Shown: piece after piece, positions 1-64,000 of the stretch
Layout: each line of letters begins with the position of its first letter
How positions within the stretch are numbered: position 1 is the first letter of the stretch
Assembly: GCF_003997495.1 (NCBI RefSeq)
Contig: NZ_RZRU01000001.1
Coordinates: 1 to 64,000, forward strand
Direction of reading: 5' to 3'
Length of the DNA: 64,000 nucleotides
Source of the DNA: Mesorhizobium sp. M7A.F.Ca.US.008.03.1.1
GTDB lineage: Bacteria > Pseudomonadota > Alphaproteobacteria > Rhizobiales > Rhizobiaceae
Notes under the pieces: model-generated
Database searches by the model: none
The model's input: only the letters and a program-made list of their open reading frames with translations
What the model was told of the DNA's origin: nothing
Program-made: the position numbers and the translations under genes

Positions 1-30
1 CCCCTACTCCCCTACTCCCCTACTCCCCTA
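1..30. repeat. 8-bp tandem repeat at the window edge
   Basis: The unit cccctact occurs three times followed by a partial fourth copy (ccccta). The array ends on the stop codon of the glutamine-synthetase-family gene, so it forms the start of that gene's 3' flank. It may extend beyond the left edge of the window. Arrays like this can change length by replication slippage. No function is evident. Confidence 0.8.
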
Positions 31-1464
31 AACGTTCAGCAGCAGATACTCCCGCTCCCACGGACTGATCACTTCCATGAAGGTCTCGAATTCTGCCCGC
101 TTGATCGCCGCATAGGTCGCGGCGAAGGACTTGCCCAGATGCGCGCAGAGTTCCTCGTCGCCCTCGAACAGATCGACGGCTTCGAGCAGGCCACGCGGCA
201 GGTCGATCTCGTCGGCGTTGGCTGTGGTCAGCACGGGAGGCTCGGCTTTGATCTTGTTGGTGATGCCGATCAGCCCGCAGGCAAGCGATGCCGCCAGCGC
301 CAGATAGGGGTTGGCATCGGAGGACGGGATGCGGTTTTCGACGCGCCGTGCCGCCGGGTCCGAGCGTGGCACACGAAACGCCGTGGTACGGTTGTCATAG
401 CCCCATTTGTTGTTGACCGGCGCCGATGCCGCCTGTGTCAGCCGGCGGTAGGAATTGACATAGGGCGCGAACATCACCAGCGCGTTCGGCACATGCTTCT
501 GCATGCCGCCGATGAAGTGGAAAAAATCGTCGGTTTCCGAGCCGTCGGCGGCCGAAAAGATGTTCTGTCCAGTCTTCTTGTCGATGATCGACTGATGGAT
601 ATGCATGGCGGAGCCAGGCTGCCCCTGGATCGGCTTGGCCATGAAGGTGGCATAAATCTCGTGCTTCAGCGCCGCCTCGCGAATGGTGCGCTTGAACATG
701 AACACCTGGTCGGCCAGTTCGATCGGGTCGCCATGGCGCAGATTGATCTCCAGCTGCCCTGCTCCCTCCTCGTGGATCAGCGTGTCGATCTCCAGGCCCT
801 GGCTTTCGGAGAAATGGTAGATGTCGTCGATCAGTTCGTCGAATTCGTTGACGCCGGCGATCGAATAGCCGGCGCCGCCGCCGATCGCGCGTCCCGAACG
901 GCCGACAGGCGGCGTCAGCGGATAGTCCGGGTCGGGATTCTTGCGCACCAGGTAGAACTCGATCTCGGGCGCCACCACCGGCTTCAGGCCGAGCTTGTCA
1001 TAGGCAGCCACCACACGCTTCAGCACATTGCGCGGCGTGAACTCGACCGAGCGTCCGTCCTGGTGGACGAGATCGCAGATGACCGCGGCCGTCGGGTCTT
1101 CTTCCCATGGCACCACCGTCAGCGTCGACAGGTCCGGCATCAGTTTGAGGTCGCCGTCGTCTTCCGGGTAATGGAAGCCGTTGCCATCTTCGGGGTAGCC
1201 ACCGGAAATCGTCGTCATGAAGACTGCCGACGGCAGCGCCAGCGAGGTGTTGGAGGTGAATTTCTTCGACGGCATCATCTTGCCACGCGCGACGCCTGCC
1301 TGATCGGGCGTGATGCACTCGATGTCCTCGATTCCGCGCCATTCCAGCCAGGCGCTGACTTCCTTCCAGTTCTTGACGCCCCTTTGGTTTTTCACGAAGG
1401 CAGGCGTGCGGGCACGTCCTCCGCGGCTCGACGGACGGACTTCCTTTTTTGCAGGCGGCATCAT
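28..1464 (-). CDS. Glutamine synthetase family protein (gamma-glutamylputrescine synthetase-like)
   Basis: This 478-residue protein has the glutamine synthetase fold signatures: EIEFYL near residue 170, MHIHQS in the metal and ammonium region, and NRTTAFRVPRSDPAARR in the ATP/glutamate region, followed by ENRIPSSDANPYLALAA. The N-terminal segment WLEWRGIEDIECITPD is typical of GlnA-like proteins that ligate glutamate to an amine, such as PuuA, rather than of housekeeping GlnA. The likely reaction is ATP-dependent gamma-glutamylation of a polyamine or similar amine in the cytoplasm. A putrescine/spermidine-type ABC operon lies about 6 kb away and fits that role, but the substrate is not provable from sequence. 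Two adjacent ATG codons offer a start; the first is used. The gene faces away from the HAD gene across a 144-bp shared promoter region. Confidence 0.85.
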   Translation of the reverse strand: MMPPAKKEVRPSSRGGRARTPAFVKNQRGVKNWKEVSAWLEWRGIEDIECITPDQAGVARGKMMPSKKFTSNTSLALPSAVFMTTISGGYPEDGNGFHYPEDDGDLKLMPDLSTLTVVPWEEDPTAAVICDLVHQDGRSVEFTPRNVLKRVVAAYDKLGLKPVVAPEIEFYLVRKNPDPDYPLTPPVGRSGRAIGGGAGYSIAGVNEFDELIDDIYHFSESQGLEIDTLIHEEGAGQLEINLRHGDPIELADQVFMFKRTIREAALKHEIYATFMAKPIQGQPGSAMHIHQSIIDKKTGQNIFSAADGSETDDFFHFIGGMQKHVPNALVMFAPYVNSYRRLTQAASAPVNNKWGYDNRTTAFRVPRSDPAARRVENRIPSSDANPYLALAASLACGLIGITNKIKAEPPVLTTANADEIDLPRGLLEAVDLFEGDEELCAHLGKSFAATYAAIKRAEFETFMEVISPWEREYLLLNV

Positions 1465-1608
1465 TCACCAGATTGGGTTGCGGATTGTGGAGTATAGCCG
1501 TGCGCCTCTGTGGAAGGGAAGGGGAGCCGCGTCGGGCATTGGTTGACGCGGTTGAAAATCGCGCCAATCGGCTTAGTTTTCCCATCCCAATGCCAATCGA
1601 GACGTTCA

Positions 1609-2322
1609 ATGCGGCACGACGGTAAACTGACGACGATCGGCTTCGACGCCGACGACACGCTTTGGCAGAACGAGCAGTTCTTCCGCCTGACGGAGAAGCG
1701 CTTTGCCGCCATGCTCGCCGATCATGGCGAAGCGGAGAACATCTCGGCACGATTGCTGGAGGCCGAAAGGCGCAATCTCGCCGTCTATGGCTTCGGCATC
1801 AAGGGATTTACCCTGTCGATGATCGAGACGGCGATCGAGGTCACGCAAGGCCGCGTACCGGCCTCGGTCATATCAGAGATTCTCGATGCCGGCCGCGAGA
1901 TGCTGAGCCATCCGATCGAGGCCTTGCCGCACGCGCGCGAGACTGTTGAAAAGCTTGCCGGCGCATTCCGCCTTGTGCTGATCACCAAGGGCGACCTGTT
2001 CGACCAGGAGCGCAAGCTGGCTGGCTCTGGCCTGGGCGATCTGTTCGATGCGATCGAGATCGTCAGCGACAAGAATGCCGCCACCTATAGCAGGCTCTTC
2101 AACCGCCACGGCGATGGTCCGGCGAAAAGCATGATGGTCGGCAACTCGCTGAAGTCGGATGTGGTGCCGGCCATCGAGGCCGGCGGCTGGGGTGTCCATG
2201 TGCCGCACGAACTGACCTGGGTGCTGGAGCATGTCGAGGCGCCGGTAACCGAATCGAGGTTCCGCCAGATATCCGATCTCGGACAACTGCCCGGACTGAT
2301 CGAAAGCATCATCGATCCGTGA
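1609..2322 (+). CDS. HAD family hydrolase
   Basis: The 237-residue protein begins with the haloacid dehalogenase motif I, FDADDTLWQNE, in which the first Asp is the nucleophile and the second the acid/base. LITKGD matches motif II, and a Lys followed by the GNSLKSDVVPAIEAG motif matches motifs III and IV. The reaction is probably phosphate-ester hydrolysis of a small metabolite. The upstream reading frame extends 33 codons without protein-like sequence, so the ATG at 1609 just before motif I is chosen. The gene is convergent with the receiver-domain gene, and a palindromic repeat lies between them. The substrate is unknown. Confidence 0.85.
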   Translation: MRHDGKLTTIGFDADDTLWQNEQFFRLTEKRFAAMLADHGEAENISARLLEAERRNLAVYGFGIKGFTLSMIETAIEVTQGRVPASVISEILDAGREMLSHPIEALPHARETVEKLAGAFRLVLITKGDLFDQERKLAGSGLGDLFDAIEIVSDKNAATYSRLFNRHGDGPAKSMMVGNSLKSDVVPAIEAGGWGVHVPHELTWVLEHVEAPVTESRFRQISDLGQLPGLIESIIDP

Positions 2323-2344
2323 TTGCCGGGCCTTACCTGGTTTG

Positions 2345-2388
2345 CTCAATTCCGGACGGAAAACCGTTACACGCTTTCCCGCAATTGC
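2345..2388. repeat. Rhizobial-type palindromic intergenic element
   Basis: The sequence between the two convergent genes is an imperfect inverted repeat. The arm CAATT..GG..GGAAA is mirrored by TTTCC.G.CAATTG around a short centre. Its composition and its position between convergent 3' ends resemble the short palindromic repeats scattered through rhizobial genomes. The hairpin could serve both genes as a transcript end. Assignment to a repeat family is from memory. Confidence 0.55.
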
Positions 2389-2389
2389 C

Positions 2390-2842
2390 TTAGCGGCCGA
2401 TGAGGCGATCGATCACCGGTTGCAACCGTTCGGGCGTGATCGGCTTGGCGACCACCACGTCGATGATGCCAGACAGGCCCAGACTTTCTGTCGTGCCATT
2501 CTTGGTTGAAAGCAGGATTACCGGTGGCTGCGATTGGCCCGAGGCCCGCCGCAATGCGGCGATGCTGGACATCAGGCTGTCGCAGTCCTTGTTGTCTACG
2601 CCGCCGTCAAGGACAACCGCGCCGGGAATGAGCGACCGCAAGATCCTTGCCGCCGTGTCGGGAGATTCCGAAATCGGCTTGAGCCCGGATCGCTCGACGA
2701 TCTTTGAGATCACCACGCGATTGATTGGCGATTTGCCGACGACAAGCACCTGCGACGGATCACGGATCGCCTCGGTGGTTGAGTCGTGGGTCACCAGATT
2801 CGGATGTCTTGGAATCTCGCCTTCGCGATTCACCGGGCACAC
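2390..2842 (-). CDS. Stand-alone receiver-domain protein (CheY-like)
   Basis: The protein is 150 residues. After a polar N-terminal stretch of about 30 residues it contains one receiver-like fold: LVVGKSPINR (beta1, where the usual acidic pair is missing), VVLDGG with the predicted phospho-accepting Asp, an LLST strand, and VVAKPITPERL with the conserved Lys-Pro. No output domain follows, so it would act through a partner. Loss of the acidic pair after beta1 suggests weak or unconventional phosphorylation. The start is a GTG at 2842; an internal GTG just before the receiver fold (VTHDSTT) is an alternative. No cognate kinase is adjacent. Confidence 0.7.
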   Translation of the reverse strand: MCPVNREGEIPRHPNLVTHDSTTEAIRDPSQVLVVGKSPINRVVISKIVERSGLKPISESPDTAARILRSLIPGAVVLDGGVDNKDCDSLMSSIAALRRASGQSQPPVILLSTKNGTTESLGLSGIIDVVVAKPITPERLQPVIDRLIGR

Positions 2843-3010
2843 AAGTCGGCCAAGAAGCTCGCCCCTATTTCAATGCAGAGTTGAATCCGGAGCGCAATTG
2901 GCGTGAGATCGGAGCCTATGTCAAGTTGAAATAAAAGTGCCCGAAATCATCGCCGGGAGCAGTGAATTTCAAGCAACGCTACTGTACTCAACTGTCCACA
3001 CGTGCTTGAT

Positions 3011-3049
3011 GAAAAGAAAATTCACCTGCGCAGAGGCTGCGCAGGTGAA
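3011..3049 (-). terminator. Rho-independent terminator of the aceA transcript
   Basis: A perfect 13-bp inverted repeat (TTCACCTGCGCAG and its complement, 3-nt loop) at 3021-3049 is flanked on the plus strand by gaaaagaaaa at 3011-3020. Read on the minus strand this is a GC-rich stem followed by a T-rich tract. It lies 22 bp beyond the stop codon of the small gene downstream of isocitrate lyase. Confidence 0.85.
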
Positions 3050-3071
3050 GGATCGGTTGCATGGATTTCAG

Positions 3072-3314
3072 TCAGCCGTGGCTATGCTGCGTGACGATCA
3101 CCGGGATCAGCAGATCGCCCCAGTTGCCGTCGCCGCCGTGATGTCGTGCCGAGCGCACGAGCTCCACCGAGACGCCCGCCTCGACCGCCTTCATCACCGA
3201 CTGGTTCAGGCGATGCAGGTCGTTGGCGAGCATGCGGATCGTCGCTTGCTGGTCGACGCTCATCGTCGTGGACTGTTCTTCGGCGCGTTCCTTGACACGG
3301 CTTATCGATGCCAT
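3072..3314 (-). CDS. Small conserved-looking hypothetical protein downstream of aceA
   Basis: This 80-residue protein has no family that I recognise. It is soluble and mostly helical in appearance (SISRVKERAEEQSTTMSVDQ at the start), with a histidine/glycine-rich stretch (ARHHGGDGNWGDLL) and a hydrophobic C-terminal strand. It sits 59 bp downstream of isocitrate lyase on the same strand and ends just before a strong terminator, so it is probably co-transcribed with aceA. An AAGGAGA-like ribosome-binding site precedes its ATG, which supports real translation. A role linked to the glyoxylate shunt is only inferred from position. Confidence 0.7.
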   Translation of the reverse strand: MASISRVKERAEEQSTTMSVDQQATIRMLANDLHRLNQSVMKAVEAGVSVELVRSARHHGGDGNWGDLLIPVIVTQHSHG

Positions 3315-3373
3315 TGGTCTTCTCCTTGTGTTCCAAGCCCTGTTGGGCGTTTCCTCTGTATTTCTGTGATCCG

Positions 3374-4663
<1,290 letters not shown>

Positions 4664-4889
4664 TGGTCACTCCGAGGACTTGCTGAGCTGTATCAAGGCG
4701 TCAATCATTGGGGGTAGTTGTGTATGACTAGATTTACATTTCTGCGCGGAATCAGCCACAAAAAACTAGGAAACTGACGGAATATAAGAGAAAACCTGTG
4801 TTGCGTTTGACAGAAGTGCGTTGTAAACTTGTCATTATTGTAAAAGGCCAAGCCCAAAAAATCGTGTAAATTCCTGTCAAGGACAGTCG
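4664..4889. promoter_or_regulatory. aceA / regulator intergenic region with four TGTAAA motifs
   Basis: The 226-bp divergent promoter region contains four copies of TGTAAA or its complement: TTTACA at 4733-4738 and TGTAAA at 4822-4827, 4839-4844 and 4865-4870. The middle copy lies in the near-palindrome GTTGTAAAC. Three of the four are within 50 bp of the regulator's start codon. Known ScfR/RamB regulators bind AT-rich boxes with a TTTGCAAA-like core next to such genes, so these are good candidate operators for control of aceA and autoregulation. A TTGACA hexamer at 4807-4812 may be a -35 element for the plus-strand gene. Confidence 0.5.
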
Positions 4890-6332
4890 ATGGCTGACCA
4901 GAAGATCTTCGCCGGGCCGCGCATCCGCCGTATCCGCAACGCCAAGGGGCTGACCCAGACGGCGATGGCCGAGGGCCTTGGCATTTCGCCGTCCTATCTC
5001 AACCTGATCGAGCGCAACCAGCGGCCGCTGACGGTGCAGCTGATCCTCAAGCTGGCGTCCGTCTACAAGGTCGACCCGCACGAACTGCAGGGCGAGGCGA
5101 GGGGGTCTGTCGCCGCCTTGAAGGAGGTGTTCACCGATCCACTGCTGGTCGGCGAACTGCCGGGCGATCAGGAGCTGATCGAGCTTGCCGAGGCAGCGCC
5201 CAACGCGTCCGCGGCGGTGATAAAGCTGTTCCGCGCCTATCGCGAGCAGGCCGAGCGCCTGTCCGATCTCAACGAACTCCTGGCGCGCGAAGGTAGGGCA
5301 ACGGCGCTTTCCGGTGCCCGCCTGCCGATAGACGAGGTGCACGAGATTTTCGAGCGCCGGCCGAACCATTTTGCGGCCCTCGAGGAAGAGGCCGCGGCAT
5401 TCACCGCGGTGCTCGATCCCGGCGACGACCTGTTCGGCGCGCTGAAGGCCTGGCTGAAGCGCGAATACGGCATCGTGGTCAAGGTGCTGCCGGTCGCCAC
5501 CATGCCGAACTGGCGCCGCCGTTACGATCGCCACTCGCAGCGCCTGTTCCTGTCCGAACGCCTGTCGCCATTCGACCAGTTGCGCGAAGTGGCGATGGAG
5601 GCGTGCCTGATCCGCATGACGGTCGCGGTCGCCGGCGAGATCCAGGCGCTCAAGCTGAGCACCGACGAGGCGCGCCGCCTGGCCCGCTTCGAACTTGGCC
5701 GTTATGCGGCGCATGCGCTGATGATGCCCTATCAGGCCTTTCACGCGGCTGCCGTGCGCGCCCGCTATGACATCGATGTCCTGCGTTCGCGCTTCGGGGT
5801 CTCCTTCGAACAGGCGGCCAACCGGCTGACCATGCTGCAGCGGCAGGGTGCCTCGGGCGTGCCGTTCTTCATGATGGAGGTCGACAATGCCGGCAACCGC
5901 TTCCGCAAGACCGGCAGCCAGGGCTTTCCTCAAAGCCGCTTTGGCGGCGGCTGTCCCAAACTGCCCGTGCATGTCGCCTTCACCCAGCCCGGCCAGGTCT
6001 TTGTCGAGGCAGTGGAGATGCCCGACGGCGCCGAGTTCCTGTGCATCGCCCGCACGCTGGAAGGGCCGCAAGGCGCATTCTCGGAACGCCCGCGCCGCAC
6101 CGCCCTGCTGCTCGGTTGCGACATCGGCTTTCGTGACGAGATCGTCTATGGAGCGGCATTGCCCGGTGCGGCAATCACCGCAAAGGCCGGCAGTGTAGCG
6201 GCGACGCCGGTCGGGCCTGCCTGCCGGCTTTGTGAACGCGTCGGTTGCCTGGCGCGTGCCGAACCGCCGGTGACGCGTCCGCTCGGCCTCGACGAGATGG
6301 TGACGGGCTTGAGCGCCTTCGATTTTCAGTGA
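4890..6332 (+). CDS. ScfR/RamB-type transcriptional regulator (XRE HTH + IrrE-like domain + C-terminal cysteine domain)
   Basis: The 480-residue protein begins with an XRE helix-turn-helix (RIRRIRNAKGLTQTAMAEGL, then ISPSYLNLIERNQR). A central IrrE/ImmA-like domain follows around residues 170-300. The C-terminal domain of the short-chain fatty acyl-CoA regulator family ends with the cysteine cluster CRLCERVGCLARAEP. Family members (RamB, PccR, MccR) sense acyl-CoA-type signals and control glyoxylate-shunt or propionate genes. Its position opposite aceA makes isocitrate lyase the probable target. The start follows the last TGTAAA box by about 20 bp, which fits autorepression. Confidence 0.9.
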   Translation: MADQKIFAGPRIRRIRNAKGLTQTAMAEGLGISPSYLNLIERNQRPLTVQLILKLASVYKVDPHELQGEARGSVAALKEVFTDPLLVGELPGDQELIELAEAAPNASAAVIKLFRAYREQAERLSDLNELLAREGRATALSGARLPIDEVHEIFERRPNHFAALEEEAAAFTAVLDPGDDLFGALKAWLKREYGIVVKVLPVATMPNWRRRYDRHSQRLFLSERLSPFDQLREVAMEACLIRMTVAVAGEIQALKLSTDEARRLARFELGRYAAHALMMPYQAFHAAAVRARYDIDVLRSRFGVSFEQAANRLTMLQRQGASGVPFFMMEVDNAGNRFRKTGSQGFPQSRFGGGCPKLPVHVAFTQPGQVFVEAVEMPDGAEFLCIARTLEGPQGAFSERPRRTALLLGCDIGFRDEIVYGAALPGAAITAKAGSVAATPVGPACRLCERVGCLARAEPPVTRPLGLDEMVTGLSAFDFQ

Positions 6333-6482
6333 CGCCAAGTTCCTCTGAATGGGGCAAGGGTGCCACAATTGTCGCCGGCCGCTGGCTCAGTTCCGGCCTG
6401 CGCCTTTGCGTTACGCGAACAGAGCATCTTTTTGTCGTCCCTTGCGCATCGTCCCGTCCACAAAAGCCCGACAGTCGCGCTC

Positions 6483-7436
6483 ATGACCGACACCGCATCA
6501 TCGCCGATCATTGTTTCATCGACCGTCCCGCAACGGGAGGAGCGGATCGGCTTCCTGCTGGTGTTCCTGTCGGCGCTGATGTGGAGTTTCGGCGGCACCA
6601 TCGCCCGCTTCATCACTGTCGATGACAGCTGGACGGTCATTTTCTGGCGCTCCGTCTGGGCCGCCGCCTTCCTGGTCTGCTTCATGGTCTGGCGTGACGG
6701 CTGGCATGGCACGCTGAAGCTGTTCCGCGACATGGGTCTGCCCGGCCTTGCCGTCGGGATCTGCTTTGCCACCGCATCGACCGCCTTCGTTGTGGCGCTG
6801 GCCTACACCACCGTCGCCAACATCCTTTTGATGCAGGCAGGCGTGCCGTTGCTGGCGGCGCTGTTTGCCTGGGCGTTGTTCCGCGAAAGGGTAGGTGTCG
6901 CCACCTGGGTGGCAATCGCGGCCGTCATCACCGGCGTCGCTATCATGGTGTCGGAATCGCTTGATGGCGCCGTCTCGCCCATAGGCGATGGGCTGGCGCT
7001 GTTGATCGCGGTCATGTTCTCGATCGCCACCGTCATCACCCGGCGGTTTTCCGGCGTGCGCATGACGCCGGCGACGTGCCTCGGCACCATGCTCGCGGCC
7101 GGCTTTGCCGCCTCGCAGGCATCGACCTTCACCGTGTCGGCCAGTGACATGGGCTTTCTGTTTGCCTTTGGCGTGGTCAATCTCGGCCTCGGCCTCGCCT
7201 TCTTCGCCACCGGCGCGCGACTGATCCCGGCGGCGATCGCGGCGCTGCTCGGCACGTTCGAGCCGATCCTCGGCCCGATATGGGTCTGGCTCATCCATTC
7301 CGAGGTGCCGTCGGGGCGCACCATCATCGGTGGCGCGGTTGTGGTCACGGCGCTGCTCGTCCATATCGGGCTCGAATTCAAGCGCCAGGCACGGCCCGAA
7401 CGCGCAGGGGTCACCGGGGTGCCGTCGCCTAATTGA
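6483..7436 (+). CDS. DMT superfamily (EamA) transporter
   Basis: The protein is 317 residues with two EamA repeats and about ten predicted membrane helices (the first near residues 22-45, the last near 280-300). Motifs such as ANILLMQAGVPLLAALFAW and AALLGTFEPILGPIW match drug/metabolite exporters. It is probably an inner-membrane exporter of an amino acid or other metabolite. The frame is open for 41 codons upstream, but that stretch is not membrane-protein-like, so the ATG at 6483 is chosen. It lies between the aceA regulator and the polyamine ABC operon with no clear link to either. Confidence 0.85.
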   Translation: MTDTASSPIIVSSTVPQREERIGFLLVFLSALMWSFGGTIARFITVDDSWTVIFWRSVWAAAFLVCFMVWRDGWHGTLKLFRDMGLPGLAVGICFATASTAFVVALAYTTVANILLMQAGVPLLAALFAWALFRERVGVATWVAIAAVITGVAIMVSESLDGAVSPIGDGLALLIAVMFSIATVITRRFSGVRMTPATCLGTMLAAGFAASQASTFTVSASDMGFLFAFGVVNLGLGLAFFATGARLIPAAIAALLGTFEPILGPIWVWLIHSEVPSGRTIIGGAVVVTALLVHIGLEFKRQARPERAGVTGVPSPN

Positions 7437-7776
7437 AGCGGCCCCCAGCTTTGCCATTGACAACGTCGCTGCAGCACGGGCAGGCTGGGAATACGGCAAC
7501 AACAAGACAGGCGTATCTTGCCAAGTCTCCCAGCCGGTCCGATCGAGACCGGACCATATGGTCGTATCTCTGCCCGCGCCACGGCGAAAGCCTATGACGG
7601 TATTGGCACGCCTCCCAGGCCGCCTCAGGGGCATCGAGCCATCTCATCGAACCGCCTGCATGGTCTCGGCAGTTCGCGCTTGTCGCCCCTTGGAAAGCTC
7701 AATAGTCTGAAGAAAATGCCGGTCGCGCTGATATCGCGACGAGCCGGTGAAGGAACACTCATCAAAGGAGAATAGC
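7437..7776. promoter_or_regulatory. Intergenic region upstream of the polyamine ABC operon, with palindrome GACCATATGGTC
   Basis: No gene is supported in these 340 bp. They contain a perfect 12-bp palindrome, GACCATATGGTC, at 7552-7563. It partly overlaps a 6-bp-arm inverted repeat, CCGGTC...GACCGG, at 7534-7552. The pair lies about 215 bp upstream of the binding-protein gene and is a candidate operator. A ribosome-binding site aaaggag at 7764-7770 precedes the next gene. I could not identify a promoter with confidence. Confidence 0.4.
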
Positions 7777-8874
7777 ATGATCCGCAAAGCGCTTTGGCTT
7801 TCGGCAACCTCGGCATTCCTGACATTTTTCACCGTCGGCGGTCACGCCGAGGATCGTGTCGTCAACGTCTTCAATTGGTCGGACTACATCGACAGTTCGA
7901 TCATCGACGATTTCACCAAGGAAACCGGCATCAAGGTCGTCTATGACACCTTCGATTCCAACGAAATCCTTGAGACCAAGCTGCTTGCCGGCGGCAGCGG
8001 CTATGACGTCGTCGTGCCCAGCGGCAATTTCCTTGCGCGCCAGATCCAGGCCGGCGTGTTCCAGAAGCTCGACAAGTCGAAGCTGCCCAACATTTCCAAC
8101 ATGTGGGACACGGTTTCGGAGCGCACCGCCAAGTACGACCCCGGCAACGAATACTCGGTCAACTACATGTGGGGCACGGTTGGCATCGGCTACAACATCA
8201 AGAAGGTGCAGGCGGCACTCGGCACCGACAAGATCGACAGCTGGGATGTCTTCTTCAATCCCGACAGCCTGGCCAAATTGAAGGACTGCGGCGTCTACGT
8301 GCTGGACTCGCCGGCCGACATCATTCCGGCCGCACTGAAATATCTCGGCCTCGATCCGAACAGCACATCGCCAGACGATATCGCCAAGGCCGAGGAGACC
8401 TTGCTCAAGGTCCGGCCCTACATCAGGAAGTTCCATTCCTCCGAATACATCAACGCGCTAGCCAACGGCGATATCTGCCTGGCCGTCGGCTGGTCGGGTG
8501 ACGTGTTCCAGGCCCGCAACCGCGCCGTCGAGGCCAAGCAGGGCGTCGAAATCGGCTATTCCGTGCCGAAGGAGGGCGCCCAGATGTGGTTCGACCAGAT
8601 GGCGATCCCTGCCGACGCGCCGCATGTCGCGGAGGCGCTCGAGTTCATCAACTACATGATGAAGCCGGAAGTTATCGCCAAGTCGTCGAACTACGTGCTC
8701 TACGCAAACGGCAACAAGGCTTCGCAGCAATTCGTCGACAAGGCGCTGTTGGATGATCCTTCAGTTTATCCCGATGCCGAGACCATAAAGAAGCTCTACA
8801 CCGTCTCGCCATACGATCCCAAGACCCAGCGCGTCATCACGCGCACCTGGACCAAGATCGTCACTGGCCAGTAA
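7777..8874 (+). CDS. Periplasmic polyamine-binding protein of an ABC transporter (PotF/PotD-like)
   Basis: The 365-residue protein has a signal peptide (MIRKALWLSATSAF through GGHAED, cleavage near residue 23). The family hallmark VVNVFNWSDYIDSSII follows at the mature N-terminus, with the typical MWGTVGIGYN segment in the middle. It captures putrescine, spermidine or a related amine in the periplasm for the downstream permease. The ATG at 7777 is preceded by aaaggag. A strong terminator follows 11 bp after the stop, so this first gene is probably expressed well above the rest of the operon. Confidence 0.92.
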   Translation: MIRKALWLSATSAFLTFFTVGGHAEDRVVNVFNWSDYIDSSIIDDFTKETGIKVVYDTFDSNEILETKLLAGGSGYDVVVPSGNFLARQIQAGVFQKLDKSKLPNISNMWDTVSERTAKYDPGNEYSVNYMWGTVGIGYNIKKVQAALGTDKIDSWDVFFNPDSLAKLKDCGVYVLDSPADIIPAALKYLGLDPNSTSPDDIAKAEETLLKVRPYIRKFHSSEYINALANGDICLAVGWSGDVFQARNRAVEAKQGVEIGYSVPKEGAQMWFDQMAIPADAPHVAEALEFINYMMKPEVIAKSSNYVLYANGNKASQQFVDKALLDDPSVYPDAETIKKLYTVSPYDPKTQRVITRTWTKIVTGQ

Positions 8875-8885
8875 GCAATCCGACA

Positions 8886-8918
8886 CGGTCCCGGCAGCCA
8901 CCTGCCGGGACCGTTTTT
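8886..8918 (+). terminator. Intra-operon Rho-independent terminator after the binding-protein gene
   Basis: A perfect 12-bp stem (CGGTCCCGGCAG / CTGCCGGGACCG) with a CCAC loop is followed directly by TTTTT. It lies between the binding-protein gene and the ATPase gene of the same operon, so it probably acts as a partial terminator that sets the ratio of binding protein to transporter. Confidence 0.9.
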
Positions 8919-8958
8919 ACCTGGGGCAAGAAGCAAGAAAATCAGGACGGAGTGGGAC

Positions 8959-10098
8959 ATGAAATCGCTTGGCAGCATCCGCAGGGATTTTGCACCGTGG
9001 AACGACCCGAACGCCAAGCCGTACATCCAGTTCGACAACGTCACCAAGAAGTTCGGTGACTTCACCGCCGTCAACAATCTGTCTCTGACCATCTTCGAGC
9101 GCGAGTTCTTCGCGCTGCTCGGCGCTTCCGGTTGCGGAAAGTCGACGCTGCTCAGGATGCTCGCCGGCTTCGAGGAGCCGACAGCCGGCCGCATTCTGCT
9201 CGATGGCCAGGATCTGCGCGGCATCCCGCCCTATCGGCGGCCTGTCAACATGATGTTCCAGTCCTATGCGCTGTTCCCGCATATGACGGTCGAGAACAAC
9301 ATCGCCTTCGGCCTCAAGCAGGACGGCATGCCGAAGCCCGAAATCGCATCGCGCGTTGCCGAGATGCTGAAGCTGGTCAAACTCGAGCAATTCGCCAAGC
9401 GCAAGCCGCATCAACTGTCCGGCGGCCAGCGCCAGCGCGTCGCGCTCGCCCGTTCGGTCGCCAAACGGCCGAAAGTGCTGCTGCTCGACGAGCCGCTCGG
9501 CGCATTGGACAAGAAGCTGCGCGAAGAGACGCAGTTCGAATTGATGGACCTCCAGCAGAACCTCGGCCTCACCTTCGTCGTCGTCACCCACGACCAGGAA
9601 GAGGCGATGACCATGGCCGATCGCATCGCCATCATCGATAAGGGCGAGGTGATGCAGGTGGCAACGCCGGCCGAAGTCTACGAGGCGCCGGGGTCGCGCT
9701 TCGTCGCCGGTTTCGTCGGCAATGTGAACATGTTCGAGGGCAAGATCGCGCGTGGCGAGGCCGGCAGCGCCAGCATCGATGCCGGCAACGGCATCACCAT
9801 CCGCACCGACAATGCCGGCACCGCCGGCGCCGGGACGGCCGTCACCTTCGCCATCAGGCCGGAAAAGATCAAAGTGTCGTCGAAGAAGCCGGCAGAGGCG
9901 GTCAACGCCATAGAGGGCGAGGTCTACGACATCGCCTATCTCGGCGACATGACCGTCTATCATGTCAGGCTGGACGACGGCCAGGTGGTGCGCGCCAGCA
10001 CCATGAACGCGGCCCGCATCACCGAGGATCCGTTGAGCTGGAACGACCGCGCCTGGGTTTCCTTCCGGCCCGACGCCGGCGTCGTGCTGACGCGGTAG
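8959..10098 (+). CDS. Polyamine ABC transporter ATP-binding protein (PotG/PotA-like)
   Basis: The 379-residue ATPase has Walker A GASGCGKST, Q-loop MFQSYALFPHM, signature LSGGQRQRVALARS, Walker B VLLLDEP and the H-loop VVTHDQEEAMT. A C-terminal TOBE domain (about residues 300-375) is typical of polyamine and CUT-type importers. It powers uptake of the ligand bound by the upstream periplasmic protein. The N-terminal extension before IQFDNVTKKFGD matches PotG-like proteins. The gene ends 8 bp before the first permease. Confidence 0.95.
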   Translation: MKSLGSIRRDFAPWNDPNAKPYIQFDNVTKKFGDFTAVNNLSLTIFEREFFALLGASGCGKSTLLRMLAGFEEPTAGRILLDGQDLRGIPPYRRPVNMMFQSYALFPHMTVENNIAFGLKQDGMPKPEIASRVAEMLKLVKLEQFAKRKPHQLSGGQRQRVALARSVAKRPKVLLLDEPLGALDKKLREETQFELMDLQQNLGLTFVVVTHDQEEAMTMADRIAIIDKGEVMQVATPAEVYEAPGSRFVAGFVGNVNMFEGKIARGEAGSASIDAGNGITIRTDNAGTAGAGTAVTFAIRPEKIKVSSKKPAEAVNAIEGEVYDIAYLGDMTVYHVRLDDGQVVRASTMNAARITEDPLSWNDRAWVSFRPDAGVVLTR

Positions 10099-10106
10099 AG
10101 GGCGAC

Positions 10107-11081
10107 ATGTCGAGCGCCGCCGTCACCACCGCATCAGCCTCTCCGGCATCCGATGCCGGCAAATCCATCCTTGCCAGGCTGGGTGCTGCCTTCGTTGGCC
10201 GACTGGTCATCATCATCCCGTATGTCTGGCTGCTGTTCTTCTTCCTCATTCCGTTCGTCATCGTCTTCAAAATCTCGCTGTCGCAAACGGCGATCGCCAT
10301 TCCGCCCTATACGCCGGCGCTCGATTTCAGCGGCGGCATTTCCGGGTTTCTGGCTCAACTGAAGCAACTCAGCCTCGACAATTACACCTGGCTGACGCAG
10401 GACGCGCTCTACTTCAACGCCTATGTGACCAGCGTCATCATCGCCGCGGTCTCGACGGTCCTGACACTGCTCGTCGGCTATCCCATCGCCTACGGCATGG
10501 CGCGCGCGCCGGCGACGATCCGCCCAACCTTGCTGATGCTGGTGATCCTGCCGTTCTGGACCTCGTTCCTGATCCGCGTCTACGCCTGGATCGGCATTCT
10601 CAAGCCCGAAGGGCTGCTCAATCAGCTGCTGCTCGCCACCGGTGTCATCCACCAGCCGCTGATCATCCTCAACACCTATACGGCGATTTTCATCGGCATC
10701 GTCTATTCCTACCTGCCGTTCATGGTGTTGCCGCTCTATTCCGCTCTCGAGAAGATGGACTATTCGCTGATCGAGGCGGCCAAGGATCTCGGCTGCCCGC
10801 CGACAAGTGCTTTCTGGAAAATCACCTTCCCGCTGTCGCTGCCCGGCGTCATCGCCGGGTGCCTGCTGGTGTTCATTCCGGCTGTCGGCGAATTCGTCAT
10901 TCCCGACCTGCTCGGTGGATCGCAGACGCTGATGATCGGCAAGACTTTGTGGAACGAGTTCTTCGCCAATCGCGACTGGCCGGTATCGTCGGCCGTTGCC
11001 GTCATCCTGCTGTTGCTGCTGATCGTGCCGATCATGCTCTTTCAGCGGGCTCAGGCCCGCGCTCAGGAAATGGACAGGTGA
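10107..11081 (+). CDS. Polyamine ABC transporter permease (PotH/PotB-like)
   Basis: The 324-residue inner-membrane protein has six predicted helices. The EAA-type loop reads EAAKDLGCPPTSAFWKITFP, the site that contacts the ATPase. The conserved segments LPFWTSFLIRVYAWIGIL and PAVGEFVIPDLLGG are typical of PotB/PotH permeases. It begins 8 bp after the ATPase gene and ends 4 bp before the second permease, so the three are one transcription unit. Confidence 0.94.
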   Translation: MSSAAVTTASASPASDAGKSILARLGAAFVGRLVIIIPYVWLLFFFLIPFVIVFKISLSQTAIAIPPYTPALDFSGGISGFLAQLKQLSLDNYTWLTQDALYFNAYVTSVIIAAVSTVLTLLVGYPIAYGMARAPATIRPTLLMLVILPFWTSFLIRVYAWIGILKPEGLLNQLLLATGVIHQPLIILNTYTAIFIGIVYSYLPFMVLPLYSALEKMDYSLIEAAKDLGCPPTSAFWKITFPLSLPGVIAGCLLVFIPAVGEFVIPDLLGGSQTLMIGKTLWNEFFANRDWPVSSAVAVILLLLLIVPIMLFQRAQARAQEMDR

Positions 11082-11085
11082 CCTC

Positions 11086-11904
11086 ATGAACGCCACCTGG
11101 AGCCGCTTCAACATCACCTCGATCGTGCTCGGCTTTGCATTTCTCTATCTGCCGATCGTGCTGCTCATCGTCTTCTCGTTCAACGAATCGAAACTGGTCA
11201 CGGTCTGGGGCGGTTTCTCGACCAAATGGTACGTCTCGCTGTTCCACAACCAGGGCCTCATGGACGCGACCTGGGTGACGGCGCGTGTTGGCCTGATCTC
11301 GGCCACGGTTGCGACGGTGCTGGGCACCCTGGCGGCACTCACCTTGACCCGCTACACGCGCTTCAAGGGCAGGGTGCTGTTCTCCGGCATGGTCTTTGCG
11401 CCGCTGGTCATGCCGGAAGTCATCACCGGCCTGTCGCTGCTGCTGCTCTTCGTCGCGGTAGGCCTCGACCGCGGCTTCCTCACCGTGACGCTCGCCCACA
11501 TCACGCTGACCATGTGCTTCGTCGCCGTGGTCGTGCAGTCGCGCCTCATCACCTTCGACCGTTCGCTGGAAGAAGCCGCGATGGATCTGGGCGCAACGCC
11601 GGTGAAGACCTTCTTCCAGATCACATTGCCGGTCATCATGCCGGCGATCGTCTCCGGCTGGATGCTGGCTTTCACGCTTTCGCTCGACGATCTTGTCATC
11701 GCCAGCTTCACCTCCGGGCCGGGCGCGACGACGTTGCCGATGAAGATCTACAGCCAGGTCCGCCTCGGCGTGACGCCGGAGATCAACGCTGCCTGCACGA
11801 TCCTGATTGCCGTCGTGGCGATTGGCGTCGTCATCGCCTCGCTTGCCAACAAACGGCGTGAGGTGCAGCGCCAACTCGACGAGCAGGCCGCGCAGCGCGG
11901 GTGA
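11086..11904 (+). CDS. Polyamine ABC transporter permease (PotI/PotC-like)
   Basis: The 272-residue second permease has six predicted helices and the EEAAMDLGATPVKTFFQITLP loop for contact with the ATPase. The segments FSFNESK and FTLSLDDLVIASFTSGPG are hallmarks of PotC/PotI proteins. It is the last gene of the polyamine-type operon and is convergent with the AsmA-like gene 23 bp away. No clear terminator is visible in that short gap. Confidence 0.94.
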   Translation: MNATWSRFNITSIVLGFAFLYLPIVLLIVFSFNESKLVTVWGGFSTKWYVSLFHNQGLMDATWVTARVGLISATVATVLGTLAALTLTRYTRFKGRVLFSGMVFAPLVMPEVITGLSLLLLFVAVGLDRGFLTVTLAHITLTMCFVAVVVQSRLITFDRSLEEAAMDLGATPVKTFFQITLPVIMPAIVSGWMLAFTLSLDDLVIASFTSGPGATTLPMKIYSQVRLGVTPEINAACTILIAVVAIGVVIASLANKRREVQRQLDEQAAQRG

Positions 11905-11927
11905 AAGATAGGAGGCGCGGTGGCGGC

Positions 11928-13781
11928 CTATTCCCCCGAAACGCCGCGGCTGATCGGGGAAATGAACGGCGTGCTCCAGGTTCCGCCGACGAAGAACGAC
12001 GACTGGTTGGGACCTTGCTGGCCATTGGCCTGCGTTGCCGCCTTGTCCGGCTGAATGACGCCGCCGGACAAGGCCAGTCCGCGCCCGGCATAGGACGCGA
12101 TGCCGGACAGCCAGATCTTGTACTTCGCTGAATTGGCCTCGGCCTTGTCGATCCGTGCCACGCCCTTCGAAATGGTGGCCTTGATCTCGGCACCGTCGAT
12201 CGGCAATGTTCCATCGGAGACGTCGTCGAGCGCGAAGAAGCCGCCCTGTTCGGTATGTTTGAGGAAGGCCGGCAGGTTGAGCTTGCTCAACGCACCCGGC
12301 CCGAAGGTCGCCGAGACCGAGCCGTCGGCATTGTCGAAGATGGAATCCCAGGTTCTGCCCGGCCCCTTGAGGATCACCGAGACGGTGCCTGTGCCGACTG
12401 GCACCAGCCGCGTCATCCCTGCCGCCGTACCGAACGCACCGCCGTCGATGTCGGACGCCAGAAGGCGGATTTCGACCTGCGAGCCTTCCGGCTTGCGATC
12501 GAAGCGAAGGCTGGTCTGGATGTTGCCGCCGAAGGCCGAGGCATCGGAGATGTCGAAGACGGACAGACCATCCTTGACCTGGGCGGTGGCGGCGACATCG
12601 GCGAGTTGGATAGGCCCCGCCGTGGCGTGCGCCGCCGACAGCCTGAGATCGAGATTGATCTTGTCGGCGAAACTTGTGTCGATTTCGCCGGGTCCCGCCC
12701 CTCCGGTCGGCACCAGCGGGGTGAAGGCCGACAGAAACGATCTGAGGTCGAGCGTGTCGAAGGCGAGCGTACCGGAGATCACCGGTTGTGATTCACCAAA
12801 AGAGAGGTCTAGCGCACCCATTCCCGGATTGTTGTCGAGCGCAATCGCCGTGTTGTCGAACTTGACGCGCCCGCCGGTCGCGGTGATCTTGCTCGAAATG
12901 CTGACCGAGCCGATCGCTGCAACCGGAGCGATGCCGGCCTGCGACCATTCCAGGACACGCCGCAAAGAGGGCGCCGAGAACTTCGCCTGACCGTCGAAAT
13001 AGGTATTTTCAGACATGCTGGCCGTGCCGTCGAACGAGAAGGTGGCGGGTGCCGCCTTGAAGGACAGCGTCAGCGGCGCCGTACCGCCGGCAAACAGCAC
13101 AAGCGGTTTGGCCGAGGCGACGTCCAGAGCGACGCTTTCGCCCCGCCAGATCCCTGTTGCCGACAGCGTCGCATTGCTGTTCATCGCCGCCCAATTCGCC
13201 TGACCGTTCAAACTGCTCAGGATCTCGACGTCCTTGCCGCCGATGGAGGCTACCATTCGGCCGTCGCGAAACTCGACCGTGCCGAAGGTGTCGGTTGGCA
13301 GCTTGTCGAGGTCCGGCTTGGCGGGGTCGGCATTGACCACGCCGCGCGCCGTGTCGATGGAGCGCGTGATGCGCCCGCCGGTCGGGACAGCAGGCAGGAA
13401 AACGCCGACAGGCGTGCGCTGAACCCGGATCGTCGGCCGCACCAGCCGCGCCGTCGAAAACACCACGTCGCCGCGTAGCGCCGCCATGGCGGAAAGGTCG
13501 ACCTCGACCCGTTCTGCCTCGACCACCGGCGGCGCCTCGGTGTCGGTCCATTGCGAAAGCGTCACATCGGTCAGGATCGCGCGGAATGTCGGCCAGACCT
13601 CGATGCGAGGCGAGCCCTCGATGGCGACCCGGAAGCCGCTCCACGCACTCATTTCCCAGGCGATGCGGTCGCGCACGATACGGGTGGAGGCGATCAGCGG
13701 CAGGGCGGCAACGACCAGCGCGACGACGATCACGGCAGCGCCGATCGCCCATATTCCGCGCCGGATCATAGATGATGGCAT
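11928..13781 (-). CDS. AsmA-like envelope protein
   Basis: The 617-residue protein has one N-terminal membrane helix (IWAIGAAVIVVALVVAALPL) followed by a long, beta-rich periplasmic domain. The start of that domain (VRDRIAWEMSAWSGFRVAIE) and the C-terminal half (GTGTVSVILKGPG and following) fit the AsmA family. Such proteins are thought to bridge the envelope and help move or order phospholipids or assist outer-membrane assembly. The frame is open to 13859, but an ATG at 13781 places the membrane helix at the usual distance from the start; an ATG at 13769 is also possible. Three 13-bp repeats lie 55-105 bp upstream. Confidence 0.8.
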   Translation of the reverse strand: MPSSMIRRGIWAIGAAVIVVALVVAALPLIASTRIVRDRIAWEMSAWSGFRVAIEGSPRIEVWPTFRAILTDVTLSQWTDTEAPPVVEAERVEVDLSAMAALRGDVVFSTARLVRPTIRVQRTPVGVFLPAVPTGGRITRSIDTARGVVNADPAKPDLDKLPTDTFGTVEFRDGRMVASIGGKDVEILSSLNGQANWAAMNSNATLSATGIWRGESVALDVASAKPLVLFAGGTAPLTLSFKAAPATFSFDGTASMSENTYFDGQAKFSAPSLRRVLEWSQAGIAPVAAIGSVSISSKITATGGRVKFDNTAIALDNNPGMGALDLSFGESQPVISGTLAFDTLDLRSFLSAFTPLVPTGGAGPGEIDTSFADKINLDLRLSAAHATAGPIQLADVAATAQVKDGLSVFDISDASAFGGNIQTSLRFDRKPEGSQVEIRLLASDIDGGAFGTAAGMTRLVPVGTGTVSVILKGPGRTWDSIFDNADGSVSATFGPGALSKLNLPAFLKHTEQGGFFALDDVSDGTLPIDGAEIKATISKGVARIDKAEANSAKYKIWLSGIASYAGRGLALSGGVIQPDKAATQANGQQGPNQSSFFVGGTWSTPFISPISRGVSGE

Positions 13782-13832
13782 ATGGCCCCGTATGCTTCCA
13801 TTCCGACAAATCGCCCGACGGGTGTAACCCCA

Positions 13833-13886
13833 GTCGTGACCACGACTTCCGGCCGCCACTACGACTTCAAGTTGTCACTACGACTT
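13833..13886. promoter_or_regulatory. Triple 19-bp-spaced repeat and palindrome between the AsmA-like and acetoacetyl-CoA synthetase genes
   Basis: The 13-bp unit GYSACYACGACTT occurs three times, starting at 13836, 13855 and 13874, each exactly 19 bp apart. The first copy forms part of the inverted repeat GTCGTG-AC-CACGAC at 13833-13846. Regular spacing of just under two helical turns suggests cooperative binding of a regulator on one DNA face. The repeats lie upstream of both divergent genes, nearer the AsmA-like gene. The regulator is unknown. Confidence 0.55.
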
Positions 13887-14017
13887 AGGGCTGAGGCATT
13901 TCAAGTCTTTATGGCCCGGCGATGGCATTTGCGCACACCTGGTCGCATCAGCCGAACAAAATCTTGCTCTGCTGCGCTGCGATATGCATAAGCGATGGCG
14001 ACCGTGGAGGAACGATC

Positions 14018-15976
<1,959 letters not shown>

Positions 15977-15983
15977 CTGCTAC

Positions 15984-16028
15984 TGCATGTCGCTCAAAAA
16001 TGGCCCAGGTTTGAGACAACGACATGCA
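15984..16028. repeat. Rhizobial-type palindromic element after the acetoacetyl-CoA synthetase gene
   Basis: TGCATGTCG (15984-15992) followed by CTCAAA is mirrored by TTTGAG and CGACATGCA (16020-16028), with a 4-nt bulge on one side. This 15-bp paired stem closely resembles short palindromic repeats I associate with Mesorhizobium and related genomes. It lies 8 bp downstream of the acetoacetyl-CoA synthetase stop and could protect or end its mRNA. Confidence 0.65.
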
Positions 16029-16129
16029 TGAAAAGAGGCTTTCCGGCATGGTTAACAAAATATCTCGCTAGAATTTACCTAGATTTCATGAGTGGTACAC
16101 ATTCGTAAATTTTCCGGCGCCCCGGTAAG

Positions 16130-16273
16130 GAGTTGTTAAGGTCCGGCGTCGATAGTCGCAGGTAACTTGAGGGAGAAATCCCGTTCCTCAGCCCCGAGGA
16201 TCCGAATTCGCTCAAGCCCCCGTTGTGACAGCAATCCCATCTTTTAAGGCGTCCTTTGGGCGCCTTTTCTTTT
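16130..16273 (+). ncRNA. Candidate structured small RNA
   Basis: No reading frame explains this stretch, yet it folds well. CTTGAG (16166-16171) pairs with CTCAAG (16211-16216) and encloses two small hairpins: GGGA-GAAA-TCCC (16171-16182, sharing one G, with a GNRA-type tetraloop) and CCTC...GAGG (16086+100 to 16199, that is 16186-16199). A Rho-independent terminator at 16246-16273 ends it. The next gene is on the opposite strand, so this is either a free-standing sRNA or a processed 3' UTR of the acetoacetyl-CoA synthetase gene. The 5' end is an estimate and I cannot name a family. Confidence 0.45.
16246..16273 (+). terminator. Rho-independent terminator of the candidate sRNA
   Basis: AAGGCG (16246-16251) pairs with CGCCTT (16261-16266) around a 9-nt loop and is followed by ttctttttat. 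It ends plus-strand transcription just before the convergent 3' end of the sensor kinase gene. Confidence 0.8.
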
Positions 16274-16303
16274 TATCGGGACCGAACCGCTGAGAGGGCT
16301 GAG

Positions 16304-19300
16304 CTATTCCGCGAGCACACGGGTCGACGGAAAAGCGACCTCGACCAGGGTGCCTTCGCCAGGTGTCGAATTGATGGTGAACCGGGCACGGTTGGCTTCC
16401 ACCATCGCTTTGGTCAACGGCAGTCCAAGCCCGGTCCCGTCGCCGCGTCCGCGCTTCAGGGCGTTGATCTGCTTGAACGGCTTCAGCGCCTGCTCGATCT
16501 CGGCATGGCTCATGCCGATGCCGGTGTCGCGCACCCGCATGACGACGTCGCCCGACGTCTCATAGGCGGTCGAGACGATCACCTGGCCGCCGGCCTGGGT
16601 GTAGCGGATGGCATTGGACAGGATGTTGAGCGCGATCTGGCGCACGCTGCGCAGGTCCGCCACCACTTCCGGCAGCCGCGAAGCGAAGCTGGAGCGGATG
16701 ATGACCCGTTCGCGGTTGGCCTGCGGCTGCATCATCGCCACCGTCTCGGCCAGCGTGTCGTTGAGCGACACCGCCTCATAGGCCATCTCCTGCTGGCCAG
16801 CCTCGATCTTGGAGATGTCGAGCAGGTCGTTGACCAGGTCGAGCACATGATTGCCCGAGCGGTTGATGTCGCGCAGGTAGTCGCGGTAGCGGTCGTTGGC
16901 GACAGGTCCGAACTTCTCGTCGACCATCAGTTCGGAAAAGCCGATGATGGCATTGAGCGGCGTGCGGATCTCATGGCTGATGCGGGCGAGGAAATCGGTC
17001 TTCTGCGAGGACGCGCGCTCGGCCACCGCACGTGCCTGCGTCAAGTCCTCTTCGGCCCGTTTCCACTGCGTGATATCGCGAACGACGGCGCAGAAGCCGC
17101 TGTCGTTGGGCAGCCGGCCGATGGTCATGAACAGCGGAATGAAGCGTCCTTGCGATTCGCGCCCGATCACCTCGCGGCCGTCATTCATGACACTCGCCAC
17201 GCCGGGCTCGGACAGCCCATTGAGATAGTCGCGTGCCGCGCGCTGGCTTTCGATGGCAAACAGCGAGGCGAACGGCTTGCCGGTCACATCGTCGCTGTCG
17301 AAGCCGAACAGTGCTTCGGCCGGCCGGCTGATCGATCGGATGGTGCCGTCACGGCCGATCAGCACGACGCCGTCGGTGGCGGTGTCGATGATGGTGCGCA
17401 TCTCGGCGATGCGCGCCTTGAGCTCGGAAATATCCGGCTGCGTCTGCTCGTCGCCAACCGCATGCAGGCTCGCCGGCGCATCATCCTCGCCGGAGCGTCG
17501 CACGACCAGCATCAGCGCCTTGCCGTCGCGCCAGGGGACAGAGCGCAAAATGGCCTCGATCGGGAATTCCTGTCCATCACGCGTCTTCAGCCGCAGCGCG
17601 CGATCGGTGCCGTCGGAAACGCCGTCGTCGGCATAGGGGTCGGCAAACAACGCGCCGAGGCCGCCCGCATCCGCCAGATCCTCGAGCGCCTCGTAGCCGG
17701 TCAGGCTGAGGAATTCCTCGTTCGCATAGTGCAACTGGTCCCCGGAATGGATGAGCAGCGGCACGGGCAGCTTGCCGAGCAGCGACGTGTCCGGAGCCTT
17801 GTGCTCATCTCCGGCGGAAAACGCCGACGGCACGAACCCTTCGGCCTTGAGCGGCGGAACCTGCAGGCGAGGGCGCTCGACGCGTATTTCCGCAGCGTCG
17901 CCCGCATTGACGGTTTCCTCGGTAACCGCCTGCTCGTCGGGCGACGCGGCTTCCTCGTCGGACTGCGCCCAATCCTCACTGTCTTCGGCATCGCGAAAAT
18001 CTGCTGACGTCATGCTGTCGTCATCGAGGACGTCATGTGTCGCGCCAGCGGCTTCAGGCTCTTCGCCGGGCGAAACGGCAGGCGTGTTCTCTGGTTCCGC
18101 CGCCACCGGGCCACGTTCGTCATCTTGGCCGGCATAGTCGAGCAACGAGCCCGGCACATTCATTCCCGGGGAGGCTTCACGAGCCGCTTCGTCCGGGTGA
18201 CCGTCAAGCCGTGCCAGATCCTGCTCGTCTTCGGCATCGGCATCGAATGGCTCGACCGGTTCGTTCTCTGGCCCTGACGCAGGGATGCCGTCGGTGCGAA
18301 ACGGGTCGTCGGACGCCCTGACCGGAGCCTCGGCCTCCGCTGGCGACGCCTCCGCAGTCTCAGTCTCTGGCGGCTCGACCGGAGCACTATCCTTCTTCAG
18401 CCGCTCGCCGATTTCGCGGAACGCGCTACGTTCCAGGGTGGACAGGCCCTTGTCGTTGGCTGGCTGGCGATGTTCGGCGAGCCGGATCACCTTGTCGGCA
18501 AAGCGCCGCTCCTGTTTCGGCACGATGGTCAGCGCCGGCACCTCGCCCTTGAACGGATCCGATGCCTGAGGACCCTCGGCCTTGGCATCCTCGGCGTTCG
18601 GCTGTTCGGGCGCGGGTTGGATGGCTTGCGGGTCCGGCGTTGCCGGCGCCTGGCTATTGGGCACCAGCGCCATGCCGATGGCCTCCGGATCGACGACCGC
18701 GTCGCTGGCGCGGGCGACGCCGAAGCCGCGGAAACCCTCGAAGGCGCGGCTGCGGCCGTAAACAGGCAGCGCCGCCAGGTCGACCGGTATCCTGAGATCG
18801 GTGCCGACGACCGGCCACAGCACGGAGCGCCCGGACCAGGTATCGCGCCGTTCCAGGAGCCCCGATATCTCGCCGGAGGGGTCGAGGCCGAATGCAGCGG
18901 CGACATCCCTGAAGCGTCGGCCGATCACGTCGGCCGCCGGCCTGCCGACGATATCGGCGAATTCCGGCGACAGCGCGCTGAACTTGCCTTCGGCATCGGT
19001 GCGCCAGACGAAGCGCACCGGCGCCGCTGCGCGGTCTATCGCCGAGACGGTCGTTGGCGTGGCCGCGGAGGTGGCCTGGACTTCCAGGGCGGCCGGCTCT
19101 CGAGGCGCTTCAGGTTCGGATGCGGCAGGTCGCGGCGCCTGTTGCCCTCCGTCCTCGCCGGCGTTGAAGTACCAATGGTCGTGCTGCGCGGGCGTGCGCT
19201 CTGCTGCCGGCTGATCGCTGTTGGCAGCCGTCGGCGTCTGCCCGATCGCGGCGGCGATCTCATGCGGCTGCGATGCGGCGATGTCGTCGACCGGCTGCGA

Positions 19301-20080
19301 GGCGCCTGGTTCGTCGGTCGGTGTCTCGCGACCCTGTTCCGGCTGGGAAGCCGCGTCGCCAGCAGGCGCCGCCTCGGCAATGGTTTGCGTAGGATGTTCG
19401 CCCGCAGGCGCTGTGTCGTCGAGCTGGTCCTCGTCGATCACCACGAGCAGATGCCGCTCCTCGGTCAATCTTGCCAGCCCCGCCGGGTAGGAGGCCGTGC
19501 CGCCGGGGACAAGGCGCTTGATGATGCGGTCGCTCTCGGCTGCGACGTCGGCAACCAGTGCCGCCAGCGTCTCCGGCAGGATACCCAGTGCCGAAAATCC
19601 TTCCGAGGCCGCCTCGACGTTGCCCGCGGCATCGACAAAGGCGATAAAATGACCATCCTCGGTGAAGCCGCTAATGGCGCGCGCGGCGATTTCGCCGGCA
19701 CTACGTGACCCTGTCTGAGCCGCCGGCACTGCCAGCATGATCGCCTTTTCGGCGTCCGGCATGGTCACCGCACTGGCCAGGAAGCCGACTGCGCGGCTGG
19801 TCATGCCGGTCGCCAGCCGCACCATGATGGCGCGGTCACTGCCAATCTCGGGAAATCCGTGGGTCGCCATGATCTGGCGCCTGGCGATCACGGGCAACTG
19901 CGCCGAGGCGCCGATGATCGCCTCGATGTCGGGATAACCGAACATCGCGGCTCCTGGCCCATTGGCCCAGATCACCTGCTCCAGATCCGCCGACAGGATC
20001 GCGATCGCGTCACCTGCGGCAAAGCGCTGGCGGACCGCGTCGAGCACGGCGACATCGAGGAAGGAATATTCGGACGGCAT
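16304..20080 (-). CDS. PdhS-like multi-PAS sensor histidine kinase
   Basis: This 1258-residue cytoplasmic kinase has no evident membrane helix. It has an N-terminal sensory domain (about 10-120, DAIAILSADLEQVIWANGPGA), a PAS domain near 340-455, and PAS domains near 769-870 and 887-1010. The HisKA domain carries the phospho-His at about 1036 (RISHEIRTPLNAIIGFSE). The ATPase domain has NILSNAIRYT, DTGIGM and GTGLGLPLTKAMVEANRA. The last motif and the domain order match the PdhS/DivJ/PleC kinases that act on DivK and so on the CtrA cell-cycle circuit. Between the PAS domains are long Ala/Pro/Glu/Asp-rich linkers (about 190-330 and 460-765), probably disordered. The ATG at 20080 is preferred over a GTG six codons upstream. 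Confidence 0.85.
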   Translation of the reverse strand: MPSEYSFLDVAVLDAVRQRFAAGDAIAILSADLEQVIWANGPGAAMFGYPDIEAIIGASAQLPVIARRQIMATHGFPEIGSDRAIMVRLATGMTSRAVGFLASAVTMPDAEKAIMLAVPAAQTGSRSAGEIAARAISGFTEDGHFIAFVDAAGNVEAASEGFSALGILPETLAALVADVAAESDRIIKRLVPGGTASYPAGLARLTEERHLLVVIDEDQLDDTAPAGEHPTQTIAEAAPAGDAASQPEQGRETPTDEPGASQPVDDIAASQPHEIAAAIGQTPTAANSDQPAAERTPAQHDHWYFNAGEDGGQQAPRPAASEPEAPREPAALEVQATSAATPTTVSAIDRAAAPVRFVWRTDAEGKFSALSPEFADIVGRPAADVIGRRFRDVAAAFGLDPSGEISGLLERRDTWSGRSVLWPVVGTDLRIPVDLAALPVYGRSRAFEGFRGFGVARASDAVVDPEAIGMALVPNSQAPATPDPQAIQPAPEQPNAEDAKAEGPQASDPFKGEVPALTIVPKQERRFADKVIRLAEHRQPANDKGLSTLERSAFREIGERLKKDSAPVEPPETETAEASPAEAEAPVRASDDPFRTDGIPASGPENEPVEPFDADAEDEQDLARLDGHPDEAAREASPGMNVPGSLLDYAGQDDERGPVAAEPENTPAVSPGEEPEAAGATHDVLDDDSMTSADFRDAEDSEDWAQSDEEAASPDEQAVTEETVNAGDAAEIRVERPRLQVPPLKAEGFVPSAFSAGDEHKAPDTSLLGKLPVPLLIHSGDQLHYANEEFLSLTGYEALEDLADAGGLGALFADPYADDGVSDGTDRALRLKTRDGQEFPIEAILRSVPWRDGKALMLVVRRSGEDDAPASLHAVGDEQTQPDISELKARIAEMRTIIDTATDGVVLIGRDGTIRSISRPAEALFGFDSDDVTGKPFASLFAIESQRAARDYLNGLSEPGVASVMNDGREVIGRESQGRFIPLFMTIGRLPNDSGFCAVVRDITQWKRAEEDLTQARAVAERASSQKTDFLARISHEIRTPLNAIIGFSELMVDEKFGPVANDRYRDYLRDINRSGNHVLDLVNDLLDISKIEAGQQEMAYEAVSLNDTLAETVAMMQPQANRERVIIRSSFASRLPEVVADLRSVRQIALNILSNAIRYTQAGGQVIVSTAYETSGDVVMRVRDTGIGMSHAEIEQALKPFKQINALKRGRGDGTGLGLPLTKAMVEANRARFTINSTPGEGTLVEVAFPSTRVLAE

Positions 20081-20219
20081 GCGCTTGGCGGACCTCACGG
20101 AGCGGCGATTTTGCAGTTAACGCTTTGTTAATAAAAGCCGGAGGCGCGAAGGTCCACAAGCCAGAACGTGCAAAGGCTGGAATCTGGGCTCGTGGTTAAC
20201 GGCCCAAAAGAAATTTATG

Positions 20220-20249
20220 GTGCACTGCAACAAAGATATTGCAATGCAC
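20220..20249. promoter_or_regulatory. Candidate PhaR operator upstream of the phasin
   Basis: GTGCACTGCAA (20220-20230) and TTGCAATGCAC (20239-20249) form an inverted repeat matching at 10 of 11 positions, with an 8-bp spacer. PhaR, the PHB-responsive repressor of phasin genes in alphaproteobacteria and beta-proteobacteria, binds TGCA-rich sites of this kind. The site is 80-110 bp upstream of the phasin start, inside the expected promoter. Confidence 0.6.
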
Positions 20250-20328
20250 AAAATTTGCCTTTATATTGCCATCATACATGAACGAGACGGCTTTCTGTCA
20301 AAGCCGCTGCCGCTGAAAAGGATGGAAA

Positions 20329-20787
20329 ATGTCCAGGACCAAGACCGCCGAGACGATCGAAAACGTTGAATTCCCGAGCTTCGACGCTTCCAAGGCCACT
20401 GACCAGATCCGCGCTTTCGCCGAAAAGGGCGTTGAGCAGTCGAAAGAGGCCTATGCCAAGCTGAAGACCGGCGCCGAGGAGACCCAGAAGGCTCTGGAGT
20501 CGACCTACGAGACCGCCAAGTCCGTTTCCAGCGACCTGTCGCTCAAGACCATCTCCGCTTTGCGTGCCAATGCCGAGGCCGGTTTTTCCCACCTCGAAGC
20601 CCTGATCGGCGCCAAGTCGCTGTCGGAAGTCGTCGAGTTGCAGACCGCCTTCCTGCGCAAGCGCGTCGAATCGACCGTCGAGCAGGCCAAGGACTTCCAG
20701 GCCGTTGCCTCCAAGGCGGCCGAGGACGTCTCCAAGCCGATCAAGACCGCCTTCGAGAAGGCGATGAAGGAAATCAAGGTTGCCTAA
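20329..20787 (+). CDS. Phasin family protein (PHB granule-associated)
   Basis: This 152-residue, almost wholly helical protein has the phasin pattern. The N-terminal segment is polar, then FDASKATDQIRAFAEKGVEQ and LKTISALRANAEAGFSHLEA form amphipathic helices, and the C-terminal region is KP-rich (EDVSKPIKTAFEKAMKEIK). Phasins coat polyhydroxybutyrate granules and control their size and number. The ATG follows an AAGGATGG ribosome-binding site. The candidate PhaR operator upstream supports the assignment. Acetoacetyl-CoA synthetase 4.4 kb away belongs to the same PHB/acetoacetate metabolism. Confidence 0.9.
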   Translation: MSRTKTAETIENVEFPSFDASKATDQIRAFAEKGVEQSKEAYAKLKTGAEETQKALESTYETAKSVSSDLSLKTISALRANAEAGFSHLEALIGAKSLSEVVELQTAFLRKRVESTVEQAKDFQAVASKAAEDVSKPIKTAFEKAMKEIKVA

Positions 20788-20793
20788 CATTTG

Positions 20794-20847
20794 CGCATGA
20801 TCTGAAGATGCAACAAAAGGTCGCATTTTCCTAAAAACGATCATGTG
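20794..20847. repeat. Degenerate rhizobial palindromic repeat (GCATGATC...GATCATG)
   Basis: GCATGATC near 20795 and GATCATG at 20839-20845 form the ends of an inverted repeat with an A/T-rich centre. The end sequence GCATGATC is typical of palindromic mosaic elements common in rhizobial intergenic regions. The inner stem is poor, so this copy looks decayed. It lies directly between the phasin stop and the sRNA promoter region. Confidence 0.4.
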
Positions 20848-20859
20848 TATGATGGCAGC

Positions 20860-20981
20860 CATCAAGAAATGCCCGGTGAGTAGAACCTCCTCCCTCTGCT
20901 CTCCGGGGTGACCAGCCAGCACCTCCTCCCGCTGGCTCGTAACAGGAAAAGGCCGGCACCTCCTCCCGCCGGCCTTTTTCT
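20860..20981 (+). ncRNA. sRNA with three CCTCCTCCC hairpin loops (cuckoo/CcsR type)
   Basis: Three consecutive hairpins each expose an ACCTCCTCCC loop. Hairpin 1 (20872-20907) pairs CCCGG, GAG and AGA with TCT, CTC and CCGGG. Hairpin 2 (20914-20937) is AGCCAGC/GCTGGCT. Hairpin 3 (20951-20974) is GGCCGGC/GCCGGCC and runs into TTTTT as the terminator. This is the signature of the alphaproteobacterial cuckoo (CcsR) sRNAs, whose loops resemble the anti-Shine-Dalgarno sequence and are thought to bind proteins or ribosome-binding sites under stress. TATGAT at 20848-20853 is a possible -10 element, giving the 5' end used here; that end is an estimate. Confidence 0.85.
20947..20981 (+). terminator. 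Terminator hairpin of the CCTCCTCCC sRNA
   Basis: AAAAGGCCGGC pairs with GCCGGCCTTTT around ACCTCCTCCC, followed by a T-rich tail. The hairpin serves both as the third motif-bearing stem and as the Rho-independent terminator. Confidence 0.9.
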
Positions 20982-21157
20982 TTGTCCGTCGCCCGGTCCT
21001 TGCCTGCGCTCTTGCTGGGCAAATGCCGCGCCGATGTGGGGAAGTGCCCTTTGCTTTCCAAAAGCCTTGAATTAGAATCCATAAGCCCGTAAGGACGCAT
21101 CGCCGAACGACAGAGCGGTCGGGACGAGCTTTCTGTTTCGATCCGCTCAGGCAACGT

Positions 21158-21234
21158 GCCGTTGTAGCTCAGATGGTTAGAGCGCCGGATTGTGGATCCG
21201 GAGGTCGCTGGTTCGATCCCAGCCAACGGTACCA
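21158..21234 (+). tRNA. tRNA-His (anticodon GTG)
   Basis: The 77-nt cloverleaf is complete, with acceptor GCCGTTG/CAACGGT, D-arm AGCTCAGATGGTTAGAGC, anticodon arm CCGGA-TTGTGGA-TCCGG with anticodon GTG at 21192-21194, T-arm GCTGG-TTCGATC-CCAGC, and encoded CCA at 21232-21234. The acceptor has no G-1: the first pair is G1:U72 and the discriminator is A73. That is the derived tRNA-His identity known from many alphaproteobacteria, whose HisRS recognises it. The 3' end abuts a decayed gene fragment. Confidence 0.97.
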
Positions 21235-21237
21235 TAA

Positions 21238-21435
21238 ATAGAAATCATGGATGATGGCACCCGTCTTTGCGCACGCCTCGCGCGCGGATGCCTGCTTCGT
21301 GCGGGAGCAGGTCGGCAAGGTCGAGGATCGGACAGTATTTCCGGCCAACAGGATCAGACTGCAGCCGGGATATGTCTCAACCAGCCGCATGGCCGTCGCC
21401 AGGCCGACGATGCCGCCGCCGATGACGCAATAGTA
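21238..21435 (-). pseudogene. lhgO: Fossil of L-2-hydroxyglutarate oxidase (internally deleted)
   Basis: Read on the minus strand, the start encodes YYCVIGGGIVGLATAM followed by RLVETYPGCSLILL, the FAD-binding N-terminus of the LhgO family. About 30 codons in, a different frame gives DLADLLPHEAGIRARGVRKD, and a further 1-nt shift gives IHDFYL, which together match the C-terminal part of the same family. The intervening ~330 codons are missing. What remains is therefore a deleted, frameshifted remnant. It ends within a few bases of the tRNA-His 3' end, suggesting past recombination there. Identification is by recalled family sequence. Confidence 0.7.
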
Positions 21436-21667
21436 GGCGCACGGCTTGCACAGTCGCCAGCCTTTTGGCCGGCAGTTTCAGAACTCATTGTCCAGAGGGG
21501 CTTCCAGGCCCGCGATCTGTCGCCGTCGTTCCTGGCAAGCAGTAGCTGACGATCAATCTCCTCGCGTGGTATCGACATTCCACGGCGGCCAGATATCGCT
21601 GCCCCGATATCGCTCCCAAGTGCGTAGACCGGACGCCGCCACGGCATACCGAGAAGGATAGTGCTCT
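21436..21667. other. Non-coding stretch between the lhgO fossil and the frameshifted oxidoreductase
   Basis: I see no protein similarity, RNA structure or repeat here. Short open frames on the minus strand (for example one beginning MSKSTILLGMPWRR) do not resemble a known family. Given the damaged genes on both sides, this is probably decayed DNA. Confidence 0.4.
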
Positions 21668-23013
21668 TTGACAATCTTCCCCTTCACTGAGGCGACCCCG
21701 ATCCAGTTCCAACAGCCCCTGCCGAAGACGTCGGACGTCGTGATCATCGGCGGCGGGGTCATTGGCGTGACCACGGCACTCTTCCTAGCGCGACGGAACA
21801 TCTCGGTGACGCTGCTGGAAAAGGGCCGCATCGCCGCCGAGCAATCCTCGCGCAATTGGGGCTGGATCCGGCAGCAGGGCCGCGATGCCGACGAACTGCC
21901 GATCGTCATCGAAGCGCAGCGCCTCTGGCGGCAACTGGCCGAGGAATGTGGCGAGGACATAGGACTGAAGCAGACGGGCGTTACCTATCTTGCGCGAACA
22001 GACAAGGAGATGGCCGGTTTCGCGAAATTCCTGAAGATCGCCCAGGCTCATGGCGTCGACACGCGTCTCCTCGACCAAGGTGAGTTGGCAAGCCTGATCC
22101 CGGCCATGGCGCTACCGTTCAAAGGCGCAATGACCACCCCATCGGACATGCGCGCCGAGCCTTGGGTCGCCGTGCCCGCGCTTGCCCGCCTGGCGGCCCG
22201 CGAAGGCGTGACGATCATCGAGGATTGCGCGGCACGTATGCTCGACATCTCAGCGGGACGCATCAGTGGCGTCTGGACCGAGAAAGGGCTCATCGCGACC
22301 TCGAGCGTCCTCGTCGCCAGCGGCGCGTGGACGTCGCTCTTCCTGCGCGCCCACGGCATATCGATTCCGCAGCTCAGCGTCAGGGCGACCGTCGCTGCGA
22401 CAGCGCCGATGACGGAAATCCACGCCGGTGCCGCCGCGGACGAACGCATCCTTTCCGGCGCAGGCAGGATGGCGGGTACACGCTCGCATCGGGAGGCAGC
22501 AACCAACTCTACATAGGGCCGGACGCTTTTCGCCATGCAGGCAAATATGCCAGCGCCCTGATGGCCAATCCCTTCGGCACACGCTACCTGCCGGCCGCTC
22601 CGCGAGGCTACCCGGACAGCTGGTCGACCCCGCGCAGATGGAACGCGGATGAAGAAAGCCCTTTCGAACGGATGCGCGTCCTCAATCCAGCTCCCGAGAC
22701 GTCGGCGCTCCGCGCCATCGACCGCGGGTTCAGGGAGCTTTTCCCTCAGTTCGCGACTGTACCGCTCAAGGCGAGCTGGGCGGGCATGATCGATGCGATG
22801 CCTGATGTCGTGCCCATCGTCGATCGCGCCGCTGCGATCCCAGGCCTCGTTGTCGCGACCGGGATGAGTGGCCATGGCTTCGGCATAGGACCCGGAATGG
22901 GCCGCATCCTGTCCGATTTGATCCAGGGCAACGAGACCGGGCACAATCTCCACAGGTTCCGTCAATCCCGTTTCAGCGACGGCAGCCCGATCCGATTGGG
23001 ACCATCGCTGTAA
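21668..23013 (+). pseudogene. FAD-dependent oxidoreductase (DadA/glycine-oxidase-like), frameshifted
   Basis: The first part, from a TTG at 21668, has the FAD-binding Rossmann motif VVIIGGGVIGVTTALFLARR and NWGWIRQQGRDADE, typical of DadA-like D-amino-acid or N-methyl-amino-acid oxidases. Near 22452 the frame breaks. The downstream sequence continues the same protein in another frame from FRRRQDGGYTL through GMSGHGFGIGPGMGR to a stop at 23013. A single missing base would restore a protein of about 447 residues. It is therefore a recent pseudogene, or a sequencing error. It lies in the damaged segment after tRNA-His. Confidence 0.8.
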
Positions 23014-23070
23014 GCATTTCTGCCGCCCGTCAGCCCATCCGCTCTGGCCTTGAAGAACCGGACGAGGGGT

Positions 23071-24339
23071 TCAGGTGCCGCATGCCCGGGCGTAGACCTC
23101 GATGCTTCGCTGGACGTGATCGATCGCGATCTCCTCGCCGTCGCAGGCGCGGTCGGCCCAAGCGAGCGCCGAAGGCAGGTGCTGGAGAAACAGCGTCACC
23201 GGCACCTTGCGGCCCTTCAGCGTATCGAAGAGCCGGTCGCAGGCGGCGCGGGCTTGCGGGGTCGCCCAATAATATCGGATGCGATCGGAATAGGAGTAGT
23301 GGCGCAGCGTCCGCTTGTCGGCATCGCTGCCGTGATAGTGGCTTGCCCAGTTCCTGGGGGCATCGAGCATCAACTCTTCCATGGCGTGGTAAAGCGGCCG
23401 CTCGCCATAAAAGGGCACCAGGTCGGAAGCGATCAGGTCGAGCGCGTACAGCGCCTCACGCAGTTTGAAGGTCAGCTCTGGGCCGACCTTGAGGATGGCG
23501 AAGCCGTCCTCGACGAGTTCACGCAGCGGCCTCTCGCCCTGATAGTCTGTCGAATGGGCTTCGAAAACGAGCGATGGCAATCCGTTTAGAGTTGCCGCCA
23601 GATCGCGTGCCTTGGTCCGATCGTAGAAAATTACATTCTGGTTGCCGAACTCCACGCCCGGCTGCACGACAAGGCCGATGACGCGGTAAAACGCGCTTTC
23701 AAGCCCGGCTGTGTGGAATGCTTGGGCGTGAATGGCATGTGTCTGGCTAGCGGCCTCCGGACTGGTCGGGATGATCGCATCCAATGCGTGATCGGCGCCG
23801 CCGGGCGGCGGCACTTCCGTCCCGATGATGTAGACCGGGCTTGCCCCGCCGCTCTGCGCTGCCGCCTGTTCCGCGACGCCCGCCAGCCTGGCCGCACGCT
23901 CGGCCACCGTGCGGTCGTCGAGCGCCGCCGGCTCACCCGCGCAGCCCATAGAAGCATCGAGGTGGATCTTGCGGAAGCCGGCGCGGACATAAGCATCGAC
24001 CATGGTCCCGGCCTGCGCCATCGCCTCCTCGGCAGGCCGGTCTTTCCAGGGGTTGGGGCCGAGATGATCCCCGCCAAGCACGATCAGCTCCTTTGGACAA
24101 CGCTCGGCCGCCGCGAGCGCATCCACCATCGCCGCGAAATCGGCCGGCGTCATGCCCGTATAACCGCCCAGATGATTGACCTGATTGCACGTCGCCTCGA
24201 TCAGGACGGTGGTGCCGGTGTCCCGGCCGTGGCGCAGTGCGGCTTTCAGCACCAACGGGTGCGCTGAACACACCGAGGCCACCCCGAGCTTCTTGCCTTT
24301 CCTCTGCAGGGAAGGCAAATCTTCGATCGCCACGCGCAT
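23071..24339 (-). CDS. GatZ/KbaZ-like protein (tagatose-1,6-bisphosphate aldolase class II accessory subunit family)
   Basis: The 422-residue TIM-barrel protein matches GatZ/KbaZ, with the motifs VCSAHPLVLKAAL, IEATCNQVNHLGGYTGMTP, GGDHLGPNPWK and EAHSTDYQ. In enterobacteria this subunit stabilises the catalytic GatY/KbaY aldolase, which cleaves tagatose-1,6-bisphosphate to glyceraldehyde-3-phosphate and dihydroxyacetone phosphate. No GatY/KbaY gene is in the window, so this protein may act alone, with a distant partner, or with the BtpA-family protein nearby. Its ATG overlaps the kinase stop codon by one base (TGATG), so the two are translationally coupled. Confidence 0.88.
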   Translation of the reverse strand: MRVAIEDLPSLQRKGKKLGVASVCSAHPLVLKAALRHGRDTGTTVLIEATCNQVNHLGGYTGMTPADFAAMVDALAAAERCPKELIVLGGDHLGPNPWKDRPAEEAMAQAGTMVDAYVRAGFRKIHLDASMGCAGEPAALDDRTVAERAARLAGVAEQAAAQSGGASPVYIIGTEVPPPGGADHALDAIIPTSPEAASQTHAIHAQAFHTAGLESAFYRVIGLVVQPGVEFGNQNVIFYDRTKARDLAATLNGLPSLVFEAHSTDYQGERPLRELVEDGFAILKVGPELTFKLREALYALDLIASDLVPFYGERPLYHAMEELMLDAPRNWASHYHGSDADKRTLRHYSYSDRIRYYWATPQARAACDRLFDTLKGRKVPVTLFLQHLPSALAWADRACDGEEIAIDHVQRSIEVYARACGT

Positions 24340-25328
24340 CAGCTTCTTCCCGCCGTTCTTGCCATGAAATCTTCCAGTTCGGCGCGCGTGCCGGCTCCCT
24401 CCATGGGGCCGAGGCGTGTGACGTTGCGCGCCCCCGCCGCATTGGCGAATTCAAGCGAAGTCTGCAGCGGCATGCCAAGCCGCCGGCATGCGACATAGGC
24501 TCCCCCGAAACAGTCGCCGGCACCGGTGGGGTCCGTTTCCTCGACGATGAGGCCGGGACAATCGGCGCTGGCGCCCGCGCTTTGACGGGCTGACGCGCCA
24601 TGTTCACCACGCTTCACGGCGATCTCCTTGACCCCTCGTTTGAACAGCGCCTCGATTGCGCGTTCCTCGCCATCCAGGCCGGCGGCCAGGAACAATTCAT
24701 TGCCCGACGGCAGCAGCAGCTCTGCTTCGTCCACCAGACCGGCGAATTTCTCCTCGGTCTGGCCGTGCGCCAGCAATTCCTTGCGCAGGTTCGGATCGAG
24801 CGACATCGTGCCGCCGCGCGCCTTGATCAAGGGGATCGCGCGCTCGGTAATCGCCCAGGCGGCGGGGCTTGCGAACACCGTTCCCATGACGTGGATATGC
24901 CCGCAACGCGCGATCAGCGCCTCGACCTGTGGGGTCCATTCCAGCCGAGCGGCGGCGGATTTGGCGATGTTGTAGACGAAATCGCGACTTCCGTCCGTAC
25001 GGTAGCGAACAAAGGCGCTGCCGGTCGGATAATCCGCGGAAACAGCGATGGCGGAAGTGTCTACGCCGTCTCGCTTCAGGCGCTCCATGTTGACGACGCC
25101 GAAATCGTCGTCGCCCACCACGCCCACCATCGCCGCCGCTCCGCCCATACGCGCGCATTGATCGATGAAGATGGCGGGCGCGCCGCTAGGAAAGGGACCA
25201 ATGAGGTCGATAGCTTCCCGGAAGCCGATGCCTGTCTGCCTCGCGACGATCTCTACCAGGATTTCTCCAATCGTCACGGTTGGTCCGAGTGAGTCCGGTG
25301 CAAGCGTTTGGCTGAGGTCGTTCATCAA
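24339..25328 (-). CDS. PfkB family carbohydrate kinase
   Basis: The 329-residue ribokinase-family protein has the N-terminal VTIGEILVEIVARQTG segment and the C-terminal PfkB signature EETDPTGAGDCFGGAYV, in which the Asp is the catalytic base and GAGD forms the anion hole. It phosphorylates a sugar or sugar phosphate with ATP. Because it is coupled to a GatZ/KbaZ-like gene, phosphorylation of a ketohexose-phosphate to the bisphosphate is plausible. The gene precedes GatZ/KbaZ with a 1-base stop/start overlap. A 158-bp gap with no recognised feature separates it from the HAD gene upstream. Confidence 0.9.
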   Translation of the reverse strand: MMNDLSQTLAPDSLGPTVTIGEILVEIVARQTGIGFREAIDLIGPFPSGAPAIFIDQCARMGGAAAMVGVVGDDDFGVVNMERLKRDGVDTSAIAVSADYPTGSAFVRYRTDGSRDFVYNIAKSAAARLEWTPQVEALIARCGHIHVMGTVFASPAAWAITERAIPLIKARGGTMSLDPNLRKELLAHGQTEEKFAGLVDEAELLLPSGNELFLAAGLDGEERAIEALFKRGVKEIAVKRGEHGASARQSAGASADCPGLIVEETDPTGAGDCFGGAYVACRRLGMPLQTSLEFANAAGARNVTRLGPMEGAGTRAELEDFMARTAGRS

Positions 25329-25486
25329 GCGTCCAATCCTGGGTGTGGTGTCGTTTGCGGTTTCACGACGCCGAGGCGCAAGGGGATTCTTACCGGATCG
25401 ATGCGAATCGACCAGACGCCATCACGCCACGATCCTCTACCGGCATGGCCAAGCGCACACTTGGGAGGTCGCGTCGCGCCAAACCC

Positions 25487-26116
25487 TCAGCCGGGAAACA
25501 GATCCAGGATCGACGACAGACGGTTGGTACTGAGATCGACGTCGCCGAGCAGGCCGCCGCTGGGGAGATAGCCAACCACGAACAGACCGGCGGCTCGTGC
25601 GGCCTTAGTACCGGTGCGGCTGTCTTCCACGGCCACTACGGACCCTGGAGCTATGGCGAGCTGCCGGCAGGCCTCGCGATAGGGCGTTGGGTCGGGTTTG
25701 CCGACCGAAACATCGTCGAGGCTGATTGTGAGACTCATATGGTCGAGCACGCCGAGCGCAGCGAGATTGGCATTGACGACTTGCCGGCCTGAATTTGACA
25801 CGCAGACCTGCGGGACGCCGCGGTCAGCCAGGGTCCGGATCGTGTCGACCGCCTCAGGGATCGGCACGGCGTCCGCCCGGTTGGCGACGTAGTGGGCATT
25901 GATGGCGGCGAGCCACTTCGCCTGGTCGAGCCCGACTGGGAGGCGCGGACGCAGCATTGTCCAGACGTCGCCCATATGGATGCCGCGAAAGGCCTGGTCG
26001 GGCAGGTCGTCAAGATCGACGTTCCAGTTGCGGCAGCCGGCGAGGAGAGATTGATGATGCAACGGCTCGCTGTCGATCAACGTTCCGTCGATGTCCCAGG
26101 CGACGGCGCGATACAT
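25487..26116 (-). CDS. HAD family phosphatase (beta-phosphoglucomutase-like)
   Basis: The 209-residue protein starts with the HAD motif AWDIDGTLIDSEP, then has VCVSNSGR (motif II) and VGKPDPTPYR (motif III), and ends the active site with VAVEDSRTGTKAA (motif IV). These belong to the subfamily I that includes beta-phosphoglucomutase and sugar-phosphate phosphatases. It probably dephosphorylates a sugar phosphate of this pathway. The long upstream open frame is not protein-like; the ATG at 26116 overlaps the stop of the FGGY kinase by one base, showing coupling. Confidence 0.88.
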   Translation of the reverse strand: MYRAVAWDIDGTLIDSEPLHHQSLLAGCRNWNVDLDDLPDQAFRGIHMGDVWTMLRPRLPVGLDQAKWLAAINAHYVANRADAVPIPEAVDTIRTLADRGVPQVCVSNSGRQVVNANLAALGVLDHMSLTISLDDVSVGKPDPTPYREACRQLAIAPGSVVAVEDSRTGTKAARAAGLFVVGYLPSGGLLGDVDLSTNRLSSILDLFPG

Positions 26117-27636
26117 CACGATGACGATCCCGCTTTGGTTGCGCCAGGAGCCGACAGGCGCCCATAAAGATCGCGATAGCGGCGATAGCCGTCGCGGTAG
26201 ATATCGGCCTTGCGGGGGTCGGGATCCAGGCGGTCGGCGAAGCTGACGAAACCGGAAACGCCCGACCAGTCGTCGGTCAGGCCGACGCCGATCGCCGCCG
26301 TCCAGGCAGCGCCGATGCAAGAGCCGGGGTGCCCGGTCAGGCGTTGGACCGGCTTTTGCAAGACATCCGCGACAATCTGCATCCACACCTTGCTGCTTGA
26401 GCCGCCGTCGGAGGCGAGATAGCGCTCGGTCCGGTGGCCCATGTCGTTGAGCACCTCGACATGATGCGCGATGGCAAAGGCATAGGCCTCGAGCAAAGCG
26501 CGCCAGACATGGCCGATATCGTGCGACAGCGTCAGCCCATCGATCACGCCACGGGCCGCAGGATCATGGATCGGCGTCTTCTCGCCGAGGAAATAGGGCA
26601 GGATGATGAGGCCGTCGGCACCGGCGGGGCGCTCTGCCGCCAGCGCATCGAGCCGCTGGTGTACCGAAATACCCTCGGCCTGTGCCGCGGCCGTCTCGCC
26701 GCCGGCGAAATTGCGTACGAACCAGTTGAGGCCCGAGCCGCCGGTCGACATGCAGCCATTGGGCATGAACAGGCCCGGCACCAGATGATAATCGAGATAC
26801 ATGCGCGGATCGGGCTTGATCTGATCGGTAGCGATCAGGATATCGACCGAGCCGCCGAATTTCAGGAGGACGTCGCCTGGCTTGGCGACGCCGGCGCCGA
26901 GCGCGGAGGCGATCATGTCGGCCGCACCACCGACGACAGGTGTTCCCGCCATCAGGCCGGTCTCATCCGCGGCCTTCGCCGAGACGGAACCGAGGATCTC
27001 ATGCGAGGCGATTTTTCGGGGCACGACCGAGCGCGGTATGTGCGCGAGCGCCACCAGATCGTCGTCGATCCGGTGCGTCGAAACATCGACGAAGCCGGCT
27101 TCCAGCGCCCAGTTCTGCTCGACCGCACGTTCGCCGGTGAGGCGCCAGTTGATGTAATCATAGGAGCCGAAAACGGTGGCGATGCGGCTGAACACCTTCG
27201 GCTCGTGACGTTCTATCCAGCGCAGCTTTGCGGTGACGAGCTGTTGGTTGATCCCGTTGCCGGCCTTGGCGATGAAAGCCGTCTCATCGCATTCGGTCCG
27301 CAGTTCGGCCACTTCGGCGCCACAGCGGCCGTCGCTCTGCTGGATGCTCGGCCGCAGCACCTCGCCCTGGTCGTCCAGAAGAACGACCGCCGGCAGCATG
27401 CCGGTGGTGCCGACCGCCACGATCTCCTCGGCCTTGATGCCGCTGGTCCTGAGCAACTCCTGCACGATGTCGCGGACATTGGTCCACCATTGCGCGGGAT
27501 CTTCCTCGGCCCAGCCCGCATGCTCGGAATGCAGCGTGACGGGGCGCGAGGCGAGGCCCTGCACCTGATCCGGAAGCCGGATCAGAATGCCGATCGTCGA
27601 GGTAGTGCCGATATCGAGACCGAGAACGAACGCCAT
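26116..27636 (-). CDS. FGGY family carbohydrate kinase (xylulokinase-like)
   Basis: The 506-residue kinase has the N-terminal phosphate-binding motif VLGLDIGTTSTIGILI, the AGWAEEDPAQWW segment of FGGY kinases, and the C-terminal ASDGGSSSKVWMQIVADVL signature that binds ATP. It would phosphorylate an imported or oxidised sugar at a terminal hydroxyl. It is the first of a coupled pair with the HAD phosphatase. Together with PfkB it gives two successive kinases, as expected for a ketose-bisphosphate route. The exact sugar cannot be told from sequence. Confidence 0.9.
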   Translation of the reverse strand: MAFVLGLDIGTTSTIGILIRLPDQVQGLASRPVTLHSEHAGWAEEDPAQWWTNVRDIVQELLRTSGIKAEEIVAVGTTGMLPAVVLLDDQGEVLRPSIQQSDGRCGAEVAELRTECDETAFIAKAGNGINQQLVTAKLRWIERHEPKVFSRIATVFGSYDYINWRLTGERAVEQNWALEAGFVDVSTHRIDDDLVALAHIPRSVVPRKIASHEILGSVSAKAADETGLMAGTPVVGGAADMIASALGAGVAKPGDVLLKFGGSVDILIATDQIKPDPRMYLDYHLVPGLFMPNGCMSTGGSGLNWFVRNFAGGETAAAQAEGISVHQRLDALAAERPAGADGLIILPYFLGEKTPIHDPAARGVIDGLTLSHDIGHVWRALLEAYAFAIAHHVEVLNDMGHRTERYLASDGGSSSKVWMQIVADVLQKPVQRLTGHPGSCIGAAWTAAIGVGLTDDWSGVSGFVSFADRLDPDPRKADIYRDGYRRYRDLYGRLSAPGATKAGSSS

Positions 27637-27796
27637 GTCGAATCCGTTGAAGTGCTGGGAAGGGCAGGCGGGCGAACCTGTCTGCCTCGTTGTGTCCCGC
27701 TGCTCGATACCAGTCGATCATTCCGGACCGGACCGCAACGATCGATATGATCACCGCGAGCCGGCGCGGTGGCCGGCATCGCCGTGGAAGCCGTCC

Positions 27797-28597
27797 TCAG
27801 CGCAAAGTGGCGACAACGTCCATGAAGCGCTTGACCCGATCGCCGTCGACGGCGTTCCAGGTATTGCCATCGATCTTGAAATGGGTTCCGATCACGACGC
27901 CGCTCGCCAGCGAAAGGACATCGCGGACATTGTCGATGTTCACGCCGGTGTTGGCGAAGACCGGCACGTCGTTGATCGTCTCGCAGACGCTGCGCAGGTG
28001 GGACTGGTCGGCCGGCTGGCCAGTGATCGGACCGGAAACGAGGATCGCGTCTGCCATCGACGAGAACACCGCGCTCTTGGCGCGCAATTCAATCGGGCGC
28101 TGGTCGAGCGAGTGTGCGAACTCGGCATTGATGTTGAAGAGAAGCTTCATGTCGTCGCGACCAAGGTTGTGCCGCAGGCGCGAGGCGGCGGCGCAATCGG
28201 GCTCCCACAAGCCCATGTCGGAAGCGAACAGGCCGGTGAAGATCTCGCGCACGAAACGGGCTCCGGTGGCAGCCCCGATCGCGACGCTGGCGGTCGGATC
28301 CCAGAGATAATTGACGCCAAACGGTACTTTCAGCTCAGGCTTCACCGCCTGGACGATCGCAGTCATGGCGGCAATGCCTTCGGGCGGCGCCTTGAAGACA
28401 TAGGGGCGGTCGTTCTCGTTGCCGAACATGATGGCATCGACGCCGCCGCTCTGCAGCTTGCGGATGTCGGAGAGTACGCCATCGATCAGCTTGTCGAGGC
28501 CGCCATCGGCATCATAGAGGGGCGTTCCCGGCAGGGCACCGATATGTGCCATCGAGATGACAGCCTTCTTCTTGTCGCCGAAAAATTCAAATACCAT
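27797..28597 (-). CDS. BtpA/SgcQ family TIM-barrel protein
   Basis: The 266-residue protein shows the BtpA/SgcQ pattern: VISMAHIGALPGTPLYDADG at the N-terminus, QSGGVDAIMFGNENDRPY, PFGVNYLWDP, and ILVSGPITGQPADQS near the C-terminus. BtpA was described in photosystem I biogenesis, whereas SgcQ occurs in sugar operons, where an enzymatic role is likely. Its presence beside a DeoR regulator, two sugar kinases and an orphan GatZ/KbaZ protein supports the sugar role. The ATG at 28597 follows an AAGGAG site; the upstream frame is not protein-like. Confidence 0.85.
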   Translation of the reverse strand: MVFEFFGDKKKAVISMAHIGALPGTPLYDADGGLDKLIDGVLSDIRKLQSGGVDAIMFGNENDRPYVFKAPPEGIAAMTAIVQAVKPELKVPFGVNYLWDPTASVAIGAATGARFVREIFTGLFASDMGLWEPDCAAASRLRHNLGRDDMKLLFNINAEFAHSLDQRPIELRAKSAVFSSMADAILVSGPITGQPADQSHLRSVCETINDVPVFANTGVNIDNVRDVLSLASGVVIGTHFKIDGNTWNAVDGDRVKRFMDVVATLR

Positions 28598-28635
28598 CGA
28601 GTCTTCTCCTTGGGATAAAGTGAAAATGTTGCGCC

Positions 28636-29496
28636 TCAGTCGCGCGTCAGTGGCGGCGCGATGCGCAGGTCGACCTTGGCCGCGGCGAGCGCCGCGGCGA
28701 TCTTGGCCGGCGGCTCGGCATCGGTGATGAGGATGTCTATGTCCGACAGTGGCGCTATCCGCACCAGCGACATGCGCAGGAATTTGGCGGAATCGCACAG
28801 GACGATCTTGGTGCCCGACCGTCTCAGATAGGCGCGCTTCATATCGGTATCATCGAAGGAATAGTCGAAGAGGCCGTCCGCCGTGATGCCGGACACGCCG
28901 ATGACGGCGACGTCGAACCACAGCGCCTCGAACTGGGCGATGGCCGCGGGCCCGCCGGTCGACATCTCGTCGGCCCGTACGCGACCGCCGGCAACATAGA
29001 CTTCGGGCACGCCGCCGTTCAGCAACGCCGCGATCCTGAGGCTGTTGGTGAACACCTTGGCGTGCGGAAGGTCCCTGAGGTGCTCGGCCATCAGATAGGT
29101 GGTGGTGCCGACATCCATCGCGATCGTGCGGTATCCCGAGACCAGCGCGGCCGCGGCCGCGGCAATCGCCGCCTTCGGGTCTCGGCGCTGGCGCAAGCGC
29201 GAATCGAAACTCGGCTCCTCACTGTCCATGGCGACCAGCGGCGGGGTGTCGGCCTCGATCGCGCCGCCATGGATTCGCACCAGCCTGCCCTCGCGTTCCA
29301 GTTCGACGAGATCGCGGCGGATCGTCATGTCGGAAACGGCAAGTTCGGCAGCGGCCGCAGCGACAGTGAGCGACCCCGTCCGGCGCAGGAAAGCCAGGAT
29401 GCGTGCCTGTCGATCGTGCGCGAGAAGGCGCTGACGATCGGCATCACGCGGTGCGCCGTGCGTGGACGATAGAGGAGGGGCGGTGTCGTCTGCCAT
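28636..29496 (-). CDS. DeoR family transcriptional regulator
   Basis: The protein is 286 residues from the chosen start. The DeoR helix-turn-helix is RQARILAFLRRTGSLTVAAA and AVSDMTIRRDLVELEREGRL, followed by RIHGGAI. The C-terminal sugar-phosphate sensor domain has MDVGTTTYLMAEHL and GVSGITADGLFDYS. It probably represses the surrounding sugar genes until a phosphorylated intermediate binds. The frame is open to 29571, but that start overlaps the palindrome in the promoter, so the ATG at 29496 is preferred. It is divergent from the SDR gene, with BtpA 38 bp downstream. Confidence 0.9.
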   Translation of the reverse strand: MADDTAPPLSSTHGAPRDADRQRLLAHDRQARILAFLRRTGSLTVAAAAAELAVSDMTIRRDLVELEREGRLVRIHGGAIEADTPPLVAMDSEEPSFDSRLRQRRDPKAAIAAAAAALVSGYRTIAMDVGTTTYLMAEHLRDLPHAKVFTNSLRIAALLNGGVPEVYVAGGRVRADEMSTGGPAAIAQFEALWFDVAVIGVSGITADGLFDYSFDDTDMKRAYLRRSGTKIVLCDSAKFLRMSLVRIAPLSDIDILITDAEPPAKIAAALAAAKVDLRIAPPLTRD

Positions 29497-29568
29497 CGAT
29501 GTATCCGGTGGGTAAGCTGCTGACGAAGCGGTCAGCGGTTTTGACTCTACCGCATGATCAAACATTTT

Positions 29569-29586
29569 CAAACAAAAATATGTTTG
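29569..29586. promoter_or_regulatory. Candidate DeoR-type operator CAAACA-N6-TGTTTG
   Basis: A perfect 6-bp inverted repeat, CAAACA (29569-29574) and TGTTTG (29581-29586), lies between the divergent regulator and SDR genes. Another TCAAAC lies a few bases to the left (29558-29563), giving direct repeats with it. Position and AT-rich palindromic form fit autoregulation by the DeoR protein. Confidence 0.5.
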
Positions 29587-29660
29587 CAGTGTTCGAATTT
29601 ATTGGTATGCATCTCAAATCAACAGAGCGCATTCCGCCATCAAGCAGAGAGAATACGACC

Positions 29661-30461
29661 ATGCCGGCTGTCTCCGTCACGCCTCCAGTGCTTGCCGAAC
29701 TTGCGGGCAAACGCGCCTTCGTGACAGGCGGCGGCGCGGGGATCGGTCGCGCGATCGCGACCGCCCTGATGCGGCAGGGTGTCGCCGTGGCGATCGGTGA
29801 TCTGGATCCCGACGCGGCACGCAAGGCGGCCGAGGAGATTGGCGGCGGTGCCACGCCTGTCATGGTTGATGTTCGCCGTCGCGATTCCGTCGAGGCTGCC
29901 TTTGCAACTGTACTGGAAGCGCTTGGCGGCTGCGACATCTTGATCGCCAATGCCGGCGTGTCCACCATGCAGCATGCGCTCGATCTGACCGACGAGGAGT
30001 GGGACTTCAACTTCTCGGTCAATGCACGCGGTGTATTCCTGGCAAATCAGATCGCTGGACGGCATTTTGTCAAGCAGGGCACGGGTTGCATCGTCAACAC
30101 CGCCTCGCTTGCCGCGAAGGTCGGTGCGCCGCTCCTGGCGCACTATTCGGCATCCAAGTTCGCCGTGCTCGGCTGGACGCAGGCCTTTGCCCGCGAGCTC
30201 GCGCCGAAGGGGATACGCGTCAATGCCGTCTGCCCGGGGTTCGTCAAGACCGGCATGCAATCGCGCGAAGTCGAGTGGGAGGCGCATCTGCGGCAAGTCA
30301 CGCCCGAACGGGTGGTCGCCGACTATATCGCGCAGACGCCGCTCGGCCGGCTCGAGCTGCCGGAGGATGTCGCCGACGTCGTCGTGTTCCTCTGCTCGGA
30401 TCAAGCCCGCTTCATGACTGGCCAGGGGGTCAACGTGACCGGCGGCGTCTACATGACCTGA
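29661..30461 (+). CDS. Short-chain dehydrogenase/reductase
   Basis: The 266-residue SDR has the cofactor motif TGGGAGIGRAIA, the NAGVS strand, catalytic Ser in NTASLAAK, the YSASK pair (YxxxK), and the C-terminal GQGVNVTGGVYM. It probably oxidises a polyol or sugar alcohol to a ketose using NAD(P), which would supply the kinases of the divergent operon. The ATG at 29661 is chosen because it places the Rossmann motif at the usual distance; an ATG at 29580 lies inside the operator. A 174-bp gap precedes the transporter genes. Confidence 0.88.
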   Translation: MPAVSVTPPVLAELAGKRAFVTGGGAGIGRAIATALMRQGVAVAIGDLDPDAARKAAEEIGGGATPVMVDVRRRDSVEAAFATVLEALGGCDILIANAGVSTMQHALDLTDEEWDFNFSVNARGVFLANQIAGRHFVKQGTGCIVNTASLAAKVGAPLLAHYSASKFAVLGWTQAFARELAPKGIRVNAVCPGFVKTGMQSREVEWEAHLRQVTPERVVADYIAQTPLGRLELPEDVADVVVFLCSDQARFMTGQGVNVTGGVYMT

Positions 30462-30635
30462 CGGCCTTTGGCGGCTTGAGCCGGATCCTGACGCAGGCGC
30501 GCTCCATCCAAAAAAGTGAACACATATGATCAGAAGGTAGGCTTTTAATGTTGTATTTTGTTCTCTAAGATGACCGTTCGCTCGACTTCGGCCTTCGGCG
30601 TTCAGCCGGGTCAGACGGGTTCATGAGGAAAGTCT

Positions 30636-31811
30636 ATGGCGTCTATCGAGCTCGATCGCGTTTCCAAGCTCTACGGCAATGGCAATTACGGGGTGCATGA
30701 GGTCGATCTCACCATTCCCGATGGTGAATTCGTGATCTTTCTCGGACCGTCGGGATGCGGCAAGTCGACGACGCTGCGGATGATTGCCGGCCTGGAGAGT
30801 ATTTCCTCCGGCGATCTTCGCATCGGTGGCAAGAGCGTCGCCAATGTCGCGCCGCGCGACCGCAACGTCGCGGTGGTGTTCCAGAGCTACGCGCTCTATC
30901 CGCATATGTCGGTGCGGCAGAATATGGCCTTCGGGCTGAAGATGCGCGGCACCGACGCAGCGGTCATCGATGCCAAGATTGCGGACGCCGCTAACCTGCT
31001 CGGTCTGCAGAGCCTTCTCGGCCGCAAGCCGGCAGCGCTTTCGGGCGGCCAGCGGCAGCGTGTCGCGCTCGGCCGGGCGATCGTTCGCGAACCGGCGGCC
31101 TTCCTGCTTGACGAGCCGCTCTCCAACCTCGACGCGCAGCTGCGTGCCGAAATGCGGCTCGAACTCGTCAAGCTGCACCGGCGCCTTGGCCGCACCATCG
31201 TCCATGTCACGCACGACCAGGTCGAGGCCATGACCATGGGCGATCGCATATGCATCATGCGCGATGGTCGCCTGGTCCAGGCCGGCCGGCCGCTTGAAGT
31301 CTATGCCGACCCGGTCAACACCTTCGTCGCGCGCTTCCTGGCGACGCCGCCGATGAACCTCATTCCGGCCACGCTTCAGGCCGCACCTGGCGAAGGGCTC
31401 TCCGTCCTGACCGACAGTGGTGCCGTGCTTGCCGTCCCCGCCCGCCACCGCAACGCCTATGGCGAGCGTGTCGGGCGCCGCGTCATTCTGGGCGTGCGGG
31501 CCGAGGATTTCCACGAAAGCCCCGACAAGCCGGACTGGCAGAAGATTGCCGTACGGGTCGTGGCCGTCGAGGCTCTCGGCGCCGAGAACGTCCTGATCGG
31601 CCAGATCGCGGGTCAGCCCACCGGCAAGGATGATGCGCGCCCGACCGGCGATGATAAGCCGTTGGAGATCGCCGCCCGCCTCAGCCGTTATTTCACGGCG
31701 CCCGTCGGCTCGACCGTCGAACTCTACATCGACCCGCTGCCGATGCACCTCTTCGATCCCGAGACCGAACTGGTCATCGCGCGGCCGAGCCTCATGGGGG
31801 CCACTCGATGA
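30636..31811 (+). CDS. Carbohydrate ABC transporter ATP-binding protein (UgpC/MalK-like)
   Basis: The 391-residue ATPase has Walker A GPSGCGKSTT, Q-loop VFQSYALYPHM, signature LSGGQRQRVALGRA, Walker B FLLDEPLSNLD, and H-loop VTHDQVEAMT. It also has a C-terminal TOBE region with VGRRVILGVRAEDF, typical of MalK/UgpC. It energises uptake of the sugar or polyol handled by the three transporter genes downstream. The ATG is preceded by GAGGAAAG. It overlaps the following permease by 4 bp (ATGA). Confidence 0.95.
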   Translation: MASIELDRVSKLYGNGNYGVHEVDLTIPDGEFVIFLGPSGCGKSTTLRMIAGLESISSGDLRIGGKSVANVAPRDRNVAVVFQSYALYPHMSVRQNMAFGLKMRGTDAAVIDAKIADAANLLGLQSLLGRKPAALSGGQRQRVALGRAIVREPAAFLLDEPLSNLDAQLRAEMRLELVKLHRRLGRTIVHVTHDQVEAMTMGDRICIMRDGRLVQAGRPLEVYADPVNTFVARFLATPPMNLIPATLQAAPGEGLSVLTDSGAVLAVPARHRNAYGERVGRRVILGVRAEDFHESPDKPDWQKIAVRVVAVEALGAENVLIGQIAGQPTGKDDARPTGDDKPLEIAARLSRYFTAPVGSTVELYIDPLPMHLFDPETELVIARPSLMGATR

Positions 31812-32638
31812 CCAGCATGGACAGAAACGAGCGGCCTGCCTTTCGTCGCCGCTTCGGCCTGCATTTCGGGCTGATTGTCGTTTGCGCCATCGTGCTGCTG
31901 CCGCCGCTCTGGGTGCTCCGGACGAGCTTCGTGCCCGAGCAGCTATCCTACAGCAACGAGCTGATGCCAGCCTTTACGACGGACAATTATTCGGCGCTGC
32001 TGTCAGGTCGCTTCGGTCAGTCCTACCTCAACAGCTTGATCGTCGCGCTCGGCTCGGTTCTGCTCGCTTTGCCTTTTGCCGCCACCACCGGCTATGCCTT
32101 CGCCCGCTTCCGTACGGGCGGTCGTTGGGCGCGGTTTGCCGTTCTGGCGACGCAAATGCTGCCGCCCGTGGCGCTGGTGCTGCCGACCTTCACGCTGTTC
32201 CGAAGCCTTGAGCTCAGCAATTCGCTGACCGGGCTGATAATCGTCTATGCCGCGCTCAACCTGCCTTTCCTGACCTGGATCCTGATGGGCTTCTTCGAAG
32301 GCATTCCAGTCGATCTGGAGTGGGCGGCGATGACCGACGGCGCGACCGCCTGGGGTGCCTTCTGGCGCATTGTGCTGCCGGTGTCGATGCCCGGTATCGC
32401 GGCCGCCGGCGTGCTCGGCTTCATCCTGGCGTGGAATGAGTTTTTGTTTGCCCTGGTTTTGAGCGGGCCCAAGACGGCGACCATACCGGTTGCGCTCGCC
32501 GCGTTGCAGACCTCGAACGGCGTCCAGATCGCCAAGGTTTCTGCCGGCGTCGTCCTAGCCATCCTGCCGCTGGTCGTGGCTTCCCGCTTCATCCAGCGTT
32601 TCATCGTCCAGGGCTTGACGTTCGGCAGCGTGAAATAG
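31808..32638 (+). CDS. Carbohydrate ABC transporter permease (MalG/UgpE-like)
   Basis: The 276-residue permease has six predicted helices and the EAA loop as EWAAMTDGATAWGAFWRIVL. Its C-terminus ends in FIQRFIVQGLTFGSVK, the usual CUT1 MalG-type ending. It is translated by overlap with the ATPase. The operon order here is ATPase, MalG-type permease, binding protein, MalF-type permease, which is not the commonest order. Confidence 0.93.
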   Translation: MTSMDRNERPAFRRRFGLHFGLIVVCAIVLLPPLWVLRTSFVPEQLSYSNELMPAFTTDNYSALLSGRFGQSYLNSLIVALGSVLLALPFAATTGYAFARFRTGGRWARFAVLATQMLPPVALVLPTFTLFRSLELSNSLTGLIIVYAALNLPFLTWILMGFFEGIPVDLEWAAMTDGATAWGAFWRIVLPVSMPGIAAAGVLGFILAWNEFLFALVLSGPKTATIPVALAALQTSNGVQIAKVSAGVVLAILPLVVASRFIQRFIVQGLTFGSVK

Positions 32639-32733
32639 GCCGGCCGCTCCGAGAGCCGACATGGCTCGCTAGCCGGTTATGAAATCGTGGCGGGATCACC
32701 GCCGCGTCCAGAGGGAAAGAGGAGTAGAGAGTT

Positions 32734-34029
32734 ATGACTTGGAACAAGCAGACCTTGATCAAAATGCTGATGACGGCCGTGAGCGGGGCAGCTGTTGTCA
32801 GCGCATCGCTTCCGGCCAGGGCGGCTGAGCCCATCACCTTGCACGCCTTGATGGAGGACGTGCCGGAAACCAAGATCATTGAAGCGCTGTTGCCCGAATT
32901 CGAGAAGCAGACCGGCATCAAGGTCGAGTTCGAGAAGATCGGCTATCCCGACATGCACGACAAGCTGGTGTCGCAGCTGACCGCGTCGCAGAGCTACTAC
33001 AATGTGCTCGAGGTCGACTTCTTGTGGGCAGGCGAATTTCCGGCGGCCGGCTGGCTCGCCGACCTGAAACCCTTCGTCGAGAAATCCAAATACGATCTGA
33101 GCCCCTTCATTCCCTCGACGCTTGACCTGCTCGGCCGAACCAAGGACCAGCTGTTCCTGGTGCCCATGTACAACTACTCGATGGGCCTCCTCTACCGGAC
33201 CGACCTGATCGGCGACGAGAAGCTCAAGGCCGCCTACAAGACGGCAACCGGCAAGGAGCTCGCTTTGCCGACGACGCTCGAAGATTATGTGGCGATTTCC
33301 AAATTCATGAAGGCCAATGCCGGCGTCGCCGGAGCCGCGATGCAGGGCCAGCGCGGCGATCCCAACAGCATGGAATTCTCCAATTACCTGTTCTCCGCCG
33401 GCGGCAGCTATCTCAATGCCGACGGCAAGGCGAGCCTCGACACGGCAGAGGCCAAGAAGGCGCTCGATCTCTATGTCGACAACATCCAGCATGGCGCCCA
33501 GCAGGGTGCCGTGTCGGCGACGCTCGATGACACCATGCGCCTGATGTGCAGCGGTTCCGCCTTCAGCATGGTCACCTATTGGTGGATGCTGCCGCAGATG
33601 GACGATGCCGTGAAGTGTCCGACGGTCGCCGGCAAGGTCGGTCTGTCGGTGATGCCGGGTGGCCATGGCGAAAGCGGCGGTTGGGGCTGGGGCATTCCCA
33701 AGAACACGTCACCGGAAGAGCAGGAAGCCGCCTGGACCTTCATCCAGTGGGTGCAGAGCAAGGAGGTTTCGGTGAAGCGCGCGCTCGAAGGCCACGCGCC
33801 CGTGCGCAGCGATGTCTATGCCGATGCGGCGGTGCTGGCGAAATATCCTTTCTACAAGACCGCCGAGGATGTGGTGGCGACCGGCAAGTCGTTCCCGATC
33901 TTCACCTATTCGGCGCAATACGAGGATCTGCTCGGTACCCAGCTCTCGCTGGCGGCTGGCGGCCAGGCGACTTCGGACGCGGCGCTGAAGGCGGCTTCCG
34001 ACGGCCTGCAGGGGCTCCTCGACAAATAG
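32734..34029 (+). CDS. Extracellular solute-binding protein of a carbohydrate ABC transporter
   Basis: The 431-residue protein has a signal peptide (to about residue 30, cleavage in PARA-AEP). A CUT1-type binding fold follows, with LLPEFEKQTGIKVEFEKIGY, LEVDFLWAGEFPAAGWLADL and GGWGWGIPKNTSPEEQEAAW. It captures a sugar or polyol in the periplasm. GAGGAG-like sites precede the ATG. A perfect 14-bp hairpin follows 18 bp after the stop and may stabilise its mRNA. Confidence 0.93.
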   Translation: MTWNKQTLIKMLMTAVSGAAVVSASLPARAAEPITLHALMEDVPETKIIEALLPEFEKQTGIKVEFEKIGYPDMHDKLVSQLTASQSYYNVLEVDFLWAGEFPAAGWLADLKPFVEKSKYDLSPFIPSTLDLLGRTKDQLFLVPMYNYSMGLLYRTDLIGDEKLKAAYKTATGKELALPTTLEDYVAISKFMKANAGVAGAAMQGQRGDPNSMEFSNYLFSAGGSYLNADGKASLDTAEAKKALDLYVDNIQHGAQQGAVSATLDDTMRLMCSGSAFSMVTYWWMLPQMDDAVKCPTVAGKVGLSVMPGGHGESGGWGWGIPKNTSPEEQEAAWTFIQWVQSKEVSVKRALEGHAPVRSDVYADAAVLAKYPFYKTAEDVVATGKSFPIFTYSAQYEDLLGTQLSLAAGGQATSDAALKAASDGLQGLLDK

Positions 34030-34047
34030 CGCTCTGGCTCGGCAAGG

Positions 34048-34082
34048 AGATCCGGCGCGGCGGTGTCAGCCGCGCCGGATCT
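34048..34082 (+). other. Intercistronic hairpin after the sugar-binding protein gene
   Basis: AGATCCGGCGCGGC pairs perfectly with GCCGCGCCGGATCT around a 7-nt loop. No T-run follows, so it is not a classical terminator. It probably slows 3' decay of the upstream binding-protein message or causes partial attenuation before the second permease gene. Confidence 0.8.
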
Positions 34083-34132
34083 TGACCTCTTGACGAGATC
34101 AGCAACGCCACCCCGACCAAGGCTCGGCTACG

Positions 34133-35047
34133 ATGCACAATGCGATCAAAAAAGGATGGGCTGCCCGTGGCCGCGAGTGGCGAACCGGCTGGGCCTTTGC
34201 CTTGCCCGGCCTGTTGCTGCTGGCGGTCGTGATGGGCTTTCCGCTGGCCTATGCCTGCATCCTCTCGATCTCCTCGATGACCCTGATCAAGCCGCAGCTT
34301 CTGCCGCTTGTCGGGTTCAAGAATTTCGCCTCGATGATCGGCGATGAGCTGTTCTGGAACGCGCTCTGGCTCACCGTGCGCTATTCGGCGGTGACGGTGG
34401 TCGGCGAGTTCGTGATCGGGCTCGGCATTGCCCTGATGCTCAACCGGACGGTCCGGATGAAGCCGGTCTATTTCGCGGTTCTGACCATTCCCATGGCGAT
34501 GTCGCCGATCAGCGTCGCCTTGATCTGGCGCATGCTGCTCCAGCCCAATCTCGGCATCGCCAATCATCTCATGGAGACATCAGGCCTGCCGCGCCTCGAC
34601 TGGCTCGGCACGCCAGGCATGGCGCTCTGGACGATGGCGGCGATCGACATCTGGCAGCAAATGTCCTTCGTCGTGCTGATCCTTGCCGCGGGGCTCGCCG
34701 CTTTGCCGCGCGATCCCTATGAGGCGGCTGAAGTGGATGGCGCGCGCGGCTGGCAGCAATTCGTCTACATCACGCTGCCGATGCTTCGGCCGGTCGCGGC
34801 GATCACCGTCATCATTCAGCTGATCAACGAGTTCCGGACCTACGATCTGCCCTATGTCCTGACCAAGGGCGGACCGGGCAACGCGACCGAAGTGCTGAGC
34901 TTCTTTGCCTACCGTCGTGCCTTTCTCGGCCTTTCGCTCAACGAAGGCGCGGCAGCCGCGTTCGTGCTGCTGCTGATCGTCCTTCTGCTCACCGTGATCT
35001 TCTTCGCCGTCCTCGAGCGCTCGCAATCGGCAGAGGGCCGGAAGTAG
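34133..35047 (+). CDS. Carbohydrate ABC transporter permease (MalF/UgpA-like)
   Basis: The 304-residue protein has six predicted helices. The N-terminal helix is WAFALPGLLLLAVVMGFPLA, and the EAA loop is YEAAEVDGARGWQQFVYITL, followed by PMLRPVAAITVIIQLINEF, a typical MalF/UgpA pattern. It completes the four-gene transporter. The gene ends with the usual basic cytoplasmic tail, and a separate membrane-protein gene follows 60 bp later. Confidence 0.93.
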   Translation: MHNAIKKGWAARGREWRTGWAFALPGLLLLAVVMGFPLAYACILSISSMTLIKPQLLPLVGFKNFASMIGDELFWNALWLTVRYSAVTVVGEFVIGLGIALMLNRTVRMKPVYFAVLTIPMAMSPISVALIWRMLLQPNLGIANHLMETSGLPRLDWLGTPGMALWTMAAIDIWQQMSFVVLILAAGLAALPRDPYEAAEVDGARGWQQFVYITLPMLRPVAAITVIIQLINEFRTYDLPYVLTKGGPGNATEVLSFFAYRRAFLGLSLNEGAAAAFVLLLIVLLLTVIFFAVLERSQSAEGRK

Positions 35048-35107
35048 GGCTGTTAAGCCTTGAGCAATCTATGCGGCCTATCCTGGCTTGCAGATTGTCG
35101 AGGGAAC

Positions 35108-35641
35108 ATGAAACGCAAGCCGCTCCTGCTTTTCGCCTTTCCGTTTCTCATTCTGGCGGTCCTGGCAGGGGAGCGCATGGCGACCTTGTTGCTGGGCACC
35201 TATCCAGCCAGCCCCACCGCATGGTGGCTATGGCTTGAACTGCGCCCCTTGTCGGCGATGTTCTGGCAGCAGGTGGATGTCTGGCTGGGCGGCTCCATGG
35301 CTCTCGACGCTGTCATCCTTGCCGCCGCATCGATCGTCTGCTGGATAGCGTGTCACGCCAAGCGGTCGGCTTTCGTCTTCCTCGCCAACCATGTCGCCCT
35401 GATTTTTGCCGGGCTGATGATCGCCGTCGGCAGCCATTCGGAAACGGCGAGCACGATCGCCGCATTCACCTCGCCCAGCGGTTTTCCATTCACGCTGGCT
35501 GTTGATTTCACCTTGAAGAACAGCCTGGTGCTGCTTTTTGGCATCGTGGCCTGTGCCTACTGCCACATCGCCTTCCTCACCGAGGCGCGGGAGCGGTCCG
35601 TCCGGACCATCCGTATCCTGGCGCTGCAGCGCGATCTCTGA
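35108..35641 (+). CDS. Hypothetical four-helix membrane protein
   Basis: The 177-residue protein has about four membrane helices: near residues 5-25, in the MALDAVILAAASIVCWIAC region, in VALIFAGLMIAVG, and in SLVLLFGIVACAYCHIAF. I do not recognise a family. It starts at an ATG at 35108 after an AGGGAAC-like site. It lies on the same strand just after the sugar transporter but need not share its function. The next genes on the opposite strand belong to the pilus arm. Confidence 0.7.
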   Translation: MKRKPLLLFAFPFLILAVLAGERMATLLLGTYPASPTAWWLWLELRPLSAMFWQQVDVWLGGSMALDAVILAAASIVCWIACHAKRSAFVFLANHVALIFAGLMIAVGSHSETASTIAAFTSPSGFPFTLAVDFTLKNSLVLLFGIVACAYCHIAFLTEARERSVRTIRILALQRDL

Positions 35642-35678
35642 ACCGCTCGCATCCTGCCCGGATGCAGCGCCGTCAGGC

Positions 35679-36275
35679 CTAGTTGTTGATCCGGCGGTAA
35701 TAGACCTTGCCGTCGGGCTGCTGGATGCGCTGGTAGTTGGAGCTTGGGGCAGGCGGCGAGGCCGACGCGATTCTCCTCCTGGGTGCGGGCGCTTCGATGA
35801 CGCCGGGTTCGCTCGCGCTCTCGCCGTCGAGGGCTTCGGGCGCCTGCGCCAGCGTGCTGGTGGCGATCTCGGACGGTTCTTCCGCACCCGGCATGGCCGC
35901 GCCGCCGGCGACCGGCATAGGCTGCCCCAACCGGGCAATGCTGGCATCGATCTCGTTGAAGCTGCCTTGCAACTGGCTGTCCAGTTTCTCGAACCGGCTC
36001 TGGAAGCCGTTGTTGACCGTGTCGAGCCGGGCCGCGATCCGCTGCTCGAACGCGCCGAGCTGCTCCAGTCGCGCTTCGACGAAACGCAGGTCGCTCATGC
36101 CCCGATAGAGATAGACCGCGGCCGCCATGTTGATCGCGGTGATCAGAAGCGCGCCACCGGCGACGATGACGCCGATCGTCTTTGCCTTGCTGGGCTTCTC
36201 GGTGGCAGCCGGTTCGCGCTGTTCCTGGTTTCCGATATCGATCGCCGGCATGTCCGGTTCGCTGATCATCGTCAT
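35679..36275 (-). CDS. Single-pass membrane protein with coiled coil, end of the Tad operon
   Basis: The 198-residue protein has a short cytoplasmic N-terminus, one membrane helix (TIGVIVAGGALLITAINMAA), and a helical, heptad-like stretch (RFVEARLEQLGAFEQRIAAR, then NNGFQSRFEKLDSQLQG). A Pro/Ala-rich tail follows, ending in GKVYYRRINN. No family is recognised. Its ATG overlaps the L,D-transpeptidase stop by 4 bp (ATGA), so it is coupled to that gene and to the pilus genes upstream. It may act as a membrane anchor or spacer for the peptidoglycan enzyme; this is inference. Confidence 0.75.
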   Translation of the reverse strand: MTMISEPDMPAIDIGNQEQREPAATEKPSKAKTIGVIVAGGALLITAINMAAAVYLYRGMSDLRFVEARLEQLGAFEQRIAARLDTVNNGFQSRFEKLDSQLQGSFNEIDASIARLGQPMPVAGGAAMPGAEEPSEIATSTLAQAPEALDGESASEPGVIEAPAPRRRIASASPPAPSSNYQRIQQPDGKVYYRRINN

Positions 36276-36862
36276 TGGACCACCACCTTTGCGCCGACCG
36301 CGACGCGTTTGAAAAGATCGATCACATCCGTGTTGGTGAGACGAAAACAGCCCGATGTCCCGTCGAAGCCGACACCCGACGGGTCGTTGGTGCCGTGTAT
36401 GCGGTAGAGCGTGTCGCGGCCGTCCCGCGACAGGTAGAGCGCCCTTGCGCCGAGCGGATTGTAGGGGCCGGCGGGCACCATTTTCGGCAGCTCCGGCTGG
36501 CGGGCGCGCATTTCCTGCGGCGGGCGCCACTCCGGCCATTCGGTCTTCGCCCCGACCTTGACGGTGCCGGTCCAGCCGAACCCGTCGCGCCCGACGCTGA
36601 TCTGGTAGCGCAGCGCCTGGCCCTGGCGGGTCACCAGGTAAAGCGCCTTCTCGTCCTTGCGGATGATGATCGTTCCCGGCTGCTCGGCGGTTGCGAAGGC
36701 AACGGCCTTGCGCAGGCTGGGTCCCATCGCCGGCAGCGGCGGCCGCTCCGAAAGCGCCGATCGCGCCTCGGCGAAATCGTGGACGGACAGCGCCAGCGCC
36801 ACGCCGAGCACGCAGGCGCCGGCGAGCTTTGGGGCGATCCGATATCTATCGGGCAGCGTCAT
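36272..36862 (-). CDS. L,D-transpeptidase (YkuD domain)
   Basis: The 196-residue protein has an N-terminal signal or anchor helix (LAGACVLGVALALSVHDFAE) and a YkuD domain from about residue 60. The catalytic motif is HGTNDPSGVG followed by SGCFRLTN, with Cys as nucleophile and His and Arg as partners. Such enzymes form 3-3 crosslinks in peptidoglycan or attach proteins to it. Its start lies inside the end of the cpaE gene (17-bp overlap), so it is expressed with the Tad pilus operon. That placement suggests wall remodelling around the pilus machine. Confidence 0.9.
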   Translation of the reverse strand: MTLPDRYRIAPKLAGACVLGVALALSVHDFAEARSALSERPPLPAMGPSLRKAVAFATAEQPGTIIIRKDEKALYLVTRQGQALRYQISVGRDGFGWTGTVKVGAKTEWPEWRPPQEMRARQPELPKMVPAGPYNPLGARALYLSRDGRDTLYRIHGTNDPSGVGFDGTSGCFRLTNTDVIDLFKRVAVGAKVVVQ

Positions 36863-38009
36863 CGAGCCGCTCTTTGAACATCCGCTTCAGATCCTTGTTG
36901 AAGCGCGCCCGCCCATCCACTTCCGATGGCGGGATGGCCCTGTTCAGCGCATCGGTCAGAAGCGCGTTGTCCAGCGCGACCGACTTGATGTGCGGCGCCT
37001 TGAAGATCTTTTCGAGCTCGCTGCGCGAAAAATGGTTCCCGAACCATTTGCGCTTGTGCTTGTTGGCGACCAGCGTGATCGACACCGCATTGCCGCGCAG
37101 CTCGCGGATCTTCTTGTAGAGCCGCTTGCCTTGCCGCAGCGACGCGACGTTGAGCTCGAAGACGATGAAGATCTCGTCGCTCGTCGACAGCACGGAATTG
37201 TGCCAGGGCGTTTCGAGATTGGGCAGGTCGATGACGATGTCGTCGAAGCGGTAGGCGACCAGGTCGAGCAGCCGGAAGACGAAATCGCTGCCATGCGGCT
37301 CGAACGGCAGTTGCGGCCGCTCGAACGCGTAGAGCGTGAGGCCGGACGGGCGCGACAGCTTGATGACGTCCATCAACTCGACATCGAGCCGCTCCGGCTG
37401 GCCGATGATGCCGGCAAGGTCGAACTGGTTGAACAGATTGAGATAGGCGCCGCAATTGGCGCTCTGAAAATCCAGGTCGACGAGACAGGTGGACGCCGCG
37501 CGTTCAGCCGATTTCGACGCCAGGAATTCGGCCGCCGACAGCGCCAGCGTCGTGGCGCCCGCGCCGCCGCTGGCGCTGATGAAGGTGATGATCCGGCTCT
37601 TCGTTCCCTGGCTGCCGGTGTCGTGGAAGGTCACCGCGTTGAGCAGCTCCTTGCCGTCGAGCGGCTTGTGCAGCCAGTCCGAGGCGTTCATGCGCACCAA
37701 AACGCGCGTCTGTTCCGAGGTCAGCTCGTCGGAAACCGCGATCAGCGGCACGGCAGCCCACAGTGCGCGCGCCTCGACGATGCCCGGCCTGCCGAGCAAC
37801 TCGCCATTGCCGAGATCGAGGATGACGATGCCGGGCCGCGTCTCGGCGGGCGGACCTTTCAGAAAGTCGCTCGTCTCGGAAACCCTGACGTCATAGATCG
37901 CCAGCGCATCGAGCCGCGTCGCCACATCGCGCTTGAAATTCGGATCCGACGAAAACAGCGCCACCTGCTTTCGCTTGGTCGGCGTAACCTTGGTGTTGAT
38001 GGCGTTCAT
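36846..38009 (-). CDS. cpaE: CpaE/TadZ-like pilus localisation ATPase
   Basis: The 387-residue protein has an N-terminal receiver-like domain (ALFSSDPNFKRDVATRLDAL and onward). From about residue 140 it has a MinD/ParA-type ATPase with the deviant Walker A SGGAGATTLALSAAEFLA and the switch segment IVIDLPN. CpaE/TadZ proteins mark the cell pole and recruit the Tad machinery. The gene overlaps the tadE-like gene upstream by 4 bp and the L,D-transpeptidase gene downstream by 17 bp. The C-terminal basic region (EKIFKAPHIKSVALDN and after) is typical of the family. Confidence 0.92.
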   Translation of the reverse strand: MNAINTKVTPTKRKQVALFSSDPNFKRDVATRLDALAIYDVRVSETSDFLKGPPAETRPGIVILDLGNGELLGRPGIVEARALWAAVPLIAVSDELTSEQTRVLVRMNASDWLHKPLDGKELLNAVTFHDTGSQGTKSRIITFISASGGAGATTLALSAAEFLASKSAERAASTCLVDLDFQSANCGAYLNLFNQFDLAGIIGQPERLDVELMDVIKLSRPSGLTLYAFERPQLPFEPHGSDFVFRLLDLVAYRFDDIVIDLPNLETPWHNSVLSTSDEIFIVFELNVASLRQGKRLYKKIRELRGNAVSITLVANKHKRKWFGNHFSRSELEKIFKAPHIKSVALDNALLTDALNRAIPPSEVDGRARFNKDLKRMFKERLDDAAR

Positions 38010-38629
38010 GGCCAGGTGCTTTTCATGTCTTCGCCCGTGACCGTGCTCAGCATGGAGGGCATTGTGATATTTGCGAATCCGAGAAAGAAGAACTGGAAGG
38101 GATGATTGGTGATGCTGACGGTGACTGTCGGTACTGGCCCGCTGGGACGCGTCCAGTAGCCGAGGCCGGATGCCTGGTATTGTATCCGCACTTCGGACTT
38201 CGCCAGCATTGGCAGGAAAGTCTGCATTCCGGCCCGGCTGCTGTTGCCGCTGAAAATGAAATCAAAAGCGGCTTGGCTTACATTGAGGTTCTGACACGTA
38301 GCGCCCACGCCACAAGTGCAAGTGACGCTTCCAGCAATATTGGCAGTGCAGATATAGTTGTAGGTGTTTGCAGCCACCGCGGTGCCGACTTTGGTTATAT
38401 CGCTCTGCGTTATCGTCTCCACCAGAAGCCCGCTGGCGACAGGTGTAGAAATCTGCGCCAGCCTTGCGCCGGCTTGCACCGCTTTATTCCCAGCATTCCA
38501 TTGGTAAAAGGCGTAGCCGAAATCGACGAAGCCAAGCAGAAGCGTCAACAGCAGCGGCATCACTATGGCCATTTCGACCATAGTCGCTCCGGACTGGTTG
38601 GCCCAAAACTTGATGCGCTCCGTCACCAT
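38006..38629 (-). CDS. TadE-like pseudopilin
   Basis: The 207-residue protein has the prepilin-peptidase site SGATMVEMAIVMPLLL near residue 15, with the conserved Glu at +5 after the Gly, followed by one long hydrophobic helix. TadE-type minor pilins are processed by CpaA and assist pilus assembly. The rest of the protein has a cysteine-rich segment (YICTANIAGSVTCTCGVGAT), probably disulfide-bonded in the periplasm. It is coupled by overlap to both neighbours. Confidence 0.88.
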   Translation of the reverse strand: MVTERIKFWANQSGATMVEMAIVMPLLLTLLLGFVDFGYAFYQWNAGNKAVQAGARLAQISTPVASGLLVETITQSDITKVGTAVAANTYNYICTANIAGSVTCTCGVGATCQNLNVSQAAFDFIFSGNSSRAGMQTFLPMLAKSEVRIQYQASGLGYWTRPSGPVPTVTVSITNHPFQFFFLGFANITMPSMLSTVTGEDMKSTWP

Positions 38630-39117
38630 CCAATGACTCGTTCCTGATGGGACACCCTCAGCGTGAGAGCACCAAAGCCGAGATACGACCAGAAGCCGAC
38701 GTCCGGATAAGAATAGGAGGTACTGACGTCCACGACATCGACATTGGTCGTGCTGCTAAGATAAAGCTGCGTGCCCGTGGCCACATCGACCGCGGGCGTG
38801 GACAAACTCTTGGTGATCTCAACTGTCGGTGGAAGCCATCCAGCCACTCTGGCGCTGCCGCCGGTGACCGCCCCCGAGGCAGCAAGGTTTTGAGCCCGCC
38901 CCTTGCAGGTCTCCCAGTCACTGCTGCATCGTGCCATGTAGCGACCCGCATCTTCAACGCCGGCTTCGAGAAGCAGGCGCGTGTTCAGGATGTTGGAAAA
39001 CTCAAACACACCAGCCGATAACAGAAATACCAGTGGTATGGTGATCGCGGCTTCCACCAAAGCGGCGCCATTTTCGTCGCCTTGGAACCGCCTAATGATG
39101 TTGCCGAACCTGGTCAT
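38623..39117 (-). CDS. TadE-like pseudopilin
   Basis: This 164-residue second TadE-like protein has the processing site ENGAALVEAAITIPLVFL near residue 16, with the Glu at +5 of the mature protein, and the ARYMARC-type continuation after the hydrophobic helix. It is probably a minor subunit assembled with the Flp pilus. It overlaps the next tadE-like gene by 7 bp and begins 7 bp after tadG ends, consistent with one transcript. Confidence 0.87.
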   Translation of the reverse strand: MTRFGNIIRRFQGDENGAALVEAAITIPLVFLLSAGVFEFSNILNTRLLLEAGVEDAGRYMARCSSDWETCKGRAQNLAASGAVTGGSARVAGWLPPTVEITKSLSTPAVDVATGTQLYLSSTTNVDVVDVSTSYSYPDVGFWSYLGFGALTLRVSHQERVIGW

Positions 39118-39124
39118 GTCGATC

Positions 39125-40648
39125 CTACCGATACAGTTGGGCTTCGTTGCGAAATGCTTTGTCTAAAAGGGTGTTGTTGGCAAACCCCCCATCTACATCG
39201 ACGATCTCCAGGCTGATAGGCTTCTCCCCGGCCGTGGTGTCCTCGTCGTCCTTGCTGTTATCCTGCTTCTGGATCGGGCTATTTATAAAGACACTGGCAT
39301 AGCCATCAGGCTTGAGCTGGACATGGCCATTGATCTTGGCTTGGTTGGCGATGCAGTTGACGATCGCCATGTTAAGCAGACGGCGATCGGGATCCGAGGT
39401 CGGCGTTGTGCCTTTGAAACAGGCCGGAACGCCGCTTTCCTTTGTCGGCGCGAGGGACTTGTCCCCGACGAGCCCGTTCGCAATCTCGTATTTGTAGACG
39501 TCATATCTGGAAGCCGGCACAGAGGCGCCGGTCGGGTTGGTGGTGCTAGGGACGGTGGGATATGCGGCACCATGGTTAATCTGCCAATAGTTGGTGCGAT
39601 CCCATGTCGAATTCGTCATCCCCGTTGCGGAATCAAAGCCATCGCCTGGCGGCAGCGCCATCGCCGTTCCGTCTGTGTTGGGCTTGTATTTGTTGCAGTT
39701 CGCGGTCTTGTCCACGCCCTTGCGCACATTGCTCGCCGGCCGATATTGCCAATCGGTGTCATGGCTCTTCAGCGAAGTGCTGTAGATGTCGAAGCGTACA
39801 TTGAGGCCAGCGTTGACCTGGCCCAGGGTGACGCCGGTCTTAGTGGTGAGCTTATCGCGTTGATAGCAGGTGCCGGCGGTTCCGACAGCGAGCGCGTCCC
39901 GCAGCGACGCGAGACTGTTGTCGATCAGTCCGAAATTGCCTGGGCCGGGGTTGCTGTCGACCTTGAGGACGCGGAGTTCGCGGCTGTATGTGAGCCCGGC
40001 TGCAAAGGCCTGCTGGATCGTTTTGCTGGTCGACGGGTCGGTCGTCTCGAACGGATTGCACATGAAGATTGGCACCGTTTCGCATATCGACTGGACAAAT
40101 CCGGCCACAGCCTGTGGCCTTAAATCCATGGTGTCGCTGCCGCCTAGAAAGCTTGCCGGGAATATCGTCGCGAAGGCGCCTGCGCCATCCGCCAAGCCGG
40201 AAGCGTTTACCGTCACCAGAGAGAATGTCACAGCTTTGGGATCGGTACTTGACCAGTCATGACCGGTAGAATCGACGCCGGCGGCGCTCAAAGTGGTGCT
40301 GTCGTCGGCGGGTATTCCCGTCAAATATCTGACGGTCACGTCGGCCACCGCGAGCGTGTGATCGTGAGAAGTGGGATCGTCAGAGGTAGAAAACTTGGTT
40401 TTGTTGGTGAGTAGGGTCGTCATCGCCCGGTTCGCTCGGTCGATTGAATCCGCTCTGCCATCCAGTTCAGCAGCGGTCGCAAGCGCGAGCGCATCAACAC
40501 CCTTCTGCAGATCATTATGCAGTCCGCTGGCCCGGCTCATATCGATGGCCAGCAGAGCAAAGCCGACAAGCACGGGCAGCATGATCGCCACAAGGATCAT
40601 CGCGACGCCGCGTTGATCGTTCCAGATGGCACGAATGGTCCCCAACAT
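39125..40648 (-). CDS. tadG: TadG-like pilus assembly protein
   Basis: The 507-residue protein begins with a pilin-like segment, DQRGVAMILVAIMLPVLVGF, and continues with AIDMSRASGLHNDLQKGVDA, the standard TadG start. The position occupied by Glu +5 in pseudopilins is not Glu here, so cleavage by the prepilin peptidase is doubtful. The large periplasmic part has no further recognised motif. It starts at the ATG at 40648, which places the hydrophobic helix correctly. TadG is thought to anchor or stabilise the pilus machine in the envelope. Confidence 0.85.
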   Translation of the reverse strand: MLGTIRAIWNDQRGVAMILVAIMLPVLVGFALLAIDMSRASGLHNDLQKGVDALALATAAELDGRADSIDRANRAMTTLLTNKTKFSTSDDPTSHDHTLAVADVTVRYLTGIPADDSTTLSAAGVDSTGHDWSSTDPKAVTFSLVTVNASGLADGAGAFATIFPASFLGGSDTMDLRPQAVAGFVQSICETVPIFMCNPFETTDPSTSKTIQQAFAAGLTYSRELRVLKVDSNPGPGNFGLIDNSLASLRDALAVGTAGTCYQRDKLTTKTGVTLGQVNAGLNVRFDIYSTSLKSHDTDWQYRPASNVRKGVDKTANCNKYKPNTDGTAMALPPGDGFDSATGMTNSTWDRTNYWQINHGAAYPTVPSTTNPTGASVPASRYDVYKYEIANGLVGDKSLAPTKESGVPACFKGTTPTSDPDRRLLNMAIVNCIANQAKINGHVQLKPDGYASVFINSPIQKQDNSKDDEDTTAGEKPISLEIVDVDGGFANNTLLDKAFRNEAQLYR

Positions 40649-40717
40649 GACCTTACTCTCTGCTTTCCTGCGCCAAGGCCCTCGCATGCCGGCGCCTTCC
40701 GCATCCTTCCATTCAGT

Positions 40718-41008
40718 TCACTGTGTCACACCCGACCCGCCGACATTGACCGTGATCGCCGGCGGTGGCGGCGGCGGCGGTGGATATTTGTAGGCCTGGG
40801 CTACGGCAGCGGCGCGCGCGCCGTCACCTTCGATCCTGGTATTCCTTGCGTTAGGATTGAGCGGGTCCACCGTCTGCAGCATCGAATTGAATTTCTGCGT
40901 GTCGCCGGCGGCTAGCGTCACCGAATCATAGTGGTTCAGGTAGTCGGCGGCGCAGCCTGACAGCGCACCGGCGCAGAGAATGAGGATCAAGGCGCTATTT
41001 CTTGACAT
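40718..41008 (-). CDS. Small lipoprotein in the Tad operon
   Basis: The 96-residue protein has a lipoprotein signal (ALILILCAGALSGCAADYLN, lipobox LSGC). The body ends in a proline run (YKYPPPPPPPPAI) and ITVNVGGSGVTQ. It is far shorter than CpaD, which normally occupies this place after the secretin gene. It may be a reduced or alternative secretin-associated lipoprotein. Its ATG lies 14 bp inside the end of cpaC, showing coupling. Confidence 0.8.
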   Translation of the reverse strand: MSRNSALILILCAGALSGCAADYLNHYDSVTLAAGDTQKFNSMLQTVDPLNPNARNTRIEGDGARAAAVAQAYKYPPPPPPPPAITVNVGGSGVTQ

Positions 41009-42437
41009 AGAGCATCTTGTCCTTCGATTTGAAGTCGAGCATGTGGCCATAGGGGCCGGTGACGCCTTCGCCGAGTTCATATTTGCGGACCATGTCCTTG
41101 GTCACTTCAAGCTGGCCGAGCACGAAGAATTCCGGATCGTTGGCGGGCCGCGTCTTGTCGAACGGCGTCGCCAACTGCTCGCCGGGCTTCACCGGCCGCA
41201 CGATGTGCGGCGTGACGATGACGACCAGCTCGGTTTCTTCCTTCTGGTTGCTCGAACTGCGAAACAGCGTGCCGATAACCGGCACCTGGCCGAGCCAAGG
41301 CACCTGGTCCTGGAGCTTGGTCGTCTTGCTCGAAAGAAGCCCGCCGACCGCGAAGCTCTGGCCGTCGCGCAACTCGACGACGGTCGACAGTTTGCGATTG
41401 GTGAAGATCGGGTCGCCGGCGGTGGTGAAGCCGGTCAGGTCGCTCACCTCCGGCGCCAGCTGCATATGGATCTTGCCGTCGTCGAGTACGACCGGCGTGA
41501 ACAGCAGATTGACGCCGAATTGCTTGTAGACGATGCTTATCTCGCCGTCTTTGTCGAGAGTGCGGATAGGCACTTCCCCGCCGGCATTGAAGCTGGCCTG
41601 TTCGCCGGAAAGCGTGGTGAGGTTGGGGTTCGCGAGCATGCGCACCGCGCCTTTGGACTCGAGCGCCTCAATGATCAGATCGACCTTGATGTTGCTGTCG
41701 ATGACGCGCGTGATCAGCGCTCCGAAGGGAGCCGAGTTGGACAGCAGGCCGCTGAGCAGACCGCCCGGTCCGAGCACGACACCGTCTTCGTCGACGGCAG
41801 CAACACCGGTACCGGTACGGGTTGTGCCATCGCCGTTCCTGCTCTTGATCGACACGCCGAGATCGCGTCCGGCATTGCGCTTGGCTTCGAGCACCCGCAC
41901 TTCGAGATTGACCTGCTGGCTGTCGTCGACGATGACCGAGTTGATGACAGCGTCCGGGCCATATTGCTGCGCAACCGCCAGGATCGAGGCCAGCGTGGCG
42001 CCGTCCTTGACGTGGCCACCAAGCCTGACCTTGCCGTTGATCGAGCCGATTTCAATGCGCGACTTCGGCGCCACCTGGCGGATCGCCTGCGCCATGTCGC
42101 TGACGTCGACGCCGACTTCGATCTGGAGGGCGCCGAGCGAGCGCTTGTCGGTAGAAAACAGATTGACCGTGGTGGTGCCGGCGCCCTTGCCGATGACGTA
42201 AAGCGTGCGGTCGGTCATCGGCTGCGCATCGGCAATCTTCTCATCGCCGACGACGATATCGCCCAGATTGGCACTCACCTGGACCGTCACCGATTGCGAC
42301 ATCGGCAGGAAAATCCGGTGCACGCTGGGGGTCGACACGTCGATGAAGCGGTCTGCAGCGTGAACCGCGAAGCTCAACGACAGCAACGCACAGAAAAAGG
42401 CCAGAACGGCGGTCAGTGATCCCCGAAAAACGCGCAT
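40995..42437 (-). CDS. cpaC: CpaC/RcpA outer-membrane secretin
   Basis: The 480-residue protein has a signal peptide (to about residue 27, VHAADRF). An N-terminal domain follows (VHRIFLPMSQSVTVQVSANL), with a BON-type segment near 100-160 and the secretin domain in the second half. The secretin signature is VPWLGQVPVIGTLFRSSS, followed by ELVVIVTPHIVRP. It forms the outer-membrane channel for the Flp pilus. A GAGGGGGTAG-like site precedes the ATG at 42437. Confidence 0.95.
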   Translation of the reverse strand: MRVFRGSLTAVLAFFCALLSLSFAVHAADRFIDVSTPSVHRIFLPMSQSVTVQVSANLGDIVVGDEKIADAQPMTDRTLYVIGKGAGTTTVNLFSTDKRSLGALQIEVGVDVSDMAQAIRQVAPKSRIEIGSINGKVRLGGHVKDGATLASILAVAQQYGPDAVINSVIVDDSQQVNLEVRVLEAKRNAGRDLGVSIKSRNGDGTTRTGTGVAAVDEDGVVLGPGGLLSGLLSNSAPFGALITRVIDSNIKVDLIIEALESKGAVRMLANPNLTTLSGEQASFNAGGEVPIRTLDKDGEISIVYKQFGVNLLFTPVVLDDGKIHMQLAPEVSDLTGFTTAGDPIFTNRKLSTVVELRDGQSFAVGGLLSSKTTKLQDQVPWLGQVPVIGTLFRSSSNQKEETELVVIVTPHIVRPVKPGEQLATPFDKTRPANDPEFFVLGQLEVTKDMVRKYELGEGVTGPYGHMLDFKSKDKMLYVKK

Positions 42438-42491
42438 TAACGCTACCCCCTCGCCGGCTGATTCGCACTCCACATATCTGATATGCCGGTG

Positions 42492-43532
42492 TTATTTTTG
42501 TCGCGGCACATCATATGTTTCAAGCTTTATACCCCGAAAGACACCGACTGTCGCCCGCGCCGGTGCTTCCGGCTGCACATATTTGACCACTTCCTTGACA
42601 ACTTCTTTCACCTGCGGCGCAGATGCCACAGCCGGCGCCGGCTTGACCTTGCTCAACTGGTCGAGACGGTTTCCCACTTGCTCCACGGCCTGGGTCAACC
42701 CGGCTAGCTTGTCTTCGGCGCGCTTGCGCTCCTCCGCAGCCGCGGCTTCCGCTGCTGCCTTCCTGTCGAGTTCCGCCTGCCTTGCGGCGACGTCTGCCGG
42801 CGTCTCGCCGGTCAGGTCGGAAAGCGTCACCCGTTCGGTCGTCTCGCCCTTGCTGGCTGCGGCCTGGCGCAGCGCCAGCGACAACTGCCCGGCGCCTGCC
42901 GCCAGCGTCAGCTTTTGCGCGTCCCTGGTGCTGGCCTCGAGCGTCACGGACTTCACCACCGTCGGGCTGTCCTTGCTTTCGTCGGCCACCTGGTCGATGG
43001 CGAGCACCTTCATGCTCTGCAGCAGCACGTCGACGAAACTCTTATCCGTGCCATCATCGCCGCGCGCCGTGCGGGTCAGTAGAATATCGACTCGATCGCC
43101 TGGGAAAACGAAGCCGGCGACGCCGAGCACATCATTGACGCGGATCGAAACGGCCTTCATGCCTTCGCCAAGCACTGCCGATAGTGTGGCGCGTTGGCCG
43201 GGGCCAGTAATCTTGGTAGCAAGAATCGGCTCATTGACACCGATCGCCTGCAATGCCTGCTTGGTACCGTCGCCAGCCAACAGGTCTTTTGTTGACTTGA
43301 ATGCCCCGGCTGGAACCGCCCCCGCCGGCCATGCGACTTCGCGCAGTTTATCTGCGCTTAGAGCGTCACCGAACTTCAGCGGCATTGCCGCAACCACGAC
43401 GGTGCTGCCTTGTACGACGCCCGTTTGCGCCATGGCGCTTCGCTGTCCTGCAAGCCAGATGTTGACCAGGACAACGGCCAGGACGCCGAACACCCCGGCG
43501 AGCACGATCATGATAAGTGTGTTGGCGCGCAT
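42492..43532 (-). CDS. cpaB: CpaB/RcpC pilus assembly protein
   Basis: The 346-residue protein has one N-terminal membrane helix (TLIMIVLAGVFGVLAVVLVN). The SAF-type domain (VVVAAMPLKFGDALSADKLR) and RcpC core are followed by FVFPGDRVDILLTRTARGDD. The C-terminal third is an Ala/Glu/Lys-rich probable coiled coil. CpaB/RcpC contributes to secretin function in Tad systems. The gene lies between flp pilin and cpaC. The ATG at 43532 begins just before the membrane helix. Confidence 0.92.
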   Translation of the reverse strand: MRANTLIMIVLAGVFGVLAVVLVNIWLAGQRSAMAQTGVVQGSTVVVAAMPLKFGDALSADKLREVAWPAGAVPAGAFKSTKDLLAGDGTKQALQAIGVNEPILATKITGPGQRATLSAVLGEGMKAVSIRVNDVLGVAGFVFPGDRVDILLTRTARGDDGTDKSFVDVLLQSMKVLAIDQVADESKDSPTVVKSVTLEASTRDAQKLTLAAGAGQLSLALRQAAASKGETTERVTLSDLTGETPADVAARQAELDRKAAAEAAAAEERKRAEDKLAGLTQAVEQVGNRLDQLSKVKPAPAVASAPQVKEVVKEVVKYVQPEAPARATVGVFRGIKLETYDVPRQK

Positions 43533-43624
43533 GTCCCAAGCCCCAAGCCCCAATGCGGGATTCGCCCGCTGCGATCGGATTCAGGCCCGGCTCGAACGAT
43601 CCGGGCCTGAGTGTAGTCAGGCGA

Positions 43625-43843
43625 TCAGGAACCAACGCCCGTAGCTGCGGTGCAGACGCCAGACGGGTGCGCGTCGAGGGCGGTGCAGAGCGCCGTGAAA
43701 CGACCGTTCACCCATCCGCCGATCGCGAGGACAGTCATAATCGATGCAACGGCGATAATGCCGATAAGGATGGAATACTCGACCATGGCAGCGCCGTTTT
43801 CATCGTCGCGGAACTGCCGGGTCATCGTCATGAGCTTGTTCAT
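43625..43843 (-). CDS. Flp/Fap-type pilin
   Basis: The 72-residue prepilin begins MNKLMTMTRQFRDDENGAAM. The cleavage motif is NG-AAMVEYSILIGIIAVA, with Glu +5 and Tyr +6 after the Gly, exactly as in Flp pilins. A single long hydrophobic helix follows, and two Cys in the short C-terminal tail (ALCTALDAHPSGVCTAA) may form a disulfide. It is the major subunit of the Tad pilus and the first gene of the minus arm. GGGAGA precedes the ATG. A CtrA box lies 120 bp upstream. Confidence 0.95.
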   Translation of the reverse strand: MNKLMTMTRQFRDDENGAAMVEYSILIGIIAVASIMTVLAIGGWVNGRFTALCTALDAHPSGVCTAATGVGS

Positions 43844-44374
43844 GTCAATTTCTCCCTTTGGAGGTTGTAACCCGACGAGACAGAGCACGGGATGAAATCC
43901 AAACCCAAGCATCCCCCGTCATCTCGATCCTAGGTCCCGAGAAAACGCAGAGTCAAACGAGATTAAGGGTTCCTTAACTTTCATATACGTGATTCGGCAA
44001 GAAGATTGCAAAGTCAAAGCTTATCAAGGGATTGATTCTTTTCATTTTTCGGACGTCCTTAACCATTCGTTCACAATTTGGCCGCTCATGTGGCGAAACT
44101 AGGGAAGCATTAGCTATGATGCATATTCCTTTATATCTAAGGACTTAAGCGGCAGTTTTGCTCATTTTTGCGGCGCGGTCGGATGAGTGTGAGGGCCGCA
44201 GATAAATTGGGAGAACCCCGCATGCCCTCTGCATAAAATAAACAAGGGATTTGTGGGCTTTGATCTTAACTATGCCGAAAGTAATGGCTGTGCGCTGGGC
44301 ATCCAGGCGCTTGTGCGCTCGTTGGTTAACGTTTAGTTTCCGCTAATGCGTGTCCGAGGGGAGTATAAGCAATT
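43844..44374. promoter_or_regulatory. Divergent flp / cpaF promoter region
   Basis: No gene is supported in these 531 bp. They contain a perfect CtrA box (43963-43977), a near match TTAA-N7-TTCA at 44059-44073, and a weaker TTAA-N7-TTTC at 44326-44340 just upstream of cpaF. Much of the region is AT-rich compared with the rest of the window. Its length leaves room for separate promoters for the pilin and cpaF arms. Confidence 0.55.
43963..43977. promoter_or_regulatory. Full CtrA binding site TTAA-N7-TTAA
   Basis: The sequence TTAAGGGTTCCTTAA matches the full CtrA consensus at every specified base, and is followed by C as in many sites. It lies 120 bp upstream of the Flp pilin start. In Caulobacter, CtrA activates the pilA gene from such a site, and the PdhS-like kinase in this window acts in the same regulatory circuit. 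Confidence 0.7.
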
Positions 44375-45763
44375 ATGCTGGGGCGGTTCATAAAGGGTCC
44401 AGGAGAACAGCAGGGAGTGACAAAGGTCGAGCCGCCGACGGTTTCGCCTGTTGCCCAGCCCCTTTCGGCCGTCGCTGATATTGAATCGCATGGCGATGAT
44501 TTTCTGACGCTCAAGGTCGAGATTCATCGCCATCTTATCGATCGGTTCAATCTGACCGCCCTTGAAAGTGCTTCCAAGGATGAGATCCTGAACGAGATCC
44601 GTCCGATTGTTCGCGAGTTCGTTCGTAATCGAAACGTGCCGCTGAACGCACGCGAACTCGATCAATTGACCAGTGACACCGCCGACGAGATGCTGGGTCT
44701 CGGGCCGATCGAACCGCTGCTCAAGGACGATTCGATCACCGACATCATGATCAACACCCACAAGCGCGTTTTCATAGAGCGGCGTGGCATCGTCGAAGAA
44801 ACGCCAATCCGGTTTCGGGATGAGGCGCATTTGCTGCGCGTCATCAACAAGATCGTTTCGGCTATCGGCAGGCGTGTGGATGAATCGTCGCCGATGGTCG
44901 ATGCGCGGCTGGAAGACGGTTCGCGTGTCAACATCGCGGTGCGGCCGGTCTCGGTCGACGGCCCGCTGGTGTCGATCCGCAAGTTCTCGAAGAACCCCTA
45001 TTCGCTTGAGCGTTTGATGGCGTTCAATTCCATCCGTCCGCCGATGATCGAGCTGCTGCGGATCGCGGTCCAGGCGCGCAAATCGATCCTGGTTTCTGGC
45101 GGCACCGGCAGCGGCAAGACGACGTTGCTCAATGCCTTGTCGAGCTACATACCCTCCAAAGAGCGGCTGATCACCATCGAGGATGCGGCCGAATTGCAAT
45201 TGCAGCAGCCGCATGTCGGCCGGCTGGAGACGCGCCCGCCCAATGTCGAGGGCAAGGGCGAGGTGCGCCAACGTGAGTTGCTGAAGAACGCGTTGCGCAT
45301 GCGGCCGGACCGCATCATCGTCGGCGAGGTGCGCGGCGAGGAAGCCTTCGACATGCTGCAGGCGATGAACACCGGGCATGAAGGCTCGATGACCACCATC
45401 CATGCCAACACGCCGCGCGACGCGATCTCGCGGCTCGAACAGATGGTCGGTATGGCCGGCATGCCGATGACGCATGATTCGATCCGGGCGCAGATTGCGT
45501 CGGCCATCGACATCATCGTGCAAACACAGCGTCTTTCCGACGGCGGCCGGCGCGTCACCTCCATATCGGAGCTGACCGGCATGGAAGGCAATGTCGTGCA
45601 GCTCCAGGAAATCTATCATTTCGTCCGCCGTGAAGTCACAGCCGAAGGCAAAGTCATCGGTGATTTTCGTGCAACCGGTGTCCGTCCGCGCTTCGCTCCG
45701 GAGGCCGCGACACTTGGCCATCATTTTGCCAAGGACGCCTTCAACCCGCAGGTTGCCCTCTGA
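44375..45763 (+). CDS. cpaF: CpaF/TadA pilus assembly ATPase
   Basis: The 462-residue protein is a VirB11/TadA-type secretion ATPase. Walker A GGTGSGKTT is at about 242-250, LITIEDAAELQLQQPHVGRL gives the Asp box, and IIVGEVRGEEAFDMLQAMNTG gives Walker B and the arginine/His region. It powers pilus extension, and in some bacteria also retraction, from the cytoplasmic face. The variable N-terminal 100 residues end in NVPLNARELDQLTSD. It is first in the plus arm, and its stop overlaps the tadB start by one base. Confidence 0.97.
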   Translation: MLGRFIKGPGEQQGVTKVEPPTVSPVAQPLSAVADIESHGDDFLTLKVEIHRHLIDRFNLTALESASKDEILNEIRPIVREFVRNRNVPLNARELDQLTSDTADEMLGLGPIEPLLKDDSITDIMINTHKRVFIERRGIVEETPIRFRDEAHLLRVINKIVSAIGRRVDESSPMVDARLEDGSRVNIAVRPVSVDGPLVSIRKFSKNPYSLERLMAFNSIRPPMIELLRIAVQARKSILVSGGTGSGKTTLLNALSSYIPSKERLITIEDAAELQLQQPHVGRLETRPPNVEGKGEVRQRELLKNALRMRPDRIIVGEVRGEEAFDMLQAMNTGHEGSMTTIHANTPRDAISRLEQMVGMAGMPMTHDSIRAQIASAIDIIVQTQRLSDGGRRVTSISELTGMEGNVVQLQEIYHFVRREVTAEGKVIGDFRATGVRPRFAPEAATLGHHFAKDAFNPQVAL

Positions 45764-46734
45764 TGCCGACGGGTCAAGCTCTGCTGTATTTCATCTACAT
45801 GCTGGCGGCGGCCTCGGTCATTCTCGCCGGCGAAGCCCTTTATCTTTCCTTTGCCGGCCGCCGCTCCCGGTCTCTAGCAGTTAATCGCCGATTGAAGCGG
45901 CTCGCTGGCGACGTCCCGGCCGAACAAACGTTACAGGGATTGCTGCGCGAGCGCGGGCTCACGGACTCGGGCGATTTTCTTTTCGGTATGGTCTGGTTGA
46001 ACAGGCTCTATACCCAGTCCGGCATTACTGGAAACCCCCTGACGTTCGCTGCGACGTTCCTGCTTGCGGGTCTGGCGATGGCGTTGCTGCTGGCGATCCT
46101 CATCAATGTGTCGACCTTGGCGTCGCTTCTTATCTTTCTGGTCGTAGGGCTCGTCTTGCCGCTTCTGGTCCTCCGGCGCGCCCGCAACAAGCGAATCCGG
46201 AAATTTGCCAAACAGCTGCCGGATGCGCTCGACATGATTGTCCGTTCGCTGCGCGCCGGACATCCCGCTTCGGTCGCGATCGGTCTTGTGGGGCGCGAGA
46301 TGCCGGATCCGCTCGGTACCGAGTTCGGCATCGTCTCCGACGAGATCACCTTTGGCCTCAGCATCGAGCAGGCCGTGCGAAAGCTTTCGCAGCGTGTCGG
46401 CTTCGAGGGCCTTCAGCTGCTGTCGGTATCGCTGTCGATCCAGGCCAAGACGGGCGGCAATTTGACCGAAATTCTAGCCAATCTTTCCTCGGTTCTGCGT
46501 GAACGGCAGAAATTGCGAATGAAAATCAGGGCGCTTTCGGCCGAAGGTCGCGTCTCCGCGTGGATCATCTCCTTGTTTCCTATTGTGATGTTCTTCACAC
46601 TTCAAATCCTTTCCCCAGCCTATTACGGGGCGGTCTGGGGCAACCCGCTCATCTTCCCGACATTCCTGCTTTTTGGCTTGTGGGCGCTGCTTGGCGACTT
46701 CATCATGTACCGGATGGTCACTTTCGATTTTTGA
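45763..46734 (+). CDS. tadB: TadB inner-membrane platform protein
   Basis: The 323-residue protein has the type II secretion F domain (KQLPDALDMIVRSLRAGHPA and LLSVSLSIQAKTGGNLTEIL) and about four membrane helices. TadB forms the inner-membrane platform with TadC and couples CpaF movement to pilin assembly. The start overlaps the cpaF stop by one base (TGATG). The gene ends 19 bp before the proposed TTG start of tadC. Confidence 0.95.
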   Translation: MPTGQALLYFIYMLAAASVILAGEALYLSFAGRRSRSLAVNRRLKRLAGDVPAEQTLQGLLRERGLTDSGDFLFGMVWLNRLYTQSGITGNPLTFAATFLLAGLAMALLLAILINVSTLASLLIFLVVGLVLPLLVLRRARNKRIRKFAKQLPDALDMIVRSLRAGHPASVAIGLVGREMPDPLGTEFGIVSDEITFGLSIEQAVRKLSQRVGFEGLQLLSVSLSIQAKTGGNLTEILANLSSVLRERQKLRMKIRALSAEGRVSAWIISLFPIVMFFTLQILSPAYYGAVWGNPLIFPTFLLFGLWALLGDFIMYRMVTFDF

Positions 46735-46753
46735 CTGGGGGCGACGAAAGAAA

Positions 46754-47704
46754 TTGTTTTCGAACATTCAGGACCTGGGCTTCTTGGTGTCTATTGCCGT
46801 CTTTGTGGCGGCTGTGTCCTTCTTCCTTTTCGGTGCGCTTGTCTTCTTGCCGGCTCTGCAGACACGAAAGCTCGTCGCGCAGAGCCTGATGGGCGAAGGA
46901 ATTACAGACCGCCGGTCGATGCTCGGACAAGACCAGCTTGCCAAGCTTGCGGCGCAACGGCCGGTCGATGCCTACTTCAAGTCGATCGAGAAGGAGCGCG
47001 ATGAGCCAAATGCCCTGGAGGCGAAGCTGTTTCGCGCCGGCTTTTATCAATCAAGCGCACCACTGATTTATACGCTAAGTCGCCTGGCCGCCGTCTGCGT
47101 CGGCTTTCTGGCAATGTATGCACTCCTGTCGCGCGCTCTGCCGCCGCACCTGCCAGGTTTCATCACCTTTGCCGGTTCTGCCCTGTTCGGCCTAGCCTGC
47201 ATCGTGCTTCCTTCCATTCTGCTCGACCGTTTCGAGAACAGCCAGAAACAGATCTATCGCCGGGCTTTCCCCGACTTCATGGACATGATGATCACCTGCG
47301 CCGATGCCGGCATGAGCCTGGAGGGGGCAGTCGAACGCGTCAGCCACGAAATGGCTGCCACCCACAAATGGCTGGGAATACAGCTGTCGATCATGAATTT
47401 GCAGTTGCGTGCTGGCAAGCCGTTGCGGGAAGCGCTACGCGAACTCTCGGATCGCATCGGACTGGACGAGGCGCGGGCACTGGCTGTCCTCTTTAGGCAG
47501 TCGGAAGAACTCGGCACCAGCCTCACCGACGCATTGCGTGTTTATAGCGCCGAGATGCGTGGCCAGAGAATCCTGAGTGCAGAGGAACGTGCCAACTCTT
47601 TGCCTGTGAAAATGATGATTCCGTTGGGGCTTTGTATCTTCCCTGTGGTTATGATGGTTATCATGCTACCGGTGATCATCCGTATGAGGGGCATTATCTT
47701 CTAA
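46754..47704 (+). CDS. tadC: TadC inner-membrane platform protein
   Basis: The 316-residue second T2SF-type protein has the domain motif FPDFMDMMITCADAGMSLEG and GKPLREALRELSDRIGLDEA, plus several membrane helices. It partners TadB. The frame is open back into the end of tadB, but no good start exists there. A TTG at 46754 behind GACGAAAG puts the first membrane helix (FLVSIAVFVAAVSFFLFGAL) close to the N-terminus and is preferred. Use of TTG suggests low translation. Confidence 0.88.
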   Translation: MFSNIQDLGFLVSIAVFVAAVSFFLFGALVFLPALQTRKLVAQSLMGEGITDRRSMLGQDQLAKLAAQRPVDAYFKSIEKERDEPNALEAKLFRAGFYQSSAPLIYTLSRLAAVCVGFLAMYALLSRALPPHLPGFITFAGSALFGLACIVLPSILLDRFENSQKQIYRRAFPDFMDMMITCADAGMSLEGAVERVSHEMAATHKWLGIQLSIMNLQLRAGKPLREALRELSDRIGLDEARALAVLFRQSEELGTSLTDALRVYSAEMRGQRILSAEERANSLPVKMMIPLGLCIFPVVMMVIMLPVIIRMRGIIF

Positions 47705-47758
47705 TTGCGTGTATGATGTGATTCTAATATGAGGTCCGAGACCCTTGGGGGAACCTGT

Positions 47759-48298
47759 ATGAAGAGGGCTATCGCGGCGGCGTGCTGCCTGTTGACGGTT
47801 ATGCTTGCCGGCTGCCAGACGGACGCCACCGACGGGGTCGTGCGCACCAACGAACCGTCGAAAGGCGACGTGACGTCTTTTGGCGATGCTTTCGACGGGC
47901 TGAAGACGGTCAGCGATGTCGAATACTATGCCTCGGACCAGGCTGTCGCCGAAGCCAAGAACCAGTTCCGTGCCGAGAACTACGGCAATGCCGGCGCGCT
48001 GTTCTTCAAGGCGACGCAACTGGCGCCCAATGATGGTAACGCCTGGATGGGGCTGGCCGCCTGCACCGACCGCATCCACCGCTTCGACCTGTCCGACCGC
48101 GCCTATGCCAGGGCCTTCAAGCTGGTCGGCGCGACGCCCGAATATTACAACAATGTCGGCTATTCCTACCTGCTGCGCGGCAAGCTGCAGGATGCCCGCT
48201 CGAATTTCCTCAAGGCTTATGAGCTGGCGCCCAACGATCCGACCGTCGCCAACAATCTGAAGCTTTTGTCGTCAAGCGTGCAGAACGTCGAGCGCTAG
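47759..48298 (+). CDS. tadD: TadD-like TPR lipoprotein
   Basis: The 179-residue protein has a lipoprotein signal (AAACCLLTVMLAGCQTDA, lipobox LAGC) and two to three tetratricopeptide repeats (FRAENYGNAGALFFKATQLA, then YSYLLRGKLQDARSNFLKAY). TadD-type proteins help place or assemble the secretin and machinery at the outer membrane. A GGGGGAAC site precedes the ATG at 47759. It ends one base before cpaA, so the two are cotranscribed. Confidence 0.9.
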   Translation: MKRAIAAACCLLTVMLAGCQTDATDGVVRTNEPSKGDVTSFGDAFDGLKTVSDVEYYASDQAVAEAKNQFRAENYGNAGALFFKATQLAPNDGNAWMGLAACTDRIHRFDLSDRAYARAFKLVGATPEYYNNVGYSYLLRGKLQDARSNFLKAYELAPNDPTVANNLKLLSSSVQNVER

Positions 48299-48299
48299 C

Positions 48300-48839
48300 A
48301 TGTTGCTCGTCGAAGCACTGCTGCTGAAGGCGCTCGCCATCCCTCTGCTGGCGTGGATTGCCTGGGTCGACTTCACCACCCAGAGGATTTCCAATCGCGA
48401 CGTGCTGCTGCTGCTCTGCCTGGGGGCTGGGGGCCTGCTGTTGCTGTCGCTGCAGTCCGGCTCGTGGTGGGACATGGGACTGAGTGCCGGTGCGGGGCTT
48501 CTGTTGTTCGTCGCGTTCTTGCCCTTCTGGGTCCTGCGCAAGATCGGCGCCGGCGATGTCAAGCTGATCGCGGTCGTGCCATTCCTGATCAGCGGCGGCG
48601 CTCTCGCGGTGTTTTCAGTGCTGCTCCTGGTTTTCGCCTTGGCCACCGCCGCGATCGTGAAAAACCCCTTCCTGCTGCCCGCGGGCGCTTTTCGGCTCAT
48701 TGTCCAGCATCTGGACCGCAAGGGCGTGGTGCCGTTCGGCGTGCCGATCTCCCTGGCCGCGATCTGTACGCTAGCGTTCCTGATCTACAAAAGCCTGGTG
48801 CTGGCGAGCAGTTCCGGGATTCTCAATCAGCTCAACTGA
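48300..48839 (+). CDS. cpaA: CpaA/TadV prepilin peptidase
   Basis: The 179-residue inner-membrane protein has about five helices and the two aspartates of the type A24 family: Asp in AWVDFTTQRISN and Asp in the GxGD motif IGAGDVKLIAVVP. It cleaves the Flp prepilin and TadE-like pseudopilins after the conserved Gly. It is the last gene of the plus arm. A minus-strand terminator for the next operon lies about 85 bp downstream. Confidence 0.94.
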   Translation: MLLVEALLLKALAIPLLAWIAWVDFTTQRISNRDVLLLLCLGAGGLLLLSLQSGSWWDMGLSAGAGLLLFVAFLPFWVLRKIGAGDVKLIAVVPFLISGGALAVFSVLLLVFALATAAIVKNPFLLPAGAFRLIVQHLDRKGVVPFGVPISLAAICTLAFLIYKSLVLASSSGILNQLN

Positions 48840-48923
48840 CCCTGACATCTCACGCGGCTGAACGCACTGCGTTTCGACGCTCGTTCGGAGCCTTCGCCGG
48901 GGCGTTGGCTGACGGAGCAAACG

Positions 48924-48946
48924 AAAAACCCGCCTGTGCGGCGGGT
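48924..48946 (-). terminator. Rho-independent terminator of the nucleoside operon
   Basis: ACCCGCC (48928-48934) pairs with GGCGGGT (48940-48946) around a 5-nt loop. Five A residues on its left read as TTTTT on the minus strand. It lies about 105 bp beyond the stop of the last nucleoside hydrolase gene. Confidence 0.85.
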
Positions 48947-49050
48947 CACTGGCGCAAATCAGCACCATGGGCAAATATGTACCATAGCTGAGGGCAGGCA
49001 GTCAAGAAAAAATTCCTATCGAAAAGCTACCGGCGCCGCTCGCGCTCCGT

Positions 49051-49986
49051 TCAGTCCCGCAGCAGATCGAACATCAGCTTGAAGAAGCGGTCCGCGTCGA
49101 CCTCAAAGGCGATGCGGGCATTGTCCTTTTCGCCGCGCTCGCCCCAGTAATCGGCGATGGTCGCGCCGAAGGCGTAGGTGCCGGACAGATCGACGCCGAT
49201 ATGGGCAGGGCGCGTGCGCACCAATGTCGGGTCGATGGCCAGCGCCAGCGCGAGCGGATCGTGCATGGCGCCGCCGACGCCCATCGAGTTGCGGTGCAGC
49301 TTCTCGTAGAACAGCAGCCAGTCGTTGACGAGCCGGCCGAGCGGCGTGTCGATGGTGGCCAGTTCGGCATATTGCGGCGCCTCGATCAGCACCTGCATGG
49401 TGACGTCGAGGCCGACCATCAGGATCGGCACGCCGCTGTCCAGAACGATCTTCAGCGCCTCGGGGTCGCAGAACGCGTTGAACTCGGTCGGCGTGATGAT
49501 CTCGCTCTTGCGGTAGAACACGCCGCCCATCCAGATCAGCTCCTTGATCTTGGGCAGCACGTCGCGATGCTTGAGGATCATCAGGCCGATATTGCTGAGC
49601 GGGCCGGTGGCGACGACCAGGATCGGTTCGGGCGCGGCGCGGAGCTTGTCGGCCAGGAAATCGACGGCATGCCGGTCGACCGGCTTGATCGTCGCCTGCG
49701 GCAGGTAGGGCGAGCCCTCGAGCCCGCTCGGGCCATCGGCGGTGCCGAGCACCAGCGGGCGCGCCAACGGACGGTGGCAGCCCTGCGCGACAGGCACGTC
49801 GCCGGCGCCGATATACTCCAGGATGCGCAAGGCATTGGCGGTCGTCTTCTCGACCTCCGCATTGCCGCAGGTCGTGGTGACGCCGAGTAGCTCGATGGCC
49901 GGCGAGCGATGCGCCATGACCAGCGCGATGGCGTCGTCGTGGCCGGGGTCGCAGTCGAACAGGATAGGAGTTGGCTTGGTCATCAT
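49051..49986 (-). CDS. Inosine/uridine-preferring nucleoside hydrolase
   Basis: The 311-residue protein has the canonical calcium-binding motif LFDCDPGHDDAIALVMA near the N-terminus, VATGPLSNIGLMILKH, a WMGGVF strand, and the C-terminal HDPLALALAIDP with the catalytic-site His-Asp. It hydrolyses the N-glycosidic bond of nucleosides to base and ribose. It is the last gene of an operon that starts with a BMP-type nucleoside-binding protein, so it acts on the imported nucleoside. It starts 8 bp after the paralogous hydrolase. Confidence 0.93.
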   Translation of the reverse strand: MMTKPTPILFDCDPGHDDAIALVMAHRSPAIELLGVTTTCGNAEVEKTTANALRILEYIGAGDVPVAQGCHRPLARPLVLGTADGPSGLEGSPYLPQATIKPVDRHAVDFLADKLRAAPEPILVVATGPLSNIGLMILKHRDVLPKIKELIWMGGVFYRKSEIITPTEFNAFCDPEALKIVLDSGVPILMVGLDVTMQVLIEAPQYAELATIDTPLGRLVNDWLLFYEKLHRNSMGVGGAMHDPLALALAIDPTLVRTRPAHIGVDLSGTYAFGATIADYWGERGEKDNARIAFEVDADRFFKLMFDLLRD

Positions 49987-49994
49987 GTCGTCTT

Positions 49995-51008
49995 TCACGC
50001 CGCCCGCTCGTAGCGCGCTATGGTTTTCTTGAAGCCGTCGAGGAAGCGCCGGCCGTCGAGGCCGGTGCAGATGCGGGTGGTTTTGGGCCCGCCGCCGGGC
50101 AGCAATTGCCGGCCGCGATAGGCCACGGTCTGGCCGCGCGCCAGCCTGCCGTCGAGCACGACGTCGGCGAACAGCGGCTCGGTCATCGTCGCCAGGCCGG
50201 GATCGAAAGCCAGCGCCACGGTGATCACGTCGTCCATCGGGAAGCCGACGAGGTCGAAGAATTCGCGCCAGATGTCGATGTAGATCGGGAAGCTGTCGGC
50301 GATCATCTCTAGGACGGGATTGTCCCTCGCGACGGCCTGCATGTCGGCGATGTCGTCGCGGGTCAGCATCGAATCGGCGACGCGGTTGTCCTCGCAGATG
50401 TCGAGCGGCACGAGGATCTTCTCGACATCGGCGTTGAGCACGATGCGCGAAGCCTCCGGATCGGCCCAGATGTTGTATTCCGACAGGGGCGTGATGTTGC
50501 CCGGCGTCTGGAAATTGCCGCCGAGCACGATCAGCCGCTTCAGTGCACCGGTCAATCCCGGCTCCTGCAACAGCGCCATCGCCGCGTTGGTCAGCGGGCC
50601 GGTCGTCACCAGCGTGATCTCGCCCGGATTGGCCGTGACCGTCTCGATGATGAAATCGACCGCATGTCCCGACGTGGCCTGCCGCACGGGCGTCGGCGCC
50701 GGCGGGTTGAACTTCTTCAGGCGATCGCCGAAACGGGCGACAAGCCGTTTTTCGAAATGCACCGGCGCCTCCATGTCGGCCTTGGCGTTGCCGACGATCG
50801 GCCGCCACGCGCCGGCGTGAACCGGGATGTCGTCACGCCCGGCGAGCGTCAGCGTGTTGAGGACGACGTTGGTGACCTGTTCGATCGGGCCGGCCGCACC
50901 GGTCACGGTGGTCACGCCCTCGAGCCGCAGCTTCGGATTGACCGCTGCAAACAGCACGGCGAGAATATCGTCGCCGGCCGAATCCACGTCGAGGATTATG
51001 CGTTCCAT
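49995..51008 (-). CDS. Nucleoside hydrolase paralogue with deviant N-terminal motif
   Basis: The 337-residue member of the same family keeps the four aspartate positions but reads ILDVDSAGDDILAVLFAA instead of the usual DTDPGxDD. LVTTGPLTNAAMALLQ and LIVLGGNFQTPGNITP match the family, but the usual C-terminal HDP motif is replaced near the expected place by MDDVITVALAFDP. The substrate may therefore differ from that of its neighbour, perhaps a modified or non-purine N-riboside. The ATG at 51008 behind AAGGAAG is preferred over a GTG at 51023. The gene is 11 bp downstream of the permease gene. Confidence 0.88.
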   Translation of the reverse strand: MERIILDVDSAGDDILAVLFAAVNPKLRLEGVTTVTGAAGPIEQVTNVVLNTLTLAGRDDIPVHAGAWRPIVGNAKADMEAPVHFEKRLVARFGDRLKKFNPPAPTPVRQATSGHAVDFIIETVTANPGEITLVTTGPLTNAAMALLQEPGLTGALKRLIVLGGNFQTPGNITPLSEYNIWADPEASRIVLNADVEKILVPLDICEDNRVADSMLTRDDIADMQAVARDNPVLEMIADSFPIYIDIWREFFDLVGFPMDDVITVALAFDPGLATMTEPLFADVVLDGRLARGQTVAYRGRQLLPGGGPKTTRICTGLDGRRFLDGFKKTIARYERAA

Positions 51009-51019
51009 AGAGGCTTCCT

Positions 51020-52006
51020 TCACTGGGGATTTTTACCGCCGGGCTCGGTGTTCTTGTCTACCGACAGCAGTTTGCGCATCGTTACCAGCGTCTCCGCGAT
51101 GACCCTTGGACGCGCCCGGTAGGACAGCGCGAACAGTGCGATCAGCGCGACGACATAGGGGACGGTGAGAACCAGGTAGGACGGATAGCCGAACGTCTGC
51201 AGGCGCAGCGAAAAGGCATCGGCGAAGCCGAACAGCAGGCAGCCGGCCAGCACCTTCAGCGGATCGCCGTTGGAAAAGATCAGGATCGCCACCGCCATGA
51301 AACCACGGCCCGACGACATGTTTTCGGTGAACATGGTGATGTAGCCGAGTGACAGATGAGCGCCGGCGAGGCCCGCCAGCAATCCGCACAGCAGCGACGC
51401 GATGTAGCGGACGCGGGTGATCGAGATGCCAAGCGCCTCGGCGGCTTCCGGTTTTTCGCCGACGACACGGATATAGAGGCCGAGCCGCGTCCGGTTGTAG
51501 CAGACGACCAGCAGCGGCACGGCGATGAAGGCGGCATAGACGAGCGGCGTGAAGCCGGAGATCAGCGGCGCCCACGAGCCGAGAAGGTCGCGCGCGCCGG
51601 GCAGCTGGACTTTCGGCAGGCCGACGATGCCGTGACCGACGATCGAACCGCGCGTGCCGAAGATCGCTTTCATCAGCGAGATCGTCATGCCGCCGGCCAG
51701 GATGTTGAGCGCCAGCCCGACGACCACTTCATTGGCCTTGAAGCTCACCACCAGGACAGCAAAGACCAGGGCGAAGACGAGCGCCGCCGCGACGCCGCAG
51801 GCGACGCCCGCGAGCGCGGAACCGGTCCAGATCGAACCAAGGACGGCGAAGAAGGCGCCGACCAGCATCTGCCCCTCGAGGCCGATGTTGAAGATGCCGG
51901 CCTTGGTGGTGAACGAGCCGCCAAGCGCGACCAGAAGGATGGGCGCGGTGGTGCGAAGCGTCGCCGCGATCAGCGCGACGTTGATGAGCTTGTCTAGAAT
52001 TTCCAT
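51020..52006 (-). CDS. Nucleoside ABC transporter permease 2 (BmpA/NupQ-type system)
   Basis: The 328-residue permease has about eight to ten membrane helices and the characteristic start LRTTAPILLVALGGSFTTKA with GIFNIGLEGQMLVGAFFA. GLALNILAGGMTISL and EALGISITRVRYIASLLCG complete the pattern of the second permease of nucleoside transporters. It starts within the last 13 bp of the first permease gene. A wider open frame to 52411 is a shadow of that gene. Confidence 0.94.
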   Translation of the reverse strand: MEILDKLINVALIAATLRTTAPILLVALGGSFTTKAGIFNIGLEGQMLVGAFFAVLGSIWTGSALAGVACGVAAALVFALVFAVLVVSFKANEVVVGLALNILAGGMTISLMKAIFGTRGSIVGHGIVGLPKVQLPGARDLLGSWAPLISGFTPLVYAAFIAVPLLVVCYNRTRLGLYIRVVGEKPEAAEALGISITRVRYIASLLCGLLAGLAGAHLSLGYITMFTENMSSGRGFMAVAILIFSNGDPLKVLAGCLLFGFADAFSLRLQTFGYPSYLVLTVPYVVALIALFALSYRARPRVIAETLVTMRKLLSVDKNTEPGGKNPQ

Positions 52007-53034
52007 CGCCGCTCCCCTGCCTGGCTGTCGCCGCGCTTTCTCACCAGCACCTGGGCCGACACGCTGAGGATGATCAGCGCCTGGATCACGGTGATGATCT
52101 CGCGCGACGCGCTGGTATCGACCTCGAGCAGCAGCGATCCGTTGCGCAGAGCGCCGAAGAACAGTGCGGTGAAGATGGTGGCGACCGGCGAGCCATTGGC
52201 GAGCAGGGCGGCGATCAGCCCGTCGAAGCCGAAACCGGGAGCAAAGCCTTCCATGAAGCGGTGATGGACGCCGAGCGTCTCGACGCCGCCGGCCAGCCCG
52301 CCGACGGCGCCCGAAAGCAGCAGGACCAGGAAACCCTGCCGTTTCACGTTGACGCCGCCATATTCGGCGAATTTCGGCGCCGAACCGACCATCGTGACGC
52401 CGTAACCCCATTTGGTGTAGCGGAAGACAAGGGCTGCGCCGACCGCCAGCACCAGGCCAATGACCAGGCCCCAGTTCAACCGCGAGAAGCTGAATATCTC
52501 CGGCAGATAGGATGTCGCCAGGATCGGCGGCGTCTCCGACCAGCCACCCGGCCGCTTGAACAGGAAGATGGTGAAATAGGAGGTGAGCAGCACCGCCACG
52601 TAGTTCGACAGGATCGTCGAGACGACCTCGTTGGTGTTGTAGCGGGCGCGGAAGTAGGCGGGGATGGCGACCCAGGCCGCGCCTGCCACGACCGCCAGCG
52701 CCAGTGCTGCCAGCGTGTGAATGCCCGCGGGCAGGGGCATGGCAAAGCCGACCCAGGCGGCGGCGAAGCCGCCGAGGAACAGCTGGCCCTCGATGCCGAC
52801 GTTGAACATGCCGCCGCGCAAGCCGATGCAGGCGGCGACACCGCAGATCAGGATCGGCGTCGTCTGCAGCAAGGTCCCGGCGATCTTCTCCTGATCGCCG
52901 AAGGCGCCGCGCAACAGTGTCATGAACACCCGCGCCGGGCTTTCGCCAACCATGAGGATGATGATCGCGCCCATCAGCAGCGCCACGCCGATGGCGATGA
53001 CCTGGCCGGAAAGGGCACGCAAATGGTCTCTCAT
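51994..53034 (-). CDS. Nucleoside ABC transporter permease 1 (BmpA/NupP-type system)
   Basis: The 346-residue first permease has the hallmark CIGLRGGMFNVGIEGQLFLG, about ten helices, and TNEVVSTILSNYVAVLLTSY. It pairs with permease 2 to form the channel. It overlaps the ATPase by 4 bp and permease 2 by 13 bp, so the genes are tightly coupled. Confidence 0.94.
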   Translation of the reverse strand: MRDHLRALSGQVIAIGVALLMGAIIILMVGESPARVFMTLLRGAFGDQEKIAGTLLQTTPILICGVAACIGLRGGMFNVGIEGQLFLGGFAAAWVGFAMPLPAGIHTLAALALAVVAGAAWVAIPAYFRARYNTNEVVSTILSNYVAVLLTSYFTIFLFKRPGGWSETPPILATSYLPEIFSFSRLNWGLVIGLVLAVGAALVFRYTKWGYGVTMVGSAPKFAEYGGVNVKRQGFLVLLLSGAVGGLAGGVETLGVHHRFMEGFAPGFGFDGLIAALLANGSPVATIFTALFFGALRNGSLLLEVDTSASREIITVIQALIILSVSAQVLVRKRGDSQAGERRWKF

Positions 53035-54560
53035 GATGCGGTCTCCGCGGCGAATTCCGGCGCGGCCACGCCTGCCATCATCATGCCGATGCGCTCCTCG
53101 TCGGCATCATCGCCGGCGACCTCACCCATGATCCGCCCGTTGAACATCACCAGGATGCGGTCGGCAAGGGCGGCCAGTTCGTCGAGTTGCACGGAAATCA
53201 GCAGGATCGCGCGGCCAGCGGCGCGCTGGCGCATGATCTCGTCATGAATGGCCTCCTGGGCGCCGATGTCGACGCCGCGCGTCGGCTGGTCGATCAGCAG
53301 GAAATCGGCGCCATTGGTGAATTCGCGTGCCAGAACGACCTTCTGGATGTTTCCGCCCGAAAGCCGCTTGACCGCATCGCTCGGTCCCCGCGCGCGAATA
53401 TCGAAGCTCTTGATCAGCGTTTCGGCGTTTTGATTTATGGCATTCCAGTTGAGCATGCCGCCGCGGCTCCATGGTGCGCGATGCTGGCGGCCCATCAGGG
53501 TGTTGGCCGCTATCGAAGCGTTGCGATCGACCCCGCGTACCATGCGGTCGCCTGGAACATGGGCGAGGCCTGCCTGGCGGATCGCGGCGGGGGAGAGAGC
53601 GGTGAGATTCTGGCCCTTCAGCCACGCCCCGCCATGGCTTGCCGGCCGCAAGCCCGAAAGCACTTCCGCCAGCTCCGTCTGTCCATTGCCGGCCACACCC
53701 GCGATCCCCACCACCTCGCCGGAGCGGACCGTGAAACTGGCATCGCGAAGGGCCGGCAGCAGGCGATCGTCGCGCGCCCACAGATCTTTCACTTCGAGGA
53801 CCACGTCGCCGTGTAGCGACGCGCGCGGCCGCCGGTCGAAGCTGACCTCTCGGCCGACCATCATGTGCACCAACTCGTCCTTGCTGAGCTCGGCCGTCGG
53901 CCGGGTCGCCACCTTCTTGCCGTTGCGCAGCACCGTCACCGTGTCGGACACTTCCATCACTTCTTCCAGGTGATGCGAAATGAAGATCACCGTCATGCCT
54001 TCGGCCACGAAGCTGCGCAGCGTCTGGAACAGCTCACGGCTCTCCTGCGGCGTCAGCACCGCGGTCGGTTCATCGAGGATGATGGTGCGCGCGCCGCGCA
54101 CCAGGACCTTCAGGATTTCGATGCGTTGTTCTATGCCGACCGAGAGCAGCCCGACGCGCTCGGTCGGATCGACTTGCAGGCCGAAGCGCTTCGACAGGTC
54201 ACGCGTGCGCGTAATTTGTGCGGCGTGGTCGATCAGCCCATGGCGACGGATTTCCATACCGAGAAAGACGTTGTCGGCAACCGAGAGCGAGGGAACCAGC
54301 TTGAAATGCTGGTGAACCATGCCGAGGCCGGCCTTTATCGCCACGGACGGGTCGGCGATCACGATCTCTTCACCGTTCAGCCGGATCGAGCCTTCGTCCG
54401 GTTGCAAGAGGCCGAACAGGATGTTCATCAGCGTCGTCTTGCCGGCACCGTTCTCGCCGATGATGGCGTGGATCTCGCCGCGGTGGACCGCAAGGTCGAT
54501 GCCGTCATTGGCGACGAATGCGCCAAAACGCTTGGTGATGCCAGTCAACTCGACGGCCAT
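53031..54560 (-). CDS. Nucleoside ABC transporter ATP-binding protein (two ABC domains)
   Basis: The 509-residue protein has two ABC domains. The first has Walker A GENGAGKTT near residue 35, signature LSVGIEQRIEILK and Walker B IILDEPTAVL. The second has GIAGVAGNGQTELAE in place of a classical P-loop, and LSGGNIQKVVLAREF. This tandem form is usual for BMP-type nucleoside and CUT2 systems. It energises nucleoside uptake. The ATG at 54560 is preferred. Upstream is a long hairpin separating it from the binding-protein gene. Confidence 0.94.
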   Translation of the reverse strand: MAVELTGITKRFGAFVANDGIDLAVHRGEIHAIIGENGAGKTTLMNILFGLLQPDEGSIRLNGEEIVIADPSVAIKAGLGMVHQHFKLVPSLSVADNVFLGMEIRRHGLIDHAAQITRTRDLSKRFGLQVDPTERVGLLSVGIEQRIEILKVLVRGARTIILDEPTAVLTPQESRELFQTLRSFVAEGMTVIFISHHLEEVMEVSDTVTVLRNGKKVATRPTAELSKDELVHMMVGREVSFDRRPRASLHGDVVLEVKDLWARDDRLLPALRDASFTVRSGEVVGIAGVAGNGQTELAEVLSGLRPASHGGAWLKGQNLTALSPAAIRQAGLAHVPGDRMVRGVDRNASIAANTLMGRQHRAPWSRGGMLNWNAINQNAETLIKSFDIRARGPSDAVKRLSGGNIQKVVLAREFTNGADFLLIDQPTRGVDIGAQEAIHDEIMRQRAAGRAILLISVQLDELAALADRILVMFNGRIMGEVAGDDADEERIGMMMAGVAAPEFAAETAS

Positions 54561-54625
54561 CGCGGCATTGCTGTGGAGGGTCGGCGACCCCGGCGTGTTC
54601 GACAACGTGGCTCTCGCAGATTGGA

Positions 54626-54661
54626 CACTGATCCGCCGCGGCAAGCCGCGGCGGATCAGTG
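54626..54661 (-). other. 17-bp perfect intercistronic hairpin after the nucleoside-binding protein gene
   Basis: CACTGATCCGCCGCGGC and its exact complement are separated by only two bases, giving a 17-bp stem (tip bases probably unpaired). No T-run follows on the minus strand. It lies between the binding-protein stop and the ATPase start and probably protects the upstream message or attenuates downstream expression. Confidence 0.85.
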
Positions 54662-54696
54662 TAGCGCTTTCTTGGGAGGGAGGCGCTGTTGTTGGC

Positions 54697-55701
54697 TTAC
54701 TTCGCCTTGGCGATCACGATCTTGCCGTCGACGATGCCTTTTTTGATCTCATCGAGCTTGGCGGTCATCTCTGCCGGGATCTTGGCGGCGACGTCATCGC
54801 AGACCTTGACCTCGACACCGCCCGAGGCGAGGTCGAAAGTGCGGGTGCCGGCGGTGATCTTGCGGCCCTCGACCTCGTCCTTGATCAGCGTATAGACGGC
54901 GATGTCGCCGCGCTTCAGCATGCTGGCGAGCACATTTCCCGGCGCCGAGCCGCACATGTCGATGTCGACGCCGATCGAATATTTGTCGACCGCGGCACTT
55001 GCCTGCATCACGCCTTCACCCGTCGGGCCGGCGACGTTATAGACAATGTCGGAGCCTTGGCCGTAAAGCGCCTGGGCAAGCTCGCTGCCCTTGGCCGGGT
55101 CGTCGAAGGTGCCGGCGAAGACGGAGTTCACCTTGACGTCGGGCGCGGCATATTTGGCGCCTTGCTCGTAGCCGCCCAGGAAGTTGCGGATCACCGGGAT
55201 ATCGCGGCCGCCGACAAAGCCGATGGCCTTGCCGTCGCCGATCTTGTCGAAGGCGGTGCCCTTGGCCTCGATCATGCCGGCAAGCGCGCCGGCGACGAAG
55301 GATCCCTGCTCCTCGGCGAAATTGGCGTAGATCATCTTGGGGTTGTCGAGGACGCCATCGATGAACACGAAGCGCTGGTCAGGATATTCGGCGCTGACCT
55401 TTTGCAGCGAGTCCACCAGTTCCCAGCCCATCACGAAGATGAGGTCGTACTGTTTGCCCTTGGCAAGATTCTCGAACTGCTGCTGGTAGTCGAGCGCGCG
55501 ATTGCCGGTGTCGACCAGCTTGAGGTCGATGCCGAAATCGGTCTTGGCCTTGTTGAGGCCGTTGACGATCGAAACGCCAAAACCCTGTGCAAAATATCCC
55601 GAGATGGCGGCCACGGAAACCTTGGCCTGTGCGGCGGCCGGTCCGAACGAAATGGCAAGCATCGTGCCGGCCAGAAATAAACTCTTGAGCGCCCTTTTCA
55701 T
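54697..55701 (-). CDS. BMP family nucleoside-binding lipoprotein/periplasmic protein
   Basis: The 334-residue protein has a signal peptide (MKRALKSLFLAGTMLAISFG, cleavage after AAAQA). The BMP/PnrA-type fold follows, with VAAISGYFAQGFGVSIVNGL, IFVMGWELVDSLQKVSAEYP, VGFVGGRDIPVIRNFLGGYE and VYNVAGPTGEGVMQAS. Such proteins bind purine nucleosides or similar ligands. It is the first gene of the transporter and hydrolase operon. The 253-bp region upstream is shared with the divergent DUF1185 pair. Confidence 0.92.
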   Translation of the reverse strand: MKRALKSLFLAGTMLAISFGPAAAQAKVSVAAISGYFAQGFGVSIVNGLNKAKTDFGIDLKLVDTGNRALDYQQQFENLAKGKQYDLIFVMGWELVDSLQKVSAEYPDQRFVFIDGVLDNPKMIYANFAEEQGSFVAGALAGMIEAKGTAFDKIGDGKAIGFVGGRDIPVIRNFLGGYEQGAKYAAPDVKVNSVFAGTFDDPAKGSELAQALYGQGSDIVYNVAGPTGEGVMQASAAVDKYSIGVDIDMCGSAPGNVLASMLKRGDIAVYTLIKDEVEGRKITAGTRTFDLASGGVEVKVCDDVAAKIPAEMTAKLDEIKKGIVDGKIVIAKAK

Positions 55702-55954
55702 GTCATTCCCCTTCAGCTTTTTTCAGCTTTTGAAGCCACGCTTTGACCATCCCCACGTATCGCCGGGACAACGGCAAGTTCGTTGATGGTCATATGAGTT
55801 TAGGAGCGGCTTAACAGGCTGTCAATCGTCATCCGATGCAGTTTTCTTGGCCCTTCGCCCACTTGCTCGACGTCCGCGCTTGACAAATGTCGATGAGCGT
55901 AATTGTTGATACTCTAACGAGTTTTTATGAGCGACGGGATGAAGGAGGCGAACA
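55702..55954. promoter_or_regulatory. Divergent promoter region, nucleoside ABC operon / DUF1185 genes
   Basis: No gene is supported here. TTGACA at 55880-55885 may be a -35 element for the plus-strand genes. GTTGATACTCTAAC near 55905-55918 is an inverted repeat (GTT...AAC) reminiscent of GntR-type sites. Close to the minus-strand gene, AAAGCTGAA occurs twice in tandem. Sharing of this region suggests the two divergent operons could be co-regulated. Confidence 0.4.
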
Positions 55955-56539
55955 ATGCCAGCTGTGGTGGTCAGGAAATTTCTGGTTCAGGTCGAAGAGA
56001 TATTCCATGAGGGCGGACCCCACGCGGCGCGCCCGCTCAAGCGAGGCGCGGTCGTCGCGGTCATCGCCAACCCTTTTGCCGGACGCTATGTCGAAGAGAT
56101 CACCGGCTTCATGGAAGATCTGAAGCCGCTAGGTCTCGATATGGCTCGGCGCCTGATCGACGCCATTGGTGAAGGCGGCCAGGCCATCGAAGGCTATGGC
56201 AAGGGTGCCATAGTCGGCGCCGCCGGCGAGCTTGAACATGGCGCGCTCTGGCACAATCCGGGCGGCTACGCGATGCGCGAACTGCTCGGCAATGCCAAGG
56301 CGATCGTGCCCTCGACCAAGAAGGTCGGCGGCCCCGGAACGCGCATCGATATCCCGATCACGCACATAAACGCCTCCTATGTGCGCAGCCATTTCGATGC
56401 GATCGAGATCGGCATTGCCGATGCGCCGCGCGGCGACGAAATGGCAGTCATTCTGGCGATGACCACCGGCGCACGCGTCCATGCACGGGTCGGCGGCCTG
56501 GCCGCCGCCGACATCAAGGGCGAGGACGGATTGCGATGA
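55955..56539 (+). CDS. DUF1185 family protein ("amino acid synthesis" family), copy 1
   Basis: The 194-residue protein matches PF06684 (DUF1185): VVAVIANPFAGRYVEEITGF, IDAIGEGGQAIEGYGKGAIV, GELEHGALWHNPGGYAMREL and the C-terminal ADAPRGDEMAVILAMTTG. The family has a chorismate-mutase-like fold but no settled biochemical role; the name "amino acid synthesis" is provisional. It overlaps copy 2 by 4 bp, so the two are translated together, and they may form a heteromer. The pair lies beside a nucleoside importer and an enamidase-like hydrolase. Confidence 0.9.
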   Translation: MPAVVVRKFLVQVEEIFHEGGPHAARPLKRGAVVAVIANPFAGRYVEEITGFMEDLKPLGLDMARRLIDAIGEGGQAIEGYGKGAIVGAAGELEHGALWHNPGGYAMRELLGNAKAIVPSTKKVGGPGTRIDIPITHINASYVRSHFDAIEIGIADAPRGDEMAVILAMTTGARVHARVGGLAAADIKGEDGLR

Positions 56540-57120
56540 ACCCGGAAATCCGCCGTATCATCACCATCGTCGAGGAAACCCGGATCGAAGGCGGGCGCCC
56601 CGTCGATCCGCCGACGCGGCGTGCCGCAGCCGTCGCGGTGATCCGCAATCGCCATGCGGGCACTTACGCAGAGGACCTGTCGGCGCTGAGCGCCATCGGC
56701 GAAGTGTTGGGCGAAATCTTGCCCAGGCGCGCCGTTGCTGCTCTGGGCATTGCCGGCGACTTGGTCGAGAGCTTCGGCAAGGCGGCCGCCGTCGGCGCCG
56801 ATGGCGAGCTCGAACATGCCGCCGCCATCCTTCATCCAAAGCTCGGTGCCCCGTTCCGCGATGTGCTTGGCAAGGGTGCCGCGCTCATTCCTTCATCGAA
56901 GAAGCGCGGCGGCCTCGGCGTGCCACTCGACATTCCGCTCGGTCACAAGGATGCTGCGCGGGTGCGCAGCCATTTCGACGGCATGGAGGTTCGTGTTCCC
57001 GACGCACCGCGTGCTGACGAGATCGTCGTCGCTATCGCCGTCACCGATTCCGGCAGGCCGCACCCGCGCGTCGGCGGACTGACCAAGGACAAGATTGTCG
57101 GGATTGACGGCGTCGGCTGA
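56536..57120 (+). CDS. DUF1185 family protein, copy 2
   Basis: It has the same length (194 residues) and pattern as copy 1: AVAVIRNRHAGTYAEDLSAL, LGIAGDLVESFGKAAAVGAD, GELEHAAAILHPKLGAPFRD and APRADEIVVAIAVTDSG. The two copies differ at many positions, so this is an old duplication, not a recent or assembly duplicate. Stop/start overlap ATGA couples it to copy 1. The gene ends 3 bp before the convergent enamidase-like gene. Confidence 0.9.
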   Translation: MNPEIRRIITIVEETRIEGGRPVDPPTRRAAAVAVIRNRHAGTYAEDLSALSAIGEVLGEILPRRAVAALGIAGDLVESFGKAAAVGADGELEHAAAILHPKLGAPFRDVLGKGAALIPSSKKRGGLGVPLDIPLGHKDAARVRSHFDGMEVRVPDAPRADEIVVAIAVTDSGRPHPRVGGLTKDKIVGIDGVG

Positions 57121-57123
57121 CCG

Positions 57124-58317
57124 TCAGGCAGCCAGGACTTCCGGCACCCGTAGCGCCGGCGGGGTGTTGCGGCTCCGGCCGGTCCGCACCACGCCGTCGA
57201 TGACGACCATTCCAATGCCTGGAAGATTGCCGAGCGCCACGCTGTCGAGCAGCCCGTCGCCGGCGCCGCCGATCGCCTGATCCATGAAGATCAGGTCGGC
57301 GGCGCGACCGACCTCGATGATGCCGCGATCCTCCAGTCCGCGCACGCGCGCCGTGTTGCCGCTGGCAAGACAGAACGCCACTTCCGGCGCAATACCGCCC
57401 AGCGAAGCCAGCATGGTCAGGGTTCGCAGGATGCCGAGCGGCTGTACGCCGGATCCGGCCGGGCTGTCGGTGCCGAGGATGACGCGCGAAAGTTCGCCGC
57501 GCTGCCTTGCCAGGTCGAGCACGAACAGTCCGGTGCGCAAATTGCCGTTATGGACGATTTCAAGCGCCCTCGAGCCCTTCTCGCAGATCTGCCGTATTTC
57601 CGCCTCGGGCAGGGCCGTTGGCCCGCCATTGACGTGGGCGACGATGTCGGCGTCGACCTCCAGCACGACATCCGCGCCGATGCGGCCGGAGCCCGGCAGC
57701 GACGGGCCGCCCGTGTGGGTCATCGAGGTCATGCCATATTTGCGCGCCCAGGCGATCATCTGCCGGCCGGTCGGCCCATCCTTGACGCCGCCAAGCCCGA
57801 CCTCGCCGACAAGCGTCACGCCGGCCTCGGCGAGACTGCGGAAGTCTTCCTCGGTAAGGCCGGGTTCCAGGATCGGTGCCCCGGCCAGGATCTTCATGCC
57901 GTTCGGACGGAAGTTGGAGAAGGTGCGTTGGGCAGCGATCGCCAGCGCCTTCAGACCAACAAGGTCGCGCGGTCGGCCCGGTGTGTGGACTTCCCCCGCC
58001 GAGATGATGGTGGTGACGCCGCCATGCACGGTCGAATCCATCCAGCCGATCTGGTTCTGCCGAGGCGTCCAGTCGCCGGCCACCGGATGGGCGTGGTTGT
58101 CGATAAGACCCGGCGCGACCGCGCTGCCCATCGCATCGATGATCGTCGCCGCGCCGCCGCCGTCAATGCCGCCTGCCTTGCCGATCCCGGTAATGCGGCC
58201 GTCGGTCACGACGATGGTGTCGGCGTCGATGATTGGTTGTGCGAGATCGCCACTCAGCATGAGACCGATATTGCGGACGACGAGCGTGTTGGCAGACGAC
58301 TGGAGGTCGGACGACAT
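57124..58317 (-). CDS. Amidohydrolase, enamidase-like
   Basis: The 397-residue amidohydrolase-superfamily protein has the full metal-binding set: H75-A-H77 in LIDNHAHPVAGDW, Glu172 in VGEVGLG as the bridging residue, His201 in MTHTGG, His228 in AHVNGGPT, and Asp284 in GTDSPAG. These and the C-terminal SRNTPP segment resemble enamidase, the nicotinate-pathway enzyme that opens 1,4,5,6-tetrahydro-6-oxonicotinate. The substrate here is probably a cyclic amide or enamide from an N-heterocycle. It lies 3' of the MarR gene in the minus operon. The family assignment is from memory. Confidence 0.7.
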   Translation of the reverse strand: MSSDLQSSANTLVVRNIGLMLSGDLAQPIIDADTIVVTDGRITGIGKAGGIDGGGAATIIDAMGSAVAPGLIDNHAHPVAGDWTPRQNQIGWMDSTVHGGVTTIISAGEVHTPGRPRDLVGLKALAIAAQRTFSNFRPNGMKILAGAPILEPGLTEEDFRSLAEAGVTLVGEVGLGGVKDGPTGRQMIAWARKYGMTSMTHTGGPSLPGSGRIGADVVLEVDADIVAHVNGGPTALPEAEIRQICEKGSRALEIVHNGNLRTGLFVLDLARQRGELSRVILGTDSPAGSGVQPLGILRTLTMLASLGGIAPEVAFCLASGNTARVRGLEDRGIIEVGRAADLIFMDQAIGGAGDGLLDSVALGNLPGIGMVVIDGVVRTGRSRNTPPALRVPEVLAA

Positions 58318-58361
58318 CGGTTCTCACTTTTGCTGTTATGGAAAAAAGGACTGGACGCGGC

Positions 58362-58916
58362 TTATTTGCCGCCGTCGCCATTCGATGGGTCGTCGTCGTT
58401 GATGCGCTGGAGCAGGCGAAGCAGCGTCGCCTGCTCAGCCGGTGAGAGCGGCGACAGGAACCGCCGCCCGACCTCGACGCTGCGTTCGAGCCGCTCCAGC
58501 GTATAGTCGGTCCCTTTGCTGGTCAGCGCGATCATCGTCAGGCGTTGGTCGGTTTCGGAGGCGCTGCGCGTGATCAGCCCGTGTTTGAGCAGTTTGCGCA
58601 TGACGATGCTGATGGTCGACGGGTCCATCGCCGTCAGGCGGCCGAGATGGTTCTGCGAAACTTCGCCATGCTTGAGGATCGTGGCGAGCGCCGCGAACTG
58701 GGTTGGCGAAAGATCTTCGCCGGCCATGACCTGCTGGAAGCGCAGCGTCGCGCGCTGATGCGCCCGGCGGATGACGTGCGCCGGGTGGCGGTCCAGTTCG
58801 TAGCCGGTCTCGGCATATTGCTGCAGCACCTGCTCGCGGCTCGGTGACGCTGCATTGCCGCTGGGTGTTTTCAGCGTCGCGCCTTTTTTGGATTGCGGTT
58901 TCTTTTCAGTCGTCAC
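58362..58916 (-). CDS. MarR family transcriptional regulator
   Basis: The 184-residue protein has a winged helix-turn-helix: AGEDLSPTQFAALATILKHG, then VSQNHLGRLTAMDPSTISIV and LLKHGLITRSASETDQR, the typical MarR wing. An extra polar N-terminal segment of about 25 residues precedes it. It starts at a GTG behind AGGAG. Lying between the isochorismatase and enamidase-like genes in one operon, it probably represses that operon until an aromatic or heterocyclic ligand binds. A perfect palindrome upstream of the operon is a candidate target. Confidence 0.92.
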   Translation of the reverse strand: MTTEKKPQSKKGATLKTPSGNAASPSREQVLQQYAETGYELDRHPAHVIRRAHQRATLRFQQVMAGEDLSPTQFAALATILKHGEVSQNHLGRLTAMDPSTISIVMRKLLKHGLITRSASETDQRLTMIALTSKGTDYTLERLERSVEVGRRFLSPLSPAEQATLLRLLQRINDDDPSNGDGGK

Positions 58917-58964
58917 ACCGGACTCCTATCGCCGCTGTCTCGGATGTCGCCGGTTGGAAAAAGC

Positions 58965-59609
58965 TCAAGCCGCGACCTCCGCTGGTTGAAGCGACGTCCC
59001 GTCGCGGAGGGCTGCGACGACATCAGCCGAATTGCTGACCACGCCGAAATGCGTCGCTATGTCGTAGAGCGAACTTTCCTGCTCGCGCGGCCCCGTCGCC
59101 GCGCAGCAATCGCTGGGCACCACCACCTCATAACCCTGGAAAAAGGCGTCATGGACGGTCGAGCGCACACAGATGTTGGTGACCACGCCGAAGATGACCA
59201 GCTGATCGGTCTGCATGTCTTTCAGCGTCAGATCGAGGTCGGTTTGAAAGAAGGCCGAGTAGCGCCGCTTGATCACATGGATCTCATCGTCGCGGGCGCC
59301 GAGATCCTCGATGATCTCCGGCCCCCAGCTTCCGTCCAGGCAATGCGGTGTGCGCTTCAGCCATTCGCGCTCGCGTCGCATGCCCGGCCGGTGGCTGTCA
59401 TGGACCCAGATCACCGGCACGCCGGCGGCGCGCGCCGCCTCGATCACGGCCAGCTGCGGCGCGACCAGCGTCTCGTACCCAGGCAGGACCATGGCCCCGC
59501 CGGGCTTGCAGAACTCATTGACCATATCGATGACGACAACGGCTGCACGGCGTGGATCGAGGCGCACCGCGTCATCGTGCCGATGTGAGGAAAAACTGTC
59601 CACGGGCAT
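58965..59609 (-). CDS. Isochorismatase-family cysteine hydrolase (amidase type)
   Basis: The 214-residue protein has the catalytic triad of the family: Asp28 in VVVIDMVNEF, Lys114 in HVIKRRYSAF, and Cys147 in GVVTNICVRST with the cis-peptide VTN. This amidase branch includes nicotinamidase, N-carbamoylsarcosine amidase, RutB-type and biuret hydrolases. It would cleave an amide or ureide product. It is the first gene of the minus operon with MarR and the enamidase-like protein. AAGGAG precedes the ATG at 59609; a longer open frame upstream is not used. Confidence 0.88.
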   Translation of the reverse strand: MPVDSFSSHRHDDAVRLDPRRAAVVVIDMVNEFCKPGGAMVLPGYETLVAPQLAVIEAARAAGVPVIWVHDSHRPGMRREREWLKRTPHCLDGSWGPEIIEDLGARDDEIHVIKRRYSAFFQTDLDLTLKDMQTDQLVIFGVVTNICVRSTVHDAFFQGYEVVVPSDCCAATGPREQESSLYDIATHFGVVSNSADVVAALRDGTSLQPAEVAA

Positions 59610-59631
59610 GGCGAGCTCCTTTGACCGATCG

Positions 59632-59801
59632 TTGATGCTCATACAAAAAGCCTTGACGGATGCCAAGTCAATCCCGTTCGACGCAAAGCGTGCTGGTCGG
59701 CCTTGCGCACCGCGCTCCGACAAGCGTATGCGCTATTTGTCCATCGCGAAATGGCCTTGACAACGCTTGTCAGGCATGTGCTCGATTTGTATGACCATCA
59801 A
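59632..59801. promoter_or_regulatory. Operator-rich divergent region (MarR-type palindrome, 16-bp inverted repeat)
   Basis: TTGATGCTCATACAAA at 59632-59647 recurs inverted at 59786-59801 with 15 of 16 matches. Between them TGACAA-CGC-TTGTCA at 59758-59772 is a perfect 15-bp palindrome of the kind bound by MarR dimers, and TTGAC...GTCAA lies at 59653-59671. The region separates the isochorismatase/MarR/enamidase operon from the epimerase/SDR operon, so both may be regulated here. Confidence 0.6.
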
Positions 59802-59841
59802 TGATATTCAAGCCGCTGAATTGCGGAGCCGAGGCCGAGAT

Positions 59842-60696
59842 ATGAAAACCATCGTCACCGGAGCCAGTGGCCTGCTTGGCCGCCATGTGGCCGAGGCTCT
59901 GGTTGCGGCCGGCCACGATGTGCTTGGTGTCGATGCCGTGATGCCGGGTGAGGTCGCATGGCGCCACGCAACCGCCGATTTGACCGATCTGGGATCGACG
60001 CTGCAACTCGTGCGCGATTGCGATGCCGTGGTGCATGTCGCGGCCATTCCGCGACCGACCGGCCGGGCCGGCGGCGAGGTGTTCAAGACCAACGTCGCGA
60101 CCGCCTACAATGTGGTCGAGGCAGCTGTCATGGCCGGCGCCAGGCGCTTCATCTATGCCTCGTCCTTCAGCGTTTTCGGCTATCCCTTTTTCGAGAAGCC
60201 TGTGCGACCGCCCTATCTGCCGGTCGACCTGAACCATCCTGTCGGCGCGCAGGACCCGTACGGCCTGTCGAAATGGCTGGGCGAGGAAATCGTCGACGCG
60301 GCGGTGCGCCGCGGCGCCTTTTCGGCGGTCAGTGTTCGCATGCCGTGGATCCAGACGCCGGGTTCTTTTTTCGAGGGCGTCGGGCCGCGCCGCGCCACTG
60401 CCGACAGTGCCCGCGACCTGTGGGCCTATCTCGACGCGCGCGACGCCGGGCAGGGCTTCTTGCGGGCGCTTGAATGGCAAGGCGACGGCCATCTGCGCGT
60501 CCTCCTGAGCGCCGCCGACACCTTCATGGAAGAGGAAACCGAAGCGCTCGTGCACAGGGTCTATCCTGATGTCGTTCTATCGCGGCCGATCGTCGGCTTC
60601 GGCGCTGTGCTCGACACGGTCCATGCGCGCGAAACGATCGGCTTCGAGCCAAGCCATTCGTGGCGTTCCTATCCGAAGCCGGAGGCCGGACAATGA
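59842..60696 (+). CDS. NAD-dependent epimerase/dehydratase family protein (uronate dehydrogenase-like)
   Basis: The 284-residue extended SDR has the Rossmann motif TIVTGASGLLGRHVAEAL, VVHVAAIPRPTGRAGGEVF, and the catalytic Tyr and Lys in PYGLSKWLGEEI. The size and the ASSFSVFGY strand resemble uronate dehydrogenases and related sugar-acid enzymes. The linked mannonate dehydratase supports sugar-acid metabolism. It overlaps the next SDR by 4 bp (ATGA). The ATG at 59842 is preferred to one 25 codons upstream because the Rossmann motif then begins at the usual place. Confidence 0.82.
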   Translation: MKTIVTGASGLLGRHVAEALVAAGHDVLGVDAVMPGEVAWRHATADLTDLGSTLQLVRDCDAVVHVAAIPRPTGRAGGEVFKTNVATAYNVVEAAVMAGARRFIYASSFSVFGYPFFEKPVRPPYLPVDLNHPVGAQDPYGLSKWLGEEIVDAAVRRGAFSAVSVRMPWIQTPGSFFEGVGPRRATADSARDLWAYLDARDAGQGFLRALEWQGDGHLRVLLSAADTFMEEETEALVHRVYPDVVLSRPIVGFGAVLDTVHARETIGFEPSHSWRSYPKPEAGQ

Positions 60697-61499
60697 AACG
60701 GTTCGACAAACAGAATGTTCTCGTCACCGGTGGTGCCGGCGCGATCGGCAGCGCAGCGGTGCGGCGTTTCCTTGGCGAAGGCGCGCGGGTCGCCATTGTC
60801 GACCGCAATGGCGCGGCGGCGCAGCAACTGGCTCGCTCACTGGGTGAAAACGCCATTGCCATCGAAGCCGACGTCACCGATGAAGCGGATGTGCGGCGTG
60901 CCGCCGCAACGACCGTCGAGACGTTCGGCGGCCTCGACGTGGTGTTCAACAATGCCGGCATTTCCGGCTTCGTCGCTCCCGTTCATGACCTGCCGGTCGA
61001 GGATTGGGATACGACCATCCGCATCAATCTGCGCGGCATCTTCCTCGTTCTGCAGGCCTCGCTTCGGGCGATGATCAAGGCCGGGACCGGTGGCTCGATC
61101 GTCAACATGGGCTCGTCCATGGCCGGTTGGGACGTCCTTTCGGGCGGTGCCGGCTATGTCGCTTCCAAACACGGCGTGGTCGGGCTGACGCGGGTCGCGG
61201 CGCTCGATGCCGCGCCCTACGGCATACGCGTCAATGCCATCTGCCCCGGCGTGATCGAGACGACGCTTGGCGTGCCGGCTTCCGGCGACGGCGAATTCAA
61301 GAGCAGCGTCCAGCATTTCGCCGACCGCATTCCGTTGCGCCGCATCGGCCAGCCGGACGATGTCGCGGCCGCCGTGGCGTTCCTGGCCTCCGACGAGGCG
61401 AGGCACGTCACAGGCGTGGATTGGCTGATCGACGGCGGCCAGACCTTGCAGAGCTGGGCCAACGCGCCGGCCGGCGGCGCGTTTCCGAAGTTTCGCTAG
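60693..61499 (+). CDS. Short-chain dehydrogenase/reductase
   Basis: The 268-residue classical SDR has TGGAGAIGSAAV, NNAGISG, catalytic Ser in NMGSSMAGW, YVASKHG (Tyr and Lys), and the C-terminal VDWLIDGGQTL. It is coupled to the epimerase by a 4-bp overlap and probably oxidises the same or the next sugar-acid intermediate. Its 3' end overlaps the minus-strand remnant of a Gfo/Idh dehydrogenase by 4 bp. Confidence 0.88.
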   Translation: MKRFDKQNVLVTGGAGAIGSAAVRRFLGEGARVAIVDRNGAAAQQLARSLGENAIAIEADVTDEADVRRAAATTVETFGGLDVVFNNAGISGFVAPVHDLPVEDWDTTIRINLRGIFLVLQASLRAMIKAGTGGSIVNMGSSMAGWDVLSGGAGYVASKHGVVGLTRVAALDAAPYGIRVNAICPGVIETTLGVPASGDGEFKSSVQHFADRIPLRRIGQPDDVAAAVAFLASDEARHVTGVDWLIDGGQTLQSWANAPAGGAFPKFR

Positions 61500-61650
61500 A
61501 GCTGCTTTGGCGGCATTGCCTGGATGATCCGGACGGCGAGATCGAGATCGGCGAGCCCGTCCGAAAGCGGCGTGCGCGGCTTCGCACCGGCATGGATGCA
61601 ATCGGCGAAATGCAGCCACTCGCGGCGAATCCAGCGCTGCCGAAGGTTGA
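61496..61650 (-). pseudogene. C-terminal fossil of a Gfo/Idh/MocA dehydrogenase
   Basis: On the minus strand the last ~45 codons before the stop at 61496 read RREWLHFADCIHAGAKPRTP followed by LSDGLADLDLAVRIIQAM. This matches the C-terminal end of Gfo/Idh/MocA-family sugar dehydrogenases. No N-terminal Rossmann part precedes it; the upstream frame contains unrelated, compositionally odd sequence. It is therefore a truncated remnant, not a small protein. Confidence 0.65.
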
Positions 61651-61857
61651 GAGGGACAATGTGGCGTCTGGGCGTCAAGCGCTTCAATGGCCAGGTGACG
61701 ACCAGAATTGCCGGTATTGCCTGATTGGACTTGGCCTGTTCGGCGGGGCCCGTGCGGTGTTCAATTTGCTTGGGCATTGATCTGTCAAGAAGGTCGGGCG
61801 ACCCAATTGTCGGATGCTGGCTGCTCCCGGTAACGGACAAGCCCCAATCTTCGCGAT
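61651..61857. other. Unassigned spacer between the Gfo/Idh fossil and the SDR gene
   Basis: I see no gene, RNA or clear repeat. The sequence is presumably the rest of the decayed locus plus the 3' flank of the next SDR gene. Confidence 0.4.
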
Positions 61858-62643
61858 CTACTTCACGCCGATGCCGGCGGTCAGGCCGCCATCGATCTTG
61901 TAGTCCGCGCCAGTGCAGAAGCCGGCCTTCGACGAACACAGGAAAGCGATGAGTTCCGCCACCTCCTCCGGCTCGCCGATGCGGCCGATAGGATGCGCTT
62001 CGCCGAAGCGCTTGTAGGCAGCCTCGACATCGGCATCCGTGCCGTTCTCGCCGCGCGCGGCCCTTTCCAGGATCGGAGTGCGGATCGAGCCCGGGCTGAC
62101 GGAATTGACCCGGATGCCGGAGCGCGCGTGGTCGAGGGCCAGGGCACGCGTCAGCGTGTGGATGGCGCCCTTGGTGGTGGCATAGGCGGCGACGTTTTGC
62201 TGGCAGGCAAAGCCCTGCACCGAAGCGACGTTGACGATGGCGCCGCCGCCCCTTCGGACCATTTCCGGGATACCGAAATGCGCTGTCAGATAGATCGACC
62301 CGACATTGACCGACATCGCCTTGTTCCAGGTCTCGAAATCGGTGCTGGTCACGGTTCCATACGGATGCACCGCCGCCGAATTGACGATGATGTCGAGGCC
62401 GCCGAACCGTTCCACGCCGACTGCTACCGCGTCGCGAACCTGATCGGGCACCGAGACGTCGGCGCCTATGACCAGCGCCCCGACTGCAGAACTTTCCAGT
62501 TCCGCTTTCAGCGCCGCGTTGGCCGCGCGGTCGATGCCGCAGGCGATGATCGCAGCGCCCCCTGCAGCGAGGCGTCTGGCGGTTGCGAGGCCAATCCCGG
62601 TCGTCCCCGTCACCAAGGCAACCTTGCCGTCGAAATCCTTCAT
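61858..62643 (-). CDS. Short-chain dehydrogenase/reductase
   Basis: The 261-residue SDR has VTGTTGIGLATARR, VNSAAVHPYG in place of the usual NNAG, a catalytic Ser in NVASVQGFA, YATTKGA (Tyr and Lys), and the C-terminal ADYKIDGGLTAG. It is divergent from mannonate dehydratase across a 98-bp promoter region, which fits a role in hexuronate or related polyol oxidation. An AAGGAG-like site precedes the ATG. Confidence 0.88.
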   Translation of the reverse strand: MKDFDGKVALVTGTTGIGLATARRLAAGGAAIIACGIDRAANAALKAELESSAVGALVIGADVSVPDQVRDAVAVGVERFGGLDIIVNSAAVHPYGTVTSTDFETWNKAMSVNVGSIYLTAHFGIPEMVRRGGGAIVNVASVQGFACQQNVAAYATTKGAIHTLTRALALDHARSGIRVNSVSPGSIRTPILERAARGENGTDADVEAAYKRFGEAHPIGRIGEPEEVAELIAFLCSSKAGFCTGADYKIDGGLTAGIGVK

Positions 62644-62693
62644 TGGGAAAACTCCTTCATTCGCTGTCTGAAACCGTTCCTAGTTTGACACCC

Positions 62694-62709
62694 ATTGTGG
62701 TCCAACAAT
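62694..62709. promoter_or_regulatory. Candidate GntR-type operator ATTGT-GGTCCA-ACAAT
   Basis: This perfect 5-bp-arm palindrome, with the core TGGTCCAACA, resembles FadR-subfamily GntR sites (TGGT-N3-ACCA). It lies in the 98-bp region between the divergent SDR and mannonate dehydratase genes. UxuR-type regulators of hexuronate genes belong to this subfamily. No such regulator gene is in the window. Confidence 0.5.
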
Positions 62710-62741
62710 AGGTTGCCGTTCTCTCGCAGAAGGAAGCGGCA

Positions 62742-63926
62742 ATGGAACAGTGCTGGCGCTGGTATGGACCGAACGACCCGGTAACGCTCGATCATGTCAG
62801 GCAGGCCGGTGCGACCGGCGTGGTGAGCGCCTTGCACGATATCTATGACGGGCGCGCCTGGCCGCTCGAGAGCATTCTGGAGCGCAAGCGTGTCATCGAG
62901 GCCGCCGGCCTGACATGGTCGGTGGTCGAGAGCATTCCGGTCCACAACTCCTTCAAGATCGGCGCGCCGGAACGCGAGCGCTACGCCGGCTATTATCGCG
63001 ACTCAATCCGCGCGCTGGCCAAGGCCGGCATTGCGACGGTCTGCTACAATTTCATGCCGGTGGTCGACTGGACCCGCACCGATCTCGCCTATCGGCTGCC
63101 GACGACGGGCTATGCACTGCGTTTCGACGCGATCGATTTCGCGGCCTACGACCTGTTCGTGCTGAAGCGCGTCAATGCCGAGGCCGGCTATACCGCCGCC
63201 CGGATCGCCGAGGCGGAAGCGCGGCTGAAGGAATTGAGCAGCGAAGCGATCGACAGGATCGAGCGCAACCTGATCGCCGGCCTGCCGGCGACCGAGCGCA
63301 GCTATGACAGGGACAGTTTTCGCGAGGCCCTGGCGGACTACGATGCGATCGGGCCGAAGCAATTGCGCGACAACCTTGCCTGGTTCCTGCGCGAGATCAT
63401 TCCGGTGGCCGAAGAGGAGGGGGTGCGCATGTGCATCCATCCCGACGACCCGCCCTTCTCGCTCTATGGCCTGCCACGCATCGTCTCGACCGCCGAGGAT
63501 GCGCGTTTCATCCTCGACGCCGTCGACAGCCCCGCCAATGGCCTGACGTTCTGCACCGGCTCTTATGGCACGCGCGCCGACAACGACATCGTCGCCATGG
63601 TCAAGGAGTTCGCTGGCCGCATCCATTTCGCCCATCTGCGCAACATCACCATCGAGGATGACGGCTCGTTCCATGAGGCAGAGCATCTCGAGGGCGGCAC
63701 CGACATGGCCCATGTCATCCTCGCTCTGATGCAGGAAGAGAAGCGGCGCCGGAAGGAGGGCCGCGCCGACTGGCGCATTCCGATGCGCCCAGACCATGGC
63801 CATCTGCTCGCCGACGACATCGGCAAGACCAGGATCAATCCCGGCTATTCGCTGATCGGCCGGTTGAAAGGCCTCGCGGAGCTGCGTGGCATCATGCGCG
63901 CCATCGAGCGGTTCGAGCTGGCTTGA
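62742..63926 (+). CDS. uxuA: Mannonate dehydratase
   Basis: The 394-residue protein matches UxuA in length and motifs: [66 protein letters not shown] and [14 protein letters not shown], which include the metal-binding His and Cys. It converts D-mannonate to 2-keto-3-deoxygluconate in hexuronate catabolism. AGAAGGAAG precedes the ATG. A stem-loop follows the stop. Confidence 0.96.
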
Positions 63927-63932
63927 AGCCCT

Positions 63933-63955
63933 CCCGCCGGTCGGCTGGCGGGATT
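63933..63955 (+). terminator. Possible terminator after uxuA
   Basis: CCCGCC (63933-63938) and GGCGGG (63947-63952) pair around an 8-nt loop, followed by atttaca. The T-run is weak, so termination may be inefficient. The remaining bases to the window end show no gene. Confidence 0.45.
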
Positions 63956-64000
63956 TACAGGCGATCACGCGCGGTTGCGCTTCCGCTGTGACGTATACGA

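Follow-up and report, generated by a model that had tools for sequence, protein, structure and literature searches.

What is a three-hairpin anti-Shine-Dalgarno (aSD) RNA doing directly behind a phasin gene, and under whose control is it made? RNAs of the NfeR1 type occur abundantly and in several copies, and they have ties to nitrogen metabolism and nodulation. Together with the cuckoo/CcsR RNAs, Sinorhizobium NfeR1 belongs to the ar14 family (Rfam RF02344). Within the window analyzed here, the whole 64-kb stretch of DNA, the Rfam covariance model returned an ar14 match at 20868-20983 on the plus strand that scores 75.6 bits (E 8e-12; cut-off 58.8 bits) and covers the full-length model, positions 1-123. 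Three hairpins are predicted in this strand, each exposing ACCUCCUCCC in its loop, and the fold has a minimum free energy of -64.2 kcal/mol (z = -6.1), with 0 of 200 shuffles equally stable. Inspection of the window for CCTCCTCCC reveals three exact matches, all inside the RNA (Table 1) and each with an A directly 5' of it. Whole-window dinucleotide shuffles yield a mean of 0.65 such matches across 64 kb, while the real copies lie within 82 bases. Hairpin 3 is made up of GGAAAAGGCCGGC-ACCTCCTCCC-GCCGGCCTTTTTC and ends in a T-rich tract. A simple terminator scan does not report it, probably owing to a limit of 8 on loop size, against 10 in this hairpin. Judged from sequence and predicted fold, the RNA is a genuine ar14/NfeR1/cuckoo family member, of a kind already known, with three hairpins, CCUCCUCCC unpaired in every loop and variable stems. 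A first-pass annotation of this DNA had described three stems exposing a common loop motif, the last of them a terminator, in an RNA of cuckoo/CcsR type that a covariance search could confirm. The stems, the motif and the family assignment all hold, and the terminator is likely; its span of 20860-20981 had the locus right and began about 8 bases too far 5'.

Table 1 Features of the phasin-ar14 locus (window coordinates).
Feature	Position	Strand	Basis
PhaR-box-like site TGCAGTGCACCA, 5' of phasin	20218..20229	-	Exact match to TGCRNYGCASMA
Sigma70-like phasin promoter, TTGCAA-17-TATATT	20239..20267	+	Consensus scan; sole promoter-like site in 20100-21250
PhaR-box-like site TGCAATGCACAA, overlaps -35 element	20240..20251	+	Exact consensus match
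Phasin, PhaP-type PHB granule protein, 152 aa	20329..20787	+	PF09361, TIGR01985; match in 61/61 genus genomes
Mesorhizobium-only spacer with conserved block TGCAACAAAAGGTCGCA (TGC-N11-GCA, about 20808-20824)	20788..20867	+	73/78 named Mesorhizobium loci
ar14/NfeR1/cuckoo-type three-hairpin anti-Shine-Dalgarno RNA	20868..20983	+	RF02344 75.6 bits, fold z -6.1, covariation
Hairpin 1, loop ACCTCCTCCC, motif 20886-20894	20872..20907	+	Motif search, fold, covariation
Hairpin 2, loop ACCTCCTCCC, motif 20922-20930	20914..20938	+	Motif search, fold, covariation
Hairpin 3, loop ACCTCCTCCC, motif 20959-20967; likely intrinsic terminator of phasin transcript	20944..20983	+	Motif search, fold, covariation, T-rich 3' end
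tRNA-His(GTG), conserved 3' neighbor marking syntenic position	21158..21234	+	ARAGORN; adjoins phasin in most family genera

Covariation was analyzed for 28 base pairs in 26 divergent phasin-linked copies, with 500 shuffles. Across these copies 96.8% of cells are paired, and changes on both sides occur in 13 of the 28 pairs. Compensatory cells number 42 versus 7.8 in the shuffles (0/500), and this signal is lost when pairing partners are slid. The loop motif is nearly invariant in the same copies. This is the pattern left by selection that preserves the shape of the stems and the sequence of the loops. The first-pass annotation had staked its reading on close relatives not losing the loops while the stems stay, and overall they do not. 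Loop 2 alone is gone, in three basal Mesorhizobium (Root157, 61-13 and Root552; loci L285, L286 and L292), which keep stem 2 without its CCTCCTCCC loop and retain the other two loops, as redundant loops would allow.

These patterns bear on whether the hairpins are mainly a stabilizing or terminating 3'UTR of the phasin mRNA, with a motif that acts in cis or decorates the terminator. Such a role would fit hairpin 3 as terminator and the plain terminator found at the same place in non-carrier genera, but one hairpin suffices for termination, and three identical 9-mer loops kept amid compensatory stem changes argue for selection on the loops. The phasin SD, AAAAGGAUGG, is likewise a poor partner for the loop motif, and we regard this explanation as improbable. 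Self-targeting of the phasin mRNA was considered separately and rejected, since the phasin SD lacks complementarity to the motif, and the long predicted duplex merely melts the hairpins.

The association with phasin extends across the genus. The chromosomal phasin gene is followed by at least one aSD hairpin in all 61 Mesorhizobium genomes examined; three aSD cores are present in 55, two in five (one of these cut by a contig end) and one in a single genome. All three exact motifs occur in 73 of 80 named Mesorhizobium loci, and the nearest named phasin loci, from M. ciceri and other Mesorhizobium, are 97-99% identical. Hairpins are absent behind the Mesorhizobium phasin paralogues (L096-L101). 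Among 47 other Rhizobiaceae genera (in the GTDB sense), at least two aSD hairpins follow the phasin gene in 18, one in five and none in 24, and most of the hairpin-bearing loci are flanked by phasin and tRNA-His. Genera whose phasins are 46-58% identical, putatively the Sinorhizobium/Rhizobium-like side, have a plain terminator instead of hairpins, and hairpins are absent from all 28 phasin loci examined in the order's other families. In the phasin tree, the Sinorhizobium/Rhizobium-like genera fall on one side of a branch with 99/92 support and all rows with at least two hairpins on the opposite side; 19 RNA-less genera are set apart from the rest, with an interior that is mostly unresolved. 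Since hairpins are lacking both in other families and on the Sinorhizobium/Rhizobium-like side, we infer the polarity that plain termination is probably ancestral and that the RNA was gained within Rhizobiaceae, with later losses. Within the clade that carries it, several genera have only a reduced form of the RNA or none at all, and it is thus not indispensable. These losses, together with the redundancy implied by several ar14 copies in the genome studied here, are what would be expected of a decaying, functionless ar14 duplicate at the phasin site. However, the three-hairpin form is kept in most genomes of the genus and across genera, with covariation, which makes such decay highly improbable.

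We then turn to expression. The gene upstream of the RNA had been called a phasin, and both PF09361 and TIGR01985 identify it as one, where a CIN1-type locus would carry a short DUF1127 gene. Its promoter is marked by PhaR-type sites. The published PhaR consensus is TGCRNYGCASMA (PMC6201568), and the only two exact matches in the 64-kb window both lie at the phasin promoter, around the -35 element, the sequence arrangement expected of a PhaR regulon member. The consensus precedes 108 of 109 related phasin genes. In S. meliloti, two PhaR palindromes flank the -35 element of phaP1, and PhaR binds and represses this promoter (PMC12542648). Conserved phasin synteny and the PhaR boxes strengthen the earlier suggestion of a PHB context, as far as expression is concerned. 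Divergent from phasin, at 16304-20098 on the minus strand of the window, lies a gene for a 1264-aa PAS/HisKA sensor kinase resembling PdhS; its NF041593 score is good, yet below the NF041593 cut-off.

The RNA could instead be a free-standing ar14 sRNA that, like NfeR1, is driven by its own promoter in the 80-nt spacer and that phasin merely adjoins. A sigma70 promoter of its own drives NfeR1, and some of its residues are conserved across ar14 promoters (PMC7143759). The conserved ~65-nt spacer that only Mesorhizobium has before the RNA holds a TGC-N11-GCA block, which matches the NtrC-type motif of the nfeR1 promoter (PMC10746234). At the level of sequence this is only a resemblance to the NtrC site, although the spacer could hold a weak or unusual promoter. 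Against an NfeR1-type locus, which has its own sigma70 promoter with an LsrB box, a consensus scan found no promoter-like site between phasin and RNA, and inspection of 20788-20867 found no LsrB box (TGCA-N6-GCAT). In other genera, moreover, the Mesorhizobium-type spacer is absent and the RNA still adjoins phasin, so that the linkage is independent of the spacer. The first motif there lies about 28-48 nt after the phasin stop, and the first hairpin is so near the stop codon that it leaves no room for a separate promoter. We therefore consider a free-standing sRNA unlikely. Taken together, the lack of a promoter-like site and the 28-48 nt distance in other genera make the RNA most simply a part of the phasin 3'UTR, in which case it would be co-transcribed with phasin. 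The RNA has a conserved GAATACCCG 5' edge, and this edge, with the short spacer of other genera, is consistent with CcsR-type maturation. The extra conserved spacer of Mesorhizobium may add a second input.

The explanation we favor, and hold to be fairly probable, is an ar14/NfeR1-type trans-acting sRNA that derives from the phasin 3'UTR, is under PhaR/PHB control and blocks ribosome sites. Its position in the phasin tail suggests a translation blocker made when the cell stores carbon. Under this scheme, the PHB-sensing repressor PhaR would hold down the phasin promoter in this species until accumulating PHB titrates it and phasin mRNA is made. The 3' end of this mRNA, comprising the three hairpins and the terminator, would be cut free near the GAATACCCG edge or would act without being released. 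Through three mutually redundant CCUCCUCCC loops it would base-pair with ribosome binding sites resembling GGGAGGAG and repress translation; genes for solute uptake are the most likely targets, as for NfeR1.

A genome-wide search for candidate targets found the pattern GGGAGGAG-N3-10-ATG 38 times, versus 5 for the reversed pattern. Transport components account for 9 of 17 ORFs of at least 90 aa with a GGGAGGAG SD versus 3 of 16 with AAGGAGG (Fisher one-sided p = 0.046), an enrichment that is small, post hoc and common to all ar14 copies, and that for this last reason says nothing specific to the phasin copy. The nine comprise six solute-binding proteins (including NMT1 and TctC types), two permeases and one ABC ATPase. 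As a sequence-based prediction, the enrichment agrees weakly with the bias toward transporters reported for NfeR1.

More tentatively, the locus may be a PHB-gated brake in which granules titrate PhaR and one transcript yields both the coat protein and an anti-Shine-Dalgarno sRNA with multiple targets, which lowers nutrient uptake. An NtrC-like nitrogen input would have been added in Mesorhizobium, and the whole would have arisen in Rhizobiaceae by replacing a plain phasin terminator.

The genome as a whole (G000, 6.5 Mb) contains four ar14 copies above the cut-off: the phasin-linked one, one behind a LacI-type regulator gene and a tandem pair behind DUF1127-type ORFs. The second lies about 120 nt 3' of the LacI-family gene (L003 1501-1619, contig C35). 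At the tandem locus (L001 1280-2250; minus strand of contig C68, about 250.4-251.4 kb), a pair of DUF1127-type ORFs of ~46 aa, one of them Pfam-confirmed, stands in tandem, with two ar14 RNAs directly behind. The first-pass annotation had stated that in Rhodobacter cuckoo-type RNAs follow a small DUF1127 gene, and this locus on another contig of the same genome agrees; its separate existence makes the phasin copy an additional kind of locus. A fifth Rfam match (contig C22, 37 bits) was rejected as a further copy, as only a CCCTCCCGG terminator is present there.

PhaR-consensus sites were also seen elsewhere in the family. Upstream of the tandem locus, TGCATTGCACAATTTGCAT matches the LsrB box (TGCA-N6-GCAT) as well as the PhaR consensus. 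Among 120 phasin-unlinked ar14 loci, 16 have an exact PhaR-consensus site (mostly TGCACTGCACAA) no more than 260 nt upstream, where about 1 is expected from the genome-wide rate (L030, L103, L105-L108, L110-L113, L117, L119, L120, L122, L127). We do not claim these matches as proof of PhaR control over the ar14 family, as TGCA-rich sites also fit the published LsrB box, and the two boxes may overlap or be confounded upstream of ar14 loci.

Why a genome should keep several ar14 copies with identical loops is a question to which the phasin-wired copy offers a testable answer, namely the same seed with a different trigger. If true, nitrogen-fixing symbionts would have a direct connection between carbon storage and the translational control of nutrient uptake. 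The RNA belongs to a known family, whereas the phasin-tail arrangement is apparently undescribed: we found no description of it in the literature searched, whose reach ended short of the original cuckoo-family descriptions, and priority is uncertain.

Comparison with known systems places the phasin copy among three relatives. S. meliloti NfeR1/Smr14C2 shares the three hairpins, CCUCCUCCC in every loop and a final hairpin that terminates, and it represses mRNAs via three redundant aSD loops (PMC10746234). It differs in being driven by a dedicated sigma70 promoter that carries LsrB and NtrC sites (PMC10746234), where the phasin copy has no evident promoter of that type; Sinorhizobium/Rhizobium-like phasins, in turn, lack the RNA. 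MmgR and SisA-D (ar8 sRNAs) are also small RNAs with an aSD-like stretch; PhaR/AniA represses MmgR, which has an effect on phasins and PHB (PMC12542648, PMC7143759, PMC12559287). In contrast to the phasin copy, these belong to another family with another structure, have their own promoters and lie outside the phasin 3'UTR. The cuckoo RNAs at CIN1 loci, and CcsR1-4 with ccaF1 of Rhodobacter sphaeroides, are likewise RNAs with aSD loops that lie in a protein gene's 3'UTR, as proposed here, and for CcsR1-4 an origin by processing of the ccaF1 3'UTR, in which RNase E takes part, has been demonstrated (PMC8625941, PMC10253847). The host gene sets them apart from the phasin copy: at those loci an RpoHI/RpoHII promoter drives a gene for a DUF1127 RNA-binding protein, and here the gene encodes a PHB granule protein and has PhaR boxes.
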